Positions 1-64,000 of a DNA stretch of 64,000 bases are shown here, in pieces. The stretch spans positions 1 through 64,000 of the forward strand of contig DVEF01000089.1 in NCBI GenBank assembly GCA_015295805.1. Direction: 5' to 3'. Position numbers and translations under genes: made by a program. Source of the stretch: Geminocystis sp. M7585_C2015_104. GTDB taxonomy: Bacteria; Cyanobacteriota; Cyanobacteriia; Cyanobacteriales; Cyanobacteriaceae. Under the pieces are notes generated by a model, which made no database searches, was not told the origin of the DNA, and worked only from the letters and a program-made list of their open reading frames with translations. Within the stretch, counting starts at the first letter, position 1. The number at the start of each line of letters is the position of its first letter.

Positions 1-20
1 AGTATAAATACCTCCTATAG

Positions 21-278
21 TTACCAGATGGAATTGTTTTCTTATCCCTAGACAAGGGTATGGTTACCAGATGGAATTATTGTCTTATCTCTAGACAAGA
101 GTATAGTTGCCAGATGAAATTATTGTCTTATCTCTAGACAAGAGTATAGTTGCTAGATGGAATTATTGTCTCATCCCCAGACAAGGGTATAGTTGCTAGA
201 TGGAATTGTTGTCTTATCCCTAGACAAGGGTATGGTTACTAGATGGAATTGTTGTCTTATCCCTAGACAAGGGTATAA
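21..278. repeat. 43-bp tandem repeat, six full units
   Basis: Six consecutive units begin at 21, 64, 107, 150, 193 and 236, exactly 43 bp apart. Each opens with TTRCYAGATGGAATT and ends with CTAGACAAGRGTAT; differences between units are scattered point changes with no length variation. The flanks (AGTATAAATACCTCCT before, GGTATAAATGTCTCCT after) also resemble each other, so the array sits inside a short duplicated edge. 43 is not a multiple of three and each strand is interrupted by stops, so coding is unlikely. There are no unique spacers, so it is not a CRISPR array. The array may start left of the window. Confidence 0.93.
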
Positions 279-379
279 ATGTCTCCTGTTATCCCCACTG
301 ATGTTTGTGTCACCTCGCCAAAAGATGTAGCAGATAAGCGTTAGCCTTAATTTACCCAAGGGGGTATTAGCATACAACT

Positions 380-1640
380 GTTGCCGGCATCACTTCGTTG
401 GAGAGAATGTCTAGTATACAAGCATTGTCGGGGTGATTTTAAGGTATATAGTATACTTTTGTTGAAGGAGTAAATTTACTAGAAAACAAGCGGAGTAGAC
501 GGCTGTTGTTAGCCAGAAGCTTAAGAAATTTTCCAGTAGACAAGTATTATTATTATCATTCTACTAGGGGAGATTCCTTATTGGGACTACTCTACTGAGG
601 GTATTCAGTGAGTAGACGGGTGTTGGAAAGGTGACTTGGCTAGGGGATATGTAGTAGACAAGTATTGTTAGTCCAACGCCCATAGGACGGCCTAATTTTA
701 CCAAGGGTGACACCTTTTGAAAAGATATTGTTGGGGTGATTTTATCTGCGTTTATTCAACAGAAAAGTATTATTGGCATGACTTGACTAAAGGGGATTTG
801 CCGGTAGGGAATGTCTGCCAGACAACTGAAGAGGGTGTCTAGCATACGGGGATTGTGAGGCTGATTTCAGTGGGGGAAATTTAATAGCAAACCGTTGTAA
901 GTCAGAAGCAGAAGGGAGTGTCTAGCAGAAAATTACTGTGTTGTTAGCATGACTAGACTGGGAGAATGTCTAGCCGGCTACTGTTGTGGGCTTTGCCCCC
1001 GCGATGGTATGATAGAAGGGTTTTACTGGAGGGTATGTCTAGTAGACAGGTAAAGGGATAACCAATAGACAGGCATTGCTGATAAGAAGACAAGTATTGT
1101 AAAAGGGGAATTGCGGGGAATTATCATTGTGACTAGACTGGAAGAGATGTATATGTAGCAGACAACTTTTGTTGCCATGACTTCACTGAGGGGATAGTCT
1201 AATCTCACTGGGGGTTATTTTTGGTAAACAATTGTTGTTAGTATGACTTTAAAGGGAGGGTGTCTAGTAGGTAAGCATTGTCGGGGTGATTTTACTAGGG
1301 GATAGGCAGACGAGGATTGCCAGTCTGAATTCCCCGAAGTGTCAGGGAGGTATTGTTGGTATGACTTTTAAATACTTTACCCTAAACCCTATCCCCTATC
1401 CCCTTTATCCTACCCCCAGAGAGGGGCGCCGAGAAGGCACTTAATTCGGTAGACTAGATGAGTATTGTGGGCGTCACTTGATTGGCGGAAAAGTCTAGTG
1501 GAGTATTACTAGTATGACTTGCCTGGGAAGTTTAGTAGACGGGTGTTGCTAGGATGACTTTGGAGGAGAGGGGATGGGGGAATGTGGCTATTGTGACTTT
1601 ACTGGAGGGAGGTATTGGCTTAATAATAGGGATTAGTGGC
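380..1640. repeat. Decayed repeat family A (CTAGTAGACAAGTATTG core)
   Basis: This 1.3-kb stretch without a gene holds roughly 15 to 25 degenerate copies of a 40-50 bp unit. The core reads GTCTAGTAGACAAGTATTG, then TTGGCATGACTTTACTGGGG. Clear copies start near 408, 530, 609, 650, 756, 920, 1037, 1150, 1262, 1470 and 1530. Spacing and sequence are irregular, as in an old array that has diverged by point change and indel. The CTAG..ACAAGGGTAT piece of the neighbouring 43-bp array resembles the core, so both may share an ancestor. Short open frames crossing it have no protein-like composition. Confidence 0.75.
1378..1417 (+). repeat. C-rich CCCTATCCCC repeat
   Basis: A short run built from ACCCTAAACCC, CTATCCCC and similar heptamer-like units. 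A related tract lies at 4463-4505 and an inverted one at about 5987-6008. Such C-rich simple repeats are common between cyanobacterial genes; no function is evident. Confidence 0.6.
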
Positions 1641-1664
1641 GTAATCTAGAATTCTGGTGAAACA

Positions 1665-4094
1665 ATGCGTATTTCTCTAAACTGGCTGAGAGAATTTGTG
1701 GAGGTAAAACTGTCGGCAGAGGAATTAGCCAAGACTTTAACCATTGCCGGGTTTGAGGTGGAAGACATTGAGGATAGACGCACCTGGGCTGATGGGGTGG
1801 TGGTGGGGAAGGTATTGGAGTGTAAAAAACACCCTAATGCTGATAAACTAAGTGTGTGTAGGGTAGACATTGGGGAAAAGTCCGTTTATCAAATTGTTTG
1901 TGGTGCGTCTAATGTAAGAGAGAATATACTTGTTGCCGTTGCCAAGCCGGGGAGTTATTTGCCTAAGGTAGATTTAAAAATTAAACCCACTAAGTTGAGG
2001 GGGGTTGAAAGCAATGGTATGATTTGTTCATTGGCAGAGTTAGGTTTAGAAAAGGAGAGTGAGGGAATACATATCCTGGAGGGGGATTATAGGGTGGGGG
2101 AAGATATTCGCCCCATTTTGGGTTTAGACGATGTTATCCTAGAGGTAACTGCCACTGCCAATCGCGCGGATGCTTTAAGTGTAGTGGGGGTAGCCAGGGA
2201 GGTGGCTGCCTTGACGGGGGGAAAACTCACCCTGCCACACATTGAGGAGACAATCAACCCCATTTACTCTGACAAGGTTGCCATAAGGGTTGAGGATACT
2301 TCCGCCTGTCCGGCATATATTGCCACAATCATCGAGAAAGTTAAAATCGCGCCTTCTCCTGACTGGCTACAAAGACGTTTGCAAGCGGCAGGAATACGCC
2401 CCATAAATAATGTGGTTGATGCCACTAATTATATTCTCCTAGAATGGGGGCAACCCTTACATGCCTTTGACAAAGATAAGCTACATACCATCGCCAAAAG
2501 TGACAGTCTAACAGTGGGTGTGCGTTTTGCCAAAGAGGGGGAGACTCTGACAACTCTAGACAGTCAAGAAAGAAAATTAACCCCTCAAAATTTGCTTATT
2601 ACTATCAACAATCAGCCAGTAGCCTTAGCCGGCGTCATGGGTGGCGAAGATAGCGAAGTTGACGAGAATACTCAGAATATCTTACTAGAGGCTGCCCTTT
2701 TTGAACCAGTTGTAGTTCGTCGTAGTGCAAAAATTCAGGGAATTCGCACGGAATCTTCTACTCGTTACGAGAGGGGAGTAAACCAGGTAGAGTTGGAGAA
2801 GGCTTTAAATAGGGCAATTTCCCTTATCAACCAACTGGCAGGTGGCAAGGTTACCAGTCAGATTATAGCCGACAATCGCTCTTATTCTACCCCTGTTATT
2901 GAATTAAGACTCCAGCGTCTGCATCAGGTATTAGGGAAGGTGAGAAAAGGGGATAGCCTCATAGACATTCCCCCCGAAGATGTGGTTAGAATTCTAGAAG
3001 ACTTAGGTTGTCAACTGGAGGTAAAAAAAGAGTCTCCTTTGGTATGGCAGGTAAGAATCCCCCCTTACCGTTATAGAGACTTAGAGAGGGAGATAGACTT
3101 GATTGAGGAGGTAGCTAGACTTTATGGTTATGACAATTTCCATGACACTCTCCCCACCCAGGCTACTGTAGGCTATCTTCCCCTCAATTATCAGATACAA
3201 AGGCAAATTAGGGCTTCTTTGAGAGGGTTAGGGTTAACCGAGTTGATGCATTACTCCCTAGTAAACGCCAAGGTAGCGGGGATTAAAATTGCCAATCCCC
3301 TGTTTGTAGAATATTCTGGTTTAAGGAGTAATCTGATTGACGGTTTGATAGACGCCTTTGAATATAATCTCAGTCAGGGTAATGGTTGTTTAAATGGTTT
3401 TGAAATAGGTAGAATCTTCTGGTTAGAAAATGGGGAGAAACGAGAAGCCGACGCCTTGGGGGGGATATTTGGGGGTGACTTGTATACCGAAGGCATTTGG
3501 GTAAGAAGTGGTAAACCTCAACCCATGACGTGGTATGAGGCTAAGGGAATCCTTGACAGTTTCTTCGACTCTCTGAAGTTGCCAATCACCTACCAGGCAG
3601 AATCTGATGACTGTCGTCTTCATCCGGGACGCACTGCCAGTTTATGGTTAAATGGGAATAGAATTGGTGTATTTGGGCAACTCCATCCCCGTTTGCGGCA
3701 ACAAAAAGACTTACCCGACAGTGTTTACGTATTTGAGTTACAATTGGAACCCATAGTCGGCTTTTTAGAACAAAAACACATACAAACGCCTGTCTTTAAA
3801 CCCTATTCCACCTATCCGGCAGTAGAAAGAGATATAGCCTTTTTCATCTCCACAGAGATACCCGTGGCAGAAATAGTCTCGGTGATGCGAAAAGCCGGTG
3901 GCAGGTTATTAGCTGATGTAAGGTTGTTTGACGAGTATAAAGGGGAGAATGTGGAAGAAGGGAAAAGGAGTTTAGCCTTTACTCTTACTTATCGCTCTCC
4001 CGATGGTACACTAAAAGACAGTGATGTGGAGCCAATTCATGATAAAATCCGTCAAACTCTTGGCCAGCATTTTGATATTATCCTCCGCAGTTGA
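1665..4094 (+). CDS. pheT: Phenylalanine-tRNA ligase beta subunit
   Basis: The protein is the beta chain of the cytosolic alpha2-beta2 phenylalanyl-tRNA synthetase, which charges tRNA-Phe. Its 809 residues match the family's usual length. In order I see the N-terminal segment starting [12 protein letters not shown], an EMAP/OB-type tRNA-binding domain (about 40-150, with [12 protein letters not shown]), the B3/4 editing region (about 210-390), the B5 domain (about 410-490), the core fold with the [16 protein letters not shown] helix, and a C-terminal FDX-ACB anticodon-binding domain (about 715-809, with [11 protein letters not shown]). The ATG at 1665 gives the standard N-terminus, although GGTGA at 1657 is a poor ribosome site. 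pheS is not adjacent, which is usual in cyanobacteria. The gene is isolated: decayed repeats occupy 1.3 kb upstream and over 3 kb downstream. Confidence 0.97.
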
Positions 4095-4112
4095 CATTGG
4101 GGAATGTAGGCG

Positions 4113-4445
4113 TTTATTATAAGCCCATACGGGGGGTTGGGATATAAGACGATGTACCCTTCCCGATTACAGACGAATGATAATTATTCTCCTGCGGTTG
4201 GGATTGGGTGTGGGAGTTTATAATTATAAACCCGCACATGGCGGGGGGAATAAGGCTAGGGAGAGTGGCTAATCCCAATGGTAAGCTAATGATAACAGTT
4301 TCCCCTTGGCAGGGGGTGGAGTTGAACGGCTACTCGGATAGAATTATAATCATTCGCACCTGCCTACGTTATTTTTAATTCTATTTTTGGGGATTGTTGA
4401 AAATTATACTACCAATCTTGACCCCAGTAGGGGCTTATAATCATA
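4113..4445. repeat. Cluster of nested imperfect palindromes
   Basis: Several AT-rich palindromic pieces with TTATAATNATAA-like cores lie within 330 bp. A perfect 16-bp palindrome, GTTTATAATTATAAAC, is at 4216-4231. TTATAAGCCC near 4117 is matched by its exact complement GGGCTTATAA near 4432. Inside these, GAATGATAATTATTC near 4175 is answered by GAATTATAATCATTC near 4341. The nested arrangement could fold as one branched structure or be the remains of a small inverted-repeat element. No open frame is present. Confidence 0.55.
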
Positions 4446-4462
4446 ATTCCCCACTACATAAC

Positions 4463-4505
4463 CATACCCCACCTCCCACATCCTATCCCCCACACCCTAT
4501 CCCCT
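4463..4505 (+). repeat. C-rich CCTATCCCC repeat, second copy
   Basis: CCATACCCC, CCTCCCACA, CCTATCCCC and CACCCTATCCCC follow each other, the same vocabulary as at 1378-1417. An inverted relative (GGGGGTGTGGGATGTGGGA) is at about 5987-6008. No function can be read from it. Confidence 0.55.
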
Positions 4506-4559
4506 CATAAGTCACCGCCACGGCTAGTAAATCCCTAACCCATAGCTTCGAGATAGTTG

Positions 4560-5870
4560 TGGCTGTCATCGGCAACTGGGGTTTATTATGACACTGGTGT
4601 CTTAGTGTTGCCTAACCAGTAAGAAAGTGGTTTCTAATGGTATTGGTTGTCATACTTATTGTCACCGTTGTCAGTTGGTATTGTTAGCTTTAGGAATTGT
4701 TGTCACCGCTACTGCCTTCTTTCTAGTTATTGTCGGCGGGTTGCTTTTGATTTTATAGGCTACTGGTTAGGTGAAGACTAACTGTATTTGACTGCCACTG
4801 TCATTTTCCCTTAGCTATTATTATCCACCCTTCTCAATAGTGGTTTTTACCCAATAGGGGAGGTTTTCAGACTGATTTTTTTGTCACCCACTCCACTTTT
4901 TGGCTTTCTCAATAGCTTGAATTGATGGTATTGGCTAGCTAACTGATTGTCACTGTTGCCAGTGGTTAGTCATAATAATTGTTACCGTTATCAAGTACTA
5001 GACAAATCCGGTTGATGGGATGGTTGTTTGTATTATTAGCCACTGCCACTAGTTTAGTCATCAGAGTTACTGTTTCTATCTTCATACACTAGAATTTATC
5101 GGAGTCTCTGTGGCAGACATCAGCCGCCAGTGTTTTTTGTGACAGTCTCTAGTATAGGCTTGCGTCTGTTGTCAGTTTTTCCATCATTGCTTAGTTGGTG
5201 TCGGTTTCCGAATTAATGCTTTGTGTATTTTTGGCTAGTATTAGTCTCCAGAGTAGGGGAAGGCAGTGGTCAGACTGAATTTGTTTTTACCGACTGACTT
5301 GTAGTGACTTCGCATCTGCTTGTTACTCTAGTCATCACTGATTTCACATCACTGTATGTCGCCGAGGATGTGGTTTTTTCTATAAGCTACTGCCCTTGAT
5401 TATGATAGTATTGTGTTGGGATTGTGGTTTCCATTAAGCTGCCAGTATTGGCGGTTAAACTGACTATCATTATTGTCAGTCACTTGTATTAACTGTCAGA
5501 ATGATTGTCACCGTCAACACCCACATTTAGTTGTTGGTGTCGTTGGCAGTTGGTGATGATAGTCTATTTCTCCCCGGTTTGTCTTTGCTGTTAGAAACCA
5601 CTACAGGTTGCCAGGCAAGAAAATGTCGGCTACTGGAATGCCACTAGCTTTTTTAACTGGCTTACTAGTCTTGGTTATATGTTAGTTGCCAGTATTAGTT
5701 GTCAGAATAATTCCTATCAGCCACCCAAGTGGGTTATCCAAACAATGTGGTGGTTGCCAGATGTCTTGTCACTCTTGCCATCAGCCATTAACATACTAGT
5801 AGCATTGATTGTGATGCCGCTGTCTCCAGGAATAGGCGTCAGTTTTGTTGTCATTGGCTACTGCCATTAA
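4560..5870. repeat. Decayed repeat family B (TTGTCACCGTTGTCAG core)
   Basis: About 1.3 kb is composed of degenerate copies of a unit around ATTGTCACCG, then TTGTCAGTTGGTATTG, with many variants such as TTGCCAGTATTAGTTGTCAG and ACTGTTGCCAGTGGTTAG. Copies overlap irregularly, so no fixed period can be read by eye. The longest open frame here (5679-5870, plus strand) has the same repeated words and I do not regard it as a gene. With family A and family C it makes the 7.6 kb around pheT mostly repeat-derived. Confidence 0.6.
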
Positions 5871-6032
5871 TTAATTAATCAGAAGTCAGACTTCTTGTTT
5901 CCACTATCACATGGAAGCCATCAGAGTATTTTTTACTGACAGGGCGCCATTACATTCTATCACTCCCTTGTATTTTTCTCAACTAATGGGGGTGTGGGAT
6001 GTGGGAGATTTGAGGTAGCTAATAAAACATGG

Positions 6033-6400
6033 TTAGTGATAGACAATGCCTTTGTAGAATCCTCGGGGATTAATACGCAATGCCATGTCTTGAAGGATTA
6101 TTTTCTCAAAAACACTTTTACCCACCACGGGGGAAATCCCAATAAGCGTCAATGACAATGCCTTCATTCGGCCAAATGTTTTGTTTTTACCCGGGTTTCT
6201 CTATGCTAGGTATATAAAAATCCCACTTTGAATCCACGGGCTGTTGGCATTTTCAAATCCCTAAGATTAAATAGTTATTAACTACGATAATTCCTTTGTC
6301 TTCCTCTACAAATGTACCCATAACCTATTTCCCAATTAGGCCGCTAGCAATCTAAAAGGCGTCGCAATGGGGTAGAAAATAATTGCCTCTCTCCCAAAAT
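6033..6400 (-). pseudogene. Decayed protein-like segment, unknown family
   Basis: Read on the minus strand, one frame from an ATG at 6321 to about 6118 looks like genuine protein interrupted by stops. It contains GTFVEEDKGIIVVNN, then after a TGA VDSKWDFYIPSIEKPG, then after a TAA IWPNEGIVIDAYWDF, then a TAA. A second frame gives ALRINPRGFYKGIVYH at its end (44 codons, 6033-6167). The nearby minus-strand words FYPIATPFRLLAA (about 6370) suggest further frameshifts. The composition differs from the surrounding repeats. I do not recognise the family, and the case rests on how protein-like the text looks. Confidence 0.35.
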
Positions 6401-6900
6401 CCGTTTAAATTGGGGAAGCTTTTTTTTGGCTGTAACATTTACCTTTAATTTTTAAATTTGTTTTTGGGCAACGTTATTATTACTTTGTACAATAAACCTC
6501 GTGAAATATATTTACTTTGGATTCTGATTATTGTTAATATGTTACTAAAAATAGAATTATTTTAATGTTAGCATAAATTGCCAAGGGCAAATTCATATTA
6601 TTTCTTCCGTATGCAAAATTTAAAACCTTTCAAATAAAGGAGCCTTTTCAGGAATATATTTTCACTCATTTTTTAGCAGAGAGGCTTTTGAGACTCATGT
6701 TGACTAAGAAGAATCTAATTTTATGGCAATGTGATTCTTATGGGGCAAAATGCTATGAATATGAGGAGTGAGTAGCAGAAACTAAGATTTACAGGAAGTT
6801 ATTATTGCGGAGTTTTAGACTGGCTTTCCCGTTGTCAGTCGTCAGTGGGTATTTCCAGACAAGTTGTGTTGTTAAGCTACTAGAATAAATAGCCAGTGTG
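6400..6900. other. AT-rich gap without a recognisable gene
   Basis: This stretch is distinctly richer in A and T than the rest of the window. One plus-strand frame is open from about 6572 to 6775. It ends in LILWQCDSYGAKCYEYEE, but its only ATG is 24 codons before the stop and no ribosome site is visible. It could be the tail of a lost gene or chance. No palindrome, RNA gene or insertion-sequence end was recognised. Confidence 0.4.
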
Positions 6901-6937
6901 TTGGTTTTATGTGTTTAGTCTTCTGAATGAAGGGAGG

Positions 6938-7635
6938 AATAGCTGAGAATACAACAAAACAACTTTTATGGGGTGGAAAGAGGCAGTCAAAAATGTGACA
7001 AAGTTATTCCCCCTTAGAGTGACAAGAAGTAGCCAAATGTGATGGAGTAACCCTCTTGGGGTAAAAGGGAATAGCTGGAAATGTAACCTGGTTACTTCCA
7101 GGGTGGAGTTAGCCGGAAGGGAAATAAGATGATTTTCTCTCACAAGGGAACAACCAGAAGTGTAAAATGGAAAGCAATAACCAGAAAGATAACAAGATTA
7201 GGCCAGAGTGGGATAGATGGGAAAATAGCCGTCAGTGTGACAAAATGATTCTGGGGGTAGAAGAAAGAGGAGAATAACTAGAAATATATAACAGTAACTA
7301 TGAGGCAAGAGGATAGCAAGAAAAACAACAAGGCGACTTTTTTGGAATGGGAATTTTTGGAGGAGAAATGGATAGCCTGGAAAATGAGGCGACTGTTGTG
7401 AAGCAAGGGGGAATAACCAGAAATGAGATGGAAATGGGTAGCCGGGGATATAAACACCCACCCTATGGGAGAGAAGGCAATAGCCGGAAAGGCAATGTGA
7501 CAAAATGTGACAGAATGACTCCCTTGGAAGAAAGAGGTAACCGGGAGGGTAATAGAAGGGGGTTAGGGAGGGATAGCCGGAAGCGTCACAAGGTGACTTT
7601 CTCCTAGGCTGGGAAGAGGCAACCAAAAGTTGTTT
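6938..7635. repeat. Decayed repeat family C (ATAGCCGGAAATGTGACAAA core)
   Basis: About 16 to 17 units of 28-60 bp can be followed, starting near 6938, 6983, 7028, 7068, 7108, 7147, 7171, 7222, 7271, 7311, 7370, 7410, 7437, 7478, 7534, 7570 and 7619. The core is GGAATAGCCGGAAATGTGAC, then AAAATGACTTCCCTTGGGG, and an AAGAGG tail. The last copy stops about 10 bp from the ureohydrolase stop codon. A 142-codon minus-strand frame (7198-7626) and an 86-codon plus-strand frame (7347-7607) are by-products of the repeats. Confidence 0.75.
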
Positions 7636-7645
7636 GGGGGATAGT

Positions 7646-8530
7646 TTATCTTTGTTTGCCTACATGCCAATAGCCGATTAGTTTGTAGACTAGTTTGGCG
7701 GCAGTGAATTCGGAAACAACAGAATCCCTTATAGGAGCCAATTCCATAATATCACAGCCAATCACCTCAAAATGACGACATAACAGACGTAAAAACGCCA
7801 ACGTCTGATACCAGTCTAAACCCCCTGGCTCAGGTGTGCCAACTCCTGGTATTATACTAGGGTCAATGCCGTCTAAGTCTATGCTGATAAAAATCTTCTT
7901 AGTGGTTATTCTACTTATTGCCTCTGCCATCCAGTGGGGGTTAGAATGTATCTCTCTGGCCCAAATTACCGGTATATTCTTGGCTTTGATTAACTCCGCC
8001 TCCTCTTTGCAAATGGCCCTAATCCCCACCGGTAGTGTGGGTAGTCCCAATTCTAACACTCTTCTCATCACACAGGCATGATTGTGTATTGAATTTTCAT
8101 ATTCATGCCTCATATCCCCGTGGGCGTCTATCTGTACTACAGTAAATGTTTCAGAAATCCTTTCCCGATAAGCTCTCACTACTCCCGTAGTTATTGCGTG
8201 TTCTCCTCCTAGGGCGATAACCCATTTGCCGTCTTGAATGAGTTTTTTGACGGTGGCAGTGGTGATATCTAGCATCTCCTCGGGGGTGAGTTGGGGGTTA
8301 ACCCGCGTGTCGGCTATGTATTCGTGGGTGTAGATAGGGGTTTGGAAACAGGTTTCGATGCCCAACTCCTCGTCATAACATTCTAACTGATCTGAAGCGG
8401 TTAGGATAGCCTCTGGCCCATTCTCACATCCTTTTCTATAGGTGGTGGTGGCTTCGTAGGGAATTGGTAAAATGACTACATCTGCCTTTTCATAGGTGGA
8501 TGTGGTTTCTGAGCCCAAAAATTGTTTCAT
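7646..8530 (-). CDS. speB: Agmatinase-type ureohydrolase
   Basis: A cytosolic binuclear-metal ureohydrolase of the arginase/agmatinase family; the usual reaction is agmatine to putrescine plus urea. At 294 residues it has agmatinase length. Metal ligands are complete: GGEH (His111), IDAHGDMR (Asp135, His137, Asp139) and SIDLDGIDP (Asp218, Asp220, Asp223). Cyanobacterial relatives include guanidine hydrolases (Synechocystis Sll1077), but those are longer and accompanied by HypA/HypB-like nickel chaperones, which are absent here. The exact substrate is therefore inferred. It is monocistronic, diverges from the glycosyltransferase gene at 8735, and has a good extended -10 upstream. Confidence 0.85.
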   Translation of the reverse strand: MKQFLGSETTSTYEKADVVILPIPYEATTTYRKGCENGPEAILTASDQLECYDEELGIETCFQTPIYTHEYIADTRVNPQLTPEEMLDITTATVKKLIQDGKWVIALGGEHAITTGVVRAYRERISETFTVVQIDAHGDMRHEYENSIHNHACVMRRVLELGLPTLPVGIRAICKEEAELIKAKNIPVIWAREIHSNPHWMAEAISRITTKKIFISIDLDGIDPSIIPGVGTPEPGGLDWYQTLAFLRLLCRHFEVIGCDIMELAPIRDSVVSEFTAAKLVYKLIGYWHVGKQR

Positions 8531-8578
8531 TTTCTCACTAAAAATCTTTCTTTGTCTTCCTAGTTTAGACCGTTATTA

Positions 8579-8587
8579 ATTATAACA
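8579..8587 (-). promoter_or_regulatory. Extended -10 promoter element of the ureohydrolase gene
   Basis: On the minus strand the sequence reads TGTTATAAT, a perfect TATAAT preceded by TGn. No convincing -35 stands at the right distance, as is usual for extended -10 promoters. It would start transcription about 40 bases before the ATG at 8530. Confidence 0.5.
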
Positions 8588-8734
8588 GAAATTTAAACTT
8601 TTATCTACAAGGCTTTTTCTGATAATAACCAGGTCAAGAATGCTGGGTTTATTTTTGTTTCTGCTGTTTTATGAGAGAAAATGAGATAAACTGATTCTTG
8701 TTTCCTTGTCGAGTTTTCCCAGAAGCAAAATTAT

Positions 8735-10441
8735 ATGAGTAGGCCAAGACAACACCTATTACTCCTGGGGTTAATTGTGATTTTAAGCCTACTGCTTAGG
8801 TTAACAGAATTAGCTGCAAAACCCCTCTGGGTGGATGAAATTCTAACAGTTATATTTAGTTTAGGGCACAGTTTTGATAATAGGCCGATGCCGCAAATAT
8901 TCCCCATAGATTTTCTGCCGAATATTTTTACATTTAACCCCCAAAGTTGTGCTCAAATTGCAGAAACAGTATCTAGGGAATCCACTCATCCGCCGTTATT
9001 TTTTTGTCTGTTACATGGTTGGTTGGGGTGGATAAAGCCAAATGCGTCTCTGGAGGAAATAGTATGGCAGGCGCGTTTTTTACCAGCTGCCTTTGGGGTG
9101 GCGGCTACTGTCGCCATGTATTTTCTGGGAAGGGTGGCATTTTCTCCTACCACTGGCTTAATAGCATCAGCATTTATGGCAGTCTCTCCTTTTGCCGTTT
9201 ATTTATCTCAAGAGGCGCGTCATTACACCCTTCCCATGCTACTAATTATTCTCTCCCTGACTGAGCTAATATCAATGCAAAGGAATTATACCTGTTGGGG
9301 AAAAATTCGGGCGAAAAACTGGCTACCCTGGGTCATTTTTACCACCCTTGGTTTATACACCCATTATTTTTTCATTCTAGTATATTTCTCGCAAATTGGC
9401 GCCCTATTTTGCCGACAGTTTTGGCTCTTATGGCGGGGAGAAAAATTTAAATCTTTCTTACTCTGGAGTCGAAGTTTTTATGTCTGTCTGCTGCCATTAA
9501 TCTTATTCTCTCCCTGGCTATCGATTTTGTTACAACATTCTGGTCGTCCTGAGACTGAATGGTTTAAACCTTTTGAACCTAGCTTTTTAAATTATATCAT
9601 TCCCTTATACCAAATTATGATAGGTTGGATTTTGATGGTAATAGCATTGCCTGTAGAAACCCCCTGTCTCTGGCTTACTATTCCCTCCGCTTTGTTGATG
9701 TTTACATTTGCTTTTCTCGTAGGCAAATATGTCTGGCGGGGATTATTTCAATCATTGTACAGTGGCGATTGTCTTCAACGAGAATCTACTATTATTGTTT
9801 GTAGTTTTATTCTCTTGAATCTGCTTCAATTTTTGCTAATCATATATCTACTCGGCAAGGATATAACTTCTGCTATTCGCTATCATTTTGTCTACCACCC
9901 TGCCATTTGTCTTCTCATGGCTGCCTGTTTTACCCACCCTCTAGGGCAAAACAAACGAAAAGAGAAAATAAAACTCTCATATTCTACTGTTTTATTAGTG
10001 GGATTGTTGAGTAGTTTGTGTGTGGTTTATGGGTTGGTATTTGAAAAACCTTACAAGCCGGAATTGGTGGCCCGAAATTTGAATTTAGAGGCAGAAAAGC
10101 CTTTAATAGTTGTCTCTGGGTACAGCAAATATCAGGAAATTGCCCTGGGTTTGGAATTTGCTTTGGAATTATATAAGCAACGCCATTATCTACCAACCTA
10201 CTGGCTATTTGTTGATACTAAAAACGGCTACAATCCTGTGTGGCAATTCCTTTCCAACCTAGACAACTCCTTTGCCAGTAAATTTTCCAATTTATGGATA
10301 ATTGCGCCCGGGTTGCGTCGCCAAGATTTTCCTTCAAATTTATCTTTCTCTGGTTCTGGTATGTGTGTTATCGATTCCCAACATCATTACCGTATTGGCA
10401 TCCCTTATCAACTCTATCGTTGTTTTCCTTTTAGTAATTAA
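8735..10441 (+). CDS. GT-C membrane glycosyltransferase, family 39/83 type
   Basis: A polytopic membrane protein of 568 residues resembling the ArnT/PMT group, which transfers sugars from lipid-phosphate carriers to acceptors on the outer face of the membrane. The first hydrophobic segment (about 8-26) is followed by LWVDEI with the Asp34-Glu35 pair typical of the catalytic first loop, and THPPLFF at about 84-90 matches the second conserved loop. About ten further hydrophobic segments follow, then a soluble tail from about residue 455. Donor and acceptor cannot be deduced. A decayed copy of its 3' end lies 95 bp downstream, so a second copy once existed or the region was duplicated. Confidence 0.78.
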   Translation: MSRPRQHLLLLGLIVILSLLLRLTELAAKPLWVDEILTVIFSLGHSFDNRPMPQIFPIDFLPNIFTFNPQSCAQIAETVSRESTHPPLFFCLLHGWLGWIKPNASLEEIVWQARFLPAAFGVAATVAMYFLGRVAFSPTTGLIASAFMAVSPFAVYLSQEARHYTLPMLLIILSLTELISMQRNYTCWGKIRAKNWLPWVIFTTLGLYTHYFFILVYFSQIGALFCRQFWLLWRGEKFKSFLLWSRSFYVCLLPLILFSPWLSILLQHSGRPETEWFKPFEPSFLNYIIPLYQIMIGWILMVIALPVETPCLWLTIPSALLMFTFAFLVGKYVWRGLFQSLYSGDCLQRESTIIVCSFILLNLLQFLLIIYLLGKDITSAIRYHFVYHPAICLLMAACFTHPLGQNKRKEKIKLSYSTVLLVGLLSSLCVVYGLVFEKPYKPELVARNLNLEAEKPLIVVSGYSKYQEIALGLEFALELYKQRHYLPTYWLFVDTKNGYNPVWQFLSNLDNSFASKFSNLWIIAPGLRRQDFPSNLSFSGSGMCVIDSQHHYRIGIPYQLYRCFPFSN

Positions 10442-10480
10442 AACTTAATTGTGTTTGTTTCATAATCCGACTTTTACTAA

Positions 10481-10521
10481 GACGTGGCTGATATTCATTC
10501 AATTGATTTGTCAGCTACGTC
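10481..10521. other. Inverted repeat between the gene and its decayed copy
   Basis: GACGTGGCTGA (10481-10491) pairs with TCAGCTACGTC (10511-10521) at 10 of 11 positions across a 19-base loop. There is no T tract, so a classical terminator is doubtful. It lies exactly between the glycosyltransferase stop and the duplicated 3'-end remnant and could be a transcript end or a scar of the duplication. Confidence 0.5.
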
Positions 10522-10536
10522 GTCGTTTGGCGGTTG

Positions 10537-10690
10537 TTTTGTGTGGCAACTTTTTCCAACCTAGATAATTCTCTTGCTGGTAAATTCCTCAGGTGATTAA
10601 TGGCAGCGTCGCCGGCATCTCCCCTCAACGTCTTATCAAATTTATATTCCCCATTGGCTTTACCTTTGTTGGTTTTAGTAATTAAAACCT
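10537..10690 (+). pseudogene. Decayed duplicate of the glycosyltransferase 3' end
   Basis: The stretch repeats the last part of the gene at 8735-10441 and its trailer. TGTGTGGCAACTTTTTCCAA, CCTAGATAATTCTCTTGCTGG and TAAATTCCTCAG correspond to the gene's TGTGTGGCAATTCCTTTCCAA (10238 on), CCTAGACAACTCCTTTGCCAG and TAAATTTTCCAA. The shared ending TTTTAGTAATTAAAAC occurs at both 10431-10446 and 10672-10687. Between these anchors the copy has lost about 65 bases relative to the gene and diverged strongly. It has no open frame. The rest of the gap to 10863 shows nothing recognisable. Confidence 0.75.
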
Positions 10691-10863
10691 GGATAACGAC
10701 AATTCGATTCCCCAGCCGCCTCGTTTTTGTTCAAAAACTCCCTTATAATTCTTCTTAGTCAGTAGGGTTGACCGAAGTTAAGCTAAATTCTGAGATACCA
10801 ACTGGGAGCATTTGTACATAGGTAATTAAACCAAAAGCGGAGAAGTTTGTTATTATCCACTTA

Positions 10864-12288
10864 CTAGTTTTTACGAGTAAACAGGAATATATCATCCCGT
10901 TGGTATACTAGTATAAAGTCATTGTTGGTAAGCAGAAAATTAATTAGCCTTTTCATCTCCTCTTGGGAGGTGGGATAGCCGGGGTTTTTAGCATTAAGGA
11001 GAATGTATTTGCTTTTAACAACCTGCTGATAGTCTATAGTCTCGTCAGCCAGGTAAACCGTCTCACGATGAGTGAGATGAGGCGCGTATCTATGGTTGGT
11101 AAATACCACCTCTTTGTTATCAATTAATTCTATAGCTTTCCTAGTAGCCTGCCATTGGTGAACATCTCTCCAATAGGATGTCGGTGTGATGGGCAAGAAT
11201 GCTGTCCATCTTGTCAAAGCCAGAAACATTATCAAGGCCCAGATTCTTATTTTTATGTCTTTTGATAACAGGGTTTTTTGTCTACCTAAACTGGCGACAG
11301 CTGTTATAATCAAAAAGGGAACTATAGGAATAGAATATTGGTATACCAGGTTTTTTTGCGGAAGATAATCAGCCAGCAGGTTGATAACGATAGTGGGAAT
11401 TGCCGGAAGCAAATTATCTATTTCTTGCCAGGCTATTATGGGTATAACAGGAATAAATAAAAGGGTCAGATATTCAAGGTTAGGCAGAGTAAGAAGGTGG
11501 GATAAAACTGTTTTTGGTTTGGTGAAAACATTAACTATAATCTCTATAACACTATTACCTAAATAAGAATACCTCCCGACTGCTGCGGCTTCCTCGCCAC
11601 TGAATTTAGGTATGACTATTTGAGAGGAGATTATAAACCATAAAACTCCCATAGATGTTGCCACTAAACCCTCTATTTTTCTGCGTCTAAATAGCAACAG
11701 CCATAGTCCCATCGCCGCTACATTTAAAGACAATACTGCCTTGCATCCTAGTATGAGAATAATACTGGCTACAAACCAATACCATCTTCTTCGAAGTGAA
11801 TAACTATTTCCAAAGGCATTACTGGCTAAAGTAGCTATAAAAAACAATGGCGTGGCTATTGTCTCCGGGTGGAAGTCGAAAATATTCACGTTGAATATTA
11901 CCGGATATAGCCAATAAACTAGGCATATTGTCCTCGATTTTTCCCCATTAATTCCGAAAAGAGAACAAATTTTTATCAGAGGCAAAACTGCTAACGATAA
12001 GGAGAGTGATTGGATAAAAAATAGCCAATATACTGACGGATAAAGGGAGTATAATGTAGCAATTGGATAGAGAATAAAGGCAGCATGATCCCCTAATATA
12101 TGCAATCCCCTAAAGGTGATATAGGGATTTTTTCCCCGGGAAATCAGATAGACTGCATTGTCGAAAATCCCTAAGTCATAGGCGGCAGAATGGAATAATA
12201 AATGACGGATTACACTGGCAAGGAATAAAATTAAAAAGCTAAACAATGTCTGGAGACTAAGGGCATTTAGAAACTTGAAATATTGCAT
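10864..12288 (-). CDS. DUF2079 family membrane protein
   Basis: A 474-residue protein with about ten to twelve hydrophobic segments, recognisable as DUF2079 by its first loop: HSAAYDLGIFDNAVYLISRG, then HILGDHAAFILYP and YPSVYWLFFIQS (about residues 34-95). The fold belongs to the GT-C superfamily, and the Asp in YDLGIFD occupies the place of the acidic catalytic residues of those enzymes; the true activity is unknown. The soluble C-terminus (about 385-474) contains NHRYAPHLTHRETVYL. With the upstream GT-C gene it suggests a role in envelope glycan or lipid modification, which is inference. Its ATG is 6 bp from the first ATG of the divergent gene. Confidence 0.85.
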   Translation of the reverse strand: MQYFKFLNALSLQTLFSFLILFLASVIRHLLFHSAAYDLGIFDNAVYLISRGKNPYITFRGLHILGDHAAFILYPIATLYSLYPSVYWLFFIQSLSLSLAVLPLIKICSLFGINGEKSRTICLVYWLYPVIFNVNIFDFHPETIATPLFFIATLASNAFGNSYSLRRRWYWFVASIILILGCKAVLSLNVAAMGLWLLLFRRRKIEGLVATSMGVLWFIISSQIVIPKFSGEEAAAVGRYSYLGNSVIEIIVNVFTKPKTVLSHLLTLPNLEYLTLLFIPVIPIIAWQEIDNLLPAIPTIVINLLADYLPQKNLVYQYSIPIVPFLIITAVASLGRQKTLLSKDIKIRIWALIMFLALTRWTAFLPITPTSYWRDVHQWQATRKAIELIDNKEVVFTNHRYAPHLTHRETVYLADETIDYQQVVKSKYILLNAKNPGYPTSQEEMKRLINFLLTNNDFILVYQRDDIFLFTRKN

Positions 12289-12410
12289 GATATATGTTAC
12301 AATCGCCTCCAGGAGGAAGGGGAAAGATTAGACAATCAGAATTAACATTGTACAGAATTGAGACTGTAAGTAGACAAGCTTGTAAGAGAGAGTCTGGTAA
12401 ACAAAATAAA

Positions 12411-13034
12411 GTGAAACACACCTACATTTTGTTTTACAAACCCTATAACGTCTTGTGTCAGTTTACAGATAATAGCCCAAAGAAAGAGGAAAGACAAACC
12501 CTAAAAGACTATATCCCAATACCTGATGTGTATCCGGTGGGGAGACTGGATTTGGATAGTGAGGGGTTGTTGCTATTAACCGACGATGGCAGAGTACAAT
12601 ATCGTCTTTGTAATCCGAGTTTTGCCCACCCACGCACTTACTGGGTACAAGTGGAAAATATACCTAATGAAGAAGCCCTAAAACAACTGGAAAGGGGGGT
12701 AATAATCCAGGGGAGAAAAACAAGAAAAGCTATAGTACGTGTGCTAGAATCAGAACCAGAGTTACCCCCTAGAAATCCCCCCATCCGCTATCGTAAAAGC
12801 ATTCCCACCGCGTGGCTGGAAATAACCCTCACCGAAGGCAGAAATAGACAAGTCAGGAGGATGACAGCTGCCGTGGGATACCCCACCCTACGTCTGGTAA
12901 GGGTGAGAATCGGGGTTACCCCCACCCTCCATTTTACCCTCGAGGGATTAAAACCAGGACAGTGGCGATTCCTTACCCCTCAGGAAGAGAAAATTTTAGT
13001 CTCCCTAGTCACTAACTATTCTAAGCACAAATAA
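12411..13034 (+). CDS. rluE: RsuA/RluE-type rRNA pseudouridine synthase
   Basis: A cytosolic pseudouridine synthase of the RsuA/RluB/E/F family modifying rRNA. The catalytic motif [17 protein letters not shown] carries the nucleophilic Asp; the start [15 protein letters not shown] and the late [10 protein letters not shown] are also diagnostic. There is no N-terminal S4 domain, which fits RluE (23S rRNA U2457 in E. coli) rather than RsuA or RluB; the target base is inferred. An in-frame ATG at 12294 would add 39 residues with no family resemblance and would leave 5 bp for two divergent promoters, so I prefer the GTG at 12411. The absence of a clear ribosome site leaves this open. Confidence 0.85.
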
Positions 13035-14873
13035 CTATTCTAAAACACAAACTACCCTAAAGCCGATGAAATTGTAACAGGCTTCGGGGGGATAACTATT
13101 GCGTTTAGCACTACGACAGTATCTAGCAGGTAGCGCAAAAGAGCCTCCCCTCACAACTCTATTTTGGTTACTCATGGTAGAATAGTGGGGAGAACCATCT
13201 CTGGGGGTAGAGGTATAACTGCTAGTATAATGATCCTCACACCATTCCCAAACATTGCCATGACAGTCATATAAACCGAAGGGATTGGGATAGAAGTTGT
13301 CTACGGGGGTGGTTTTTCTTTCTCTGAGACTAGTATTTTTACCGCCTTGTTTTTGCGGATTGTAATTGGCTACTTCGGGGGTGATGACATCGCCGAAGGA
13401 GTAGCGGGTTTGGGTATTGCCGCGACAGGCATACTCCCATTCTGCCTCGGTAGGGAGACGGTAATTCCTACCAGTATATTTGCTTAGGCGTTTACAGAAT
13501 TCTTGGGCGTCAAACCAGGAGACTCTTTCCACAGGCAGGTTATCTCCCTTAAAAGCAGCTGGTTTAGGTTTAAGAGGACGAACAATCTTGGGGAAACGGG
13601 ATACCACCCTCCATTGTAGCTGAGTGATGGGATATTTGCTAATATAGAAGGGACCTAGGGAGACTAGATGTTGTGGTCCCTCGTCATTGTCCCTACCCTC
13701 TTCATCGTTGTTGGAGCCCATTAGGAATTTGCCACCGGGAATAAATATCATTTCCAGGTTGACCCCCTCTCCCAGGTATTCTACAAAGAATTGTGCCTCA
13801 CGGGTAGTTAATTTTTTCTCCACCTTGGAAACTAAACCCAAAAAAGTTTTCTTGAGGGACAGGCTAATGGTCTCAAAGGTGAATTTTTCGATGTTAGGAT
13901 AGTTATATCTAGGTCTGGTGAGGGTAGGCAGGGGTGCAGTTAAGTCTGCCGGTTGTACTACTGTTTCCTCGTTTTTTTCTGTTATCTCTTCTTCTTCTTG
14001 TGTCAAGGTGGGAGTTGAAGGCAAATCCACTGTTGGGGATGCAGCCATCATTTCCGGGGAATCTTTGAATAATTCTAACCAGTCTCTGAGACAGTGAGGG
14101 CGTTGTTTTACGTCCATTGCCATCCCTTTAAGGATAGCATCGTTAAAGATGTCACTGAGATTGGGATTATAATGCTTGGGAGGTATGAGAGGCTGAAGGT
14201 TACGTAAATTGGCGGAAGTGGGCAGTTGGGCGGTAACCAATACGTATAAGGTGGCGGCTAAAGAGTAAACGTCACTGTAGACTCCCAATTTGCCATTTTC
14301 TTGCCATCTTTCGGGGGGGGAGAAACAATCTAGGCCTTGGTAGGTTTTTCTCCTCTGGGCAAAGACAAACAACTTAATTGCCCAACCATAGTCTATGATA
14401 ATAGGTTCTTTTGTTTCTTGTTCCAAGATGATATTCTGAGGTTTGATATTTAGGTGAAGACAGCGATTCTGATGGAGGAGGTTTAGGGCGGTGGCTATTT
14501 TCCTGGTTAATATCAAAGCCTCGGAGGGGGAGAATTTCCCTTGGTTGTCGAGATAGGTAGCCAAGTCAACCCCCTGAGGGTATTCCATCACCATGTAGAC
14601 AATATCCTCTTCTACAAACACCTGAGGATAAAGTTTGACTATGTAGGGATTCTGACAATTATTTGCCACTTGCCGTGCCTGTTGAATCAGTTTTTTTGTC
14701 AAATCCCCTTTTTCCGCACCCATTAGGTCCGCTATTTCCGTAGCTACAATTGTCACTAATTTGTTACGGCTAGTTTCTCGGGCGCGATAGAAAACACCAA
14801 CACCCCCCCTAAGAATAGACTCGATGACGAATTGGCCGTTATTGAGGGTTTTCCCTTTTTTCCAACTGCTCAT
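13035..14873 (-). CDS. Pseudokinase-FGE (sulfatase-modifying) fusion protein
   Basis: 612 residues with an N-terminal Ser/Thr-kinase fold (about 12-275), a linker rich in Pro, Thr and Glu (about 276-325), and a C-terminal formylglycine-generating-enzyme-like domain (about 370-612). The kinase half looks inactive: the catalytic loop reads HLNIKPQN (Asn142 in place of the catalytic Asp), the metal motif is DYG (161-163), and the lysine of the VAIK strand is missing in LVTIVATEI (39-47). The FGE half has MIFIPGGKFLMGS, RLPTEAEWEYACRG, GNVWEWCEDHY and VVRGGSF, with one Cys (ARYCRSAKR) where true FGE has a redox pair, so it may only bind. Kinase-FGE fusions are known in cyanobacteria; their function is unclear. 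Confidence 0.85.
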   Translation of the reverse strand: MSSWKKGKTLNNGQFVIESILRGGVGVFYRARETSRNKLVTIVATEIADLMGAEKGDLTKKLIQQARQVANNCQNPYIVKLYPQVFVEEDIVYMVMEYPQGVDLATYLDNQGKFSPSEALILTRKIATALNLLHQNRCLHLNIKPQNIILEQETKEPIIIDYGWAIKLFVFAQRRKTYQGLDCFSPPERWQENGKLGVYSDVYSLAATLYVLVTAQLPTSANLRNLQPLIPPKHYNPNLSDIFNDAILKGMAMDVKQRPHCLRDWLELFKDSPEMMAASPTVDLPSTPTLTQEEEEITEKNEETVVQPADLTAPLPTLTRPRYNYPNIEKFTFETISLSLKKTFLGLVSKVEKKLTTREAQFFVEYLGEGVNLEMIFIPGGKFLMGSNNDEEGRDNDEGPQHLVSLGPFYISKYPITQLQWRVVSRFPKIVRPLKPKPAAFKGDNLPVERVSWFDAQEFCKRLSKYTGRNYRLPTEAEWEYACRGNTQTRYSFGDVITPEVANYNPQKQGGKNTSLRERKTTPVDNFYPNPFGLYDCHGNVWEWCEDHYTSSYTSTPRDGSPHYSTMSNQNRVVRGGSFALPARYCRSAKRNSYPPEACYNFIGFRVVCVLE

Positions 14874-14979
14874 GGGTATCCTAAACCACCATACCGTTGA
14901 CTGTTGTTTGTTATCTTAAGTTCCGATTATCTCCTACAATAGTGAATAGTGGAGAATACCTACAAAGAGAAGAGATTTA

Positions 14980-15534
14980 ATGAATCTGGAGGAAATTGTT
15001 GAACAGGCCATCAAAACTGGGTATTTGACTCCTACTATGGAAGCGGAGATTAGCAGGATATGTGAGGCTTCCGAGGAGTTAACGGCAGCAGAGTATAGGG
15101 CGTTGGATAGACTCATGGGCGCCTTGTTGGCGGGGGAGATTACTGCCTCTCCCAAAAAACGGTTTATCAATGTGATGGAGGAGTTGGTAGTGACTGAGGT
15201 AATCAATAGGGTGGCGGAAATCGAAACTACAAGCGATGTTGATTTGGATGTGGGAGACATTGCCGCCTATGCCCTCAATCGACTCCCCCCCCTCTATGCT
15301 ACCACAGAAGAAGGAGCATCTTTCCAACGCCAAAAGGCCAAACAGGAATTGCAACCCCTAATTATTCAACGGGTAGAGGAGGCCATTGAGCGTTATCTCA
15401 ACTGTCCTCGATTTTACCCTGAAAGGAAGGCTTTGGGTCATTCTAACACTCCCACTGTTTTTGAACAAGTCAGTCGTCTTCTCTCTTCCCAGGCTTCTCG
15501 ATACGAAACGCCTCTAAACCAAAACGAGGAGTAA
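14980..15534 (+). CDS. ComFB-domain protein
   Basis: A 184-residue soluble protein. Residues about 62-140 form a ComFB domain: KRFINVMEELVVTEVINRV, then VGDIAAYALNRLPPLYATTE. Residues 1-60 are an extra helical segment (EEIVEQAIKTGYLTPTMEAEI) found in longer cyanobacterial members. Cyanobacterial ComFB/CdgR-type proteins have been reported as c-di-GMP receptors, so a nucleotide-sensing role is plausible but inferred. The start has GAGAAGAG about 9 bases upstream. It ends 10 bp before the ctaA start and probably shares its transcript; it diverges from the pseudokinase gene. Confidence 0.82.
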   Translation: MNLEEIVEQAIKTGYLTPTMEAEISRICEASEELTAAEYRALDRLMGALLAGEITASPKKRFINVMEELVVTEVINRVAEIETTSDVDLDVGDIAAYALNRLPPLYATTEEGASFQRQKAKQELQPLIIQRVEEAIERYLNCPRFYPERKALGHSNTPTVFEQVSRLLSSQASRYETPLNQNEE

Positions 15535-15544
15535 TCTGAATACT

Positions 15545-17833
15545 ATGCTTTCTCACCGTTTTAATACTGACACCTACTCCCACCAGGATACACAAAGGGC
15601 AGTATTAGACATAGAGGGGATGAGGTGTAGTGCTTGTGTGAGGGCAGTAGAAAGACAACTTACCAGACAGAAGGGGGTAGTTTCTGCCCAAGTCAATCTG
15701 ATTACTTCTATCGCTACAGTACAATACAAACCAGAAGAGGTAAAACCGGAAGTCTTGGCGGAGAGGCTAACAGCCTTGGGGTTTCCCTCCCGGGTGAGGA
15801 AGGGGAAGGATTGGGAGAAGGAGCAAACGGAATTCTGGCGGCAAAAAAGGGAAGAAGAAAGGAGAAAATGGCACATAGAGCTGATTTTTGCCTTCTTACT
15901 CCTGTTTTTATCCTCTATAGGCCATTTAAACCCCCATGCCTCCCATTTTCCCTCTCACTGGGTTTTAGCTACTCTAGCCATCCTCTTCCCTGGAAGGGAA
16001 ATAATACTAGACGGCTTTACGGGGTTGTGGCATAGACGGGCTAATATGAATACCCTGATAGCACTAGGAACCATTAGTGCTTATGTTACCAGCTGTCTGG
16101 CTTTGGCTTTCCCACAGTGGGGATGGGAGTGTTTTTTTGACGAGCCTGTCATGTTACTGGGTTTCGTGTTTTTGGGGAGGGTATTGGAGGGAAAGGCCAG
16201 AAATAAGGCTATGGAGTCTATGGAAACTCTCCTTTTCCTAACGCCAACCATCGCCCGTGTGGTGGCAAGGGGAAGACAAGAGGATGAAGGAGTGATGATA
16301 CCGGCTTGTCAGGTGAAATCAGGGGAGTGGGTTAGGGTTTTAAAGGGAGAGAAGTTTCCTGTAGACGGCGTGGTGGTGGTAGGGGAAACAGTAGTAGACG
16401 AGTCTCACCTGACAGGGGAGTCTATCCCAGTGGCAAAGAAACAAGGGGATACTGTTGCCGCGGGAAGTCTTAATCTGGGAAACCCCGTCACCGTGGAAAC
16501 AATCCATGTGGGCGGTGATACCATTGTAGGACAAATCGTTCGTGTTGTCCAGGAGGCACAAACCCGAAAGGCACCAGTGGAAAAATGGGCAGACTGGGTG
16601 GCAGGTTATTTTGTCTATGGTATCTTTCTGTTGTCGCTTTTGACCTTCTGTTTTTGGTATTTTTGGGGCACCCGCTTTTGGCTACCACCAGCTGCCAGTA
16701 AAGCCTCCTTTAGCCTGAAACTGGCTATTAGCGTTTTGGTTGTGGCATGCCCTTGTGCCTTGGGACTAGCTACCCCCATTGCTATCCTGGTAGGTACCAC
16801 CCTTGGGGCTAGTATAGGTATACTGATTAAAGGGGGGGATGTCCTGGAAAAACTACAGCGGGTTACAAAAGTAGTATTTGACAAGACTGGCACCCTCACC
16901 CAGGGCAAACCGGAAGTAACCAATATTATCAGCTTTCACGAGGGGCTTGAAGAAAAACAAATCCTCCAGATAGCCGCCAGTTTAGAGATTAACAGCAATC
17001 ACCCCTTCGCTTGGGCTATCGTCAGAAGAGCAAAACAACTAGATTTACCCCTGTTGCCCATCCAACAGTCTACAGAGGAAACCGGTTTTGGGGTAAAGGG
17101 CTACTTGGCCAACTGCCCCTACTATCTTGGTAACGCAGCGTGGCTACGAAAAAACCACCTAACCCTGCCACCCCAGCTAACCCATCTGGCAGACTCCCTC
17201 CAACAAGAGGGGAAAACCGTTTTATATTTGGCACGAGACGATGCTATAATGGCCATGATGGCCCTGGCTGACCCGATAAAACCCCATGCCCAAGAAACGG
17301 TGGCACAGCTAAAGCAAATGGGCTTCTCCCTGGCTGTTCTCAGTGGCGATCACCCGACGGTAGTTGAAACTATTGCTCAACAACTCCAAATAACAGAATA
17401 CTACGGAGGGCTTACAGCTTTGGAGAAGGGAAAGCTATTGACCAAGTGGCCATATGTCGCCATGGTAGGGGATGGGATTAACGACGCCCCTGCCATGGCT
17501 CAGGCTTTTGTAGCCATTGCTATGGGGGATAAAACCCAAGTGGCAATCCAAGCCGCTGATGTGGTATTGCTTCATGGACACCTCCCGGACTTACTCTCCT
17601 TATTCCGTCTTAGTAAGGCCACCTTTAACAAAATTAAACAAAATCTGTTTTGGGCTCTAAGTTATAATGCCACTGCCCTCCCCCTGGCCACAGGCGTCTT
17701 CTTCCCCTGGCAACACTGGTGGCTTAACCCTAGCACTGCCGCTGCCCTGATGGCCTTTAGTTCCCTTTTTGTGGTTGCCAATTCCCTTCTATTGTTACAA
17801 AAGTCATCTTCCCTTTCACAGGATTATACTTAA
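15545..17833 (+). CDS. ctaA: Copper-transporting P1B-type ATPase, CtaA-like
   Basis: An ATP-driven copper(I) transporter of the cytoplasmic membrane, 762 residues. In order: an N-terminal heavy-metal domain with GMRCSAC (Cys28, Cys31), eight hydrophobic segments, the actuator loop with LTGES, the membrane metal site CPC (402-404), the phosphorylated Asp446 in DKTGTLT, a nucleotide-binding HP motif in NSNHPFAW, and the hinge GDGINDAPAM near 643. Cyanobacteria have CtaA (copper supply from the plasma membrane) and PacS (thylakoid). The segment FFDEPVMLLGFVFLGRVLE resembles CtaA rather than PacS, so CtaA is my call. I saw no CopZ/Atx1 chaperone gene nearby. Confidence 0.9.
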   Translation: MLSHRFNTDTYSHQDTQRAVLDIEGMRCSACVRAVERQLTRQKGVVSAQVNLITSIATVQYKPEEVKPEVLAERLTALGFPSRVRKGKDWEKEQTEFWRQKREEERRKWHIELIFAFLLLFLSSIGHLNPHASHFPSHWVLATLAILFPGREIILDGFTGLWHRRANMNTLIALGTISAYVTSCLALAFPQWGWECFFDEPVMLLGFVFLGRVLEGKARNKAMESMETLLFLTPTIARVVARGRQEDEGVMIPACQVKSGEWVRVLKGEKFPVDGVVVVGETVVDESHLTGESIPVAKKQGDTVAAGSLNLGNPVTVETIHVGGDTIVGQIVRVVQEAQTRKAPVEKWADWVAGYFVYGIFLLSLLTFCFWYFWGTRFWLPPAASKASFSLKLAISVLVVACPCALGLATPIAILVGTTLGASIGILIKGGDVLEKLQRVTKVVFDKTGTLTQGKPEVTNIISFHEGLEEKQILQIAASLEINSNHPFAWAIVRRAKQLDLPLLPIQQSTEETGFGVKGYLANCPYYLGNAAWLRKNHLTLPPQLTHLADSLQQEGKTVLYLARDDAIMAMMALADPIKPHAQETVAQLKQMGFSLAVLSGDHPTVVETIAQQLQITEYYGGLTALEKGKLLTKWPYVAMVGDGINDAPAMAQAFVAIAMGDKTQVAIQAADVVLLHGHLPDLLSLFRLSKATFNKIKQNLFWALSYNATALPLATGVFFPWQHWWLNPSTAAALMAFSSLFVVANSLLLLQKSSSLSQDYT

Positions 17834-17871
17834 GTGTTTCTTTAAAGATAAAATAAAGAACAGATGGCATA

Positions 17872-18411
17872 ATGAAAAAGCAGTATCCCCAAGAGCCAAA
17901 CAGAAGGGAAAAAACCATGAGACTGTCCCATTCACTCCCTGTAGATATGGTCAACGAAAGCCGAGAAATGACAGACTACCCCTCCGCCCAACCCCATAAA
18001 GCCCATATCCTCATCGTAGAAGATGATAAGGGCAGACGGGAACTTCTCCTTAGAAAAAGCCGTTATAGTATAGGAAGGGCACAACAATGTGACATACGTA
18101 TTCACTCCCCCTTTGTGTCTCGTTATCATGCCACCCTCTCCCGCAAGTTCGACGAAGAAGGGTATTTGTACTACGAGATTTGTGATGGGGATGGGAAAAC
18201 TCATTTTAGCGCCAATGGCATTATCGTCAACGGCAGGAAAGTGGTCAGTCACCCCCTCAAACACGGCGATAAGGTGGTTTTTGGCCCTCAGGTGTATATG
18301 ATATACCAACACTGTCAAAGAGATATATTCCCCTCCCTACCACCAGATGATCCCTTTGATATTACCCTTATAGACCCGGCTATGATGGTAAGTGAGTGGG
18401 ATGAGGTGTAG
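17872..18411 (+). CDS. FHA-domain protein
   Basis: 179 residues with a forkhead-associated domain at about 45-140, a phosphothreonine-binding module. Visible landmarks are YSIGRAQQCDIRI, SRYHATLSR (the binding Ser and His), ANGIIVNGRKV and HGDKVVFG. There is no enzyme domain; the tail (LPPDDPFDITLIDP) is acidic. An ATG at 17917 with GAAGGG upstream is an equally good start and would remove 15 residues. The gene follows ctaA by 38 bp on the same strand, and its last 32 bases overlap the end of the convergent HTH gene. Its phosphoprotein partner is unknown. Confidence 0.88.
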   Translation: MKKQYPQEPNRREKTMRLSHSLPVDMVNESREMTDYPSAQPHKAHILIVEDDKGRRELLLRKSRYSIGRAQQCDIRIHSPFVSRYHATLSRKFDEEGYLYYEICDGDGKTHFSANGIIVNGRKVVSHPLKHGDKVVFGPQVYMIYQHCQRDIFPSLPPDDPFDITLIDPAMMVSEWDEV

Positions 18412-19000
18412 ATTCTACTGGACTTACCCTGGCGCGATACAAAAGGCGGGCCCCCTGACGGTATCCCACGTAACGGATCCTAACCCATTTAATGTCTCCG
18501 GCGGATGGGGGTGTGTCTTCCATCAATTCGTGCTCTTGGGGATTATACCTTACAATCTCTCCCACTTGTCCAATGGGCTCTATCCCCCATGTCTTTAACA
18601 GCTGATACAATGGTTGTAAAAAGGGCAACAGTCGCGAGGCTGGCAAGTCTGGATGACGTCTAATGGCATCTACAAAGGTGGGAAGTTGTAACAACAGAGA
18701 TTCCAAAATACTAAGAGTCTCCTCTTGGAATTGCTGTCTCGCCTCTGACTGGGATGGCTTTTCCTCCTCTTGAGGTTGGGTTAACTGGCGAATGGCTACA
18801 TCCAAAGGCAACCCCACAGATTCGGCAATTTTTCTTATCACCCCTAGTGGTGTCTGTTCCAACAAACCATTCTCCAAACGGTAAAATTGTAACTCGGGGA
18901 CTTTGCTTTTTCGACTCCATTGTCGGTAATTGTCACAGTTTATTTTCTCCCGCCAATGACGCAAAGTGTTTTTCACATGGTTATGCAAATCCTGCCTCAT
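18380..19000 (-). CDS. HTH protein with GrpE-like C-terminal domain
   Basis: 206 residues. The N-terminus (about 10-70) resembles a lambda-repressor-type helix-turn-helix: WSRKSKVPELQFYRLENGLL, then TPLGVIRKIAESVGLPLDVAI. A coiled region rich in Gln and Glu follows (about 74-125). The C-terminus (about 130-200) has the pattern of the GrpE beta domain: WGIEPIGQVGEIVRYNPQEHEL, then VRIRYVGYRQGARLLYRARV. This architecture is known from cyanobacterial genomes; a link to the DnaK chaperone or to transcription is inferred from domains only. It ends inside the convergent FHA gene. Confidence 0.75.
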   Translation of the reverse strand: MRQDLHNHVKNTLRHWREKINCDNYRQWSRKSKVPELQFYRLENGLLEQTPLGVIRKIAESVGLPLDVAIRQLTQPQEEEKPSQSEARQQFQEETLSILESLLLQLPTFVDAIRRHPDLPASRLLPFLQPLYQLLKTWGIEPIGQVGEIVRYNPQEHELMEDTPPSAGDIKWVRIRYVGYRQGARLLYRARVSPVESTPHPTHLPS

Positions 19001-19157
19001 TTTTTTTTATAGCTATTTATTTTCTGGTCCAAATTGTTTAACATTAAGCAAGGGGGTAAAATGGAGGTCCAACCTACTCTTATATTTATGATATGATAGC
19101 GTCATCTGCCCTGGTATTATTGTAAGCAATTATAAAATATACCATTGAAATCCTGTA

Positions 19158-19961
19158 ATGATAATGACCGACTCCAACCAACAAGGCAAGGCTAAGGCTC
19201 CAAAAATCCCTATTAAAGAATTTATCGGCAACAGACAGTCTACCCTGTTTCAGAGTCTTAAGCAACCCCAATTTACTGGCGAGTTGACTTTCCAGTCTGC
19301 CAAGGGGGAAAAGTGGACCTTTTATTTCTACATGGGCAGAATTATCTTTGCAACAGGTGGGAAACACACAGTTAGAAGGTGGATAAGAAGTGTCTCCCGC
19401 TTCGCACCAGTCTTAATCACTCAAATCCCCACCCTAGATGAGGAAGTCATCAACCAACCCGGTTTCCGTCAATTCTGGGAATATGAGTTACTCTGTTACT
19501 GGCTGAAAAAAGAAGAGGTTACCAGACAACAGTTAAATTCTATTATCCGTGCAAGTGTGGTGGAAATCCTATTTGACATTACCCAGAGAATGGAAGTAGT
19601 CTTCCAGTTGGATGCCACCCAACCCCTCTCCACCCAGTTGGTGTTTTTAGATCCAGAACAGGTTATAGCAGAAGCCTGGCAACTTTGGCAAAATTGGCAA
19701 AATGCTAAACTGGCAGATCGTTGTCCTAATCAGTGTCCTGTTATTAGACTAGCAGATAAATTACAAGAACGGGTAGCCCCTAAAACCTTTCAAATGATGC
19801 TCAAACTGTTCAATGGCAAAAATACCCTTAGGGATTTAAGTTTGCAACTAAATCAAGACCTCACCAAAATGACTCGTTCTATGTTACCCTATATCCAGTT
19901 GGGATTAATTGACCTGATAGACGTGCCCGATTTGCCCTGTCCTATTAAATTCAAAGACTAA
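19158..19961 (+). CDS. PATAN (DUF4388-type) protein lacking a receiver domain
   Basis: 267 residues matching the N-terminal part of PatA/PixG/TaxP1-type regulators: QSTLFQSLKQPQFTGELTFQ, WTFYFYMGRIIFATGG, HTVRRWIRSV, then WEYELLCYWLKK, and a C-terminal winged-helix-like portion with LFNGKNTLRDLSLQL. Typical members carry a response-regulator receiver after this; here the gene stops and no receiver sequence follows before the next gene at 20045. PATAN proteins act in phototaxis, pilus control and heterocyst patterning by binding partner proteins. The start could equally be the ATG two codons in (19164). It is probably independent of the following genes. Confidence 0.8.
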   Translation: MIMTDSNQQGKAKAPKIPIKEFIGNRQSTLFQSLKQPQFTGELTFQSAKGEKWTFYFYMGRIIFATGGKHTVRRWIRSVSRFAPVLITQIPTLDEEVINQPGFRQFWEYELLCYWLKKEEVTRQQLNSIIRASVVEILFDITQRMEVVFQLDATQPLSTQLVFLDPEQVIAEAWQLWQNWQNAKLADRCPNQCPVIRLADKLQERVAPKTFQMMLKLFNGKNTLRDLSLQLNQDLTKMTRSMLPYIQLGLIDLIDVPDLPCPIKFKD

Positions 19962-20044
19962 CTTCCATACCCGCCGACGAGTTGCTAAACTTTTTGCAGG
20001 GGGTTACAATTATGGGGACAGTTTCTACTCGGGGGTGATTTTTT

Positions 20045-20248
20045 ATGGACGACTTTTGGGACAATGTTGCCCGTTATCCTCGCTATTTACTTAGTCTCAT
20101 TTTGGGCATTTTTTTCTTTCTGGGACAGCAACTTAAACCCCTTTTTAATAACCCCCTAACCGCCACTATTTTAATTTTCATAATCTTGGGAATTGTGGCC
20201 TTCTTCTATTTCACTATAAGGGCTATGTTAGGACTGCCCATCTTTTAA
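20045..20248 (+). CDS. DUF751 (Ycf33-like) small membrane protein
   Basis: A 67-residue protein with two hydrophobic helices (about 14-32 and 39-60). The conserved start FWDNVARYPRYLLSLILG and end FFYFTIRAMLGL identify the DUF751/Ycf33 family of cyanobacteria and plastids. The function is unknown. It lies 78 bp upstream of rbfA, an association common in cyanobacteria, so the two are probably co-transcribed. Confidence 0.9.
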   Translation: MDDFWDNVARYPRYLLSLILGIFFFLGQQLKPLFNNPLTATILIFIILGIVAFFYFTIRAMLGLPIF

Positions 20249-20306
20249 TAACAGTCTAATAACAAAACAGGAATAAATCCCCTTTGATAAGAAAATTATC
20301 GGCATA

Positions 20307-20314
20307 AAAGGAGG
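20307..20314 (+). promoter_or_regulatory. Strong Shine-Dalgarno of rbfA
   Basis: AAAGGAGG matches the anti-SD of 16S rRNA, 12 bases before the ATG at 20327. Most genes in this window have weak sites, so this one stands out. Confidence 0.8.
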
Positions 20315-20326
20315 AAGGATAAAATT

Positions 20327-20755
20327 ATGGCTAGCAGTCGTCGTGTGGAGAGGGTATCATCCCTAATCCGCCGAGAAATTAGTCAAATGCTTATCAACGG
20401 CATTAAAGATGATAGAGTGGGCGCAGGGATGGTAAGTGTGGTAGATGTGGAAATGTCAAGGGATTTGCAACATGCTAAGGTGTTTGTCAGCATCTATGGC
20501 ACAGAGGAAGCTAAAGCCGAAACTATGGAAGGCCTTAAAGCCTGTACTCCCTTCGTCAGACGGGAATTGGGACAACGTATCCGTCTCCGTCATACTCCAG
20601 AGATACAGTTTATTTACGACCCGTCTCTGGAAAAGGGAGATAGGGTGATAAGTCTAATTAATAGGCTTTCCGCCCAAAGTGCCAGCAAATCTCAACAAAA
20701 GGAGGAAGAAACAGAAGAGGAAACAGAAGTAGAAGTCAGTGGTGAGGAGGAATAA
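20327..20755 (+). CDS. rbfA: Ribosome-binding factor A
   Basis: A 30S ribosomal subunit maturation factor that binds near helix 1 and the 3' end of 16S rRNA. 142 residues form a single KH-like domain: [37 protein letters not shown], and [21 protein letters not shown]. The last 25 residues are an acidic tail ([17 protein letters not shown]) that is not part of the fold. A strong ribosome site, AAAGGAGG, stands at 20307-20314. It is convergent with pyrC, 2 bp apart. Confidence 0.96.
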
Positions 20756-20757
20756 CC

Positions 20758-22068
20758 TCAAGCCTCAAAAGTGAGTGGTTTGCCCCTTACCTGGGTGTTG
20801 ACTCTGCCATTGTCTAACACTACCTCCCCATTGACGATGGTATAAACTGGCCATCCGGTAAGATTCCATCCTTCAAAGGGACTCCAACCACACTTGGTGG
20901 CCAGATTCTCCCGTAAGACAGGACGCCAGTTTTCCCAATCCACCAAAACTAAATCGGCATCATAACCCACTTTTAATTCCCCTTTGTGGGGGATTTTGTA
21001 GATTTTGGCGGGATTGGTACACATCCATTTTACTACCTCGGCAAGGCTACAACGTCCCTGTTTGGCCTGAGTCAACATCAGTGGTAGACTTGTTTCCACC
21101 CCCGGCATTCCTGATGGACTTTCCGGATAGGGTTTTGCCTTCTCCTGCAGAGTGTGGGGCGCATGATCCGTCGCTATACAGTCAATTACACCGTCTTTCA
21201 ACGCCCTCCATAACATTTCATTGTTTTCCGGCGAACGCAACGGCGGATTCATCTGTGCTAATGTGCCCAGTCTCTCGTAGTCTGTTGTGTTTAGAAGGAG
21301 GTGTTGCGGTGTAACTTCAGTCGTAATAAAAGAAGTTTTGTGGGTGCGCAGATACTCCGCCTCTATACCCGTACTAAGATGGAGAATATGTAAACGCCGT
21401 TGGTATTTATTTGCCAGTTTAACAGCCAGTTTGGTGGCCGAGAGGGCGGTTTCCTCATCTTGGATTTGGGAATGGATAGCAGGATTGGTGTTGCCGGCAA
21501 ACAGTTTCCTTCTTTGGATTATCCTCTCTTGATTTTCCGCATGTACCGCAATTAGTCGGTTATTGGTGGCAAAAATCCTCTCTAAATCCTCCTCCTTGCT
21601 TACTAATAGAATACCATGGCCTGAGCCCATAAACACCTTTATCCCACAGACAGGATTAGCAGTGCGTAAATCCTCTAAATTCTCCGGTGTGGCGCCTATG
21701 AAAAAGCCGTAATTGACTAAACACTTCTTTTTTGCCCTTTCCAACTTGTCATTCAAAGCCTCCTGGGTAGTAGTGGGGGGAATAGTATTAGGCATCTCCA
21801 GAAAGGATGTAACTCCACCCTTCGCACAAGCACAAGTAGCCGTAAACAAGTCCTCTTTATGTTCTAGTCCGGGTTCTCTAAAATGTACTTGAGGATCAAT
21901 TACACCCGGCATTAGCACTAAACCCCTAGCATCTATAATCCTACCACAGTCCGAAACCAAATCAGTGCCAATGGCTGCTATTTTCCCCTCTCTTACCAGT
22001 AAATCCCCCTTTCTCTCCTCTGAGGGCAGTATCATCAGGGCATCCTTGATCAGTAATTCTGAAGTCAT
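20758..22068 (-). CDS. pyrC: Dihydroorotase
   Basis: Cyclises carbamoyl aspartate to dihydroorotate in pyrimidine synthesis. Amidohydrolase motifs are present: GVIDPQVHFREPG, TSFLEMPNT, the HAEN and HILHLST histidines, and the metal Asp in ATDHAPH. The first His of the usual HxH pair is Gln (PQVHF); this occurs in a recognised subgroup of dihydroorotases, so I do not take it as inactivation. Upstream in-frame ATG 22104 would add 12 residues; MTSELLIKDALMI from 22068 gives the normal N-terminus (436 residues). It converges on rbfA. Confidence 0.92.
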   Translation of the reverse strand: MTSELLIKDALMILPSEERKGDLLVREGKIAAIGTDLVSDCGRIIDARGLVLMPGVIDPQVHFREPGLEHKEDLFTATCACAKGGVTSFLEMPNTIPPTTTQEALNDKLERAKKKCLVNYGFFIGATPENLEDLRTANPVCGIKVFMGSGHGILLVSKEEDLERIFATNNRLIAVHAENQERIIQRRKLFAGNTNPAIHSQIQDEETALSATKLAVKLANKYQRRLHILHLSTGIEAEYLRTHKTSFITTEVTPQHLLLNTTDYERLGTLAQMNPPLRSPENNEMLWRALKDGVIDCIATDHAPHTLQEKAKPYPESPSGMPGVETSLPLMLTQAKQGRCSLAEVVKWMCTNPAKIYKIPHKGELKVGYDADLVLVDWENWRPVLRENLATKCGWSPFEGWNLTGWPVYTIVNGEVVLDNGRVNTQVRGKPLTFEA

Positions 22069-22193
22069 TGGCGTCTTTTCTTTCCCCTCTCTTATTCTTG
22101 GCAATTCTAGTTTACTCTACATAGGGTTTTTCAAAAAGGCACTTTTTTTCCCAATGCTAGAATGGGTATCTGAATTGAATCCTAATAACCCCT

Positions 22194-23084
22194 ATGGATA
22201 TGCAATGGCAGGAATTGTGTGGTAGCTGGGTGTTAATTCCTCCCTACCCCGTCGGTGTTATTCACTTCCTCGGTGGCGCCTTTGTGGCAACCGCACCCCA
22301 AATCACTTACCGCTGGTTGTTAGAAAAATTGGCTTCTGATGGTTTTATCATTGTTGCTACTCCTTTCCTTAATACTCTCAACCATAAGGCCATTGCCCTC
22401 AGTGTTCAAAACCGTTTTGAACATGTTTTATTCCGCCTAGAATACCAGGAGAGAATTGATTTAACTGGCTTACCAATTTATGGAATTGGTCACAGTATGG
22501 GCTGTAAACTACACCTGTTAATAGGCAGTCTATTAGAAGTAGAGAGGGCTGGCAATATCCTCATTTCTTTTAATAATTTCCCCTTCAAAAAAGCCATACC
22601 CTTCGCTGAAAATATTATCGACAATCTTCAGGATAACATTAAACAATTATCACCCCTAATATATTCTCTTCAAAATCTCAGAAATCCCCTCCCCATCCCG
22701 GATTTCCTCCCCTTGCCCTCCTTCCCCCAAGAGCCCGATTTGGAGTTCATTCCCTCCCCTACACAGACCCAAGAAATTATTAAAAATAATTACAAAGTAA
22801 GACGCAATCTGTTGATAAAATTCAAGAATGACACAATAGACCAAACAGAAGATTTGCAAAAAATTTTGGAACAAAAACACCCCGAAATGATTTCCACCTT
22901 AAAATTGCCTGGCAACCACTTAACCCCCCTAGGCCCAGATTTAAATAAGGGCGTCACCGATGAATTTTTAAACCAAGTGGGGGTGGTTGGACAATGGGTA
23001 AAGGAAAATGTGGCTAGAGATTTTGATACCCTTTATAGGGAAATTAATAGATGGTTAAACCCCTGTGTAAGCTATAGTCCTTGA
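22194..23084 (+). CDS. DUF1350 alpha/beta-hydrolase-like protein
   Basis: 296 residues, soluble. The family start WVLIPPYPVGVIHFLGGAFV and the motif GIGHSMG (nucleophile-elbow Ser) identify DUF1350, an alpha/beta-hydrolase-like family of cyanobacteria and plant plastids. Residues about 160-205 form a Pro-rich insertion (PLPIPDFLPLPSFPQEPD). A late His in LPGNHLTPLG could complete the triad. The substrate is unknown. It sits 57 bp upstream of metH on the same strand; a shared transcript is possible. Confidence 0.88.
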   Translation: MDMQWQELCGSWVLIPPYPVGVIHFLGGAFVATAPQITYRWLLEKLASDGFIIVATPFLNTLNHKAIALSVQNRFEHVLFRLEYQERIDLTGLPIYGIGHSMGCKLHLLIGSLLEVERAGNILISFNNFPFKKAIPFAENIIDNLQDNIKQLSPLIYSLQNLRNPLPIPDFLPLPSFPQEPDLEFIPSPTQTQEIIKNNYKVRRNLLIKFKNDTIDQTEDLQKILEQKHPEMISTLKLPGNHLTPLGPDLNKGVTDEFLNQVGVVGQWVKENVARDFDTLYREINRWLNPCVSYSP

Positions 23085-23141
23085 TAAGATAATATCTAGG
23101 GTTTAAAATGAGACAAAAAAACCGCCAATAAGGGGTAATAA

Positions 23142-26100
23142 ATGAAAAGTAAATTCCTGGAAAGACTACACAGTCCGCAACGCCCTGTGATAGTATTTGA
23201 TGGGGCAATGGGCACTAATCTACAAGCCCAAAATTTAACAGCAGCAGACTTCGGTGGCGCAGAATACGAGGGATGCAATGAATACCTGGTATGTAGCAAA
23301 CCAGAAGCAGTAGAAAAAGTACACCGCGACTTTTTAGAAGCAGGTGCGGATGTAATCGAAACTAACACCTTTGGAGGCTCAACCCTAGTCCTAGCAGAAT
23401 ACAACCTAGCAGACCAGGCCTATTATATCAACAAACGGGCCGCTGAACTGGCAAAAAGACTAGCCCAGGAGTATTCTACCCCAGAAAAACCCCGTTTCGT
23501 AGCAGGTAGTATCGGCCCCGGCACTAAACTGCCCACCCTCGGACATGTGGACTTTGATACCCTTAAACAAGCATATCTCCCCCAAATCAGAGGCTTGTAT
23601 GACGGAGGCGTAGATTTACTGCTGTTGGAAACCTGTCAGGATGTACTACAAATAAAAGCCGGACTTAACGCCATAGAAGAAGTTTTTGCTGAAAAGGGAG
23701 AACGCCTCCCCATAATGGTTTCTGTTACCATGGAAACCACCGGCACCATGCTAATAGGCACAGATATCAGTGCCGCCCTTACCATCCTCGAGCCTTTCCC
23801 CATTGATATTCTAGGCCTAAACTGCGCCACCGGCCCAGACTTGATGAAGCCCCACATTAAATTCCTCAGTGAACATTCTCCCTTTGTAATTTCTTGTATT
23901 CCAAACGCAGGACTGCCGGAAAATATTGGGGGGAGGGCTCACTACAGGCTTACTCCAATGGAACTACGAATGCACTTGATGCATTTCGTAGAAGACTTGG
24001 GTGTGCAAATTATAGGCGGCTGTTGTGGCACCCGTCCCGATCATATCAAAGCCCTGGTGGAAATTGCTAGTAACCTTACCCCAAAACCCCGCACCGTCAG
24101 AAATAGTCTAACTGGTAACGTCACAATAACACAAGGATATGAACCAGCCGCCGCCTCCATTTACACCAGTGTACCCTATAAACAGGAAAACTCTTTTCTC
24201 ATTGTAGGGGAAAGACTTAATGCTAGTGGCTCGAAAAAATGTCGTGAGTTGCTTGATGCCTCCGACTGGGATGGTTTAGTCTCCCTGGCCAAAACCCAGG
24301 CAAGGGAAGGCGCCCATGTTATAGATGTTAACGTGGATTATGTGGGGAGAGACGGCGTCTCAGATATGCGTCAGTTAGTCTCCCGTCTGGTAAATAATGT
24401 AAATCTTCCCCTCATGTTAGATTCCACCGACTGGCAAAAAATGGAAGCTGGTTTGAAGGTGGCAGGAGGTAAATGTATTCTCAACTCTACCAACTATGAA
24501 GACGGGGAGGAAAGGTTTTTCAAGGTATTACAGTTGGCTAAAAAATACGGCGCCGGCGTGGTGATTGGCACTATTGACGAGGAAGGCATGGCCCGCACAG
24601 CTGAGAAAAAATATCAAATTGCCAAACGCGCCTATGGTGACGCCACCAATTTTGGCATTCCACCCCATGAAATCTTCTTTGATACCCTAGTTTTGCCTGT
24701 CTCCACTGGTATTGAGGAAGATAGGGGCAATGCCAAGGCTACTATAGAAGCCATTAGAATGATTAAGGCGGATTTTCCCCACTGTCACTTCATGTTGGGG
24801 ATTTCCAATGTTTCTTTTGGTTTAAACCCAGCCGCGCGTCAGGTTTTAAATTCTGTTTTCCTCCACGAGGCTATCGCCGCAGGTTTAGATGGTGCCATCG
24901 TCTCCCCCAGTAAGATTTTGCCTCTGGCTAAGATTGATGAAGAGGTCATCCAGGTCTGTCTTGATTTGATTTATGATCGAAGACAATTTGATGGCGATGT
25001 ATGTGTTTATGATCCTCTTGCTAAATTAACTACCCTATTTGAGGGTAAAACTACTAAAACTAATAAAACTAATGTGGCTGATTTGCCCATAGAAGAGAGA
25101 TTAAAACGACATATCATTGAAGGGGAAAAGATTGGATTAGAAGATACCCTAAGGGCCGCCTTGGAAAAGTATTCTGCCCTCGATATTATCAACATTTTCC
25201 TCCTAGAAGGCATGAAGGTTGTGGGGGATTTGTTTGGCAGTGGCAAAATGCAATTACCTTTTGTTTTACAGTCTGCCCAAACTATGAAAGCAGCTGTGGC
25301 ATTTCTTGAACCTTACATGGATAAAACGGAAACCAATGGCGTTACCAAGGGCACTTTTATTATCGCTACTGTTAAAGGAGATGTACATGATATTGGCAAA
25401 AACTTGGTAGATATTATTCTTTCTAATAATGGCTACAAGGTTATTAATTTGGGAATTAAACAACCCGTTGAAAATATTGTCCAAGCATACCGAAAACACA
25501 AGGCAGACTGCATCGCTATGAGTGGCTTGTTAGTAAAATCCACTGCCTTCATGAAGGAGAATCTAGAAGTATTTAATCAGGAGGGAATCACTGTCCCGGT
25601 TATCCTTGGCGGGGCAGCTTTAACTCCCAAATTTGTTTATGAAGACTGTCGTCAAACCTACAAGGGCAAGGTGGTTTATGGCAAGGACGCTTTCGCCGAT
25701 TTACACTTCATGGATAAACTAATGGCAGCTAAACAACAAAATAAATGGGATGACATTCAAGGGTTTTTAGGTGAATTCGCCGGGGAAAATAAAATATTCC
25801 AGGGAGTGAATTTGGAGGAAAATGAGGCTACATCTGAGAAGGGCCAAGAGAAAAAATCAGCCGGTATCGGAGTAGAAAAAGATACCAGAAGAAGTGAGTT
25901 TGTAGAAGCAAATGTACCTAGGCCAATACCACCTTTCTGGGGCACAAAAATTCTCCAGCAAGATGAGCTAAACCTCGATGAAATATTCTGGTATTTGGAT
26001 CTACAGGCACTGTTTGTAGGTCAATGGCAATTCCGCAGACAAAAAGGTCAGTCGAGAGAGGAATATGACGTTTTTTTAAAGGGGAAAGTACACCCTATTT

Positions 26101-26729
26101 TAGAACAATGGAAAGAGAAAATTAAGAGGGAAAAATTACTACACCCAACCGTGGTTTATGGTTATTTCCCCTGTCAATCAGAGGGCAACACCCTGTACAT
26201 CTACAACCCAGAAAACCCAGAAAAAAGAGAAGTAGTCGCTACCTTTGAATTCCCTCGTCAAAAGTCTGGTAAAAGACTGTGCATCGCTGACTTTTTTGCC
26301 AGCAGGGATAGCAACATCATCGACGTCATCCCCATGCAGGCAGTAACAGTAGGAGAAATTGCTACTACCTACGCCCAAAAACTGTTCCAAGATAGTCAAT
26401 ATACCGACTATCTATACTACCATGGCCTGGCAGTCCAAACGGCAGAGGCCCTGGCAGAATGGTGTCATGCCTTAATCCGTAGGGAATTGGGTTTCGGACA
26501 CCTCGACCCTGACAATATTCGTGATGTACTACAGCAAAGATACCAAGGAGCTCGTTATAGTTTCGGTTATCCGGCCTGTCCTAACATACAAGACCAGTAT
26601 GTACAATTGGAATTGCTGGGGTGTAAGCGGATTGGCATGTACATGGATGAGTCTGAGCAAATATACCCAGAACAGTCCACCAGTGCCATTATATGTTACC
26701 ACCCGGCAGCCAAGTACTTCAGCACCTAG
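23142..26729 (+). CDS. metH: Cobalamin-dependent methionine synthase
   Basis: Transfers a methyl group from methyltetrahydrofolate through cobalamin to homocysteine. All four modules are in order in 1195 residues: homocysteine-binding barrel (about 1-310, starting [12 protein letters not shown], zinc cysteines 294-295 in [10 protein letters not shown]), pterin-binding barrel (about 340-610, [15 protein letters not shown]), cobalamin cap and Rossmann domain (about 640-870, DVHDIGKN at 747 with base-ligand His749), and the AdoMet reactivation domain (about 910-1195, [15 protein letters not shown]). A hydrophilic linker at about 885-925 joins the last two. The 57-bp leader is too short for a cobalamin riboswitch. 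It ends 2 bp from convergent mnmE. Confidence 0.97.
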
Positions 26730-26731
26730 TA

Positions 26732-28147
26732 CTATTTGCCAATACAAAAACGACTAAAAATACGGTCTAATACTGACTCGCTGACATCTTCACCGGTGAT
26801 CTCCCCCAGGGATACAATGGCACTACGCAGGTCGATAGTCCAAAAGTCCAGGGGGAGTTGGTTTTCCACAGTTTGTAACACGTTTTCTAGGGCAACTTTG
26901 GCCTTGGTGAGGGAGGCGGCTTGTCTTTGGTTGATGGCAATTTCCAAATTCTGGGCAACGGTTTTCCCCTGATAGACGGTTTGCAAAATAGCCGACTCCA
27001 GTTGCTCAATGCCTTGATTCTTGGCAGCGGCAGTTGTCACCACGGTAGTTATCTCTGGGGGGTATTTTACATTACTCGGGGGAGCAATGTCAATTTTATT
27101 GATGACCAAGATTAGATTACGTTGTTTAACTTTATGATATATCTCCTCGTCTTCCGCTGTCCACCCCTCACTGGCAGACACTATAAACAGAATCAAATCC
27201 GCCTCTTGTGTAGCCTTTAATGATCTCTCTACCCCAATTTTTTCTACAATGTCTTCAGTTTTACGAATGCCGGCAGTGTCTAATACTCGGATGGGTATGC
27301 CCTGGACCACTAGTTGGGATTCTACCACATCCCTAGTAGTACCGGGCAAGTCAGTAACAATGGCTTTATCAGTCTTACTCCAGGCGTTTAGGAGGCTAGA
27401 CTTCCCCACGTTGGGCCTTCCTATTATAGCAACCTTCACCCCACTGCGCAACAACTCTCCCCTCTCTCTAGTCGCCAAGATGGTTTCAATTTTTGCCAAA
27501 CTTTCCTTTATCTGTTCAACTGTCTTATCTTCATCCAGGGGGGGTAAATCCTCTTCAAAGTCAATTCTGGCCTCCACCTCTGCTAGAATGTCCACTAACT
27601 GACTGCGGATTTCCCTAATAGGTTGTGCCAGTTTACCACAAATTCCTGCCAACGCAATTTCGGCTGCTTGGGCGGACGACGCCGCCACCATCTCCGCCAC
27701 ACTCTCCGCCTGTGTCAGGTCTATTCTACCATTTAAAAACGCCCTCAGGGTAAATTCTCCTGGTCTTGCCAGTCTTGCACCTTCTTGCAAACATACTTCT
27801 AACACCTGTTGTACTGGCATTATCCCCCCATGACAGTGGAATTCTACCACATCCTCCCTCGTATAGGACCTTGGCGACAACATCGGCAACAACAACGCCT
27901 CGTCTATTATCTTGTTTTTCTTTGGATCCTGTACATATCCATATAACACTCTATGTGACTCCCACACCGCCCTCCCTCTGGGTTTAAATATCCTCTTGGC
28001 TATCTCCACTGCTTTATCCCCACTCATCCTTACTACCCCTATGCTTCCCTGTTGGGGCACTACCGCCGTCGCTATTGCCACTATTGTCTCCTGTTGGATG
28101 ATGGGGCTGGTACTTTCCCCAGCCCTACTATCCCCCTTCTTTGCCAT
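26732..28147 (-). CDS. mnmE: tRNA modification GTPase MnmE
   Basis: With MnmG it installs the aminomethyl or carboxymethylaminomethyl group on wobble uridine-34 of certain tRNAs. 471 residues: N-terminal tetrahydrofolate-binding domain (about 20-140, IAAIATA-like start [19 protein letters not shown]), a helical domain interrupted by the G domain with [25 protein letters not shown] and NKID, and the C-terminal FCIGK with the catalytic Cys. A PurR-like GGGGAAAA lies just before the ATG. The 312-bp leader to 28460 is purine-rich on the transcribed strand. Confidence 0.96.
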
Positions 28148-28459
28148 TTTTCCCCTACCATCCTCTTTTCCTTCCTCTCATTATACTTCAACTCCTCTTC
28201 TTCTTTTTTTATGGCCACTATACCTCTCCCCTATCTCCTCATAATACCAAAACTCCCTTCCCTCCTCTCTATACAATTTTTATCAATTCCCCCCCCTCTC
28301 CCCTCCACGCTTTTGATAATCTTTTTCATTTAGAAAATACGGTGCCCAAATGGCTTGACAGTACCCTCGCCTGCCGCCACCCTACACCCCCCATCCTAGC
28401 AAAAGGTCTAGAAAAATGTCAAGGGGTATAGGTGTCAAGGGTGGGGGTAGGGCTTGTAT
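28148..28459. other. Pyrimidine-rich gap between mnmE and the kinase gene
   Basis: From 28150 to about 28310 the plus strand is almost only C and T, with short motifs such as CCTCTTCTTCTTTT; the part after 28370 holds a C-rich run (CCACCCTACACCCCCCATCC) akin to those near pheT. Open plus-strand frames across it consist of low-complexity Pro, Ser, Leu and Phe and are not genes. I see no promoter or RNA structure I would defend. Confidence 0.5.
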
Positions 28460-29698
28460 CTATCCCAGCAAGGCAACAAGGGCAGAACCGAAGGCGGCGG
28501 AAGTGTTGGGGGAGGGGAAGACGGGAACTTTAAGATGTCGTTGTCGGATAGCAAGCCAAGTGGGATTATGGGCACCACCACCAGCAGTATAAACAAGGGA
28601 AAGGGGATTGGCGCCAAGTTGTACTAGTAATTGATAGCCCATGGCCTCAATAGCAGCAATGCCTTCAAGAAGGGCATGGAGAAATTGGACGGGATTGTCA
28701 GGACGAGGAGAAATTTTGGGCTCAAGATGGGGATTGTTGATGGGGAAACGCTCACCCTTGCTCAAAAGGGGATAATATTTAAGGGGAGAAGGGATAGAAG
28801 GATCAATTTGTTGGCTAAGGGAAACAATCTCCTCAAGGGAGAAAAAGTGGGTTAAAACAGCACCACCAGTATTAGAAGCACCACCGGCAAGCCACAAGTT
28901 ACCAAGGCGATGACTGTAAATGCCATAACGGGCATCGTCAATCCGCCTGGTGGAAAGTAATTTTAAAACAAGGGTTGAACCAAGGGAAGTAACCGCCTCC
29001 CCAGGCTTGTTGGCGCCACTGGCAAGAAAAGCAGCAATACTATCAGTGGTACCGGCTTTGACTAAACAGTGGGGATTAATGCCAAATTGACGACTTATAG
29101 AGGGTAAAATGGGGGCTATGGCTTCCCCGGGAGTCTTAACCTGAGGTAGGGAAGAGAAAAAGGGCAAATTGTGCAGCCAACAGGGATAGTCTTCTATGGC
29201 AGGATCATATCCCAGTTTCAGAGCATTGTGATAGTCGCTGATACCAAGAATACCATGAAGGAGATAGGTCAACCAATCCGCTTGGTGAAGAACATAGAAA
29301 CCATTTTTAAGGAAACCCTCACGATACCACCAGTAAACCTTGGCAAAACTGGAGGTGGCACTCACCACAATGCTGTCTTCTGGGGCGATTTGGGCTATCT
29401 CTTCCAGGTATTTTTGGCCTCGGTTGTCACTATACCAAAGGACAGGCGCACGGACCACCCCATCGTTGTCCAATAATAACATGGTACTGGAGGTAGCGTC
29501 AAGGGCAATAGCCCGTAAATTTTCGGCTAGGGGAGGGGGTAGATGAGAGAGGATGGAAAAAAGGGCTTCTTGCCAGTGTTGGGGAGACTGACTGGGGAAG
29601 GGGGTAGTGGTGTAGGAGAAGATAATTTCCCTGTCCTGATTAATAATAACAGCCCGGGCGGAGGTAGTGCCAAAGTCTATCCCCAGATAGTAACTCAT
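28460..29698 (-). CDS. FGGY-family sugar kinase, D-ribulose kinase-like
   Basis: A 412-residue cytosolic kinase of the FGGY/ASKHA fold. The phosphate-1 loop is YLGIDFGTTSARAV; the FGGY substrate and catalytic motifs appear as AGTTDSIAAFL (catalytic Asp) and YTAGGGAHNPTW near the C-terminus. It is shorter than xylulokinase or glycerol kinase (about 480-500) and resembles the cyanobacterial/plant SePSK-AtXK1 group, for which D-ribulose phosphorylation is reported. Substrate assignment is by resemblance only. It is monocistronic and diverges from crtR, sharing an 80-bp intergenic region. Confidence 0.85.
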   Translation of the reverse strand: MSYYLGIDFGTTSARAVIINQDREIIFSYTTTPFPSQSPQHWQEALFSILSHLPPPLAENLRAIALDATSSTMLLLDNDGVVRAPVLWYSDNRGQKYLEEIAQIAPEDSIVVSATSSFAKVYWWYREGFLKNGFYVLHQADWLTYLLHGILGISDYHNALKLGYDPAIEDYPCWLHNLPFFSSLPQVKTPGEAIAPILPSISRQFGINPHCLVKAGTTDSIAAFLASGANKPGEAVTSLGSTLVLKLLSTRRIDDARYGIYSHRLGNLWLAGGASNTGGAVLTHFFSLEEIVSLSQQIDPSIPSPLKYYPLLSKGERFPINNPHLEPKISPRPDNPVQFLHALLEGIAAIEAMGYQLLVQLGANPLSLVYTAGGGAHNPTWLAIRQRHLKVPVFPSPNTSAAFGSALVALLG

Positions 29699-29778
29699 CC
29701 TATTTACAAAACTTTACCTAGTTAGCAAAATATTGTAAACTACCACATGTTAGTGCCATCAAGGAGCAAAACAGATCC

Positions 29779-30672
29779 ATGGAGTTAGCATTGGAAAAAG
29801 AGGGAATGCCATTGCCATCGGTGCCTAAGGAGTATCTGAAGGCGCCAGGGGGGTGGAATCCTAACGTAATAATGTTTATAACAGCAATACTACTAGGAAT
29901 AAGCTCAGTGTGCGGGCACTTCTTCTGGCATTTTCCCAATTGGTATTGTTTTCTTGCCAATGTTTTGGCATTACACATGTCAGGGACAGTAATTCACGAT
30001 GCTTCTCATAACAGTGCCCATAGCAATAAGATAATAAACGCCATAATGGGACATGGAAGTGCATTGATGTTAGGATTTTCTTTTCCAGTATTTACCAGAG
30101 TCCATTTACAACATCATGCCCATGTGAATGACCCAGAAAACGATCCAGATCATTTTGTATCTACGGGAGGACCATTATGGATGATAGCAGCTAGATTTTT
30201 CTACCATGAGGTCTTCTTTTTTAAACGGAAACTTTGGCGAAATTGGGAATTATTAGAGTGGTTTTTGGGTCGTTTATTAGTGTTTATAATTGTATTTCTG
30301 GGAATAAAATATGGTTTTATAAATTATCTAATGAACTATTGGTTTGTGCCGGCGTTGGTAGTGGGAATTGCCCTAGGTTTGTTTTTTGATTATCTACCCC
30401 ATAGACCATTTAAAGAAACAGATCGTTGGAAAAATGCAAGAGTCTATCCCAGTCGTATCCTAAACATCTTGATTTTTGGACAAAATTATCATCTGATACA
30501 CCATCTATGGCCCTCCATACCCTGGTATAAATACCAAGACGCCTATTATGCCACCAAACCCCTATTAGATGCCAAGGGATGTGCCCAAACCCTGGATTTA
30601 TGGAATGGGAAAAATTTCTTGGAATTCCTCTACGATGTTTTCCTGGGAATTCGCTTTTACCCCAAAAAATAG
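29779..30672 (+). CDS. crtR: Beta-carotene 3-hydroxylase, CrtR type
   Basis: A membrane di-iron hydroxylase that makes zeaxanthin from beta-carotene (and works on echinenone or deoxymyxol derivatives in cyanobacteria). 297 residues with paired hydrophobic helices at about 28-67 and 162-206. The histidine boxes of the fatty-acid-desaturase fold are complete: HDASHNSAH (73-81), HLQHHAH (109-115) and HLIHH (238-242). NDPENDPDHF and HLWPSIPWYKYQDAY are typical for CrtR. It precedes petN by 76 bp on the same strand. Confidence 0.93.
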   Translation: MELALEKEGMPLPSVPKEYLKAPGGWNPNVIMFITAILLGISSVCGHFFWHFPNWYCFLANVLALHMSGTVIHDASHNSAHSNKIINAIMGHGSALMLGFSFPVFTRVHLQHHAHVNDPENDPDHFVSTGGPLWMIAARFFYHEVFFFKRKLWRNWELLEWFLGRLLVFIIVFLGIKYGFINYLMNYWFVPALVVGIALGLFFDYLPHRPFKETDRWKNARVYPSRILNILIFGQNYHLIHHLWPSIPWYKYQDAYYATKPLLDAKGCAQTLDLWNGKNFLEFLYDVFLGIRFYPKK

Positions 30673-30683
30673 GCCAGTGGCAG

Positions 30684-30713
30684 TTGTAGCCCCAACCCCC
30701 AGGATGATATTAT
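30684..30713 (+). promoter_or_regulatory. Possible petN promoter
   Basis: TTGTAG (30684-30689), an 18-base spacer and TATTAT (30708-30713), the latter preceded by TGA to give an extended -10. It lies between crtR and petN and would start transcription about 30 bases before the petN ATG. The -35 is weak, so read-through from crtR is an alternative. Confidence 0.4.
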
Positions 30714-30748
30714 AGGTAGAGGAATTGATAAGCAGCAAGGTAGAAATT

Positions 30749-30838
30749 ATGGACATTCTAACACTAGGTTGGGTTGGTATTCTGGCGTTGTTTTCCTGGT
30801 CCATTGCTATGGTAGTATGGGGACGTAGAGGGTTTTGA
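30749..30838 (+). CDS. petN: Cytochrome b6f complex subunit PetN
   Basis: A 29-residue single-helix subunit of the thylakoid cytochrome b6f complex. The translation [18 protein letters not shown] followed by [11 protein letters not shown] is nearly the textbook PetN sequence. The gene is below the size most gene finders report. AAGG stands 7 bases before the ATG. The TGA stop (30836-30838) is followed, in the same frame and after one codon, by the start of the next small gene. Confidence 0.97.
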
Positions 30839-30841
30839 GAG

Positions 30842-30979
30842 GTGGAGTTGGAATCGGTATACAATGTTTTGTTCGTGATAGCGCTGGGGTTGTTGTTATT
30901 TGTCAGTGGAGGGGTTTTTTACCTCACCAGTCTTCAGTGGCGGGATAGACGTCGTAGGGAAAGAGATAAACGTCTTTAA
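30842..30979 (+). CDS. 45-residue single-helix protein behind petN
   Basis: A frame of 45 codons begins with GTG at 30842 (or TTG at 30848), one codon after and in phase with the petN stop. It encodes one hydrophobic helix (LFVIALGLLLFVSGGVFYL, about 10-28) followed by a strongly basic tail (QWRDRRRRERDKR), the topology of a small thylakoid or plasma-membrane subunit with its tail in the cytosol. GAGAGG overlaps the petN stop, which suggests coupled translation. A GC-rich hairpin follows at 31001. I do not recognise the family. Confidence 0.7.
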   Translation: MELESVYNVLFVIALGLLLFVSGGVFYLTSLQWRDRRRRERDKRL

Positions 30980-31000
30980 ATCCTGTCTCAAAGTTAACTT

Positions 31001-31016
31001 GCCCCCCCAGGGGGGC
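31001..31016 (+). terminator. GC-rich hairpin after the petN gene pair
   Basis: GCCCCCCC (31001-31008) faces GGGGGGC (31010-31016), 22 bp after the small gene and 9 bp before the ATG of the next gene. The loop is minimal and no T tract follows, so it could be a terminator or a translation-hindering stem in front of 31025. Confidence 0.45.
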
Positions 31017-31024
31017 TGTCGTTT

Positions 31025-32455
31025 ATGATGAAAGGTAGTGAGATAGAAAAACAAAGTAACCCCTTGCCTTGGATATTCGGGTTGGCTGTGGGGGGCGTTT
31101 TATTACTGGTGGGGTGGAATTGGGCATCCTGGAATCGTCTTGTCAATTCAGAGGGGGATTGGCAGAAATACACAGTAGTAGTAAAACGGGAAACTATAAA
31201 TCCAAGAATTAGAGCCAGCGGCAGGGTAGAAGCCGTCGATATTGTGAATATCAGTCCCAAAAACCCCGGCAGGATTGCTAGGCTGTTGGTGGACCAGGGA
31301 GCAATAGTAAAAAAAGGACAGCTAGTTGCTATAATGGAGAATGGGGAGTTGTATGCCCAGGGGGCAAAGGCAGAAGCGGCCCTAAAGGAAGCAGAAGCCA
31401 CATTGAGGGAAAGAGATATAGCTATCCAGGGAGAGATTCAAAGACTGTCAGCACAGCTTCTTCAAGCCACAGCCAACCTCGAAGAAGCAAAAGAAAGAAT
31501 CCCCCGACAAGTTGAGCAAGTGGCCTCCCAATTAAAAGAAGCAGAGTCCAGACTATTGCTGGCAGAAACCGAATTAAACCGAAATGAACAACTTTTGAAG
31601 GATGGAGTAATCACCCAGTCCCAATTTGATCAACTAGCAAGTCAGTACCTGGTGGCCAAGGCAAATGTACAACAAATCCAGCAGAGACTAGAAGAATTAA
31701 AAAGGACAGCACAACCCACCCTCAGACGTTTAGAAGCCACGGTAAGAGAAATTCAGATTGCCCTCCAGGAAAGACAAGTGCGTGGCAAAGCAGAGATAGA
31801 AAGACTAAAAGCCAGTGTGAAAGCGGCCCGAGCCAATCTAGAGTTGGCCAAAATCCAGTACCAGGACAGTTTTATTGTAGCACCCTTTGATGGTATTATC
31901 ACTCAGCGCTTTGCCACAGAGGGAGCCTTTGTAACTCCTACAACTTCAGCATCTAGTACAGCATCTGCCACCTCTACCTCCATAGTAGCACTGGCCAGAG
32001 GGTTAGAGATAGTGGCAAAAGTGCCAGAAATAGACCTAAAACAGATTAGGATAGGGCAACCGGTGGATATTATCGCCGATGCCTACCCCACGGAGGTGTT
32101 TAGAGGGGTTGTAAAACGAATTGCCCCCGCCGCTATTATAGAACAAAATGTGACCTCCTTTGAGGTGAAAATTGATATTCTCACAGGCAAGGAGAAATTG
32201 TTGTCGGGAATGAATGTAGAGGTACAGTTCCTCGGTGAGCAGCAAGATACAATAGTAGTACCCACAGTGGCAATAGTTACAGAAAAAGGGCAAACGGGGG
32301 TAATGATACCGGATGAGAAGGGGAGGCCCAAATTCAAGCCGGTGACAATAGGTACAACTGTGGAGGATAAGACACAGATACTGAATGGTTTGTCTGTAGG
32401 GGAAAGAATTTTTATAAACCTGCCAGAGGATCAAAAAAGCCGTACAAGCCCATAA
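31025..32455 (+). CDS. HlyD/MacA-type membrane fusion protein
   Basis: Periplasmic adaptor of an export system, 476 residues, anchored by one N-terminal helix (about 15-31). The lipoyl halves (SPKNPGRIARLLVDQGAIVKKGQLVA at about 78-103 and the later YQDSFIVAPFDGIITQRF at about 279-296) flank a long coiled-coil hairpin (about 110-275) rich in Glu, Gln and Leu. Beta-barrel and proximal domains follow (DVEIDL-like VPEIDLKQIRIGQPVDI and VPTVAIVTEKG). No ABC or RND transporter gene is adjacent; in DevBCA-like systems the permease is usually next door, so its partner must be elsewhere. Confidence 0.88.
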   Translation: MMKGSEIEKQSNPLPWIFGLAVGGVLLLVGWNWASWNRLVNSEGDWQKYTVVVKRETINPRIRASGRVEAVDIVNISPKNPGRIARLLVDQGAIVKKGQLVAIMENGELYAQGAKAEAALKEAEATLRERDIAIQGEIQRLSAQLLQATANLEEAKERIPRQVEQVASQLKEAESRLLLAETELNRNEQLLKDGVITQSQFDQLASQYLVAKANVQQIQQRLEELKRTAQPTLRRLEATVREIQIALQERQVRGKAEIERLKASVKAARANLELAKIQYQDSFIVAPFDGIITQRFATEGAFVTPTTSASSTASATSTSIVALARGLEIVAKVPEIDLKQIRIGQPVDIIADAYPTEVFRGVVKRIAPAAIIEQNVTSFEVKIDILTGKEKLLSGMNVEVQFLGEQQDTIVVPTVAIVTEKGQTGVMIPDEKGRPKFKPVTIGTTVEDKTQILNGLSVGERIFINLPEDQKSRTSP

Positions 32456-34966
32456 TCATAAACCCTGTTGTTGGAGAATAAAGTTCTGTACCTTTTCGCG
32501 ATACAATTGTAGGTGGTCTTCAACCCAATCCCTGCTATCACTATTAGCATAAATATGAACAAGAGGCTCACCCCCGTCAGGCAGAATGAGCACCCAGTTA
32601 TCGGTATAATACTCCTTAATCTTAACACCGTCTATTAATTCTAGTCTTTCCGGAGGCTCAGTCTCAATAAGATAACGCATTAAGGCCCCCTGAATCTTAG
32701 AAGGGCAACGAAGTGTGATAGACTTGTGACAGACTAGGGGTAACTCGCTACGGATTTGGGCAAGAGAGCGTTCCTGTATTGTTAGAATTTCAATAAGCTT
32801 AGCAATAGTAAACATGGCATCAAAACCAGGATGCAGTTGGGGGAAGATGAAACCCATGTCACCGCTACCCCCTAAAACCACCTGGGGATTCTGACTGGCT
32901 TGCATCAAGGAAGTGGGATTGGCCCTAGTACGAATTACCCTGCCATCATGGAGACGAGCAATCTTTTCCACTGCCGATGAGGCATTAATAGGAACTACAA
33001 CGGTACCACGGGGATGGGCACTGAGAATGACATGTACCATGAGGGCGGTTAACTCCTCGCCGCGGATGGGGCTGCCAGATTCATCTACCAGGATAAGCAA
33101 CTCCCCATTAGCAGAGACTTGGACACCAAAATTGGCCTTCAACGCCTCCACTACACGCCCCAGTTGCGAAAGTAGGTTTTCCTTCTCTACGGAGGATATA
33201 GGCCGTTGTCGTAGACTAGCATTCAAAACAACGGCATCGCAACCAAAATTGGCCAGAAGTTGGGGAAGGATGGCACCGGAAACAGAATACACATAGTCGA
33301 TGACGATTTTGGCATTACTGTTACGGAGGGCCTCTAGATTGAGATGATTTTCAAAAGCCTTGCGATAGGTTTCCACCACCTGGGAGGGGTAAGACATATC
33401 CCCTATATCCACAGCTGGCACCCTTCTCAAATCCTCCTTAAAATAAGCCCCCTCTATCTTTTTCTCCTTTGCCTTAGAGATATTAATCCCATTGGTGTCA
33501 AAAAATTCGATGAGTATATAATCATGACGTTCAGGATGTAGGCGGACATGAACACCACCAGCTACACCCAATTTAGGAGTCATAGTGCGAGTAATGGGGA
33601 TGGCAGTAGCCTCCAGATTGTGAACATCAATACCCACAGACATCAAGCCCGCAATGAGAGAGCGTGTTACCATCCGAGATACAGCCCTTTGATCCCTGGA
33701 GACTACAACGCTACTACCCTGTTTGAGAGTTGAACCATAGGCTGCCCCCAATTTGACAGCAAATTCGGGGGTAATGTCAATATTGGCCAAACCAGTGACC
33801 CCTCTCTGTCCAAATAGGGTACTATGGGCTATATTGCCCCAAATCAGGTTAATATTAAGGACTGCCCCCGGTTCGATTCTCTTGTTGGGCCATACTCGTA
33901 CCCCCGTATTAATACACGCCTCTTCCCCTATACTACAAAGAGACCCCACTACAGCCCCTTCTTGAATTTGAGCTCTGCGATCTATTCTTGTACCTCTGGC
34001 AACTACACAGCCCGAGAGAGAACATTCCTCGCCGATGATGACACCATTCCAGATGATTGGGCGATTTAATTCGGCATAGTCTCCCACTATGACATTATCG
34101 CCCACAACAGTGCCGCCGAAGATTCTAACCCCCTGGCCGATTCTGCAGTTGTGTCCTATTAGCGCCGGGGGCTCGATTTTTGCCGTGGGATGTACATAAG
34201 TGTTTTCCCCTAACCAGATACCATTGTCAATTTCCCGATAGGCAAATTCCAGTTTAACCTTTTTTTCCAAAGCGGCGTAGTGAGCCTCCCGATAGGATTC
34301 CAGATGTCCCACGTCACACCAGTAGGCATTAGCGATATAGCCATAGATGGGTTCACCTTTTTCCAAAAGCAGGGGGAATAAGTCGGTGGAGAAGTCGCTT
34401 TCTTCGTGGGGGGGTAGGTACCGTAGCACTTCCGGCTCGAGGATATACGTACCAGTATTCACGGTATCCGATATGATTTCACTGATGGCCGGCTTTTCCA
34501 GGAATTTTTGAATACGGCCGCATTTGTCCGTGATTACAACCCCGAATTCCAGGGGGTTAGCGACGCGGGTGAGGATGATGGTAGCCTTAGCCTTTTTCTG
34601 CTTGTGAAAGGTGATAGCCTCTGTGAGGTTAAAGTCTGCGATGCTATCTCCACTGATTACTAGGAAGGTGTCATCCAGCATTGCTTCAACATTTTTGACA
34701 CACCCCGCAGTACCCAGAGGTTGTTCATCTTCCACGCAGTAGTTGATTTTGACACCGAAATCTCTGCCATCTTGGAAATAATCCCGCATTACATCAGGGA
34801 GGTAGTGGAGGGTAGCGATTATTTCCTTCAGCCCGTGACGTTTAAGAAGATTGATGATATGCTCGGCTATGGGTCGGTTTAACACCGGTACCATGGGCTT
34901 TGGTAAGTTGCATGTAAGCGGGCGTAGTCTAGTTCCTGAACCCCCCGCCATTAAGACGGCACGCAT
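32456..34966 (-). CDS. GDP-mannose-type nucleotidyltransferase fused to an inactive phosphomutase fold
   Basis: 836 residues. Residues 1-235 are a sugar-phosphate nucleotidyltransferase (MAGGSGTRLRPLT and PKPMVPV, then GDSIADFNL). About 255-370 is a left-handed beta-helix of hexapeptide repeats (HPTAKIEPPALIGHN). About 380-836 has the outline of an alpha-D-phosphohexomutase but lacks its chemistry: the catalytic TASHNP loop is replaced by GGVHVRLHPERHD and the DGDGDR metal loop by SANGELLIL. Mannose-1-phosphate guanylyltransferase activity is the common annotation; the nucleotide and sugar are not proven. The second half is likely regulatory or structural. Monocistronic; its end abuts the adaptor gene. 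Confidence 0.87.
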   Translation of the reverse strand: MRAVLMAGGSGTRLRPLTCNLPKPMVPVLNRPIAEHIINLLKRHGLKEIIATLHYLPDVMRDYFQDGRDFGVKINYCVEDEQPLGTAGCVKNVEAMLDDTFLVISGDSIADFNLTEAITFHKQKKAKATIILTRVANPLEFGVVITDKCGRIQKFLEKPAISEIISDTVNTGTYILEPEVLRYLPPHEESDFSTDLFPLLLEKGEPIYGYIANAYWCDVGHLESYREAHYAALEKKVKLEFAYREIDNGIWLGENTYVHPTAKIEPPALIGHNCRIGQGVRIFGGTVVGDNVIVGDYAELNRPIIWNGVIIGEECSLSGCVVARGTRIDRRAQIQEGAVVGSLCSIGEEACINTGVRVWPNKRIEPGAVLNINLIWGNIAHSTLFGQRGVTGLANIDITPEFAVKLGAAYGSTLKQGSSVVVSRDQRAVSRMVTRSLIAGLMSVGIDVHNLEATAIPITRTMTPKLGVAGGVHVRLHPERHDYILIEFFDTNGINISKAKEKKIEGAYFKEDLRRVPAVDIGDMSYPSQVVETYRKAFENHLNLEALRNSNAKIVIDYVYSVSGAILPQLLANFGCDAVVLNASLRQRPISSVEKENLLSQLGRVVEALKANFGVQVSANGELLILVDESGSPIRGEELTALMVHVILSAHPRGTVVVPINASSAVEKIARLHDGRVIRTRANPTSLMQASQNPQVVLGGSGDMGFIFPQLHPGFDAMFTIAKLIEILTIQERSLAQIRSELPLVCHKSITLRCPSKIQGALMRYLIETEPPERLELIDGVKIKEYYTDNWVLILPDGGEPLVHIYANSDSRDWVEDHLQLYREKVQNFILQQQGL

Positions 34967-35036
34967 ACAACCTCCTGCTGTGTGGGTGGTTATTTATTAA
35001 TTTAGAGCATTTTTCTCTCACAGGTGTAGATATTTA

Positions 35037-37535
35037 TCATTCTTTACTCTCACGGGCCAAATAGGTAGCAAAATCCGCTGCAGTTAACGGGTAAGAAAAC
35101 AAGTATCCCTGTCCATAATTACAGTTTATTCTCTGTAATATTTCCTTTTGTCTTTCTGTCTCTATTCCCTTAGCAATTGTCTTTATGTTTAACACCTTAC
35201 AAGCCGCTATTATTGCCTCTATAAAGAGCCTAGTCTCCTTTTCCGTTTCAATTCTTTCTACGTAATTTTGAGCTATTTTAACAGACTTAAAGGGAAACTT
35301 ATGGAGGTTGGATATGCAAAATGCCCCTTGGCCAAAGTCGTCCAGACACAAATCTATTCCCAGTTGGTTTAACCCTCTAATTATTATGCTGCTAGCATGA
35401 GGATTTTTTTGGATACTCTGCTCTTTAATTTCAAACTGTAGTTTCCCAGGGTTAATTTGGTTTTTTCTTATACAGTTGTGAATTGTGTTGAGAGTCTCTT
35501 GATTTTTCAACTGATATTCTGATATATTTATACTGATAGGTATTGTCCTGAGTATTGGCCAACTTTTTAGGTCACCTACCAGAGTGTTAATTAAGTACTC
35601 CTCAAAAATATAAATCAGGCCACTTTTCTCGAGGGTGGAGATAAATTCTTCCGGATAAATCAAACCAAATCTGGGGTGTTGCCAGCGGACTAAGATTTCT
35701 GCGGATACTACTTTCTCTGTGGATAAATCTATTACGGGTTGGTAGAAAAATTTGAACTGATTGTTTTGGATTCCCTCAAAAAAACTTCTCTCCCATGAAG
35801 ACGCCCCATTATCAGTTTCCTCCAGTTCATCATGATAAAATTGAAACTGACGGCGTCCGCTTCTTTTTGCTTGATACATGGCCAAATCAGCCCGGCGAAT
35901 TAATTGTTTCAAATCCTCACCATCCTGTGGGAAAATAGCAATGCCTATACTCGCCGAAATGTTGACTTTTTTTTTCAAAATCTCGAAGGGTTCACTGAGA
36001 ACAGAAATGATTTTTTCTGCTATAATCTGTAATTGCAGTGGGCTGATAACCATAGGGACGGCTAGGAGAAATTCATCCCCTCCAATACGAGCAAGTAAAT
36101 CGGTGCTGCGGAGTATTTTCTTCATTCTCTCAGTCGCCTGTATCAGCAATTCATCCCCATAATCATGTCCAAAAGTGTCATTGACTTCCTTGAAATGATC
36201 CAAATCGATAAACATTAACCCTACATTAGTCTTTGTCTCCTTGGCATTTTCTAGAATGTCTTCTACTTTTTGGAGGGCGTAGTTGCGGTTGGGAATCTTG
36301 GTCAAGTTGTCATATATCGCCTGATATTTTAGCAAAATTTCCTGTTTTTTCTGTTCGGTTATATCCTCTTTTACGGCCACATAATTTGTGATAACTCCCG
36401 CTGAGTTGAAAATAGGAGAGATTAAGGCCCTCTCCCAATATAATTCCCCGTTTTTTCTTTTGTTATGAAATTCTCCCCGCCATTCTTTGCCACTGGTAAT
36501 GGTTTGCCACAACTTTTTGTATTCTTCAGGGCTAGTATAGCCCGACTTTAGGATGCGGGGATTTTTGCCAATAACCTCTTCCCTTTTATATCCAGAAATG
36601 GCCTCAAACTTAGCATTCACATACTGTATATTTCCCTGGGCATCGGTGATAACAATAGAGGCAGGACTTTGTTCAGATGCCTGGTATAATATTTTCAATT
36701 CCTGCTCCATTTTTTTTCTTTCTGTGATGTCGATAAGAGAGATTAAATAGGCGCCTTTACCATTCCAAATTATAGGCACTGCCCGCATCTCCACGGTGAT
36801 TATTTCCTCCTTGCGGGGTATTTCCAACTCACTAATAGTATTTAATTCTGCGGGTATACCCAAAGTATGTCCCAGAAGCCTATGACGAGGGCGATTAAAC
36901 AGTTTTTCCGCCTGCTGATTGATGAAGATTATCTTCCCCTCCAAGTCAACTACAACCATTCCTTGAAGACTGTTATTGATGATAGTTTTGAGCCTTTCTT
37001 CAGTTTCTTTAAGGTGTATCTCCGCTTCTTTTCTTGCCTTTACCTCTGCCAAAAGACGTTTATTTTGCGCCTTTAGTTTTTTGGTAAGTTGACTAATTTT
37101 AAGACAGGAATTAATACGGGAAAGAAGTTCTGGATATTGCACCGGCTTTGTGATATAGTCATAGGCGCCCAACTCTAAACCTCTTACTTTGTCCTCCGTA
37201 TCCCCCAAAGCGGTAAGAAAAATGATGGGTATGTCCTTAGTCTTGGGAGATTTTTTTAGAATCGAACAGGCCCTAAATCCGTTTAATTCGGGCATGACTA
37301 TATCTAGTATAATTAGGTCCGGGATAACCTCAAATATTTCCTGTATCCCCTTAATAATTTCAGTCTCCGCTATAACCCTAAAACCATTTTTTTTTAGGAA
37401 AAGACTCAGAATTTCTAGGTTAGTCCTGTCGTCGTCTATGATATAAATCAAGTAGGGGTGGAGCCTATTTTCGCCAGATGGGGGTAGGTGGGGAGATGAC
37501 ATGGTCGGTGGTGGGTTGGTAGGGGAGGGATTCAT
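35037..37535 (-). CDS. REC-PAS-PAS-GGDEF-EAL response regulator
   Basis: 832 residues: receiver (about 28-145, phosphoacceptor Asp78), PAS (about 180-272), PAS with PAC (about 282-395), GGDEF (about 405-565) and EAL (about 585-828). The cyclase site is intact (GGDEF 485-489) and an RSTD inhibitory site (476-479) stands five residues before it, so c-di-GMP synthesis with product control is likely. The phosphodiesterase half looks dead: EAL is EIL (613-615), the KID-type Asp is Ala755 (VKIAQ), and AEGVET reads AKGIET (Lys789). A histidine kinase partner is not adjacent. It is monocistronic and diverges from the DUF2993 gene. Confidence 0.92.
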   Translation of the reverse strand: MNPSPTNPPPTMSSPHLPPSGENRLHPYLIYIIDDDRTNLEILSLFLKKNGFRVIAETEIIKGIQEIFEVIPDLIILDIVMPELNGFRACSILKKSPKTKDIPIIFLTALGDTEDKVRGLELGAYDYITKPVQYPELLSRINSCLKISQLTKKLKAQNKRLLAEVKARKEAEIHLKETEERLKTIINNSLQGMVVVDLEGKIIFINQQAEKLFNRPRHRLLGHTLGIPAELNTISELEIPRKEEIITVEMRAVPIIWNGKGAYLISLIDITERKKMEQELKILYQASEQSPASIVITDAQGNIQYVNAKFEAISGYKREEVIGKNPRILKSGYTSPEEYKKLWQTITSGKEWRGEFHNKRKNGELYWERALISPIFNSAGVITNYVAVKEDITEQKKQEILLKYQAIYDNLTKIPNRNYALQKVEDILENAKETKTNVGLMFIDLDHFKEVNDTFGHDYGDELLIQATERMKKILRSTDLLARIGGDEFLLAVPMVISPLQLQIIAEKIISVLSEPFEILKKKVNISASIGIAIFPQDGEDLKQLIRRADLAMYQAKRSGRRQFQFYHDELEETDNGASSWERSFFEGIQNNQFKFFYQPVIDLSTEKVVSAEILVRWQHPRFGLIYPEEFISTLEKSGLIYIFEEYLINTLVGDLKSWPILRTIPISINISEYQLKNQETLNTIHNCIRKNQINPGKLQFEIKEQSIQKNPHASSIIIRGLNQLGIDLCLDDFGQGAFCISNLHKFPFKSVKIAQNYVERIETEKETRLFIEAIIAACKVLNIKTIAKGIETERQKEILQRINCNYGQGYLFSYPLTAADFATYLARESKE

Positions 37536-37678
37536 CTTGCCAAAAACTGGAGTAGGAAATAGAGAGGGGGCATGTTAAAATGGGGGAAGACAAATAATGA
37601 AAGAAAGGAAACCCCCCCGCCGGTGGCGCCATAAAAGCCACTTCAAACCGAGAATAAGAAGAGTTGATAGGAGAGGAT

Positions 37679-38467
37679 ATGGAATTGTTGTCTACGCTAC
37701 TTACCATTATAATCTCAACCTTGGGGGTGGGGGGGTACGCGGTTAATAATTTGTTAATCAATAACATCAAAAGGAATTCCCAGCAGGTGGAAAAAATAGA
37801 AGTGAGGGTGAATAGTATCCCCGGTTATCAACTGTTGGGAGGGAAAATAGACTCATTACAGATGAGTATAAAAAAATGGCAACCGAGAAACTCAATAGTA
37901 TTTGACTTGGTAGAGGTAGAAACGGATAGTATTCAATTGAATCTATCAGCTATAACAAATCAACAGAGAAATTGGCGACAGCTATTACAAACACCTGTGG
38001 CTGTGGCGGGAAGGATTATTTTAACAGAGGAAAATCTAAATAAGTTATTAAAATCGCCAGAGGTACAATCCTTGATAGAGAGAATAGGGGGAAGAGTGAA
38101 AATCGCAGATTTGAATATAGACTTACAAGCCAACAATCGGATTCGCATTGACGGCAAAACCAAACTACCTCTCAGGGGGGAGGAGTTGTTAAATATTAGT
38201 TTAGAATTCAACCTGGAGCTGACTAGAGGACATAAACTAGAAATTAGAAATATAGCCGGAACTTTAAATAATAGACCATTGTCATCTAGACTGTTAAATG
38301 AGTTGGTAGATGGCGTCAATGACAGGTTGAGTTTAAGGCAGTGGGAGAGAGATGGCATTACTGCTAGACTTTTAAGATTAAATACTAATGAGAATCAACT
38401 AGAAATAGCTGGTTTTATTCACATAGACAACAAGAAGACTATACAAGACTATGACAGAAGACAATAA
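37679..38467 (+). CDS. DUF2993 (LmeA-like) lipid-binding protein
   Basis: 262 residues from ATG 37679, chosen for AGGAGAGG 3 bases upstream over the ATG at 37664. A hydrophobic N-terminus (about 2-20) is followed by a DUF2993 fold: NSIPGYQLLGGKIDSLQM, then LTEENLNKLLKSP and IRIDGKTKLPLRGEELL. Relatives such as mycobacterial LmeA bind or act on phospholipids in the envelope; here the role is unknown. Its end overlaps the next start by 17 bp, so the two are translated together. Confidence 0.82.
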   Translation: MELLSTLLTIIISTLGVGGYAVNNLLINNIKRNSQQVEKIEVRVNSIPGYQLLGGKIDSLQMSIKKWQPRNSIVFDLVEVETDSIQLNLSAITNQQRNWRQLLQTPVAVAGRIILTEENLNKLLKSPEVQSLIERIGGRVKIADLNIDLQANNRIRIDGKTKLPLRGEELLNISLEFNLELTRGHKLEIRNIAGTLNNRPLSSRLLNELVDGVNDRLSLRQWERDGITARLLRLNTNENQLEIAGFIHIDNKKTIQDYDRRQ

Positions 38468-39083
38468 ATCTCATTCCCCTGTATCCCTCAGAATACTTGC
38501 TTCCCTTGCCACTGCCATACTTGCCTGTGGCGGGTTTGCGGCATGGTTTACTTATACAAAACTACAATCCGCCAACGAAGTAACCCAACCCATAGATGGA
38601 GAAAAAGCGAAACAACAACAAACCCCAACACCACAAAAACCCCCTACCCAACAGCCAATACAGAAACAAGAGGTAGAGATATATATCCTGGATGACAAAT
38701 TAAACCTGATACCCAAAAAGGTGGCAGTGGCGGGGGTAGAAAATCCTAACCCCCAGTCAATCCTAACAGCAGCCTTCAATCAGCTTCTCACCAATACCAG
38801 GGATAATGACACGGCAATCCCAGCCAATACCAGGTTACTCAGCCTAAAGGTGAAAGCGGATGGAATTCATGTAGACTTGTCAAAAGAATTCACCAGTGGT
38901 GGTGGCAGTAGTAGTATGATTGCCCGTTTGGGACAGGTGATTTATACTGCTACCAGTTTGGATGCCAAGGCAAAAGTTTGGATTAACGTAGAGGGTAAAC
39001 CATTAGAAATTTTAGGAGAAGAAGGGTTAATGGTAGATCAACCCATGACGCGGGAATCATTCCAGCAGTCGTTTAGTGGGTAA
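38451..39083 (+). CDS. GerMN-domain envelope protein
   Basis: 210 residues: an N-terminal membrane anchor or signal (about 14-33), a Pro-Gln linker (about 45-72), and a GerMN domain (about 75-195) with VEIYILDDKLNLIPKK, NPQSILTAAFNQLL and VKADGIHVDLSKEF, ending in a QVIYTATSL helix. GerMN was named from spore germination proteins, but cyanobacterial members are non-sporulation envelope proteins of unknown role. It lies in a tight plus-strand series with the DUF2993 gene and the phytase-like gene. Confidence 0.85.
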   Translation: MTEDNKSHSPVSLRILASLATAILACGGFAAWFTYTKLQSANEVTQPIDGEKAKQQQTPTPQKPPTQQPIQKQEVEIYILDDKLNLIPKKVAVAGVENPNPQSILTAAFNQLLTNTRDNDTAIPANTRLLSLKVKADGIHVDLSKEFTSGGGSSSMIARLGQVIYTATSLDAKAKVWINVEGKPLEILGEEGLMVDQPMTRESFQQSFSG

Positions 39084-39110
39084 CTGCCTTCACTGGGAGG
39101 ACTATTTACC

Positions 39111-40253
39111 ATGGTAAGAGGAAAATGGAAGTTAAAAGGAGTGGGATTTTGTCTCTGTCTGTTTTTATCCCTACTGTCGGTTTTATCTACAGGAAAAGTG
39201 GGGGTATTGGCGGCAGATGAGAGAATTTTTCTCCCCCTTACCTTGGAATTTTTAGATGAATATGAGTTTAAAGACAATCGGTATAACGATACAGTAGTAG
39301 GTGGTTTTTCTGGAATAACTTACAATCCCCTAGAGGACACATATTATATCATTTCTGACGACCGTTCCCAATATTCCCCTGCCAGATTTTATAAGGCAAA
39401 AATTAGAATTGACGGAGAAAAAATCAGTGATGTTATCCTGGAAGATGTTGTCCTTTTGAAGGATGAGGCAGGGAATTTATACCCCGAAAATACCATCGAT
39501 GCCGAGGGAATTGCTTATACTCCTCGTCAGACATTGTTTATCAGTAGTGAGGGGGTGGTAGATAGGAAGATTTCTCCATTCATCAACGAGTATGACTTAC
39601 AAGGCAATCTTATCAGTAAGCTGCCAATTGCTTCAAAATACATTCCCGCGGAGAAGGGAAAAGGCATACAGAATAATTTAGGATTTGAATCTTTGGCTAT
39701 CAAGGCTAATAGCCTTTCCCCTAAAGAGTCATTCCGCCTATTTACAGCCACAGAAGCCGCTTTGAGTCAAGATTTAAATTCAAACAACCCCCAAACGAAT
39801 TTAAATGCCCGTTTTTTGCATTATCTTGTTGGCAATAACCCCCTATTGATAGGCGAACATTTGTATAAAATTGCTCCGGCAACTTCAACCACTTTGTACA
39901 ATGGAATATGTGAGTTATTGGCCTTACCAGAAGAAGGTCATTTACTAAGTCTAGAAAGAACTTTTGGCCTGGGGGGATATGGGGCAAAAATTTTCCAGAT
40001 AACAATAGCAAATGCCAGTGATACTACCCTCCAAGAATCCCTAAACAACAATGACAATCTAGTACCAATAAGGAAAAAATTGTTGTTGGATTTGGGGGAA
40101 TTGGGTATACAATTAGATAACCTAGAGGGGATGACATTGGGGCCCCGCCTGGCTGATGGCAGTCAAAGTTTGATTGTCGTCAGTGACAATAACTTCGCCC
40201 CAAACAACCAACAAAAAAATCAATTCCTACTGTTTAGACTGAGTAAGTCATGA
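39111..40253 (+). CDS. Secreted phytase-like esterase (PF13449 type)
   Basis: 380 residues with a signal peptide (about 1-35: lysines, then LCLFLSLLSVLST, likely cut near VLAADE). The mature part is a beta-propeller-type domain of the family called esterase-like activity of phytase: VVGGFSGITYNPLEDTYYII, SDDRSQYSPARFY, and IDAEGIAYTP, then FESLAI and LEGMTLGPRL. The name reflects similarity rather than a proven reaction. Its stop overlaps the cinA ATG by four bases (ATGA). Confidence 0.85.
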   Translation: MVRGKWKLKGVGFCLCLFLSLLSVLSTGKVGVLAADERIFLPLTLEFLDEYEFKDNRYNDTVVGGFSGITYNPLEDTYYIISDDRSQYSPARFYKAKIRIDGEKISDVILEDVVLLKDEAGNLYPENTIDAEGIAYTPRQTLFISSEGVVDRKISPFINEYDLQGNLISKLPIASKYIPAEKGKGIQNNLGFESLAIKANSLSPKESFRLFTATEAALSQDLNSNNPQTNLNARFLHYLVGNNPLLIGEHLYKIAPATSTTLYNGICELLALPEEGHLLSLERTFGLGGYGAKIFQITIANASDTTLQESLNNNDNLVPIRKKLLLDLGELGIQLDNLEGMTLGPRLADGSQSLIVVSDNNFAPNNQQKNQFLLFRLSKS

Positions 40254-41524
40254 CTGCTGAAATCATCTGTGTAGGCACAGAATTACTATTAGGAAATACC
40301 CTAAACAGCAACGCCCAATATTTGGCACAACAACTGGCAAATCTGGGAATCCCCCACTACTTCCAAACGGTAGTAGGAGATAATCTAGAAAGAATCCACC
40401 ATGTGCTAAAGATAGCCTTGCAAAGGGCAGAAATTCTCATCTTCACCGGTGGTTTAGGACCTACACCAGACGATCTTACCACAGAAGCGGTGGCCTCCTT
40501 CTTCAAAATTCCCCTGGAAGAGAAACGGGAAATAATTGAAGAAATAGCCGGCAAATTTGCAGCTAGAGGTCAAAAAATGCCAGAAAACAACCGAAAACAA
40601 GCACTATTGCCCGCCGGAGCCCAAGTAATACCCAATCCCACTGGCACCGCCCCAGGTTTTATCCTCCAACCCTACAGGGACATTGTAAACCACCCGCAAC
40701 AAAAATTAACAGTTATTACATTGCCAGGAGTGCCATCGGAAATGAAAATAATGTGGGAGGAAACAGTAATAGCCTTTTTAGAAAGTCAGGGGTGGGGGAA
40801 GGAAAAAATCTACAGCGAGATGATGAGGTTTAGGGGTATAGGAGAATCAGCCTTAGCCACAAAGGTAAACCACCTTTTTTCCCTTACCAACCCTACAGTA
40901 GCACCTTATGCCTCCCCGGGGGAAGTGAAATTGAGAGTGTCTGCCAAGGCAACCAGTGTGGAGGAGGCGCGTAAAATCATGAATCCTGTTGTAGAAGAAA
41001 TTAAAGCCATTGCCGGGGAAGATTATGTAGGCTCGGATGATGATACCCTAGAAAGGGTGGTAGGGAAATTGTTACAACAGAGAGGGGAAACAGTTAGCGT
41101 TGCCGAATCCTGTACTGGTGGCGGTATAGGACATATGATTACAAGTGTACCTGGAAGTTCAGCGTATTTTTATGGGGGGATAATAGCCTACAGCAACGAG
41201 GTGAAGATAAGGCAATTGGGGGTTGAGGCAAAGGCTATAGAGAGAGAAGGCGCGGTTTCCGAGACAGTGGCAAAACAGATGGCATGGGGGGTTAAAGAGA
41301 GATTAGCCACAGACTGGGGTATAGGTGTTACAGGTATTGCAGGCCCCGGGGGTGGTAGTGAGAGTAAGCCTGTGGGGTTAGTATATGTAGGAGTTGCCAA
41401 GCCGGATGGGGAAACAGTAGCCTATGAATTCCGATTTGGCAAAAATCGTAGTCGCGAGATAATTCGCCTACTTACCTGTGGCGAAGCCTTAGATAAACTC
41501 CGCCGTCATCTTCTTAAATCCTAG
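40250..41524 (+). CDS. cinA: CinA-type protein (NMN amidohydrolase)
   Basis: 424 residues in two domains: an N-terminal molybdopterin-binding-like domain (about 1-170: EIICVGTELLLGNTLNSN, FTGGLGPTPDDLT, acting as ADP-ribose pyrophosphatase in some homologues) and a C-terminal CinA/PncC domain (about 265-424: AESCTGGGIGHMITSVPG, GIAGPGGG) that deamidates nicotinamide mononucleotide in NAD recycling. The ATGA overlap with the preceding gene indicates coupled translation. Its last bases overlap the convergent MIF-like gene. Confidence 0.93.
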   Translation: MTAEIICVGTELLLGNTLNSNAQYLAQQLANLGIPHYFQTVVGDNLERIHHVLKIALQRAEILIFTGGLGPTPDDLTTEAVASFFKIPLEEKREIIEEIAGKFAARGQKMPENNRKQALLPAGAQVIPNPTGTAPGFILQPYRDIVNHPQQKLTVITLPGVPSEMKIMWEETVIAFLESQGWGKEKIYSEMMRFRGIGESALATKVNHLFSLTNPTVAPYASPGEVKLRVSAKATSVEEARKIMNPVVEEIKAIAGEDYVGSDDDTLERVVGKLLQQRGETVSVAESCTGGGIGHMITSVPGSSAYFYGGIIAYSNEVKIRQLGVEAKAIEREGAVSETVAKQMAWGVKERLATDWGIGVTGIAGPGGGSESKPVGLVYVGVAKPDGETVAYEFRFGKNRSREIIRLLTCGEALDKLRRHLLKS

Positions 41525-41871
41525 AATGTACTACCATTCCACCCCCACAGATAACCCTTAGCATCGGCGAATTCTATGTATATGCGGTTTTGGGGCACCC
41601 CCAATTCTCGGTTTATTATACTACAAAATTCTTGACTCATGGCCTTTGTTTGATTGGGAGTCATATTCCCAATGCTTTTCACCTCAATATAGCACACTGG
41701 GTCGAAGGTGCCTGCAAAAGTCATGGGGGTATCTGATTCAAAAATTGTCATAACATATGATTCCGACTTCCCCAGATGACTTGCCAGTTTTGCAGAAAGA
41801 GTCTTCAAAAGACTATTAATCTTCTCCTCTTGTGGGCGAGATACTGATGTTTGTACTTTTATTAATGGCAT
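41521..41871 (-). CDS. MIF/phenylpyruvate tautomerase-like protein
   Basis: 116 residues of the macrophage-migration-inhibitory-factor family of the tautomerase superfamily. Pro2, the catalytic base once Met is removed, is present (MPLIKVQTS), as are the family motifs LGKSESYVMTIFE and NRIYIEFADAKGYLWGWNG. Cyanobacterial and bacterial members have weak tautomerase activity and unknown substrates. The start has no strong ribosome site. It overlaps cinA tail-to-tail by four bases. Confidence 0.88.
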   Translation of the reverse strand: MPLIKVQTSVSRPQEEKINSLLKTLSAKLASHLGKSESYVMTIFESDTPMTFAGTFDPVCYIEVKSIGNMTPNQTKAMSQEFCSIINRELGVPQNRIYIEFADAKGYLWGWNGSTF

Positions 41872-41933
41872 ATTAGCTATTCTTTTTCTCTTCCTGCTTA
41901 TTGTTATATCATACTCAGCCCGGGGTTTTCTAT

Positions 41934-42473
41934 TCAGTGTTTGTTATTGTTTTCCTCCCTGAGAATATAAAAGCGTTTTTTCTCTGGATCATAAAATATC
42001 CCATACTCAGCAAATTCATGTCCTTTTGCTTTCAGGAAACTGTCATAGCCCGCATATTTAACATAATCTGTTTTTTTGAGTATTTGCCACACTTCCTGAC
42101 GGGAAATATAAACGACTTCTTCTTCTTTGTGAGAAAGGGATACTGGTGGGGGAGAGGGAGATGTAATCGGTTGTAGCGAGGAAGTTGATAAACTAGCTTC
42201 GAGTCTTTCTATTCTCCTGATAATTTCCCTCAGGGAATTGCTAAATTTTTCTTCCAGTTTATCTTGGTCTACTAGAGGTTTACCCCCGTTTATTACTATT
42301 CCCAACACCGCTTTATCTTCATTCAGGCACGCATCTATAAGAGTTTCTATAACTAAAGAAGCATCCAAATTTTTCCCAATACACCATTGTTTGAATTGTC
42401 GCCATTTGTCTTCATCTATCCCAAAGCTATTGTTGGGATTTTTCCTTCTTCTAGTCATTCTTGTTTTCCCCAC
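41934..42473 (-). CDS. Ribbon-helix-helix protein, possible autoregulator
   Basis: 179 residues, family not recognised as a whole. After a basic start (MTRRRKNPNNS) residues about 16-52 follow a ribbon-helix-helix pattern: strand SFGID, helix DKWRQFKQWCIGKN, and helix DASLVIETLIDACL. A coiled segment (about 72-95), a Pro-Ser linker (about 103-112) and a basic C-terminus (about 118-176, VYISRQEVWQILKKTDYVKY) complete it. ATG 42458 is an alternative start. Upstream, a palindrome covers the likely -10 box, as expected for self-repression. No toxin-like partner gene is adjacent. Confidence 0.62.
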   Translation of the reverse strand: MGKTRMTRRRKNPNNSFGIDEDKWRQFKQWCIGKNLDASLVIETLIDACLNEDKAVLGIVINGGKPLVDQDKLEEKFSNSLREIIRRIERLEASLSTSSLQPITSPSPPPVSLSHKEEEVVYISRQEVWQILKKTDYVKYAGYDSFLKAKGHEFAEYGIFYDPEKKRFYILREENNNKH

Positions 42474-42518
42474 ATTATAGGTTGGCTATTTCAACGCAAA
42501 AAGGGGTTGTTTTGCCCT

Positions 42519-42539
42519 CGACAATTATATCACTTGTCG
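42519..42539. promoter_or_regulatory. Palindromic operator over a -10 box
   Basis: CGACAA (42519-42524) and TTGTCG (42534-42539) form a perfect inverted repeat with a 9-base centre. On the minus strand the centre reads TGATATAAT, an extended -10 whose final T belongs to the half-site. It stands 46 bases before the ATG of the ribbon-helix-helix gene at 42473. A repressor bound here would block that promoter. Use by the neighbouring gene product is inferred. Confidence 0.6.
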
Positions 42540-42785
42540 GTAAAAATTTGAAGTATGTTCATTCCACTTGCTAACCTCTGCTCATCCTAATCATAGGCTT
42601 AATTTTATTTTCTTTCATCCAAGTTAGCCATTTCCCCCTAACAGTTGTACATTTTATAGGTATAAATTCCCGAAATAGGGAATTAATTTAACTTAATAAA
42701 TCCCTGTAAAAATACTTAACAGAAAAGGGGAAAGAAATAGGCTAACTTAGAAATAGGACCAGAGTCACAGGGAAATGATTGGCTT
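42540..42785. other. Gap upstream of the 42786 gene with one palindrome
   Basis: Within this stretch AATTCCC (42665-42671) and GGGAATT (42678-42684) form a perfect 7-bp inverted repeat around GAAATA, about 100 bases before the next start. It may be an operator or a hairpin in the leader. No gene or other signal is seen. Confidence 0.45.
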
Positions 42786-43310
42786 ATGTTAAACATAGTA
42801 TTTTCCCGTCATCATAATCATAATCATAGGGAGATAGATTGGCATACAGTAATTCTTTTTACCCTTGGTTTTTGGCTGAGTGGCAGTTTTGTTTTAGATT
42901 TTGTATTAATCCCATCTCTCTCCCTAACGGGGATGATGGGTAGTGACGAGTTTGCCTATGTGGGGTTTGTTTTATTTGGCATATTTAACAGAGTAGAGAT
43001 GATTTGTGCCTCCCTTATTCTTACTGCTACTCTAGTAGAGGGCACACAACACCACTTTACGGCAAGAAAACAACAGTCGGCAGTGATTTTTGCCACTATT
43101 CTGTTGCTAATCTCTCTGGCTTATACCTACATATTTACCCCCAATTTGACAGCCTGGGGATTGTGTTTAGACCAGTTTAACACCACCAGGCCCTTGTCTG
43201 TCAATATGATCCTTTGGCATAGTGGCTATTGGTTGTTGGAGGGATTAAAATACGCCTTAGCCGTTACCCTGTTGAGATGGAATTATCGCAACGGTTGTCT
43301 TAGCAGATAA
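42786..43310 (+). CDS. Four-helix membrane protein, DUF4149-like
   Basis: 174 residues with about four hydrophobic helices (about 21-43, 58-80, 97-117 and 143-162) and a His-rich N-terminus (RHHNHNHRE). FWLSGSFVLDFVLIPSLSL, LFGIFNRVEM and WHSGYWLLEGLKY resemble the DUF4149 layout found in cyanobacteria, but I am not certain of the family. The His cluster could bind metal; that is speculative. It is converged on by the helicase-like gene, 20 bp away. Confidence 0.6.
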   Translation: MLNIVFSRHHNHNHREIDWHTVILFTLGFWLSGSFVLDFVLIPSLSLTGMMGSDEFAYVGFVLFGIFNRVEMICASLILTATLVEGTQHHFTARKQQSAVIFATILLLISLAYTYIFTPNLTAWGLCLDQFNTTRPLSVNMILWHSGYWLLEGLKYALAVTLLRWNYRNGCLSR

Positions 43311-43329
43311 GTGGTAGATGGGGATATAA

Positions 43330-44889
43330 TCAAACCCCGTCTATGGTGTTGGTGAGGGTTTTGTTAACATAGTCTTGGATTTTGCTGTAAGGTTCAAGGG
43401 ATTTTAGAATAGTACCACCATAGCTACGACAGTTTACCCTGCCGTCTAGTAAGGCTAACACTCCCCCGTATTGACGAAGAGGTTGTGTTATTCTTTGTAG
43501 AGTTTGGATAGCAGTGGGTAACAGATAGAGGCGAAACCAGTCTTTTTTCTGTTTTTTTAGTAAACTAACTTGTGCGGAAACCAAGGGATTTTCCACAGAG
43601 GGAATGGGCAAAGTTGGGACGATAACAAGTTGGGGGGATAACTGGGGGTTAGAGAATTCTTCTTGGTGTTTCAACCAATAGTTGGTGTGGCAAACAATGA
43701 TGCTATTTTGAACTAGAATACTCTCATTTAATCTTACTCTTGAGCCGAAGGAGGCTGCTAAACTGGCCGTGATTTGACTCTGGAGAGGGATATCGTCTAT
43801 TATAACTATGATGGGGCGATGGTTTGTCCCTATTGTACTTATCAATCCAGCAATTTCTTGAATAGCCTTTGTGGCAAAAATGGGAGTATTAGGCAGGGGA
43901 AAATGACTGGCAATATACAGTTTTAGGGGTTTACTTTGAGGAGGGGTAGAGAATTTTAGACAGGTGAAATCTTCGGTATTTATGCCGATTTTCCTCCCAT
44001 AATCCTTGGGATTCTTTTCCGAATCTAGATGACTTCCTATGATAATAAATTTCCCTCTTTGCCAAATGGTTTCAAAAAAAGGTTTAAGCCTCAGGGGGGT
44101 GGCTTTCAGATAGAAGTATCCCTCATTCTTGCTAAAACAGAAGTGGTGCACGTATTCTCCTTCTCTGCTATCAAAAGTCTGGAAAAATTGAGTCACATTT
44201 TCCGGAATGTTAATCCTGTTATTTTTTATAACCTCCCAAAGTCTCAGGAGAAGATAAATCTCCTCCTCTTCTAGAAGATAACTGTTATAACGATTAGGAG
44301 GATGGGAGAAGATAGACTTAGCCAACTGGGCAAAACTTTGGCGAAAATAATCCTGTTGAGAAGGGGGTAGTTTTGGGATGATAAGGTGCCAGTCACTAGG
44401 GCTAATTTGCCGGGTAAAATAGGAAGAAAAAATATCAGGTATTCTCTCTGCCTCCACAAAAACAGTGACGGGAAAAGAGTAGGCTTGGGGTTTATCTTGG
44501 GGATATTGGGAAGAGAAAATATGCTCCAACCAGGAATCATAATTGAGGAGATAAAGTGTTTTTTTTTCCGGCATAAGGGGAGGCTGAGTGGAAACCTGTT
44601 TAGAAGAATTTAAGTGTTGTTGGAGGAGAGGAATTTGCTGGTGAAAAAGAGTCTGCCAAAGGGAGGTAGAAGCCACCAGAATCTCAGAAGAGGGAGACAG
44701 CAGAAGGGGAATTAAGTAACTGAGAGAGTATTGAGAATGAGAAACCCCAGTTTGAATAATAGTAGAGTCTTTCAGTCTTAAGCCACGGGCAACCATCCTA
44801 GCCATGGTAAAAGAGTGTATCCAGTCGCAGTCAAACTTATTTTGCTGGCATAGACTCCTTAAAAGATTATGGACTTTTGCTTCTAACAT
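43330..44889 (-). CDS. DinG-like helicase fold without Walker motifs
   Basis: 519 residues. The C-terminal region (about 445-505) carries the signature of DinG/XPD-type helicases (ITQPLRQYGGVLALLDGRVN, YGGTILKSL), and the N-terminus has the matching order of motifs, but the ATPase residues are gone. Motif I is IIQTGVSHSQYSLSYLIPLL, with no GKT, and the DEAH box reads VEAER. I also see no iron-sulphur cysteine set. Relatives of this length exist in other cyanobacteria, so it seems a conserved non-ATPase family rather than a recent wreck. It diverges from psb28. Confidence 0.65.
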   Translation of the reverse strand: MLEAKVHNLLRSLCQQNKFDCDWIHSFTMARMVARGLRLKDSTIIQTGVSHSQYSLSYLIPLLLSPSSEILVASTSLWQTLFHQQIPLLQQHLNSSKQVSTQPPLMPEKKTLYLLNYDSWLEHIFSSQYPQDKPQAYSFPVTVFVEAERIPDIFSSYFTRQISPSDWHLIIPKLPPSQQDYFRQSFAQLAKSIFSHPPNRYNSYLLEEEEIYLLLRLWEVIKNNRINIPENVTQFFQTFDSREGEYVHHFCFSKNEGYFYLKATPLRLKPFFETIWQRGKFIIIGSHLDSEKNPKDYGRKIGINTEDFTCLKFSTPPQSKPLKLYIASHFPLPNTPIFATKAIQEIAGLISTIGTNHRPIIVIIDDIPLQSQITASLAASFGSRVRLNESILVQNSIIVCHTNYWLKHQEEFSNPQLSPQLVIVPTLPIPSVENPLVSAQVSLLKKQKKDWFRLYLLPTAIQTLQRITQPLRQYGGVLALLDGRVNCRSYGGTILKSLEPYSKIQDYVNKTLTNTIDGV

Positions 44890-44950
44890 AGGAGAGGAGA
44901 TGACAGTCCAATTGATTAAATTCTAGCTATTGGGGGCAAGGATGTGCGAT

Positions 44951-44961
44951 TATAGTATAGA
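44951..44961 (+). promoter_or_regulatory. Possible psb28 -10 region
   Basis: TATAGTATAGA offers two overlapping -10 boxes, 30-35 bases before the ATG at 44991. The upstream TTGGGG is only a loose -35. Its place makes the upstream ATG at 44961 an unlikely start. Confidence 0.35.
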
Positions 44962-44990
44962 TGCCTAAAAACAATTGGGAAAGAGGATTC

Positions 44991-45329
44991 ATGGCTAGAA
45001 TAGAATTCGCACGCGGTATAGTAGAAGAATCAATCCCCGAGGTTAGATTAACACGTTCCCGCGACGGCAGCAATGGGACGGCTACTTTTCGTTTTGAAAA
45101 CACCAAAATCTTGGAAAGCGGCAATACCCAGGAAATAACAGGGATGTATATGATAGACGAAGAGGGAGAGTTGGTCACCAGGGAGGTAAAATGTAAATTT
45201 GTCAACGGTGAGCCTAAGATGATAGAAGCCGTTTATGTCATGAGAAGTCCAGAAGAATGGGCTCGTTTTATGCGTTTTATGGAACGCTACGCAGAAGAAC
45301 ACGGTTTAACCTTTACTAAATCATCATAA
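44991..45329 (+). CDS. psb28: Photosystem II assembly protein Psb28
   Basis: A soluble thylakoid-surface factor that binds CP47-containing photosystem II intermediates during assembly and repair. 112 residues, the usual length, starting MARIEFARG and containing [43 protein letters not shown] and [18 protein letters not shown]. An ATG 30 bases upstream would add [10 protein letters not shown], not found in the family; AAAGAGG stands 7 bases before the ATG at 44991, so I use that. A hairpin follows at 45342. Confidence 0.96.
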
Positions 45330-45341
45330 TAGCAAAAAAAA

Positions 45342-45377
45342 GGGGGTAGTACTATTCTGCCACAGTAAGTAGCCCCC
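45342..45377 (+). terminator. Hairpin after psb28
   Basis: GGGGGTAGTACT pairs with AGTAAGTAGCCCCC apart from one bulge, 12 bases after the psb28 stop and preceded by an A-rich run. It separates psb28 from lpd. Confidence 0.5.
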
Positions 45378-45408
45378 ATTAGGGGAAAACAGATGGGGAA
45401 AGAAGAAT

Positions 45409-46833
45409 ATGAGCAAGTTCGATTATGATTTAATTATCATAGGCGCAGGAGTAGGTGGACATGGCGCCGCTTTACATGCCAGCAGGTGTGGCTTGAAAAC
45501 GGCAATCATAGAGGCTGCAGAAATGGGAGGCACCTGTGTAAATCGGGGTTGTATTCCCTCCAAGGCTTTGTTGGCGGCGGCTGGAAAGGTGAGAGAATTA
45601 TCCCAACGTCAACAACTACAACACCTGGGAATATACGTCAACGGGGTATCCTACGACCTAAAGGGTATCGCCTCCCATGCCAACAACCTGGTACAAAAAA
45701 TCCAATCAGACTTGACAAACAGTCTAAAACGCCTCAAAATAGACGTCCATAGAGGATGGGGAAAAATAGCCGGACAACAGAAAGTAGAAGTAATTACCCC
45801 AGAGGGAGACGAAAGAATATATACCGCCAGGGATATTATACTATGCCCCGGCTCGGTTCCCTTTGTGCCCAAAGGCATTGAAGTAGACGGCAAAACCGTC
45901 TATACCAGCGACACCGCCGTCAAACTGGAGTGGTTGCCCAAATGGGTGGCCATTATCGGCAGTGGCTACATCGGCTTGGAGTTTGCCGACATTTATACCG
46001 CCTTGGGGGCAGAGGTGACTATGATAGAAGCATTAGACCGCCTCATGCCCACCTTCGACCCAGATATTGCTAAAATAGCCGAGAGGGTTTTAATCCATAA
46101 CCGAGACATTGAAACCTATACTGGTGTCTTCGCTACAAAAGTAACCCCAGGTACTCCGGTAAAAATAGAGTTAACATCGGCAAAAACGAAAGAGTTGGTA
46201 GAGGTGTTGGAGGTAGACGCCTGTCTAGTAGCAACGGGGAGAATCCCAGCCACTAAGAATCTAGGATTAGAAAATGTTGGGGTAGAGACGGATAGTCGTG
46301 GTTTTATCCCCGTCAACGACAGGATGCAGGTTTTAAAAGACGGCGAGGTAGTCCCCCATCTCTGGGCAGTGGGGGATGCTACTGGTAAAATGATGTTGGC
46401 ACATGCTGCCTCTGGACAGGGGATGGTAGCGGTAGAAAACATCTGTGGCAGAAACAGGGTTATTGACTATCGCAGTATCCCCGCTGCCGCCTTTACCCAC
46501 CCCGAAATCAGCTATGTGGGTTTAAATGAATCCCAGGCTAAGGAGTTGGGGGAGAAGGAAGGTTTTGCCATTGCCACTACTAAAACCTACTTCAAGGGTA
46601 ACTCAAAAGCCCTTGCCGAGGGGGAAACGGAGGGGATGGCCAAAATCATCTACCGAGTAGATACTGGTGAATTACTTGGTGTTCATATAATAGGCCCCCA
46701 TGCCTCAGACTTAATCCAGGAAGCGGCTAATGCCATTGCCTGTCGTCAGTCAGTGAGGGATTTAGCCTTTAATATTCACACCCACCCCACCCTGTCAGAA
46801 ATCCTAGACGAAGCCTACAAACGCGCCAGCTAA
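45409..46833 (+). CDS. lpd: Dihydrolipoyl dehydrogenase
   Basis: The FAD-containing E3 subunit of pyruvate dehydrogenase and glycine decarboxylase, which re-oxidises dihydrolipoamide with NAD. 474 residues: FAD motif [16 protein letters not shown], redox disulphide GGTCVNRGC (Cys43, Cys48), NAD motif [15 protein letters not shown], second FAD motif [17 protein letters not shown], and the C-terminal HTHPTLSE with the catalytic His. GGGAAAGAAG precedes the ATG. A hairpin at 46844 ends the transcript. Confidence 0.95.
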
Positions 46834-46843
46834 ACCCACAACC

Positions 46844-46861
46844 GGGGGAGTCTTTTCCCCC
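46844..46861 (+). terminator. Hairpin after lpd
   Basis: GGGGGA (46844-46849) and TCCCCC (46856-46861) form a perfect 6-bp stem with a 6-base loop, 11 bp after the lpd stop; no T tract follows immediately. Confidence 0.55.
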
Positions 46862-46928
46862 ACAATCCAGTTGAACTTTTTTTACTGATTTACGTCCCCA
46901 TGGAAGTAGATTTCCCATTATACTTGTC

Positions 46929-47312
46929 ATGTGGAAGCCTATACTTACTGCTATTGGGGTGATTTCCCTTCTTCCTTTTGCTCCTTTAGCCATTGCCCAG
47001 TCCAATTCTACCACCCCCTCCTTCAACCGTCAGGAGTGTTTACAACGCATGGCCAAAGAGGGGTTGAAGAATGATCAAGCCGCCGTTTGGTGCAATTATG
47101 AGCAACAATGCCTATTACGGGCTCAAAAAGAAGGATTACCTCCCCTTTCTGCCAAGAGTCTTTGCCTTTGTAGCATAAAAGAATTTAGAAAGCGATATAG
47201 TACAGAAAAATTCGGGGAGTTGACAAGACGGTCAGAAAAGGATAAAAGGGTGGCCAACCAGTTGCGGGAGGTGGGAGAGGCCTGTTTTGAGAAAGTCCTC
47301 TTTGAGGAATAA
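46929..47312 (+). CDS. Secreted six-cysteine protein, unknown
   Basis: 127 residues with a signal peptide (about 1-23; hydrophobic AIGVISLLPFAPLAIA, cut after AQ). The mature part has six cysteines (QEC, VWC, QQC, SLCLC, EAC) and many Lys, Arg and Glu, consistent with a disulphide-bonded periplasmic or extracellular protein. Family not recognised. No gene of related function adjoins. Confidence 0.72.
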   Translation: MWKPILTAIGVISLLPFAPLAIAQSNSTTPSFNRQECLQRMAKEGLKNDQAAVWCNYEQQCLLRAQKEGLPPLSAKSLCLCSIKEFRKRYSTEKFGELTRRSEKDKRVANQLREVGEACFEKVLFEE

Positions 47313-47555
47313 TATCCTCTTCCCCTACAAGCCCATACTTGACAAAGCCATTTATATGGTGCTAGGATGGGGGGGGATAGTTAAAAGGCAGGCGGTGGGA
47401 CTGCCGAGACAATTGGGCAGCGCATTTTTCTGTAGAGATTTATTATCAAGAAGAAGGGAAAGAAGGAGAAGGCGGGGGTTAATGGAGAAAAAATAGTTGT
47501 TTATAGGGAGAATAAATAGAAAAGTAGGGGTGTAAGGGATGAGAAAGGTGTTATA

Positions 47556-48950
47556 ATGAGCCGAGAGGCGCCGGAGGGGGGTTTTGTGGCAAAAATGAGC
47601 GGTAGGGATTATTTAAATCAATGCAGAAGAATGTTGGCTGGCGCCATGGAGAAATTGGGGGTGTTTGTGGGGGAGGAAGAGATTGCCGAGATATCTGAGT
47701 TAATTACAGATACAATGGGGGGGAGACGTCGTTATTATCATAATTTTGAACATATTTTAAACTTCAGCAGTCAGGATGATCCTCTTATAATCATTGCAGC
47801 CCTATTTCACGACCTAATATATCTCCAGGTAGACAGAGAAATTCCCTTTAATCTTACCACCTACCTGTATCCCTATCTCAAGGAGAAGAATGGAAGTTTT
47901 TGGCTTAGAAACAATGTTGGCAACGGGGATAAAATCCTGGGGATATGTTTGGGCTTATTTGGTTTAAAAGAGGGGCAAAATTTGAGTAAATTTCGGGGGA
48001 GGAATGAGTTTTTAAGCGCCCTAGTAATGGCCAGGATTCTTCAGCCCCATTTGCCCATTAAGATTCTAACACGTCTGATGACTATAATTGAGCTGACTAT
48101 TCCTTTTAGAGGGATTAAAGAAAAAACACCACCGGAGGAGTTGCATGAACGTCTTTGGAGGGTAAACGCACAATTTGGTTTAGGTTTTACAGACAAAGAG
48201 ATTGTTGACACCATCATTCAGGGAGTAAAGATGGCTAATATTGATGTTAGCGGTTTTGCCACGACAAATTTTGGGGAATTCATAAAAAATACCTGGTTAG
48301 TGTTGCAGGAGGGTAACGCCTTTTTCCAGGACAACTGTTTTTATACTGTAAAGGAATATTGTCAGGCTTTAATTTCCCCAAACAGACTTTTATCCGAGTT
48401 ATCTCCCGAGAGGATTCTTCTCCGTTACAAAAATGAGCCTCCCGAGGAGGAATATAAAATACTAACTGACAGAGTTGTTTATAATCTTTCTCTGGGGAGA
48501 TACTTCTTGGTTTCCCAGATAGTCAGTTTGTCAGTCTTGCAGGCTTTAATTGCCAAATTTACCCCCTCTTTACCCTTATCCTTTTTATTTCCAGATGTCT
48601 GTTTATCCCCTGCCGAATATCATTCTTTGACTGACTACATTCGGGGGGTAAACCACGTGGATTCAAACCCCAATTTCCCTCTTATAGGGGATATATTTCA
48701 TTTCCTAAACTCTGAAGAAATCTCAAGGGTTTTGCCTTCGAGAGAATTGGTTAAACTCGTAACATTTGTGATGAAATCGCTTCCCCTGGAAAGACTAGAG
48801 GAAATTGAAGAGAAGTGTTATCTTTATTTCGAGCATAAAATAGGAGAAAGGGAATTGTTAAACAGTTTTCCAGGGGAGTTGGTATCGGTTTTGCAAGAGG
48901 CTTTAGGGTTATTTATGATGGAAAAAGGGGAACAAACAAAAGGGATGTGA
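47556..48950 (+). CDS. HD-domain protein (COG4339-like N-terminus)
   Basis: 464 residues. The N-terminal 220 match HD-superfamily metal-dependent hydrolases of the COG4339 type: RRRYYHNFEHILNF, then AALFHDLIY with the His-Asp pair, and later KMANIDVSGFAT. The second half (about 260-464) is helical and unrecognised, about twice the usual family length. ATG 47598 (MSGRDYLN) could be the true start. It ends on the base before the convergent mutS stop. Confidence 0.75.
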   Translation: MSREAPEGGFVAKMSGRDYLNQCRRMLAGAMEKLGVFVGEEEIAEISELITDTMGGRRRYYHNFEHILNFSSQDDPLIIIAALFHDLIYLQVDREIPFNLTTYLYPYLKEKNGSFWLRNNVGNGDKILGICLGLFGLKEGQNLSKFRGRNEFLSALVMARILQPHLPIKILTRLMTIIELTIPFRGIKEKTPPEELHERLWRVNAQFGLGFTDKEIVDTIIQGVKMANIDVSGFATTNFGEFIKNTWLVLQEGNAFFQDNCFYTVKEYCQALISPNRLLSELSPERILLRYKNEPPEEEYKILTDRVVYNLSLGRYFLVSQIVSLSVLQALIAKFTPSLPLSFLFPDVCLSPAEYHSLTDYIRGVNHVDSNPNFPLIGDIFHFLNSEEISRVLPSRELVKLVTFVMKSLPLERLEEIEEKCYLYFEHKIGERELLNSFPGELVSVLQEALGLFMMEKGEQTKGM

Positions 48951-51575
48951 CTATTCAAAGATGTCTAATTGGGGGAGGAGAGGGGTGGTATTCTTTTCCG
49001 GAGGGGGAGGAGAGATTTTGCCGAGATTTTTCCGCAAACCAATAGCAATTTTACTATGTTTTTCAATCTGCCTCATCACCTGTTTGGCGCGATTGATAAC
49101 TACGGGGGGTAAACCGGCAAGTCTAGCTACCTCAATGCCATAGGATTTATCCGCACCACCTGGTTTCACCTCGTGTAAAAATATGATTTCGTTTTCCAAC
49201 TCCCTCACGGTTACCTGATAATTGGCTACATTGTCCAAAACAGAAGCTAACTCGTTTAATTCATGGTAGTGGGTGGCAAATATTGTCATACAACGTATTT
49301 GAATAGCTATATACTCGGCTACCGCCCAAGCTATGGACAACCCGTCAAAAGTGGCTGTACCTCGCCCTATTTCATCCAGTAGCACCAGGGATTTAGCAGT
49401 GGCATGGTTGAGGATATTGGCAGTCTCATTCATTTCTACCATAAAGGTGGACTGCCCAGTACCAATATCGTCTACAGCACCAACACGGGTAAAGATACGA
49501 TCACATATGCCTAGGGTAGCACTTTCGGCGGGCACAAAGCTACCAATTTGAGCCATAATTTGAATCAATCCCACCTGTCGCAGATAACAACTTTTACCAC
49601 TAGCATTAGGGCCTGTTAGAATTATTAAGTCAGGATAATCTCCATCCCCCAAATAAGTGGAATTTGGCACATACATCCCAAAACCGAGAAGTTTTTCCAC
49701 CACTGGATGTCGGCCATTTTTGATTTTAATTATGCGTTTATCGGTAATGGTAGGGCGACAATAGTCTTGATACACAGCAATTTCAGCCAACCCTGCTAAG
49801 ACATCCATGGCAGCTATGGCTTTAGCAATTTTTCTTATTTCCTCAGTTTTTTCTGCTACCTCGGCGCGCAATTGGACAAATATTTCGTATTCTAACTTAG
49901 CAATTTCACCCTTGGCATTAAGGATGCGATTTTCCCTTTCTTTTAATTCGGCAGTAATGTATCTTTCCTCATTGATGAGAGTCTGTTTTCGCTGGTAGTC
50001 TTTGGGGGCGAGGGAAGCCTTGGAACGAGGAATACTGATATAATAACCAAAGGTCTTATTGTAGCCCACCTTAAGGGTAGAAATACCAGTGCGTTGTCTT
50101 TCAGTTGCCTCCAGACTGGCTAGCCATTCCTTGTCTCCCTCCACCAGACGACGCATCTCATCCAACTGGGGGTTTACACCATCGCGGATGATACCACCCT
50201 CTTTAATCTGTTGCGGGGGGGATTCTACGAGACAATCCACCACCTTTCGCCCTAAAGCCTCTAATTCGGGGGGTATTTGCTGTAAAGCCTTGAAATAGGG
50301 AGACTTCCCCTGCTTAGCCAAGGAAGCCAGATAACTGAGACGGAGGAGGGAATCCGCCAAATTTAACAATTCTTTAGGATTTGCGGTGCCTGCGCCTACC
50401 CTGCCGGCAATTCTTTCCAAATCGTATAGATTCCTAAAAACCCGCCTTAACTCATCCCTCAAGCCAGGATTGGCAATCAACTCTTCTATAGTATCCTGAC
50501 GGGCTATTATCCCCTCTTTGTTGATAAGAGGTTGCAACAACCAGCGTCTGAGAGCCCGGGCTCCCATAGCAGTGCAAGTATTGTCCAGAGCCCAAAGGAG
50601 AGACCCGTGGAAGGTGTTGTCGCGAACAGTTTGGGTAATTTCGAGGTTACGGCGAGTAGTGTGGTCTATGATGAGATAATCGCTCACCTGGTAAGTGCGA
50701 ATTAGTTGCAATGGCACCTGGTGAGCCTTCTGGGTATCCTGAACATATTCTAGCAGACCGCCGGCAGCGCGGATAGCAAGGGGGAGATTTTCACAGCCAA
50801 CCCCTTCGAGGGATTTAAGGGAGAATTCCAGCAGCAGTCTATTCCTAGCCTCGTGAAGTTCAAAAGCTTTTTGGGGGCGAAGGGTATAACAGAAGCAGTC
50901 GGGGAGGAAGGGGGGGATATGTTCGGATTTTTGCCCAGGGCGGATAAGGGTGTTAAAATCGGGGGCCCTGACGGGGATAAGCACTTCTGCTGGCTGGAGA
51001 CGCAACAACTCTGTAGTAAGGGCATTGACATCCTGATTTTGAGTGGTAAAAAACTCGCCGGTGGAGATGTCAGCATAAGCCAAGCCCCAATAATCCTTTG
51101 CCACCACCACTGCCGCCAAGAAGTTATTGCGTTTAGCCGGCAGCATTTCATCGTCCGTAATGGTGCCTGGGGTGAGGAGTTTAGTGATGGCCCTTTTCAC
51201 CATTCGTTTTTCGGCGGCGGCGGTAGCGGAATCTTCCACCTGGTCACATACTACAACAGCGTAGCCCTTTTCCACCAGTTGTCTAGCATAGCGTTCAAGG
51301 GCATGGTGTGGTACTCCCGTCATGGCGATTCGCCCCACGTTAACCCCACCCTCCTTGCTAGTGATTACCAATTCCAATTCTCGAGCCACGGTGACAGCGT
51401 CTTGGAAAAAGCATTCAAAGAAATCCCCCACTCGGTACAACAGGAGGGCGTTGGGATATTGTTGTTTCACCTCCACATAGTGTTGATACATGGGGCTCAA
51501 ATCGGCAATATTCACCTGGCGATAGTCATCGTGGGGACAATTTCTTGTGCCTTTGACCACAGACTCTTCTCTCAT
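48951..51575 (-). CDS. mutS: DNA mismatch repair protein MutS
   Basis: Recognises base mismatches and small loops in DNA. 874 residues from ATG 51575; a longer frame from 51650 would overlap fmt, whereas AGGAAAAGGA lies just before 51575. The mismatch-binding N-terminus is present with the VGDFFECF Phe-Glu pair, then core, clamp and the ABC-type ATPase: [13 protein letters not shown] (Walker A), [12 protein letters not shown] (Walker B and signature) and ATHYHEL. No mutL in the window. It is the last gene of the minus-strand run that starts with glgP. Confidence 0.95.
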
Positions 51576-51612
51576 TCTTGTCCTTTTCCTGGTATTATGG
51601 AGAGGGTAAGAT

Positions 51613-52590
51613 TTATTGTAGGACTTCCCCTGCCTGTAGGCGCATACCATTGATGAAGGAGGCGGCGGGTTGTAGTTTTTTGCCGGCCAGTTGTACTTCC
51701 AGAATTAGCAGCCAGTCTTTCCCTGTTTGCACTATAAAGCCCTGATTTTTAAGGACTTTCACCACCTCACCTACCTTTTTCTGGGGGAGAGAGAGGGAGG
51801 AGAGGTGTTGGTAGGGGGGAGGGAGGGGTGTGTCTTCTGTTAAGGGGAGACTACGGCTAACTTTAAGGGTTTGTCCACGGAAGGTAGTATAACAGTCGGG
51901 GGAGAAGGCACGAATCTGGTTGTGGATTTGCAGGGCTGGACGGTGCCAATCTATGAGATAATCTTCATTACGGATAACGGGGGCATAGGTGGCCTTTTCG
52001 TTGTCTTGGGGGATGGGGGTAATTTCACCTCTTTCCCACTTATCTAGGGTTTCCAGTAACAAATCTGCCCCCATGAGAGCCAGTTTTTGGGACAATTCCG
52101 GATAGGTGGTAAGAAGACTGATGGAAATGGAGGCTTGCAGGAGGATGTCACCGGTGTCTAATCCTTCATCCATCAACATGGTGGTAACACCGGTTTCTGT
52201 TTTGCCATCATAAAGACACCATTGAATGGGTGCCGCGCCACGGTATTCTGGTAAGAGGGAGGCATGGACATTAATGCAACCCAGACGGGGCATTTTCAAC
52301 ACTGCGGGGGGGAGGATTTGTCCATAGGCCACCACTACAAACACATCCGCCTGGCTATCTTTTAGTTTTGTCAGGGTTTCCTCATCTTTTCTCAGACGTT
52401 TTGGTTGCCAAACGGGTAGGTTATATTGTAGGGCTAATTGCTTGACTGGTGGGGGGGATAGTTTATTCCCCCTTCCCTTTTGTTTGTCAGGCTGGGTTAC
52501 CACTCCCACCAGGGTATGTTTTCCCGTGTTTATTAGTTTTTCTAGAGCAGGTAGTGCAAATTCGGGGGTGCCAAAAAATACTATTCGCAT
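51613..52590 (-). CDS. fmt: Methionyl-tRNA formyltransferase
   Basis: Formylates initiator Met-tRNA with 10-formyltetrahydrofolate. 325 residues from ATG 52590 ([19 protein letters not shown]); an ATG eight codons upstream is unlikely. The formyltransferase signature is intact: [18 protein letters not shown] (catalytic Asn and His) and the metal-site Asp in [10 protein letters not shown]. The C-terminal OB domain (about 205-320) binds tRNA. mutS starts 38 bp after its stop. Confidence 0.96.
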
Positions 52591-52633
52591 ATTGGTAGCA
52601 TACTGGTGAATCATATAGCCAAAGAGACAAAAA

Positions 52634-53326
52634 TTATTCTACGGGATAACAAACCCTGGCTTCTTTTGGGGGGATGGGGAGGGAGAGACTTTGATGAAAG
52701 TCTTTTTGCACTTTATAACTAAAACGGGGAGACACGTGTTTGATAATTTGTCTTAGCAGTTGGTTGCCTGTTTTCTGAATAACAGAAAGGGGGAATTTGT
52801 AGATAAAGGGGGGGAAGGTAATAGTGACAGTCAAATCCAGATGCCAGTTTATACGAGTAATAGTGGCAGGGAGAGAGGAAATGTCATGACGACGGAAGAC
52901 AGTTTCAATCCCCTTGGCGGCGGCTAGGGGGATAGTTTCCAAATTCATTTCTGCACGATAGTTTATGGCATAGGGGGATGAGGAGGAGTTTTCGTCAGCC
53001 ACCGAATACATGATATAGTGGTCATTGACAGGGGGAGTTAAAACAACACTCATGGTGGGTTGCAAATAGTAACCTAGGGAGCCATAGTTGCCAATGGTGA
53101 TGGTGTAACCGTTGTCTCCCAGGGGTGTAGCCTTCATAGGTTGGGCACAACGCACAAACCACTTCTTATGGTTGCGCAGATAATCTCTTACTGTCTCTAT
53201 GTCACTATACATTTCCATCATCCCCACGAATCTTGTTTGGAATTTTACGGGGATTATACATTCAACCCCATTAGCATTGTCTGTTGCCTCCTCCACCAGG
53301 TTACGATTTAGGTTTTCTTCCCCCAT
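52634..53326 (-). CDS. DUF1997 protein
   Basis: 230 residues, a DUF1997 family member of cyanobacteria and plastids of unknown role. Landmarks are LRNHKKWFVRCAQPMKA, LGDNGYTITIGNYGSLGY, VLTPPVNDHYIMYSV and a C-terminal HLDLTVTITFPPFIYKFP. The fold may be START-like lipid binding; that is inference. The ATG shares a base with the slipin stop (TAATG), so translation is coupled. Confidence 0.85.
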   Translation of the reverse strand: MGEENLNRNLVEEATDNANGVECIIPVKFQTRFVGMMEMYSDIETVRDYLRNHKKWFVRCAQPMKATPLGDNGYTITIGNYGSLGYYLQPTMSVVLTPPVNDHYIMYSVADENSSSSPYAINYRAEMNLETIPLAAAKGIETVFRRHDISSLPATITRINWHLDLTVTITFPPFIYKFPLSVIQKTGNQLLRQIIKHVSPRFSYKVQKDFHQSLSLPIPPKEARVCYPVE

Positions 53327-54102
53327 TACAACTCTTCTCTCTGTAATTCCTTTTGTAACTTTAAAGTAAATTGCTTAGCCAGGGTGACTAGTTCACTGGG
53401 TATTAAGATGACAGTAGTAGTATTATTTTCAGCACCAATTTCCGTGAGGGTTTGTAGTCTTCTCAATTCTAGGGCAATGGGGTTAGAGGCTATGGTTTGA
53501 CTGGCTTGTTGCAACATCTCGGCAGCTTCCTTTTCGGCAGAGGCCTTGATGAGACGTGCCCGTTTTTCGCGCATTGCCTCCGCTTCTTGTGCCATTGCCC
53601 GTTGCATAGACTGAGGGATTTCTACATCCTTCATCTCCACTCTTTCTATTACTATGCCCCAGGGTTCGGTGATTTCGTCCACTATTTCTTGGATTTGAAG
53701 GTTAATCTTATCTCGATTTTTGAGGATGTCATCCAGTGCATTCTGCCCCACTACATTTCGTAGGGTGGTCATTGCCGCCTGATAGACAGCAAACTCGTAG
53801 TTTTCGATGTTGTTAATGGCCTTTACCGGGTCTAACACTCTGTAGTACAAAACCGCATTTACCTTTACGGTAACACTGTCAGCAGTGATGGTTTCCTGAG
53901 ATTCAATATCCACGGTTTTAGTGCGGAGGTCAATGGGGGTTCTTTGCTCAACAATAGGTATAATCCAGTATAAACCAGGCCCTCTTATGCCCTTGAGTCG
54001 TCCAAAACGGTATACCACCCCCCGCTGATATTCTTTGTCCACTTTCAAAGAAGAGAAGAAAATAACGGCAGCAGCGCCAATTATGCCTAATATCCAATCC
54101 AT
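53326..54102 (-). CDS. Slipin (SPFH/stomatin-like) membrane protein
   Basis: 258 residues from ATG 54102 with GAGGAGGTG upstream. One N-terminal hairpin helix (about 2-18) then an SPFH domain (EYQRGVVYRFGRLKGIRGPGLYWIIP, DSVTVKVNAVLYYRV, TTLRNVVGQNALDDIL) and a coiled-coil (AQEAEAMREKRARLIKASAE) ending in a C-terminal hydrophobic VILIPSEL. Such scaffolds organise membrane microdomains; no NfeD protease gene is next to it. It forms a unit with the DUF1997 gene. Confidence 0.93.
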   Translation of the reverse strand: MDWILGIIGAAAVIFFSSLKVDKEYQRGVVYRFGRLKGIRGPGLYWIIPIVEQRTPIDLRTKTVDIESQETITADSVTVKVNAVLYYRVLDPVKAINNIENYEFAVYQAAMTTLRNVVGQNALDDILKNRDKINLQIQEIVDEITEPWGIVIERVEMKDVEIPQSMQRAMAQEAEAMREKRARLIKASAEKEAAEMLQQASQTIASNPIALELRRLQTLTEIGAENNTTTVILIPSELVTLAKQFTLKLQKELQREEL

Positions 54103-54176
54103 GAAACACCTCCTCGGGAGAAACCGGGAGGGAGTCAATACCCCCGGCTACCTCCCTATTCGAACGCTTCTACCAG

Positions 54177-56699
54177 TTATTCTAGTGTGATTTTCACTGG
54201 GGATACCTTCCAGATCTCGTCGCAATATTCCTTAACAGTGCGATCACTGGAGAATTTACCCATTCTGATGCTATTTAGGATAGACATGGTAGTCCATTTT
54301 TCCTTGTCTTTATAGGCGGCGGCTACTTGTTTTTGGCATTCCACATAGGATTGATAGTCAGCCATCAGCATATAGGTATCCTCGTGGAGGAGATGAGCCA
54401 CCAACGGCTTGAATAACTCCCTGTCACCGTGACTGAAGGTGCCGTCTGCAATACGGTCGATTACCTCTCGTAACTCCTGATTCTGTTCATAATACTGATA
54501 GGGGTTATAACCGGAGGCTTTGAGACGGTAAACCTCATCGGCAGTTAAACCAAAGAGGAAGAAGTTTTCATGGCCAGCCTCGTCTCGTATTTCTATGTTA
54601 GCACCATCCAGGGTGCCAATAGTGACAGCCCCATTCATAGCAAATTTCATATTACCAGTCCCAGAGGCCTCTTTGCCAGCAGTGGAAATTTGTTCAGATA
54701 AATCCGCGGCTGGGTAAATAATTTGTCCCAGGGAGACGTTAAAATTGGGGAGGAAAATAACCTTCAGACGCCCACGCACATCGGGGTCACTGTTTATTAC
54801 TTCTGCTACACTGTTAATGAGTTTTATAATCAATTTGGCCATGAAGTAGCCTGGGGCAGCCTTGCCGCCGAAAATGAAAGTACGAGGGTGGATGTCTATG
54901 CCGGGATTGCGTTTGATGCGGTTATAGAGGGTGATGATATGTAACACCATCAGGTGTTGTCTCTTATACTCATGGATTCTCTTAACCTGCACATCAAAAA
55001 TAGAGTTAACATCCACCTCTATACCCAATTTCTTGTGGATGTAGTCAGCCAGGCGTATTTTATTCTTATATTTGATTTCCCGCCACTGTTGACGAAACTG
55101 CTGGTCATCAACGTATTTTTCTAATTTTCGCATCTGGTTGAGGTCTCTCAACCAACCATCGCCAATCTTGCTGGTAATCAGCTGTGACAGGAGGGGATTA
55201 CTCAACAACAGCCAGCGTCTAGGGGTTACCCCATTGGTTTTATTGTAGAACTTTTGGGGCCAGAGGAAGGCAAAGGCGCGGAGGGTGTCTTTTTTGAGCA
55301 ATTCCGTGTGCAAGGCTGCCACCCCATTAATGGCATGACTGCCCACACAGGCTAGATGCGCCATTCTTACCTTTTTGTCTTCTCCCTCTTCAATGAGGGA
55401 CACATCTCTAACCAATTGCTCATTGCCAGGATACCACGAACGTACCTGTTCTAGGAAGAGATGGTTGATAAGGTAGATGATTTCCATGTGGCGGGGGAGA
55501 AGTTTTTGAATGAGGCTTACCGACCATTTTTCTAAAGCCTCTGGCATGAGGGTATGATTGGTGTAGGCAAAGGTTTTCTGGGTAATGTCCCAAGCCTGAT
55601 TCCAATCCATACCATGTTCATCTACCAATATTCGCATCAACTCGGCGATGGCGATGGCGGGGTGGGTGTCATTGAGTTGGATGGCAAAATGTTCGTGGAA
55701 ATCATCCAAACGGTTATTATTGCGTAGGTGAAGCCGCACCAAGTCTTGTAGAGAGGCAGAAACGAAGAAGTATTGCTGTGCCAGTCTTAATTCTTTACCT
55801 GCCGGGGTGTTATCATTGGGATACAATACCTTGGAGATGGTTTCCGAGTTGATTTTTTCTTCCACCGCCCTGTCATAATTGCCAGCGTTGAAAGCCTCAA
55901 AGTTAAATGCCTCACTGGCTTCTGCCTTCCATAGTCTGAGGGGGTTTACGGTATTAGTCTTGTATCCGGGCACTGGTGTATCATGGGGTATGGCAATGAC
56001 TGTCCTTTCGGGCACCCATGATACTCTTTGTCTCCCCCTACTGTCATAATAGGTTTCTGTATGGCCACCCAATTTTACCTCTACAGTTTCATCGGGGCGG
56101 GGAATTTCCCAGGGGTTGCCGAAACGCAACCAGTTGTCGGGCACTTCTGCTTGCCAACCTTCTTTAATCAGCTGGTGGAAGATGCCAAATTCATAACGGA
56201 TGCCGTAGCCTATGGCCGGAATCTCCAAGGTAGCGAGAGAATCCAAGAAACAAGCCGCAAGTCTGCCTAAACCACCGTTTCCTAAACCCGGATCCGGCTC
56301 TTCTTCCAATATTTCCTCCAGGGAGAGTCCTAATTCCTTTAAAACCTGTTCCACCCGTTCATATATGCCCAAGTTTACCAGATTGTTGCCCAAATGTCTA
56401 CCCATTAAAAATTCCGCCGACAGATAGCATACGATTTTGGTGCGGTTCTTCTTGTAGGTTTCGATGGTTTTGAGGAAACGCTGCAACAACCTGTCCCTTA
56501 CCGTATATGCTAATGCTACATAGTAATCATAGTTAGTGGCATCTGTAAAACTTACCCCCTGAATGTAAAACAGGTTGTCCAAAAACGCCCGCTTAAGGGT
56601 TTCTGGACTCATCCCCGTGCGATCGTCTTCTACCTCTATCCTGGTACACTCTTCTGCCCTTGCTGTATTGCCAAACAATTGCGGTGTCTTTTTGAGCAT
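54177..56699 (-). CDS. glgP: Glycogen phosphorylase
   Basis: Releases glucose-1-phosphate from glycogen. 840 residues, full length: EPDPGLGNGGLGRLAACF near 135, GYGIRYEFGIFHQ, the EDHGMDW-type VDEHGMDW, NGVTPRRWL, RIHEYKRQ, and the pyridoxal-phosphate lysine in EASGTGNMKFAMNGA near 670. No allosteric phosphorylation-site insertion is visible. Upstream, about 340 AT-rich bases separate it from the divergent ABC permease. It opens the minus-strand run slipin-DUF1997-fmt-mutS, 74 bp before slipin. Confidence 0.96.
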   Translation of the reverse strand: MLKKTPQLFGNTARAEECTRIEVEDDRTGMSPETLKRAFLDNLFYIQGVSFTDATNYDYYVALAYTVRDRLLQRFLKTIETYKKNRTKIVCYLSAEFLMGRHLGNNLVNLGIYERVEQVLKELGLSLEEILEEEPDPGLGNGGLGRLAACFLDSLATLEIPAIGYGIRYEFGIFHQLIKEGWQAEVPDNWLRFGNPWEIPRPDETVEVKLGGHTETYYDSRGRQRVSWVPERTVIAIPHDTPVPGYKTNTVNPLRLWKAEASEAFNFEAFNAGNYDRAVEEKINSETISKVLYPNDNTPAGKELRLAQQYFFVSASLQDLVRLHLRNNNRLDDFHEHFAIQLNDTHPAIAIAELMRILVDEHGMDWNQAWDITQKTFAYTNHTLMPEALEKWSVSLIQKLLPRHMEIIYLINHLFLEQVRSWYPGNEQLVRDVSLIEEGEDKKVRMAHLACVGSHAINGVAALHTELLKKDTLRAFAFLWPQKFYNKTNGVTPRRWLLLSNPLLSQLITSKIGDGWLRDLNQMRKLEKYVDDQQFRQQWREIKYKNKIRLADYIHKKLGIEVDVNSIFDVQVKRIHEYKRQHLMVLHIITLYNRIKRNPGIDIHPRTFIFGGKAAPGYFMAKLIIKLINSVAEVINSDPDVRGRLKVIFLPNFNVSLGQIIYPAADLSEQISTAGKEASGTGNMKFAMNGAVTIGTLDGANIEIRDEAGHENFFLFGLTADEVYRLKASGYNPYQYYEQNQELREVIDRIADGTFSHGDRELFKPLVAHLLHEDTYMLMADYQSYVECQKQVAAAYKDKEKWTTMSILNSIRMGKFSSDRTVKEYCDEIWKVSPVKITLE

Positions 56700-57040
56700 T
56701 TTTTCCTATTTTTCTCTCTTATCTCTTCCCTTTGTTTTATTCTCTCATATTTTCATCTTTTTTTTCTTGTAGATTTATTTCTTTTCTCCCCCTTCTCCTC
56801 TCGTACTTTTTTAATTTTCAATTGTAATTTTCTCAGCAAAACCCCAAATAAACTTTATATTTGTTTACACAAGTTATAGTTTTTTTATCATCCCTGACCC
56901 AGAGAAGGAAACAAGAGGTAGTGAAAAATTACAAAAAAGGGGGAAAAAGGAGTTAAAACAGGGCGGGGAAAAAGGGGGATTTACGAGGGAACGAACAGGG
57001 GGTAAAATAGACAATGAGAAAAAAGAAAAGGGGAGGAAAG
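56700..57040. other. AT-rich divergent intergenic region, glgP and ABC permease
   Basis: The first 150 bases are rich in T (leader of glgP on the minus strand), followed by poly-purine runs (GGGGGAAAAAGGAG, GGGCGGGGAAAAAGGGGG) on the plus strand. The only signal I would defend is the plus-strand promoter at 56980-57008. A frame from ATG 57014 upstream of the permease is an alternative start, not a separate gene. Confidence 0.5.
56980..57008 (+). promoter_or_regulatory. Promoter of the ABC-2 permease gene
   Basis: TTTACG (56980-56985), a 17-base spacer and TAAAAT (57003-57008). Transcription would start near 57015, on top of the ATG at 57014, which supports the downstream start at 57041. Confidence 0.5.
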
Positions 57041-57814
57041 ATGAATATAGGTAGGATTTTAGCTGTAGCGAGGAATGGTTTTCAGGAAGTGCTAAGGGAT
57101 AAGATTCTCTACATTGTGGGCTTGTTTGTCATAATTTTAATCCTCGGGGCTATATTGCTACCGCCTATTTCTGTAGGGGCGGATCAAAAAATATTTCTAG
57201 ATTTGGGGATAAATGCTATTAGTTTAATCGGGGCTATTGTTGCAATTTTTGTAGGCACAGGATTAATCAATAAAGAAATAGAAAAAAAAACAGTATTGGT
57301 ATTAATACCTAAACCCGTAGCCCGTGCCGAATTTATCATTGGCAAACATCTGGGCCTGTCAGCCGTTATATTTGTATTGTTAAGTACCATGACGGTGTTT
57401 TATCTGATACTGCTCAGCACGTTGAAAATCCCCTACAACCTGGGGAGTATTCTTGTAGCCGTCGCCTTTATCCTTTTGGAATTGGCCTTATTGGTGGCCG
57501 TCGCCATGACTTTCGGTGTTTTCACCAGTTCCATTCTAGCCACTCTCTTTAGTTTTGGGGTTTATATTATGGGACATTTAAGTAGAGATCTATTACAATT
57601 GGGTAAAATCACTGATAATCCTGGAGTAAAGCAAATTACAAGGCTCCTTTATGCCATTGTGCCAGACTTAGAAAGACTAAACCTGAAAAACGGGGCGGTT
57701 TACAATATTCTACCTCCCACTGGGGAGTTGTTTAGTGCACTAGTTTATGCCCTCTTATACATTGTTTTCCTTTTGAGTATTACAATACTAATTTTCTCCC
57801 GAAGACAATTCTAG
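57041..57814 (+). CDS. ABC-2 type transporter permease
   Basis: 257 residues from ATG 57041 (GGGGAGG 5 bases upstream); an ATG at 57014 would add a Lys/Arg stretch. Six hydrophobic segments (about 21-41, 52-78, 102-123, 133-152, 160-182 and 230-250) and the ending ILIFSRRQF fit the ABC-2 permease fold (NatB/YhaP group). EKKTVLVLIPKPVARAEFIIGKHLG is the conserved cytosolic loop. The ATPase subunit is not adjacent. A histidine kinase gene follows 14 bp later on the same strand. Confidence 0.85.
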   Translation: MNIGRILAVARNGFQEVLRDKILYIVGLFVIILILGAILLPPISVGADQKIFLDLGINAISLIGAIVAIFVGTGLINKEIEKKTVLVLIPKPVARAEFIIGKHLGLSAVIFVLLSTMTVFYLILLSTLKIPYNLGSILVAVAFILLELALLVAVAMTFGVFTSSILATLFSFGVYIMGHLSRDLLQLGKITDNPGVKQITRLLYAIVPDLERLNLKNGAVYNILPPTGELFSALVYALLYIVFLLSITILIFSRRQF

Positions 57815-57828
57815 ATTAAACTATTCTA

Positions 57829-59094
57829 ATGAAAGCTAAAACTATGTCTCACCCTGTTGTATTGGACAAGAGCCTAGTGAATCCAGAAATTGTAGACAAC
57901 TTCTATGATTTTCTCGTTTTCCCCCTGGAAACAGCCAAGACAGTAGAGGATTTTTGTCGCGCCTGTTTAGAAGTAATCATTCAAAGAGTAGCAGTCAGGG
58001 TTTTTATTGTTTTCCGAGTAGAAGAAGGGGATAACATTGTCCGGGAATATGAATTTTATCCCGGGGAAAAGCCTAATATCGTTTCAATTTATAGTACTCT
58101 TAAACAAGAAATTCCAGCCAATCAAAACTATGAACAATCCCTCTGTTGGGTCAAAGGGGGTGGCGTTTATCTATTTCCTCTGATTTTTAAAAACCAACTG
58201 CTGGGCTATGTATATCTAGAGACAGAAAAAGGGGAAAAAGTGGGCAGTTATTCCCTTAAATTTTTGTCAGGTATATTCAAATTTATCTCCCTATACCTAT
58301 ATCAGGATCGACTAGAGAAGAAGGAGAAGCAACTGGAGGAAAGGGAGAAAACATTGGAGTCTAATTTACGGAAACAGAGCGAATATTTATCCTACATGAA
58401 TCATGAGTTGAGGACACCCCTAGCAGCAGTAATAGGTTTTTCAAAAATGCTGCAACAGAGGATTTATGGAGATTTAAACCCAAAACAAGCTCAATACGTA
58501 GACGCAATATACCAATCAGCCACCTACCTGTTGGAGTTAATCAGTGACTTATTGGACTTGTCTAAGATTGAGGCGAAAAAAGAGGAATTATTCCTAGAAA
58601 AAATCTTGGTAAGAGAGTTGTGCGAGGCGAGTTTATCCCTGGTAAAAACCAAGGCAGAGGAACAAAATCTGGAGTTAAAATTAGAGATAGATGAAGACAT
58701 AGTATACTGTGAGGGAGATCAACGCCGTCTGAAACAGATACTAGTAAATCTACTGTCCAATGCGGTAAAATTCACGGAAGAGGGCTCAGTAACCCTAAGG
58801 GTAACCAGGGAGGGGGATTGGCTGTTGTTTAAGGTAATAGACACGGGGATTGGCATAGACGAGGAGTCACAAAAAAAATTGTTTCAGCCTTTTGTGCAGT
58901 TAAAGACACCCCTTCATAAGAAACATAGAGGGAGTGGTTTGGGATTAGTTATTTCCCGGGGGTTGGCGAGACTACATGGGGGGGATATTACTCTTATCTC
59001 AGAGGAGGGAAAGGGGAGTTGTTTTACCGTTTGGTTACCTTTAAATCCCCAAGAGAATTCCCAAAAACAGGAGAAACAAGACAATGACTATTAG
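57829..59094 (+). CDS. GAF-type sensor histidine kinase
   Basis: 421 residues without membrane segments. A GAF-like sensor (about 20-165), a coiled-coil (about 170-190), HisKA with phosphoacceptor His192 ([16 protein letters not shown]), and the ATPase domain: [33 protein letters not shown]. No receiver domain and no adjacent response regulator gene, so its partner is unknown. The end overlaps pdxA by 11 bp; the ABC permease precedes by 14 bp, so permease, kinase and pdxA likely form one transcript. Confidence 0.9.
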
Positions 59095-60118
59095 ACTGGC
59101 AGTGACAATGGGGGATGTAGCAGGGATAGGGGGAGAGGTGATTTTAAAAGCCTTAGGGAAGCTGACAATACCATCTGATGTCCAGATTACTATAATTGGG
59201 TCTAAGGCCTGCCTAAGGAAGACTTATACTCATCTGCAGAGTATTATCGATGCCCCACTGGCAAACCCAGATTGTCTGGAGGTGTTGGATATAGATTGCC
59301 CCTATGATTTTATCTGGGGAGAGGGAAGCAAGGCAACGGGAAGAGCAAGTTTTCTTTACCTGAAAGAGGCTATTGAGTTGACGAGAAAGGGGGAATTTGA
59401 CGGGATTGTAACAGCACCTATTGCTAAGTATTGGTGGCAGGAGGCGGGTATAAATTATCCAGGACAAACAGAGGTATTGGGGGAGATGGCTGGGGTGGGA
59501 AAATACGGAATGATGTTTGTGGCTAAATCTCCCTACACCGGCTGGATTTTACGCACTCTTTTAGCCACCACCCATATTCCCCTAAAAATGGTAGCTGATA
59601 CCCTCACGCCGCAGTTAATGGATGAAAAACTGTCTTTACTGGTGGAAAGCCTGGAGAAGGATTTTAATGTAAGTAACCCCCATATTGCCGTTGCCGGTTT
59701 GAATCCTCATAGTGGGGAGGATGGGAAAATAGGGTGGGAGGAAAAACAATGGCTTTCCGACTGGCTAGAAAAGGCAAAAGCCCAATATCCCCATGTGGTT
59801 TTTTCCGGCTTAATCCCTCCTGACACCATGTGGGTGAAACCTACACAGGCATGGTTTCTGGATGGTAGCATTGCCACCCCTTCTGCCTTCCTGGCATTGT
59901 ATCATGATCAGGGTTTAATTCCCGTCAAGGCTATGGCCTTCTTTGAGGCGGTAAACACTACAATAGGATTACCGTTTGTAAGAACCTCACCAGATCATGG
60001 TACAGCCTTTGACATTGCGGGGAAAGGGATAGCAGAGGCAAAAAGCATGATAGCCGCCATAGAATGGGCGCTAGAATTATGTCGTAATCGAAAAAAATTA
60101 CAGGTCAAAGGCGGTTGA
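59084..60118 (+). CDS. pdxA: 4-hydroxythreonine-4-phosphate dehydrogenase
   Basis: Oxidises 4-phosphohydroxy-threonine in pyridoxal-5-phosphate synthesis. 344 residues: [11 protein letters not shown] at the start, the cluster [11 protein letters not shown] (about 105-115), TEVLGEMAG, metal-site His in [13 protein letters not shown], and the C-terminal [15 protein letters not shown] with another metal His and Asp. Its last 14 bases overlap ktrA on the other strand, and its start lies within the histidine kinase gene. Confidence 0.95.
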
Positions 60119-60839
60119 TGTCCTTATTGGAGCCAATAACTACCATATAATGGCCTTTGGTAAGGACATATTGAGGGGGGGGGTTGATAGTGAGTTTTTC
60201 TTCATTGCCTACTGCCAAAACATTTAACCCATAACGGGTGCGTAATTTAATCTCAGCCAGGGTTTTGCCGTCAAATTCTTCTGGCACTTGGATTTCTACT
60301 ATACTATGATCTGGGTCTAGTTCAAATCGGTCTAAAATGCCCGGTTTAGTGAGGGTATAAGCCAATTCCCTACCGGCGTCGTATTCGGGGTATACTACCA
60401 AGTCAGCACCCACTTTTTTAAGGAGTTTGCCATGGGTTTCGGATGACGCCTTAGCCACCACATATTTTACCCCCCCTTCTTTGAGATTAAGGGTAGTAAC
60501 GATGCTTTCTTCCAGATAGTTACCGATGGCGACAATAACGGTGTCTAATTCAAAAATGCCAGCTTCCTTGAGGGCGCTAACTTCTGTAGAATCTAAACGG
60601 ATGGCACTAGTAGCAATTTTATCTGTTAAGGCTTGGGCAACTAGTTTTTCCTCCACATCGGCGCCCAAAACCTCATAACCCATATTGTAGAGGGTTTGAC
60701 AGACTGCCCTCCCAAATCTGCCTAAGCCGATAACGGCAAATTGACGGGTGTCTTTTCTGAGGTTTTGGAGAAACTTTATCCCCCCCAAATCTAGGTTAAA
60801 AAAGCTTTTGGGGTGAGCAGGATTATTTTTGTCCACCAT
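60105..60839 (-). CDS. ktrA: KtrA-type K+ channel regulatory subunit (RCK)
   Basis: 244 residues. The RCK-N nucleotide-binding domain ([15 protein letters not shown] at about 37-51, GADVEEKLV acidic end, [13 protein letters not shown]) and the RCK-C domain (about 165-244, [20 protein letters not shown]) are complete. As a ring it gates the membrane subunit KtrB in response to ATP/ADP. It is downstream of ktrB, 6 bp between them on the minus strand. Confidence 0.92.
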
Positions 60840-60845
60840 GGTAGT

Positions 60846-62180
60846 TTAACCTACTAATAGATTTTCTTGGGGATACTCGATGCGACTTGGACGAGTTTCA
60901 CCAATGATAGCCGCCATAAACAGTAAAACTCCTACTCGTCCTAGATACATGGTAAATATTAGAGCCATTTTTGCCAACTGGGGCAACTGAGGGGTAATTC
61001 CCGTAGACAATCCCACAGTGGCAAAGGCGGAGACTACTTCAAATAGAATTGCCAGGAATTCGTGTTTCCCATCCAGAAGGGATATAATGAGGGTTATAAC
61101 CACCACTGTCATGGCAGAACCGAAGACCACTGCCATTGCCTTTAAAATTAGGGATACGGGCACTTCTCTTTTAAACATTATTACCTGTTCTTGTCCTTGT
61201 AGTACCGCCTTTGTACTGCTGTATAGAATTCTAATAGTTGTAGTTTTGATTCCTCCACCCGTACCACTGGGGCTAGCGCCAATAAACATCAAACAGATAG
61301 TAACAAACAAGCCGGAAGAAGTCATGGCGGCTATGTCGATGGAGTTAAACCCGGCAGTGCGACTGGTGACCGATTGGAACCAGGCTAGCATAATTTGTTC
61401 CTTAAAAGGGTGTGGGGCTAGGGTAGAAGGGTTGTTGACTTCTGTCAAATAGACGGCGATGGTGCCCAACACCAATAGCACTGCCGTAGTACTGGTTACT
61501 ACCTTAAAATTGAGGGAAAATTCATGGACGGGTTTATTGTTGCGGAGGATGTCTACTAGCCAGAAACAGACTTCGATGATTACCTGATAACCTATACCCC
61601 CTAAGATTATCAGACTGGTGATAATCAGATTAACTGGCAGGGAAGTCTGGTATCTCATGAGGCTGTCGGGGAAGAGACTAAAGCCGGCGTTATTCCAGGC
61701 GCTTACAGAATGGAATACAGCCAGCCATATTCCCCGAAATAGGCCATAGTCTGCGGCAAAGGTGGGAAAAAGGAGGATGGTGGCCACCAATTCCAAGATG
61801 AAGGTGGTGACAATGATAGATATCACCAGATTGCGGCTGCCTTGAAGAAAGGGACGGTCAAAGGACTCTTTTATGGCTATTTTTTGTCTAAAATCGAACT
61901 TTTTGCCAATTAAGAGTATTAAAAAAGTGGTGGTGGTCATGTAGCCCAATCCCCCTATTTGGATCAACAGGAGGATTACCAACTCCCCCAAGAAGGAAAA
62001 ATAAGTGCCAGTGTCTGTTACTGTCAAGCCGGTTACACATACTGCGGAGGTGGAGGTGAAAAGAGCCGTCAGCAAATCCCCCCACTCTCCTGTTTCCGTA
62101 CACCAAGGGAGGGTTAGCAGAAAGGTGCCAATGGCAATGACGGCTACGAAGCCAAGACAAATACTTCGGGCTATTGTCAT
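60846..62180 (-). CDS. ktrB: KtrB-type K+ uptake membrane subunit
   Basis: 444 residues with about ten hydrophobic segments in four pore-loop repeats typical of TrkH/KtrB: TSAVCVTGLTVTDTG (first selectivity loop with the conserved Gly), SAWNNAGFSLFPD, SRTAGFNSIDIAAM and SAFATVGLSTGIT. Sodium-dependent potassium uptake for osmotic adaptation is established for Synechocystis KtrB. It begins in the ATGA overlap of the preceding gene and is followed by ktrA. Confidence 0.93.
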   Translation of the reverse strand: MTIARSICLGFVAVIAIGTFLLTLPWCTETGEWGDLLTALFTSTSAVCVTGLTVTDTGTYFSFLGELVILLLIQIGGLGYMTTTTFLILLIGKKFDFRQKIAIKESFDRPFLQGSRNLVISIIVTTFILELVATILLFPTFAADYGLFRGIWLAVFHSVSAWNNAGFSLFPDSLMRYQTSLPVNLIITSLIILGGIGYQVIIEVCFWLVDILRNNKPVHEFSLNFKVVTSTTAVLLVLGTIAVYLTEVNNPSTLAPHPFKEQIMLAWFQSVTSRTAGFNSIDIAAMTSSGLFVTICLMFIGASPSGTGGGIKTTTIRILYSSTKAVLQGQEQVIMFKREVPVSLILKAMAVVFGSAMTVVVITLIISLLDGKHEFLAILFEVVSAFATVGLSTGITPQLPQLAKMALIFTMYLGRVGVLLFMAAIIGETRPSRIEYPQENLLVG

Positions 62181-63121
62181 TGTGAGGATAAGGCTTTTAA
62201 TACGGCTTGGTGTATGCTACCGCAGGAGGCAACTATACCTCGATTATTAATCATCTTAGGGGAGGAGAAGAAATCAAGGGGTTTGCCAAACATGTCCGTG
62301 ACAATCCCACCAGCTTGTTCCACAATGATAGCACCTGCGGCATGATCCCAAATATTCTCCCGGTAGTCTGGATATTTGGGGGAAGGGAGACGGAGATACA
62401 AGGCTGCCCTTCCGGAAGCCACAATGCCGTATTTGGCCTGGGAGTCTACTTTTAGGGAGGGGTTAGTAATACCTACTGCCCTAGCAATGGCATTTTGTCT
62501 TTCTGAGTCGCCGTGACTGGATTCTACACTTTCCACCAGGCGGAAATACTCCCCCGTTTGACTGTCAACCACTTGTAGTCTAACAGCCTCTTCTCCCGTC
62601 AGGGGCATCCTATAACTCCCTTCATCCCTTACAGCCACAAACAGGGTGCCATCCCACAAGGCGGGACATCCTAATATTCCTAATTTTACCTCTCCCCCTT
62701 CAATCAGTGCCAAGGCGATAGCATATTGGTCTTGACGGAGGAATCCCTTTGTGCCATCAATGGGATCTAGGGTCCAAAAACGCTCCCCCACAGTGCCATT
62801 GCCGTAGTCAATCCAGTCTAACACCTCGTCAGCGGTAGCAGAGGGGATAATCTCTTGCACGTATCTAGTCACCTGGCTAAGAATCTCAGTGGCTCCTGGT
62901 TGACGTAGCTGCTGGGCACATTCTTCTGCTACAATGGGGTCATCGGGAAAGGCCTCTCTTATGGCTTTACATATGATGGCTTGTGAGCCGAAATCTGCTA
63001 CGGTCACTGGGCTTTTGTCTTCTTTTGCCAAGGCTGGTGGTATAGCTGCCCTAACCTTCTCGCACAGTCGGGAGGCTTGACGCACTGCGGCGATGGCAAT
63101 TTCTTTTTCTTTCTGGTACAT
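62177..63121 (-). CDS. 3'(2'),5'-bisphosphate nucleotidase / inositol monophosphatase family
   Basis: 314 residues. The family signature is complete: VTVADFGSQAII, PDDPIVAEECAQQ (metal Glu), FWTLDPIDGTKGF (the DPIDGT motif, residues about 120-126) and IWDHAAGAIIVEQAGG with the last metal Asp. Such enzymes remove the 3'-phosphate of PAP from sulphate assimilation (CysQ, HAL2); HAL2-like enzymes also respond to sodium. Its stop overlaps ktrB by four bases, so it may head the ktr operon. Confidence 0.88.
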   Translation of the reverse strand: MYQKEKEIAIAAVRQASRLCEKVRAAIPPALAKEDKSPVTVADFGSQAIICKAIREAFPDDPIVAEECAQQLRQPGATEILSQVTRYVQEIIPSATADEVLDWIDYGNGTVGERFWTLDPIDGTKGFLRQDQYAIALALIEGGEVKLGILGCPALWDGTLFVAVRDEGSYRMPLTGEEAVRLQVVDSQTGEYFRLVESVESSHGDSERQNAIARAVGITNPSLKVDSQAKYGIVASGRAALYLRLPSPKYPDYRENIWDHAAGAIIVEQAGGIVTDMFGKPLDFFSSPKMINNRGIVASCGSIHQAVLKALSSQ

Positions 63122-63233
63122 ATAAAGACGGGAAATGGTCTCCAGGGCATAAGATTTTATCGATTATTGGAATTTTATAGCAGAAAGGTCATGATATAAT
63201 CTGACAGGGAAAGAGGCAGTGGATGAGAAGTTG

Positions 63234-64000
63234 ATGTCAGAGGTTACAGAGGCGGTTAGAAGACTTTATAACACATATCCCTTCCCACCAGATCCCCTAT
63301 TAGACGAACCCCCTGCTGGTTATAATTGGCGTTGGCACTATCAGGCGGCTTATAATTTCTGTACTGGCATCAAGCCCAAAAAAAGGGAGAAAATTCGCAT
63401 TTTAGATGCGGGTTGTGGTACAGGTTCGGGGACAGAGTATTTAATACTACACAACCCCAAGGCTGACATAGTAGCAATAGATATTAGTGAGAAAGCCTTA
63501 GAGATTGCCCAAAGGCGACTAGAAAAGTCGGGAATTCTCAAGGAATTTCAGGGGAGTATTATCTTCAAACAGTTGCCTGTGGAGTCGGTTAGCCAGTTGG
63601 AGGGGGAGTTTGATTTTATCAACTGTGTTGGCGTATTACATCATTTACCCCAGCCGGAGGTTGGGTTAAAGGCATTAGCTTCAAAATTGGCTCCAGGTGG
63701 AATTTTCCATATTTTTGTGTATGGGGAGTTAGGCAGATGGGAAATCAGGTTGATGCAACAGGCCATTGCCCTGTTAAATGATAAAAAAGACGACTACAAG
63801 GAGGGGGTAAGGATAGGGAGGAAAATATTTGCCGCCTTGCCGGAAAACAATCGTTTGGTGAGGAGGGAAAGGGAGCGTTGGGCGTGGGAAAATCAAAGGG
63901 ATGAGTGTTTTGCCGATATGTATGTCCACCCCCAAGAGATAGACTTTAACATCAATACCCTTTTTGATTTTATCAACAGCTCAGGTTTAGAATTTGTGGG
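63234..64000 (+). CDS. Class I SAM-dependent methyltransferase, truncated by the window edge
   Basis: The frame from ATG 63234 (the earlier ATG at 63223 meets a stop) runs to the end of the window without a stop: at least 255 residues. It opens SEVTEAVRRLYNTYPFPPDP and NWRWHYQAAYNFCTG, then the SAM motif ILDAGCGTGSG (about 56-66) and the post-motif LHHLPQPE and LAPGGIF. YNTYPFPP... and the later LVRRERERWAW match a cyanobacterial methyltransferase family of unknown substrate; the C-terminus is cut off. Confidence 0.85.
   Translation, partial: MSEVTEAVRRLYNTYPFPPDPLLDEPPAGYNWRWHYQAAYNFCTGIKPKKREKIRILDAGCGTGSGTEYLILHNPKADIVAIDISEKALEIAQRRLEKSGILKEFQGSIIFKQLPVESVSQLEGEFDFINCVGVLHHLPQPEVGLKALASKLAPGGIFHIFVYGELGRWEIRLMQQAIALLNDKKDDYKEGVRIGRKIFAALPENNRLVRRERERWAWENQRDECFADMYVHPQEIDFNINTLFDFINSSGLEFV

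Follow-up and report, generated by a model that had tools for sequence, protein, structure and literature searches.

A conserved small membrane-protein gene behind petN in cyanobacteria, probably related to photosystem I or chlorophyll-based photosynthesis

Introduction

The analysed stretch of Geminocystis DNA (64,000 nucleotides, referred to below as the window) contains petN, the gene for subunit VIII of the cytochrome b6f complex, and directly behind it a reading frame of 45 codons. This arrangement raises the question of whether a small membrane-protein gene has been missed and which photosynthetic complex it would serve. The initial annotation considered the frame a possible missed subunit or assembly partner of b6f. 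We suggest, from the pattern of gene retention and decay across genomes, that the small gene probably serves photosystem I (PSI) or chlorophyll-based photosynthesis instead. Nearly every sampled oxygenic cyanobacterium keeps it, as constantly as petN, and no function, domain model or structure was found for it; if the suggestion is true, a core part of PSI biogenesis or of the connection between b6f and PSI may have escaped notice.

Results and Discussion

The petN locus

The features of the locus are the following.

29779-30672, upstream of petN: crtR, beta-carotene hydroxylase (NCBIfam E 8e-163)
30749-30838, plus strand: petN, 29-aa cytochrome b6f subunit VIII (PF03742 E 7.4e-17; NCBIfam NF011331, PetN equivalog, E 3.6e-19)
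30827-30832, plus strand: AGAGGG, Shine-Dalgarno-like, inside the last petN codons and 9 nt before the GTG, read directly from the sequence
30842-30979, plus strand: small gene behind petN, 45 codons with GTG start, open reading frame homologous to Synechocystis sgl0002
31001-31016, plus strand: GC-rich hairpin GCCCCCCCAGGGGGGC with a weak T tail, found by the terminator scan between the small gene and the next gene
31025-32455, downstream of the small gene: HlyD/RND-type membrane fusion protein

The petN stop codon in the window is TGA, followed by the single codon GAG (30839-30841) and the GTG start, all in the same frame, confirming the initial description of the frame. The product is MELESVYNVLFVIALGLLLFVSGGVFYLTSLQWRDRRRRERDKRL. 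It comprises a short acidic N-terminus, one transmembrane helix, the conserved motif VSGGxxYLTxxxWRDRRR and a basic C-terminal tail.

Starts coupled through the sequence GAGAGG had been proposed initially. That sequence (30837-30842) extends into the first base of the GTG and does not form a normally spaced ribosome-binding site, while coupling itself is still conceivable: AGAGGG at 30827-30832 is possibly the better binding-site candidate, and stop-to-start reinitiation from petN is possible as well. The hairpin gave three overlapping calls in the terminator scan, against 0.8 expected in shuffles, and possibly marks the end of the petN-small-gene transcript; since it parts the small gene from the HlyD/RND-type gene, petN and the small gene may be transcribed as a unit of two genes.

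Conservation and constraint

A frame of 40-50 codons is nothing unusual: the window has 109. The small gene, judged by comparison of genomes, is nevertheless a real protein-coding gene far beyond chance, because a translated search detected homologues in 57 of 60 relatives (33 families of the order) and a profile search (a profile built from 38 members) did so in 183 of 184 genomes sampled across the class Cyanobacteriia, including probable Prochlorococcus and Gloeobacter, and because the pooled pN/pS was 0.145 (pS 0.404, pN 0.059; 11 close pairs, not all independent). The test of frame conservation and synonymous excess on which the initial annotation had made the gene depend thus came out in its favour. 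All 55 near-complete relatives carried a homologue, and PetN was found in 182 of the 184 class genomes, so that the two are equally frequent. Outside the class, the phylum-wide sample gave only six borderline scores (0.004-0.009), taken as chance, and a search of viral contigs with a picocyanobacterial copy found no relative. Four genomes (G101, G275, G357, G549) had neither petN nor the small gene while PSI, D1/D2 and cytochrome b were present, and the two missing genes are most likely assembly gaps in these multi-contig drafts.

The alignment consensus is MExxxxLNxLFLxAxxLLVxVSGGILYLTxxEWRDRRRQxRDKR; when the start codon is not counted, every sequence of the broader alignment has Y26 and R36, and at least 90% have D34 and R37. 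Start codons assigned by a simple rule were most often GTG (47 of 87). The window gene has the traits of the sgl0002 family, namely a single helix, VSGG..YLT..(E/D)(W/F)RDRRR, a basic tail and a position behind petN. The initial label of the frame as unannotated holds as far as function is concerned, but not in the literal sense, since the homologue in Synechocystis 6803 is annotated as the hypothetical protein sgl0002.

Linkage to petN

In 123 of the 137 genomes where both could be placed, the small gene comes right after petN (same strand, within 1 kb); these include the deep branches G439, G473 and G481 and branches judged Gloeobacter-like (L145, L146, L149, L153, L156). The linkage in these deep Gloeobacter-like branches suggests that the pair was probably already present in the common ancestor of living oxygenic cyanobacteria.

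Read-through of the TGA, giving a PetN fusion protein, was part of the initial proposal. In the window the frame does continue in phase after one codon, and most members of the window's family also have the in-phase 3-nt gap; however, the petN of the closest congener ends in TAA, the small gene has a conserved start codon and its own N-terminus, and across the 123 linked genomes the frame relative to petN (0/1/2) was 46/37/40, while the petN stops in the fetched loci were TAA in 35 cases, TAG in 29 and TGA in 8. With nearly equal frames and stops that are mostly TAA or TAG, the TGA that stands in phase in the window is no conserved signal for read-through. The fusion is refuted as a conserved mechanism, and read-through as such is extremely improbable.

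In the remaining 14 of the 137 genomes the small gene is unlinked from petN, and reading the neighbours of unlinked loci by eye gave no consistent photosynthetic partner and was judged uninformative. In L043, L051, L053, L055 and L035 a same-strand transglutaminase-like gene precedes it by about 100-400 nt; in L050 and L052 (G023, G051) a PAM68-like gene (photosystem II assembly factor) is downstream on the same strand, both neighbours being assigned by eye. A local duplication was observed in G492 (C4:529294-530228), where all matches fall within less than 1 kb around petN: two forward copies have identical scores, and a third match on the opposite strand has one internal TAG.

Predicted protein and structural searches

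The single helix and very basic tail described initially were both recovered. The protein has one hydrophobic segment (best Kyte-Doolittle window at residues 9-27, 2.48), with net charges of -2 for residues 1-7 and +5 for residues 33-45. An AlphaFold2 model of the 44 residues after the start codon shows a single helix from residue 2 to residue 43 (mean pLDDT 92). By the positive-inside rule, this charge pattern predicts a cytoplasmic tail and an N-terminus in the lumen or periplasm.

No family was found for the protein in Pfam or NCBIfam, and Rfam gave no match. The matches to TRAP_alpha, PsbZ/Ycf9, TMEM100 and CD225 (E 0.0007-0.2) involved few members each, were of the hydrophobic-helix type and were not taken as homology. 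The family profile matched no chain among PDB sequences below E 0.29 in one search and 0.79 in another, while PetN, as positive control, was found in 7r0w, 2zt9, 1vf5 and other entries. The solved b6f complexes, including 7r0w, therefore contain no chain matching the profile, and neither do the solved structures of PSI and photosystem II (PSII), which argues against a permanent photosystem subunit. The single-span NDH-1 subunits NdhP and NdhQ were also rejected as its identity, as no PDB chain matches the family and they are separate genes in Synechocystis (sml0013 and Norf6, PMC5126843). The missing chain in any solved structure points to an assembly or auxiliary role.

Genomes without photosystems

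Four reduced endosymbiont genomes of 2.5-3.1 Mb in one family (f8; G185, G219, G300, G569) have no functional D1/D2, and their PsaA/B are absent or only stop-riddled remains, while petB (cytochrome b), petG and petN are all intact. The small gene directly behind petN is broken in all four, each with a different lesion:

G219: stop at codon 2
G185: stop at codon 7
G300: frame shift removing YLTxxxWRDRRR
G569: GTG changed to GTA, plus an early stop

G182, which belongs to the same genus, is photosynthetic with both photosystems and has an intact copy. By size and gene content, the four are probably the spheroid bodies of rhopalodiacean diatoms, which have lost PSI, PSII, chlorophyll synthesis and much else and retain thylakoid membranes (PMC5638926). 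The decay comes from one endosymbiont clade and probably represents one loss of constraint, and since chlorophyll synthesis and much else were lost too, it does not single out PSI itself as the cause.

As read from these genomes, b6f can work without the small gene where photosystems are lacking, which bears directly on the initial idea of a missed b6f subunit or assembly partner. What stands of that idea is a conserved small membrane-protein gene coupled to petN: the linkage is probably ancestral, the spacing is tight, the protein falls in the size class of PetG, PetL, PetM and PetN, and its topology is likely the same. Like these, it is a tiny single-span protein of the photosynthetic membrane; unlike these, it is not in the solved b6f complexes, no sequence similarity to them was detected, and its gene is not kept where b6f is kept without photosystems. 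A b6f role is thus weakened by four broken copies beside intact petB, petG and petN and by the missing PDB chain, and we consider it unlikely. Decay where the photosystems are lost and b6f is kept allows a concrete assignment and argues against a guess from the neighbour petN.

Genomes with photosystem I and without photosystem II

Two genomes of 1.4-1.5 Mb (G540, G541) have no D1/D2 (PF00124), while PsaA/B, PetN and PetG are intact. By size and gene content they are probably UCYN-A, in which PSII is lost and PSI and b6f are present (PMC6315102). Both keep a 44-codon frame of the small gene (MQVLNFLFYTAFTLLVLVSIGVIYLTVMDRYGRYSQKQSEENKF in G541) under constraint (pN 0.11 vs pS 0.50). The small gene is thus kept with PSI in this pair and broken without PSI in the four genomes above, with one clade on each side; the evidence for retention is one clade of two genomes. 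In the loci of the pair (L126 for G541 and L127 for G540, 1501-1740) the helix and VSIGxIYLT are kept, and the near-invariant tail EWRDRRR is replaced by MDRYGRY.. and MDRHSSY.., respectively. This single clade suggests that the WRDRRR tail touches something absent there, and part of the function of the small protein may concern that absent component.

The altered tail would also fit an accessory protein of PSII or the phycobilisome. The co-expression cluster that includes sgl0002 in 756 microarrays counts 43 genes, among them 15 PSII, 8 PSI, 3 b6f and 12 phycobilisome genes, and the study remarks on the position of sgl0002 near petN (PMC4770689). Three of 28 family members score weakly against PsbZ (best E 0.002). 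However, a PSII factor should be lost with PSII, and G540 and G541 retain the gene under constraint. The probable Prochlorococcus genomes g84 and g90 likewise keep the small gene, with a [WF]KD[RK][RK] motif, and Prochlorococcus is generally without phycobilisomes. An accessory role of this kind is improbable.

Proposed function

Breakage without photosystems while b6f is kept, retention with PSI in the absence of PSII, and the missing PDB chain together make an auxiliary factor in the biogenesis of PSI or chlorophyll-proteins, or a link between b6f and PSI, more likely than a b6f subunit. We propose that the small gene encodes a PSI-side single-span auxiliary factor made with PetN, with a probability of about 0.5 for this explanation as a whole. 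The protein of about 45 residues would span the membrane once, with its N-terminus toward the lumen or periplasm and a basic helical tail in the cytoplasm, where the tail could serve as a docking site. It would be produced together with PetN, presumably by co-transcription, and would belong to chlorophyll-based photosynthesis on the side of its putative partner PSI. There it would most likely help to build or stabilise PSI (or chlorophyll-proteins in general), or hold PSI-related components near b6f, and it would not be a permanent b6f subunit. Counted against this proposal is the fact that the conserved partner gene, petN, is a b6f gene.

A linker or regulator bound to b6f only in the presence of PSI, helping cyclic electron flow, supercomplex formation or state transitions, would join the petN linkage (123 of 137 genomes, deep branches included) with the PSI-type pattern of retention and decay. 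The 14 unlinked genomes speak against it, as does its absence from solved b6f and PSI structures, although purification loses loose partners; we regard this role as possible and somewhat doubtful. A wider statement, which we put forward tentatively as a little less likely than not, is that the protein is universal in oxygenic cyanobacteria, has been paired with petN since their common ancestor, and either couples b6f to PSI or is needed to build PSI, and that its tiny size, its hydrophobicity, its usual GTG start and its loss on purification explain why it was missed.

Membrane or membrane-associated factors of photosystem biogenesis that are absent from the finished complex are known, such as Ycf3, Ycf4, Ycf37 and PsbN. 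The small protein may be of a similar kind to these, Ycf3, Ycf4 and Ycf37 being on the PSI side, while no sequence similarity to them was detected.

The Synechocystis homologue

In Synechocystis 6803, petN is sml0004 (160004-160093, minus strand) and sgl0002 lies at 159812-159961 on the minus strand, encoding a hypothetical protein of 49 aa with no Arabidopsis homologue noted (Table 2, PMC5126843); the gap calculated from these coordinates is 42 nt. In genome G049 (L021) the gap behind petN is likewise exactly 42 nt and the product has 49 aa; the gap recurs in Synechocystis salina (L114), whose protein is nearly identical. From the coordinates and these congeners, we infer that sgl0002 is the homologue of the small gene. 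Both genes are behind petN on the same strand, and the window gene differs in its 3-nt gap and shorter tail. Our literature search found no functional study and, beyond the two papers cited, none naming sgl0002.

In L114, L021, L099 and L105, part of the WRDRR motif is encoded by a HIP1-type palindrome, GCGATCGC, which does not encode the motif in the window gene. The same RDR residues are encoded there by CGG GAT AGA, indicating that the motif is held at the protein level.
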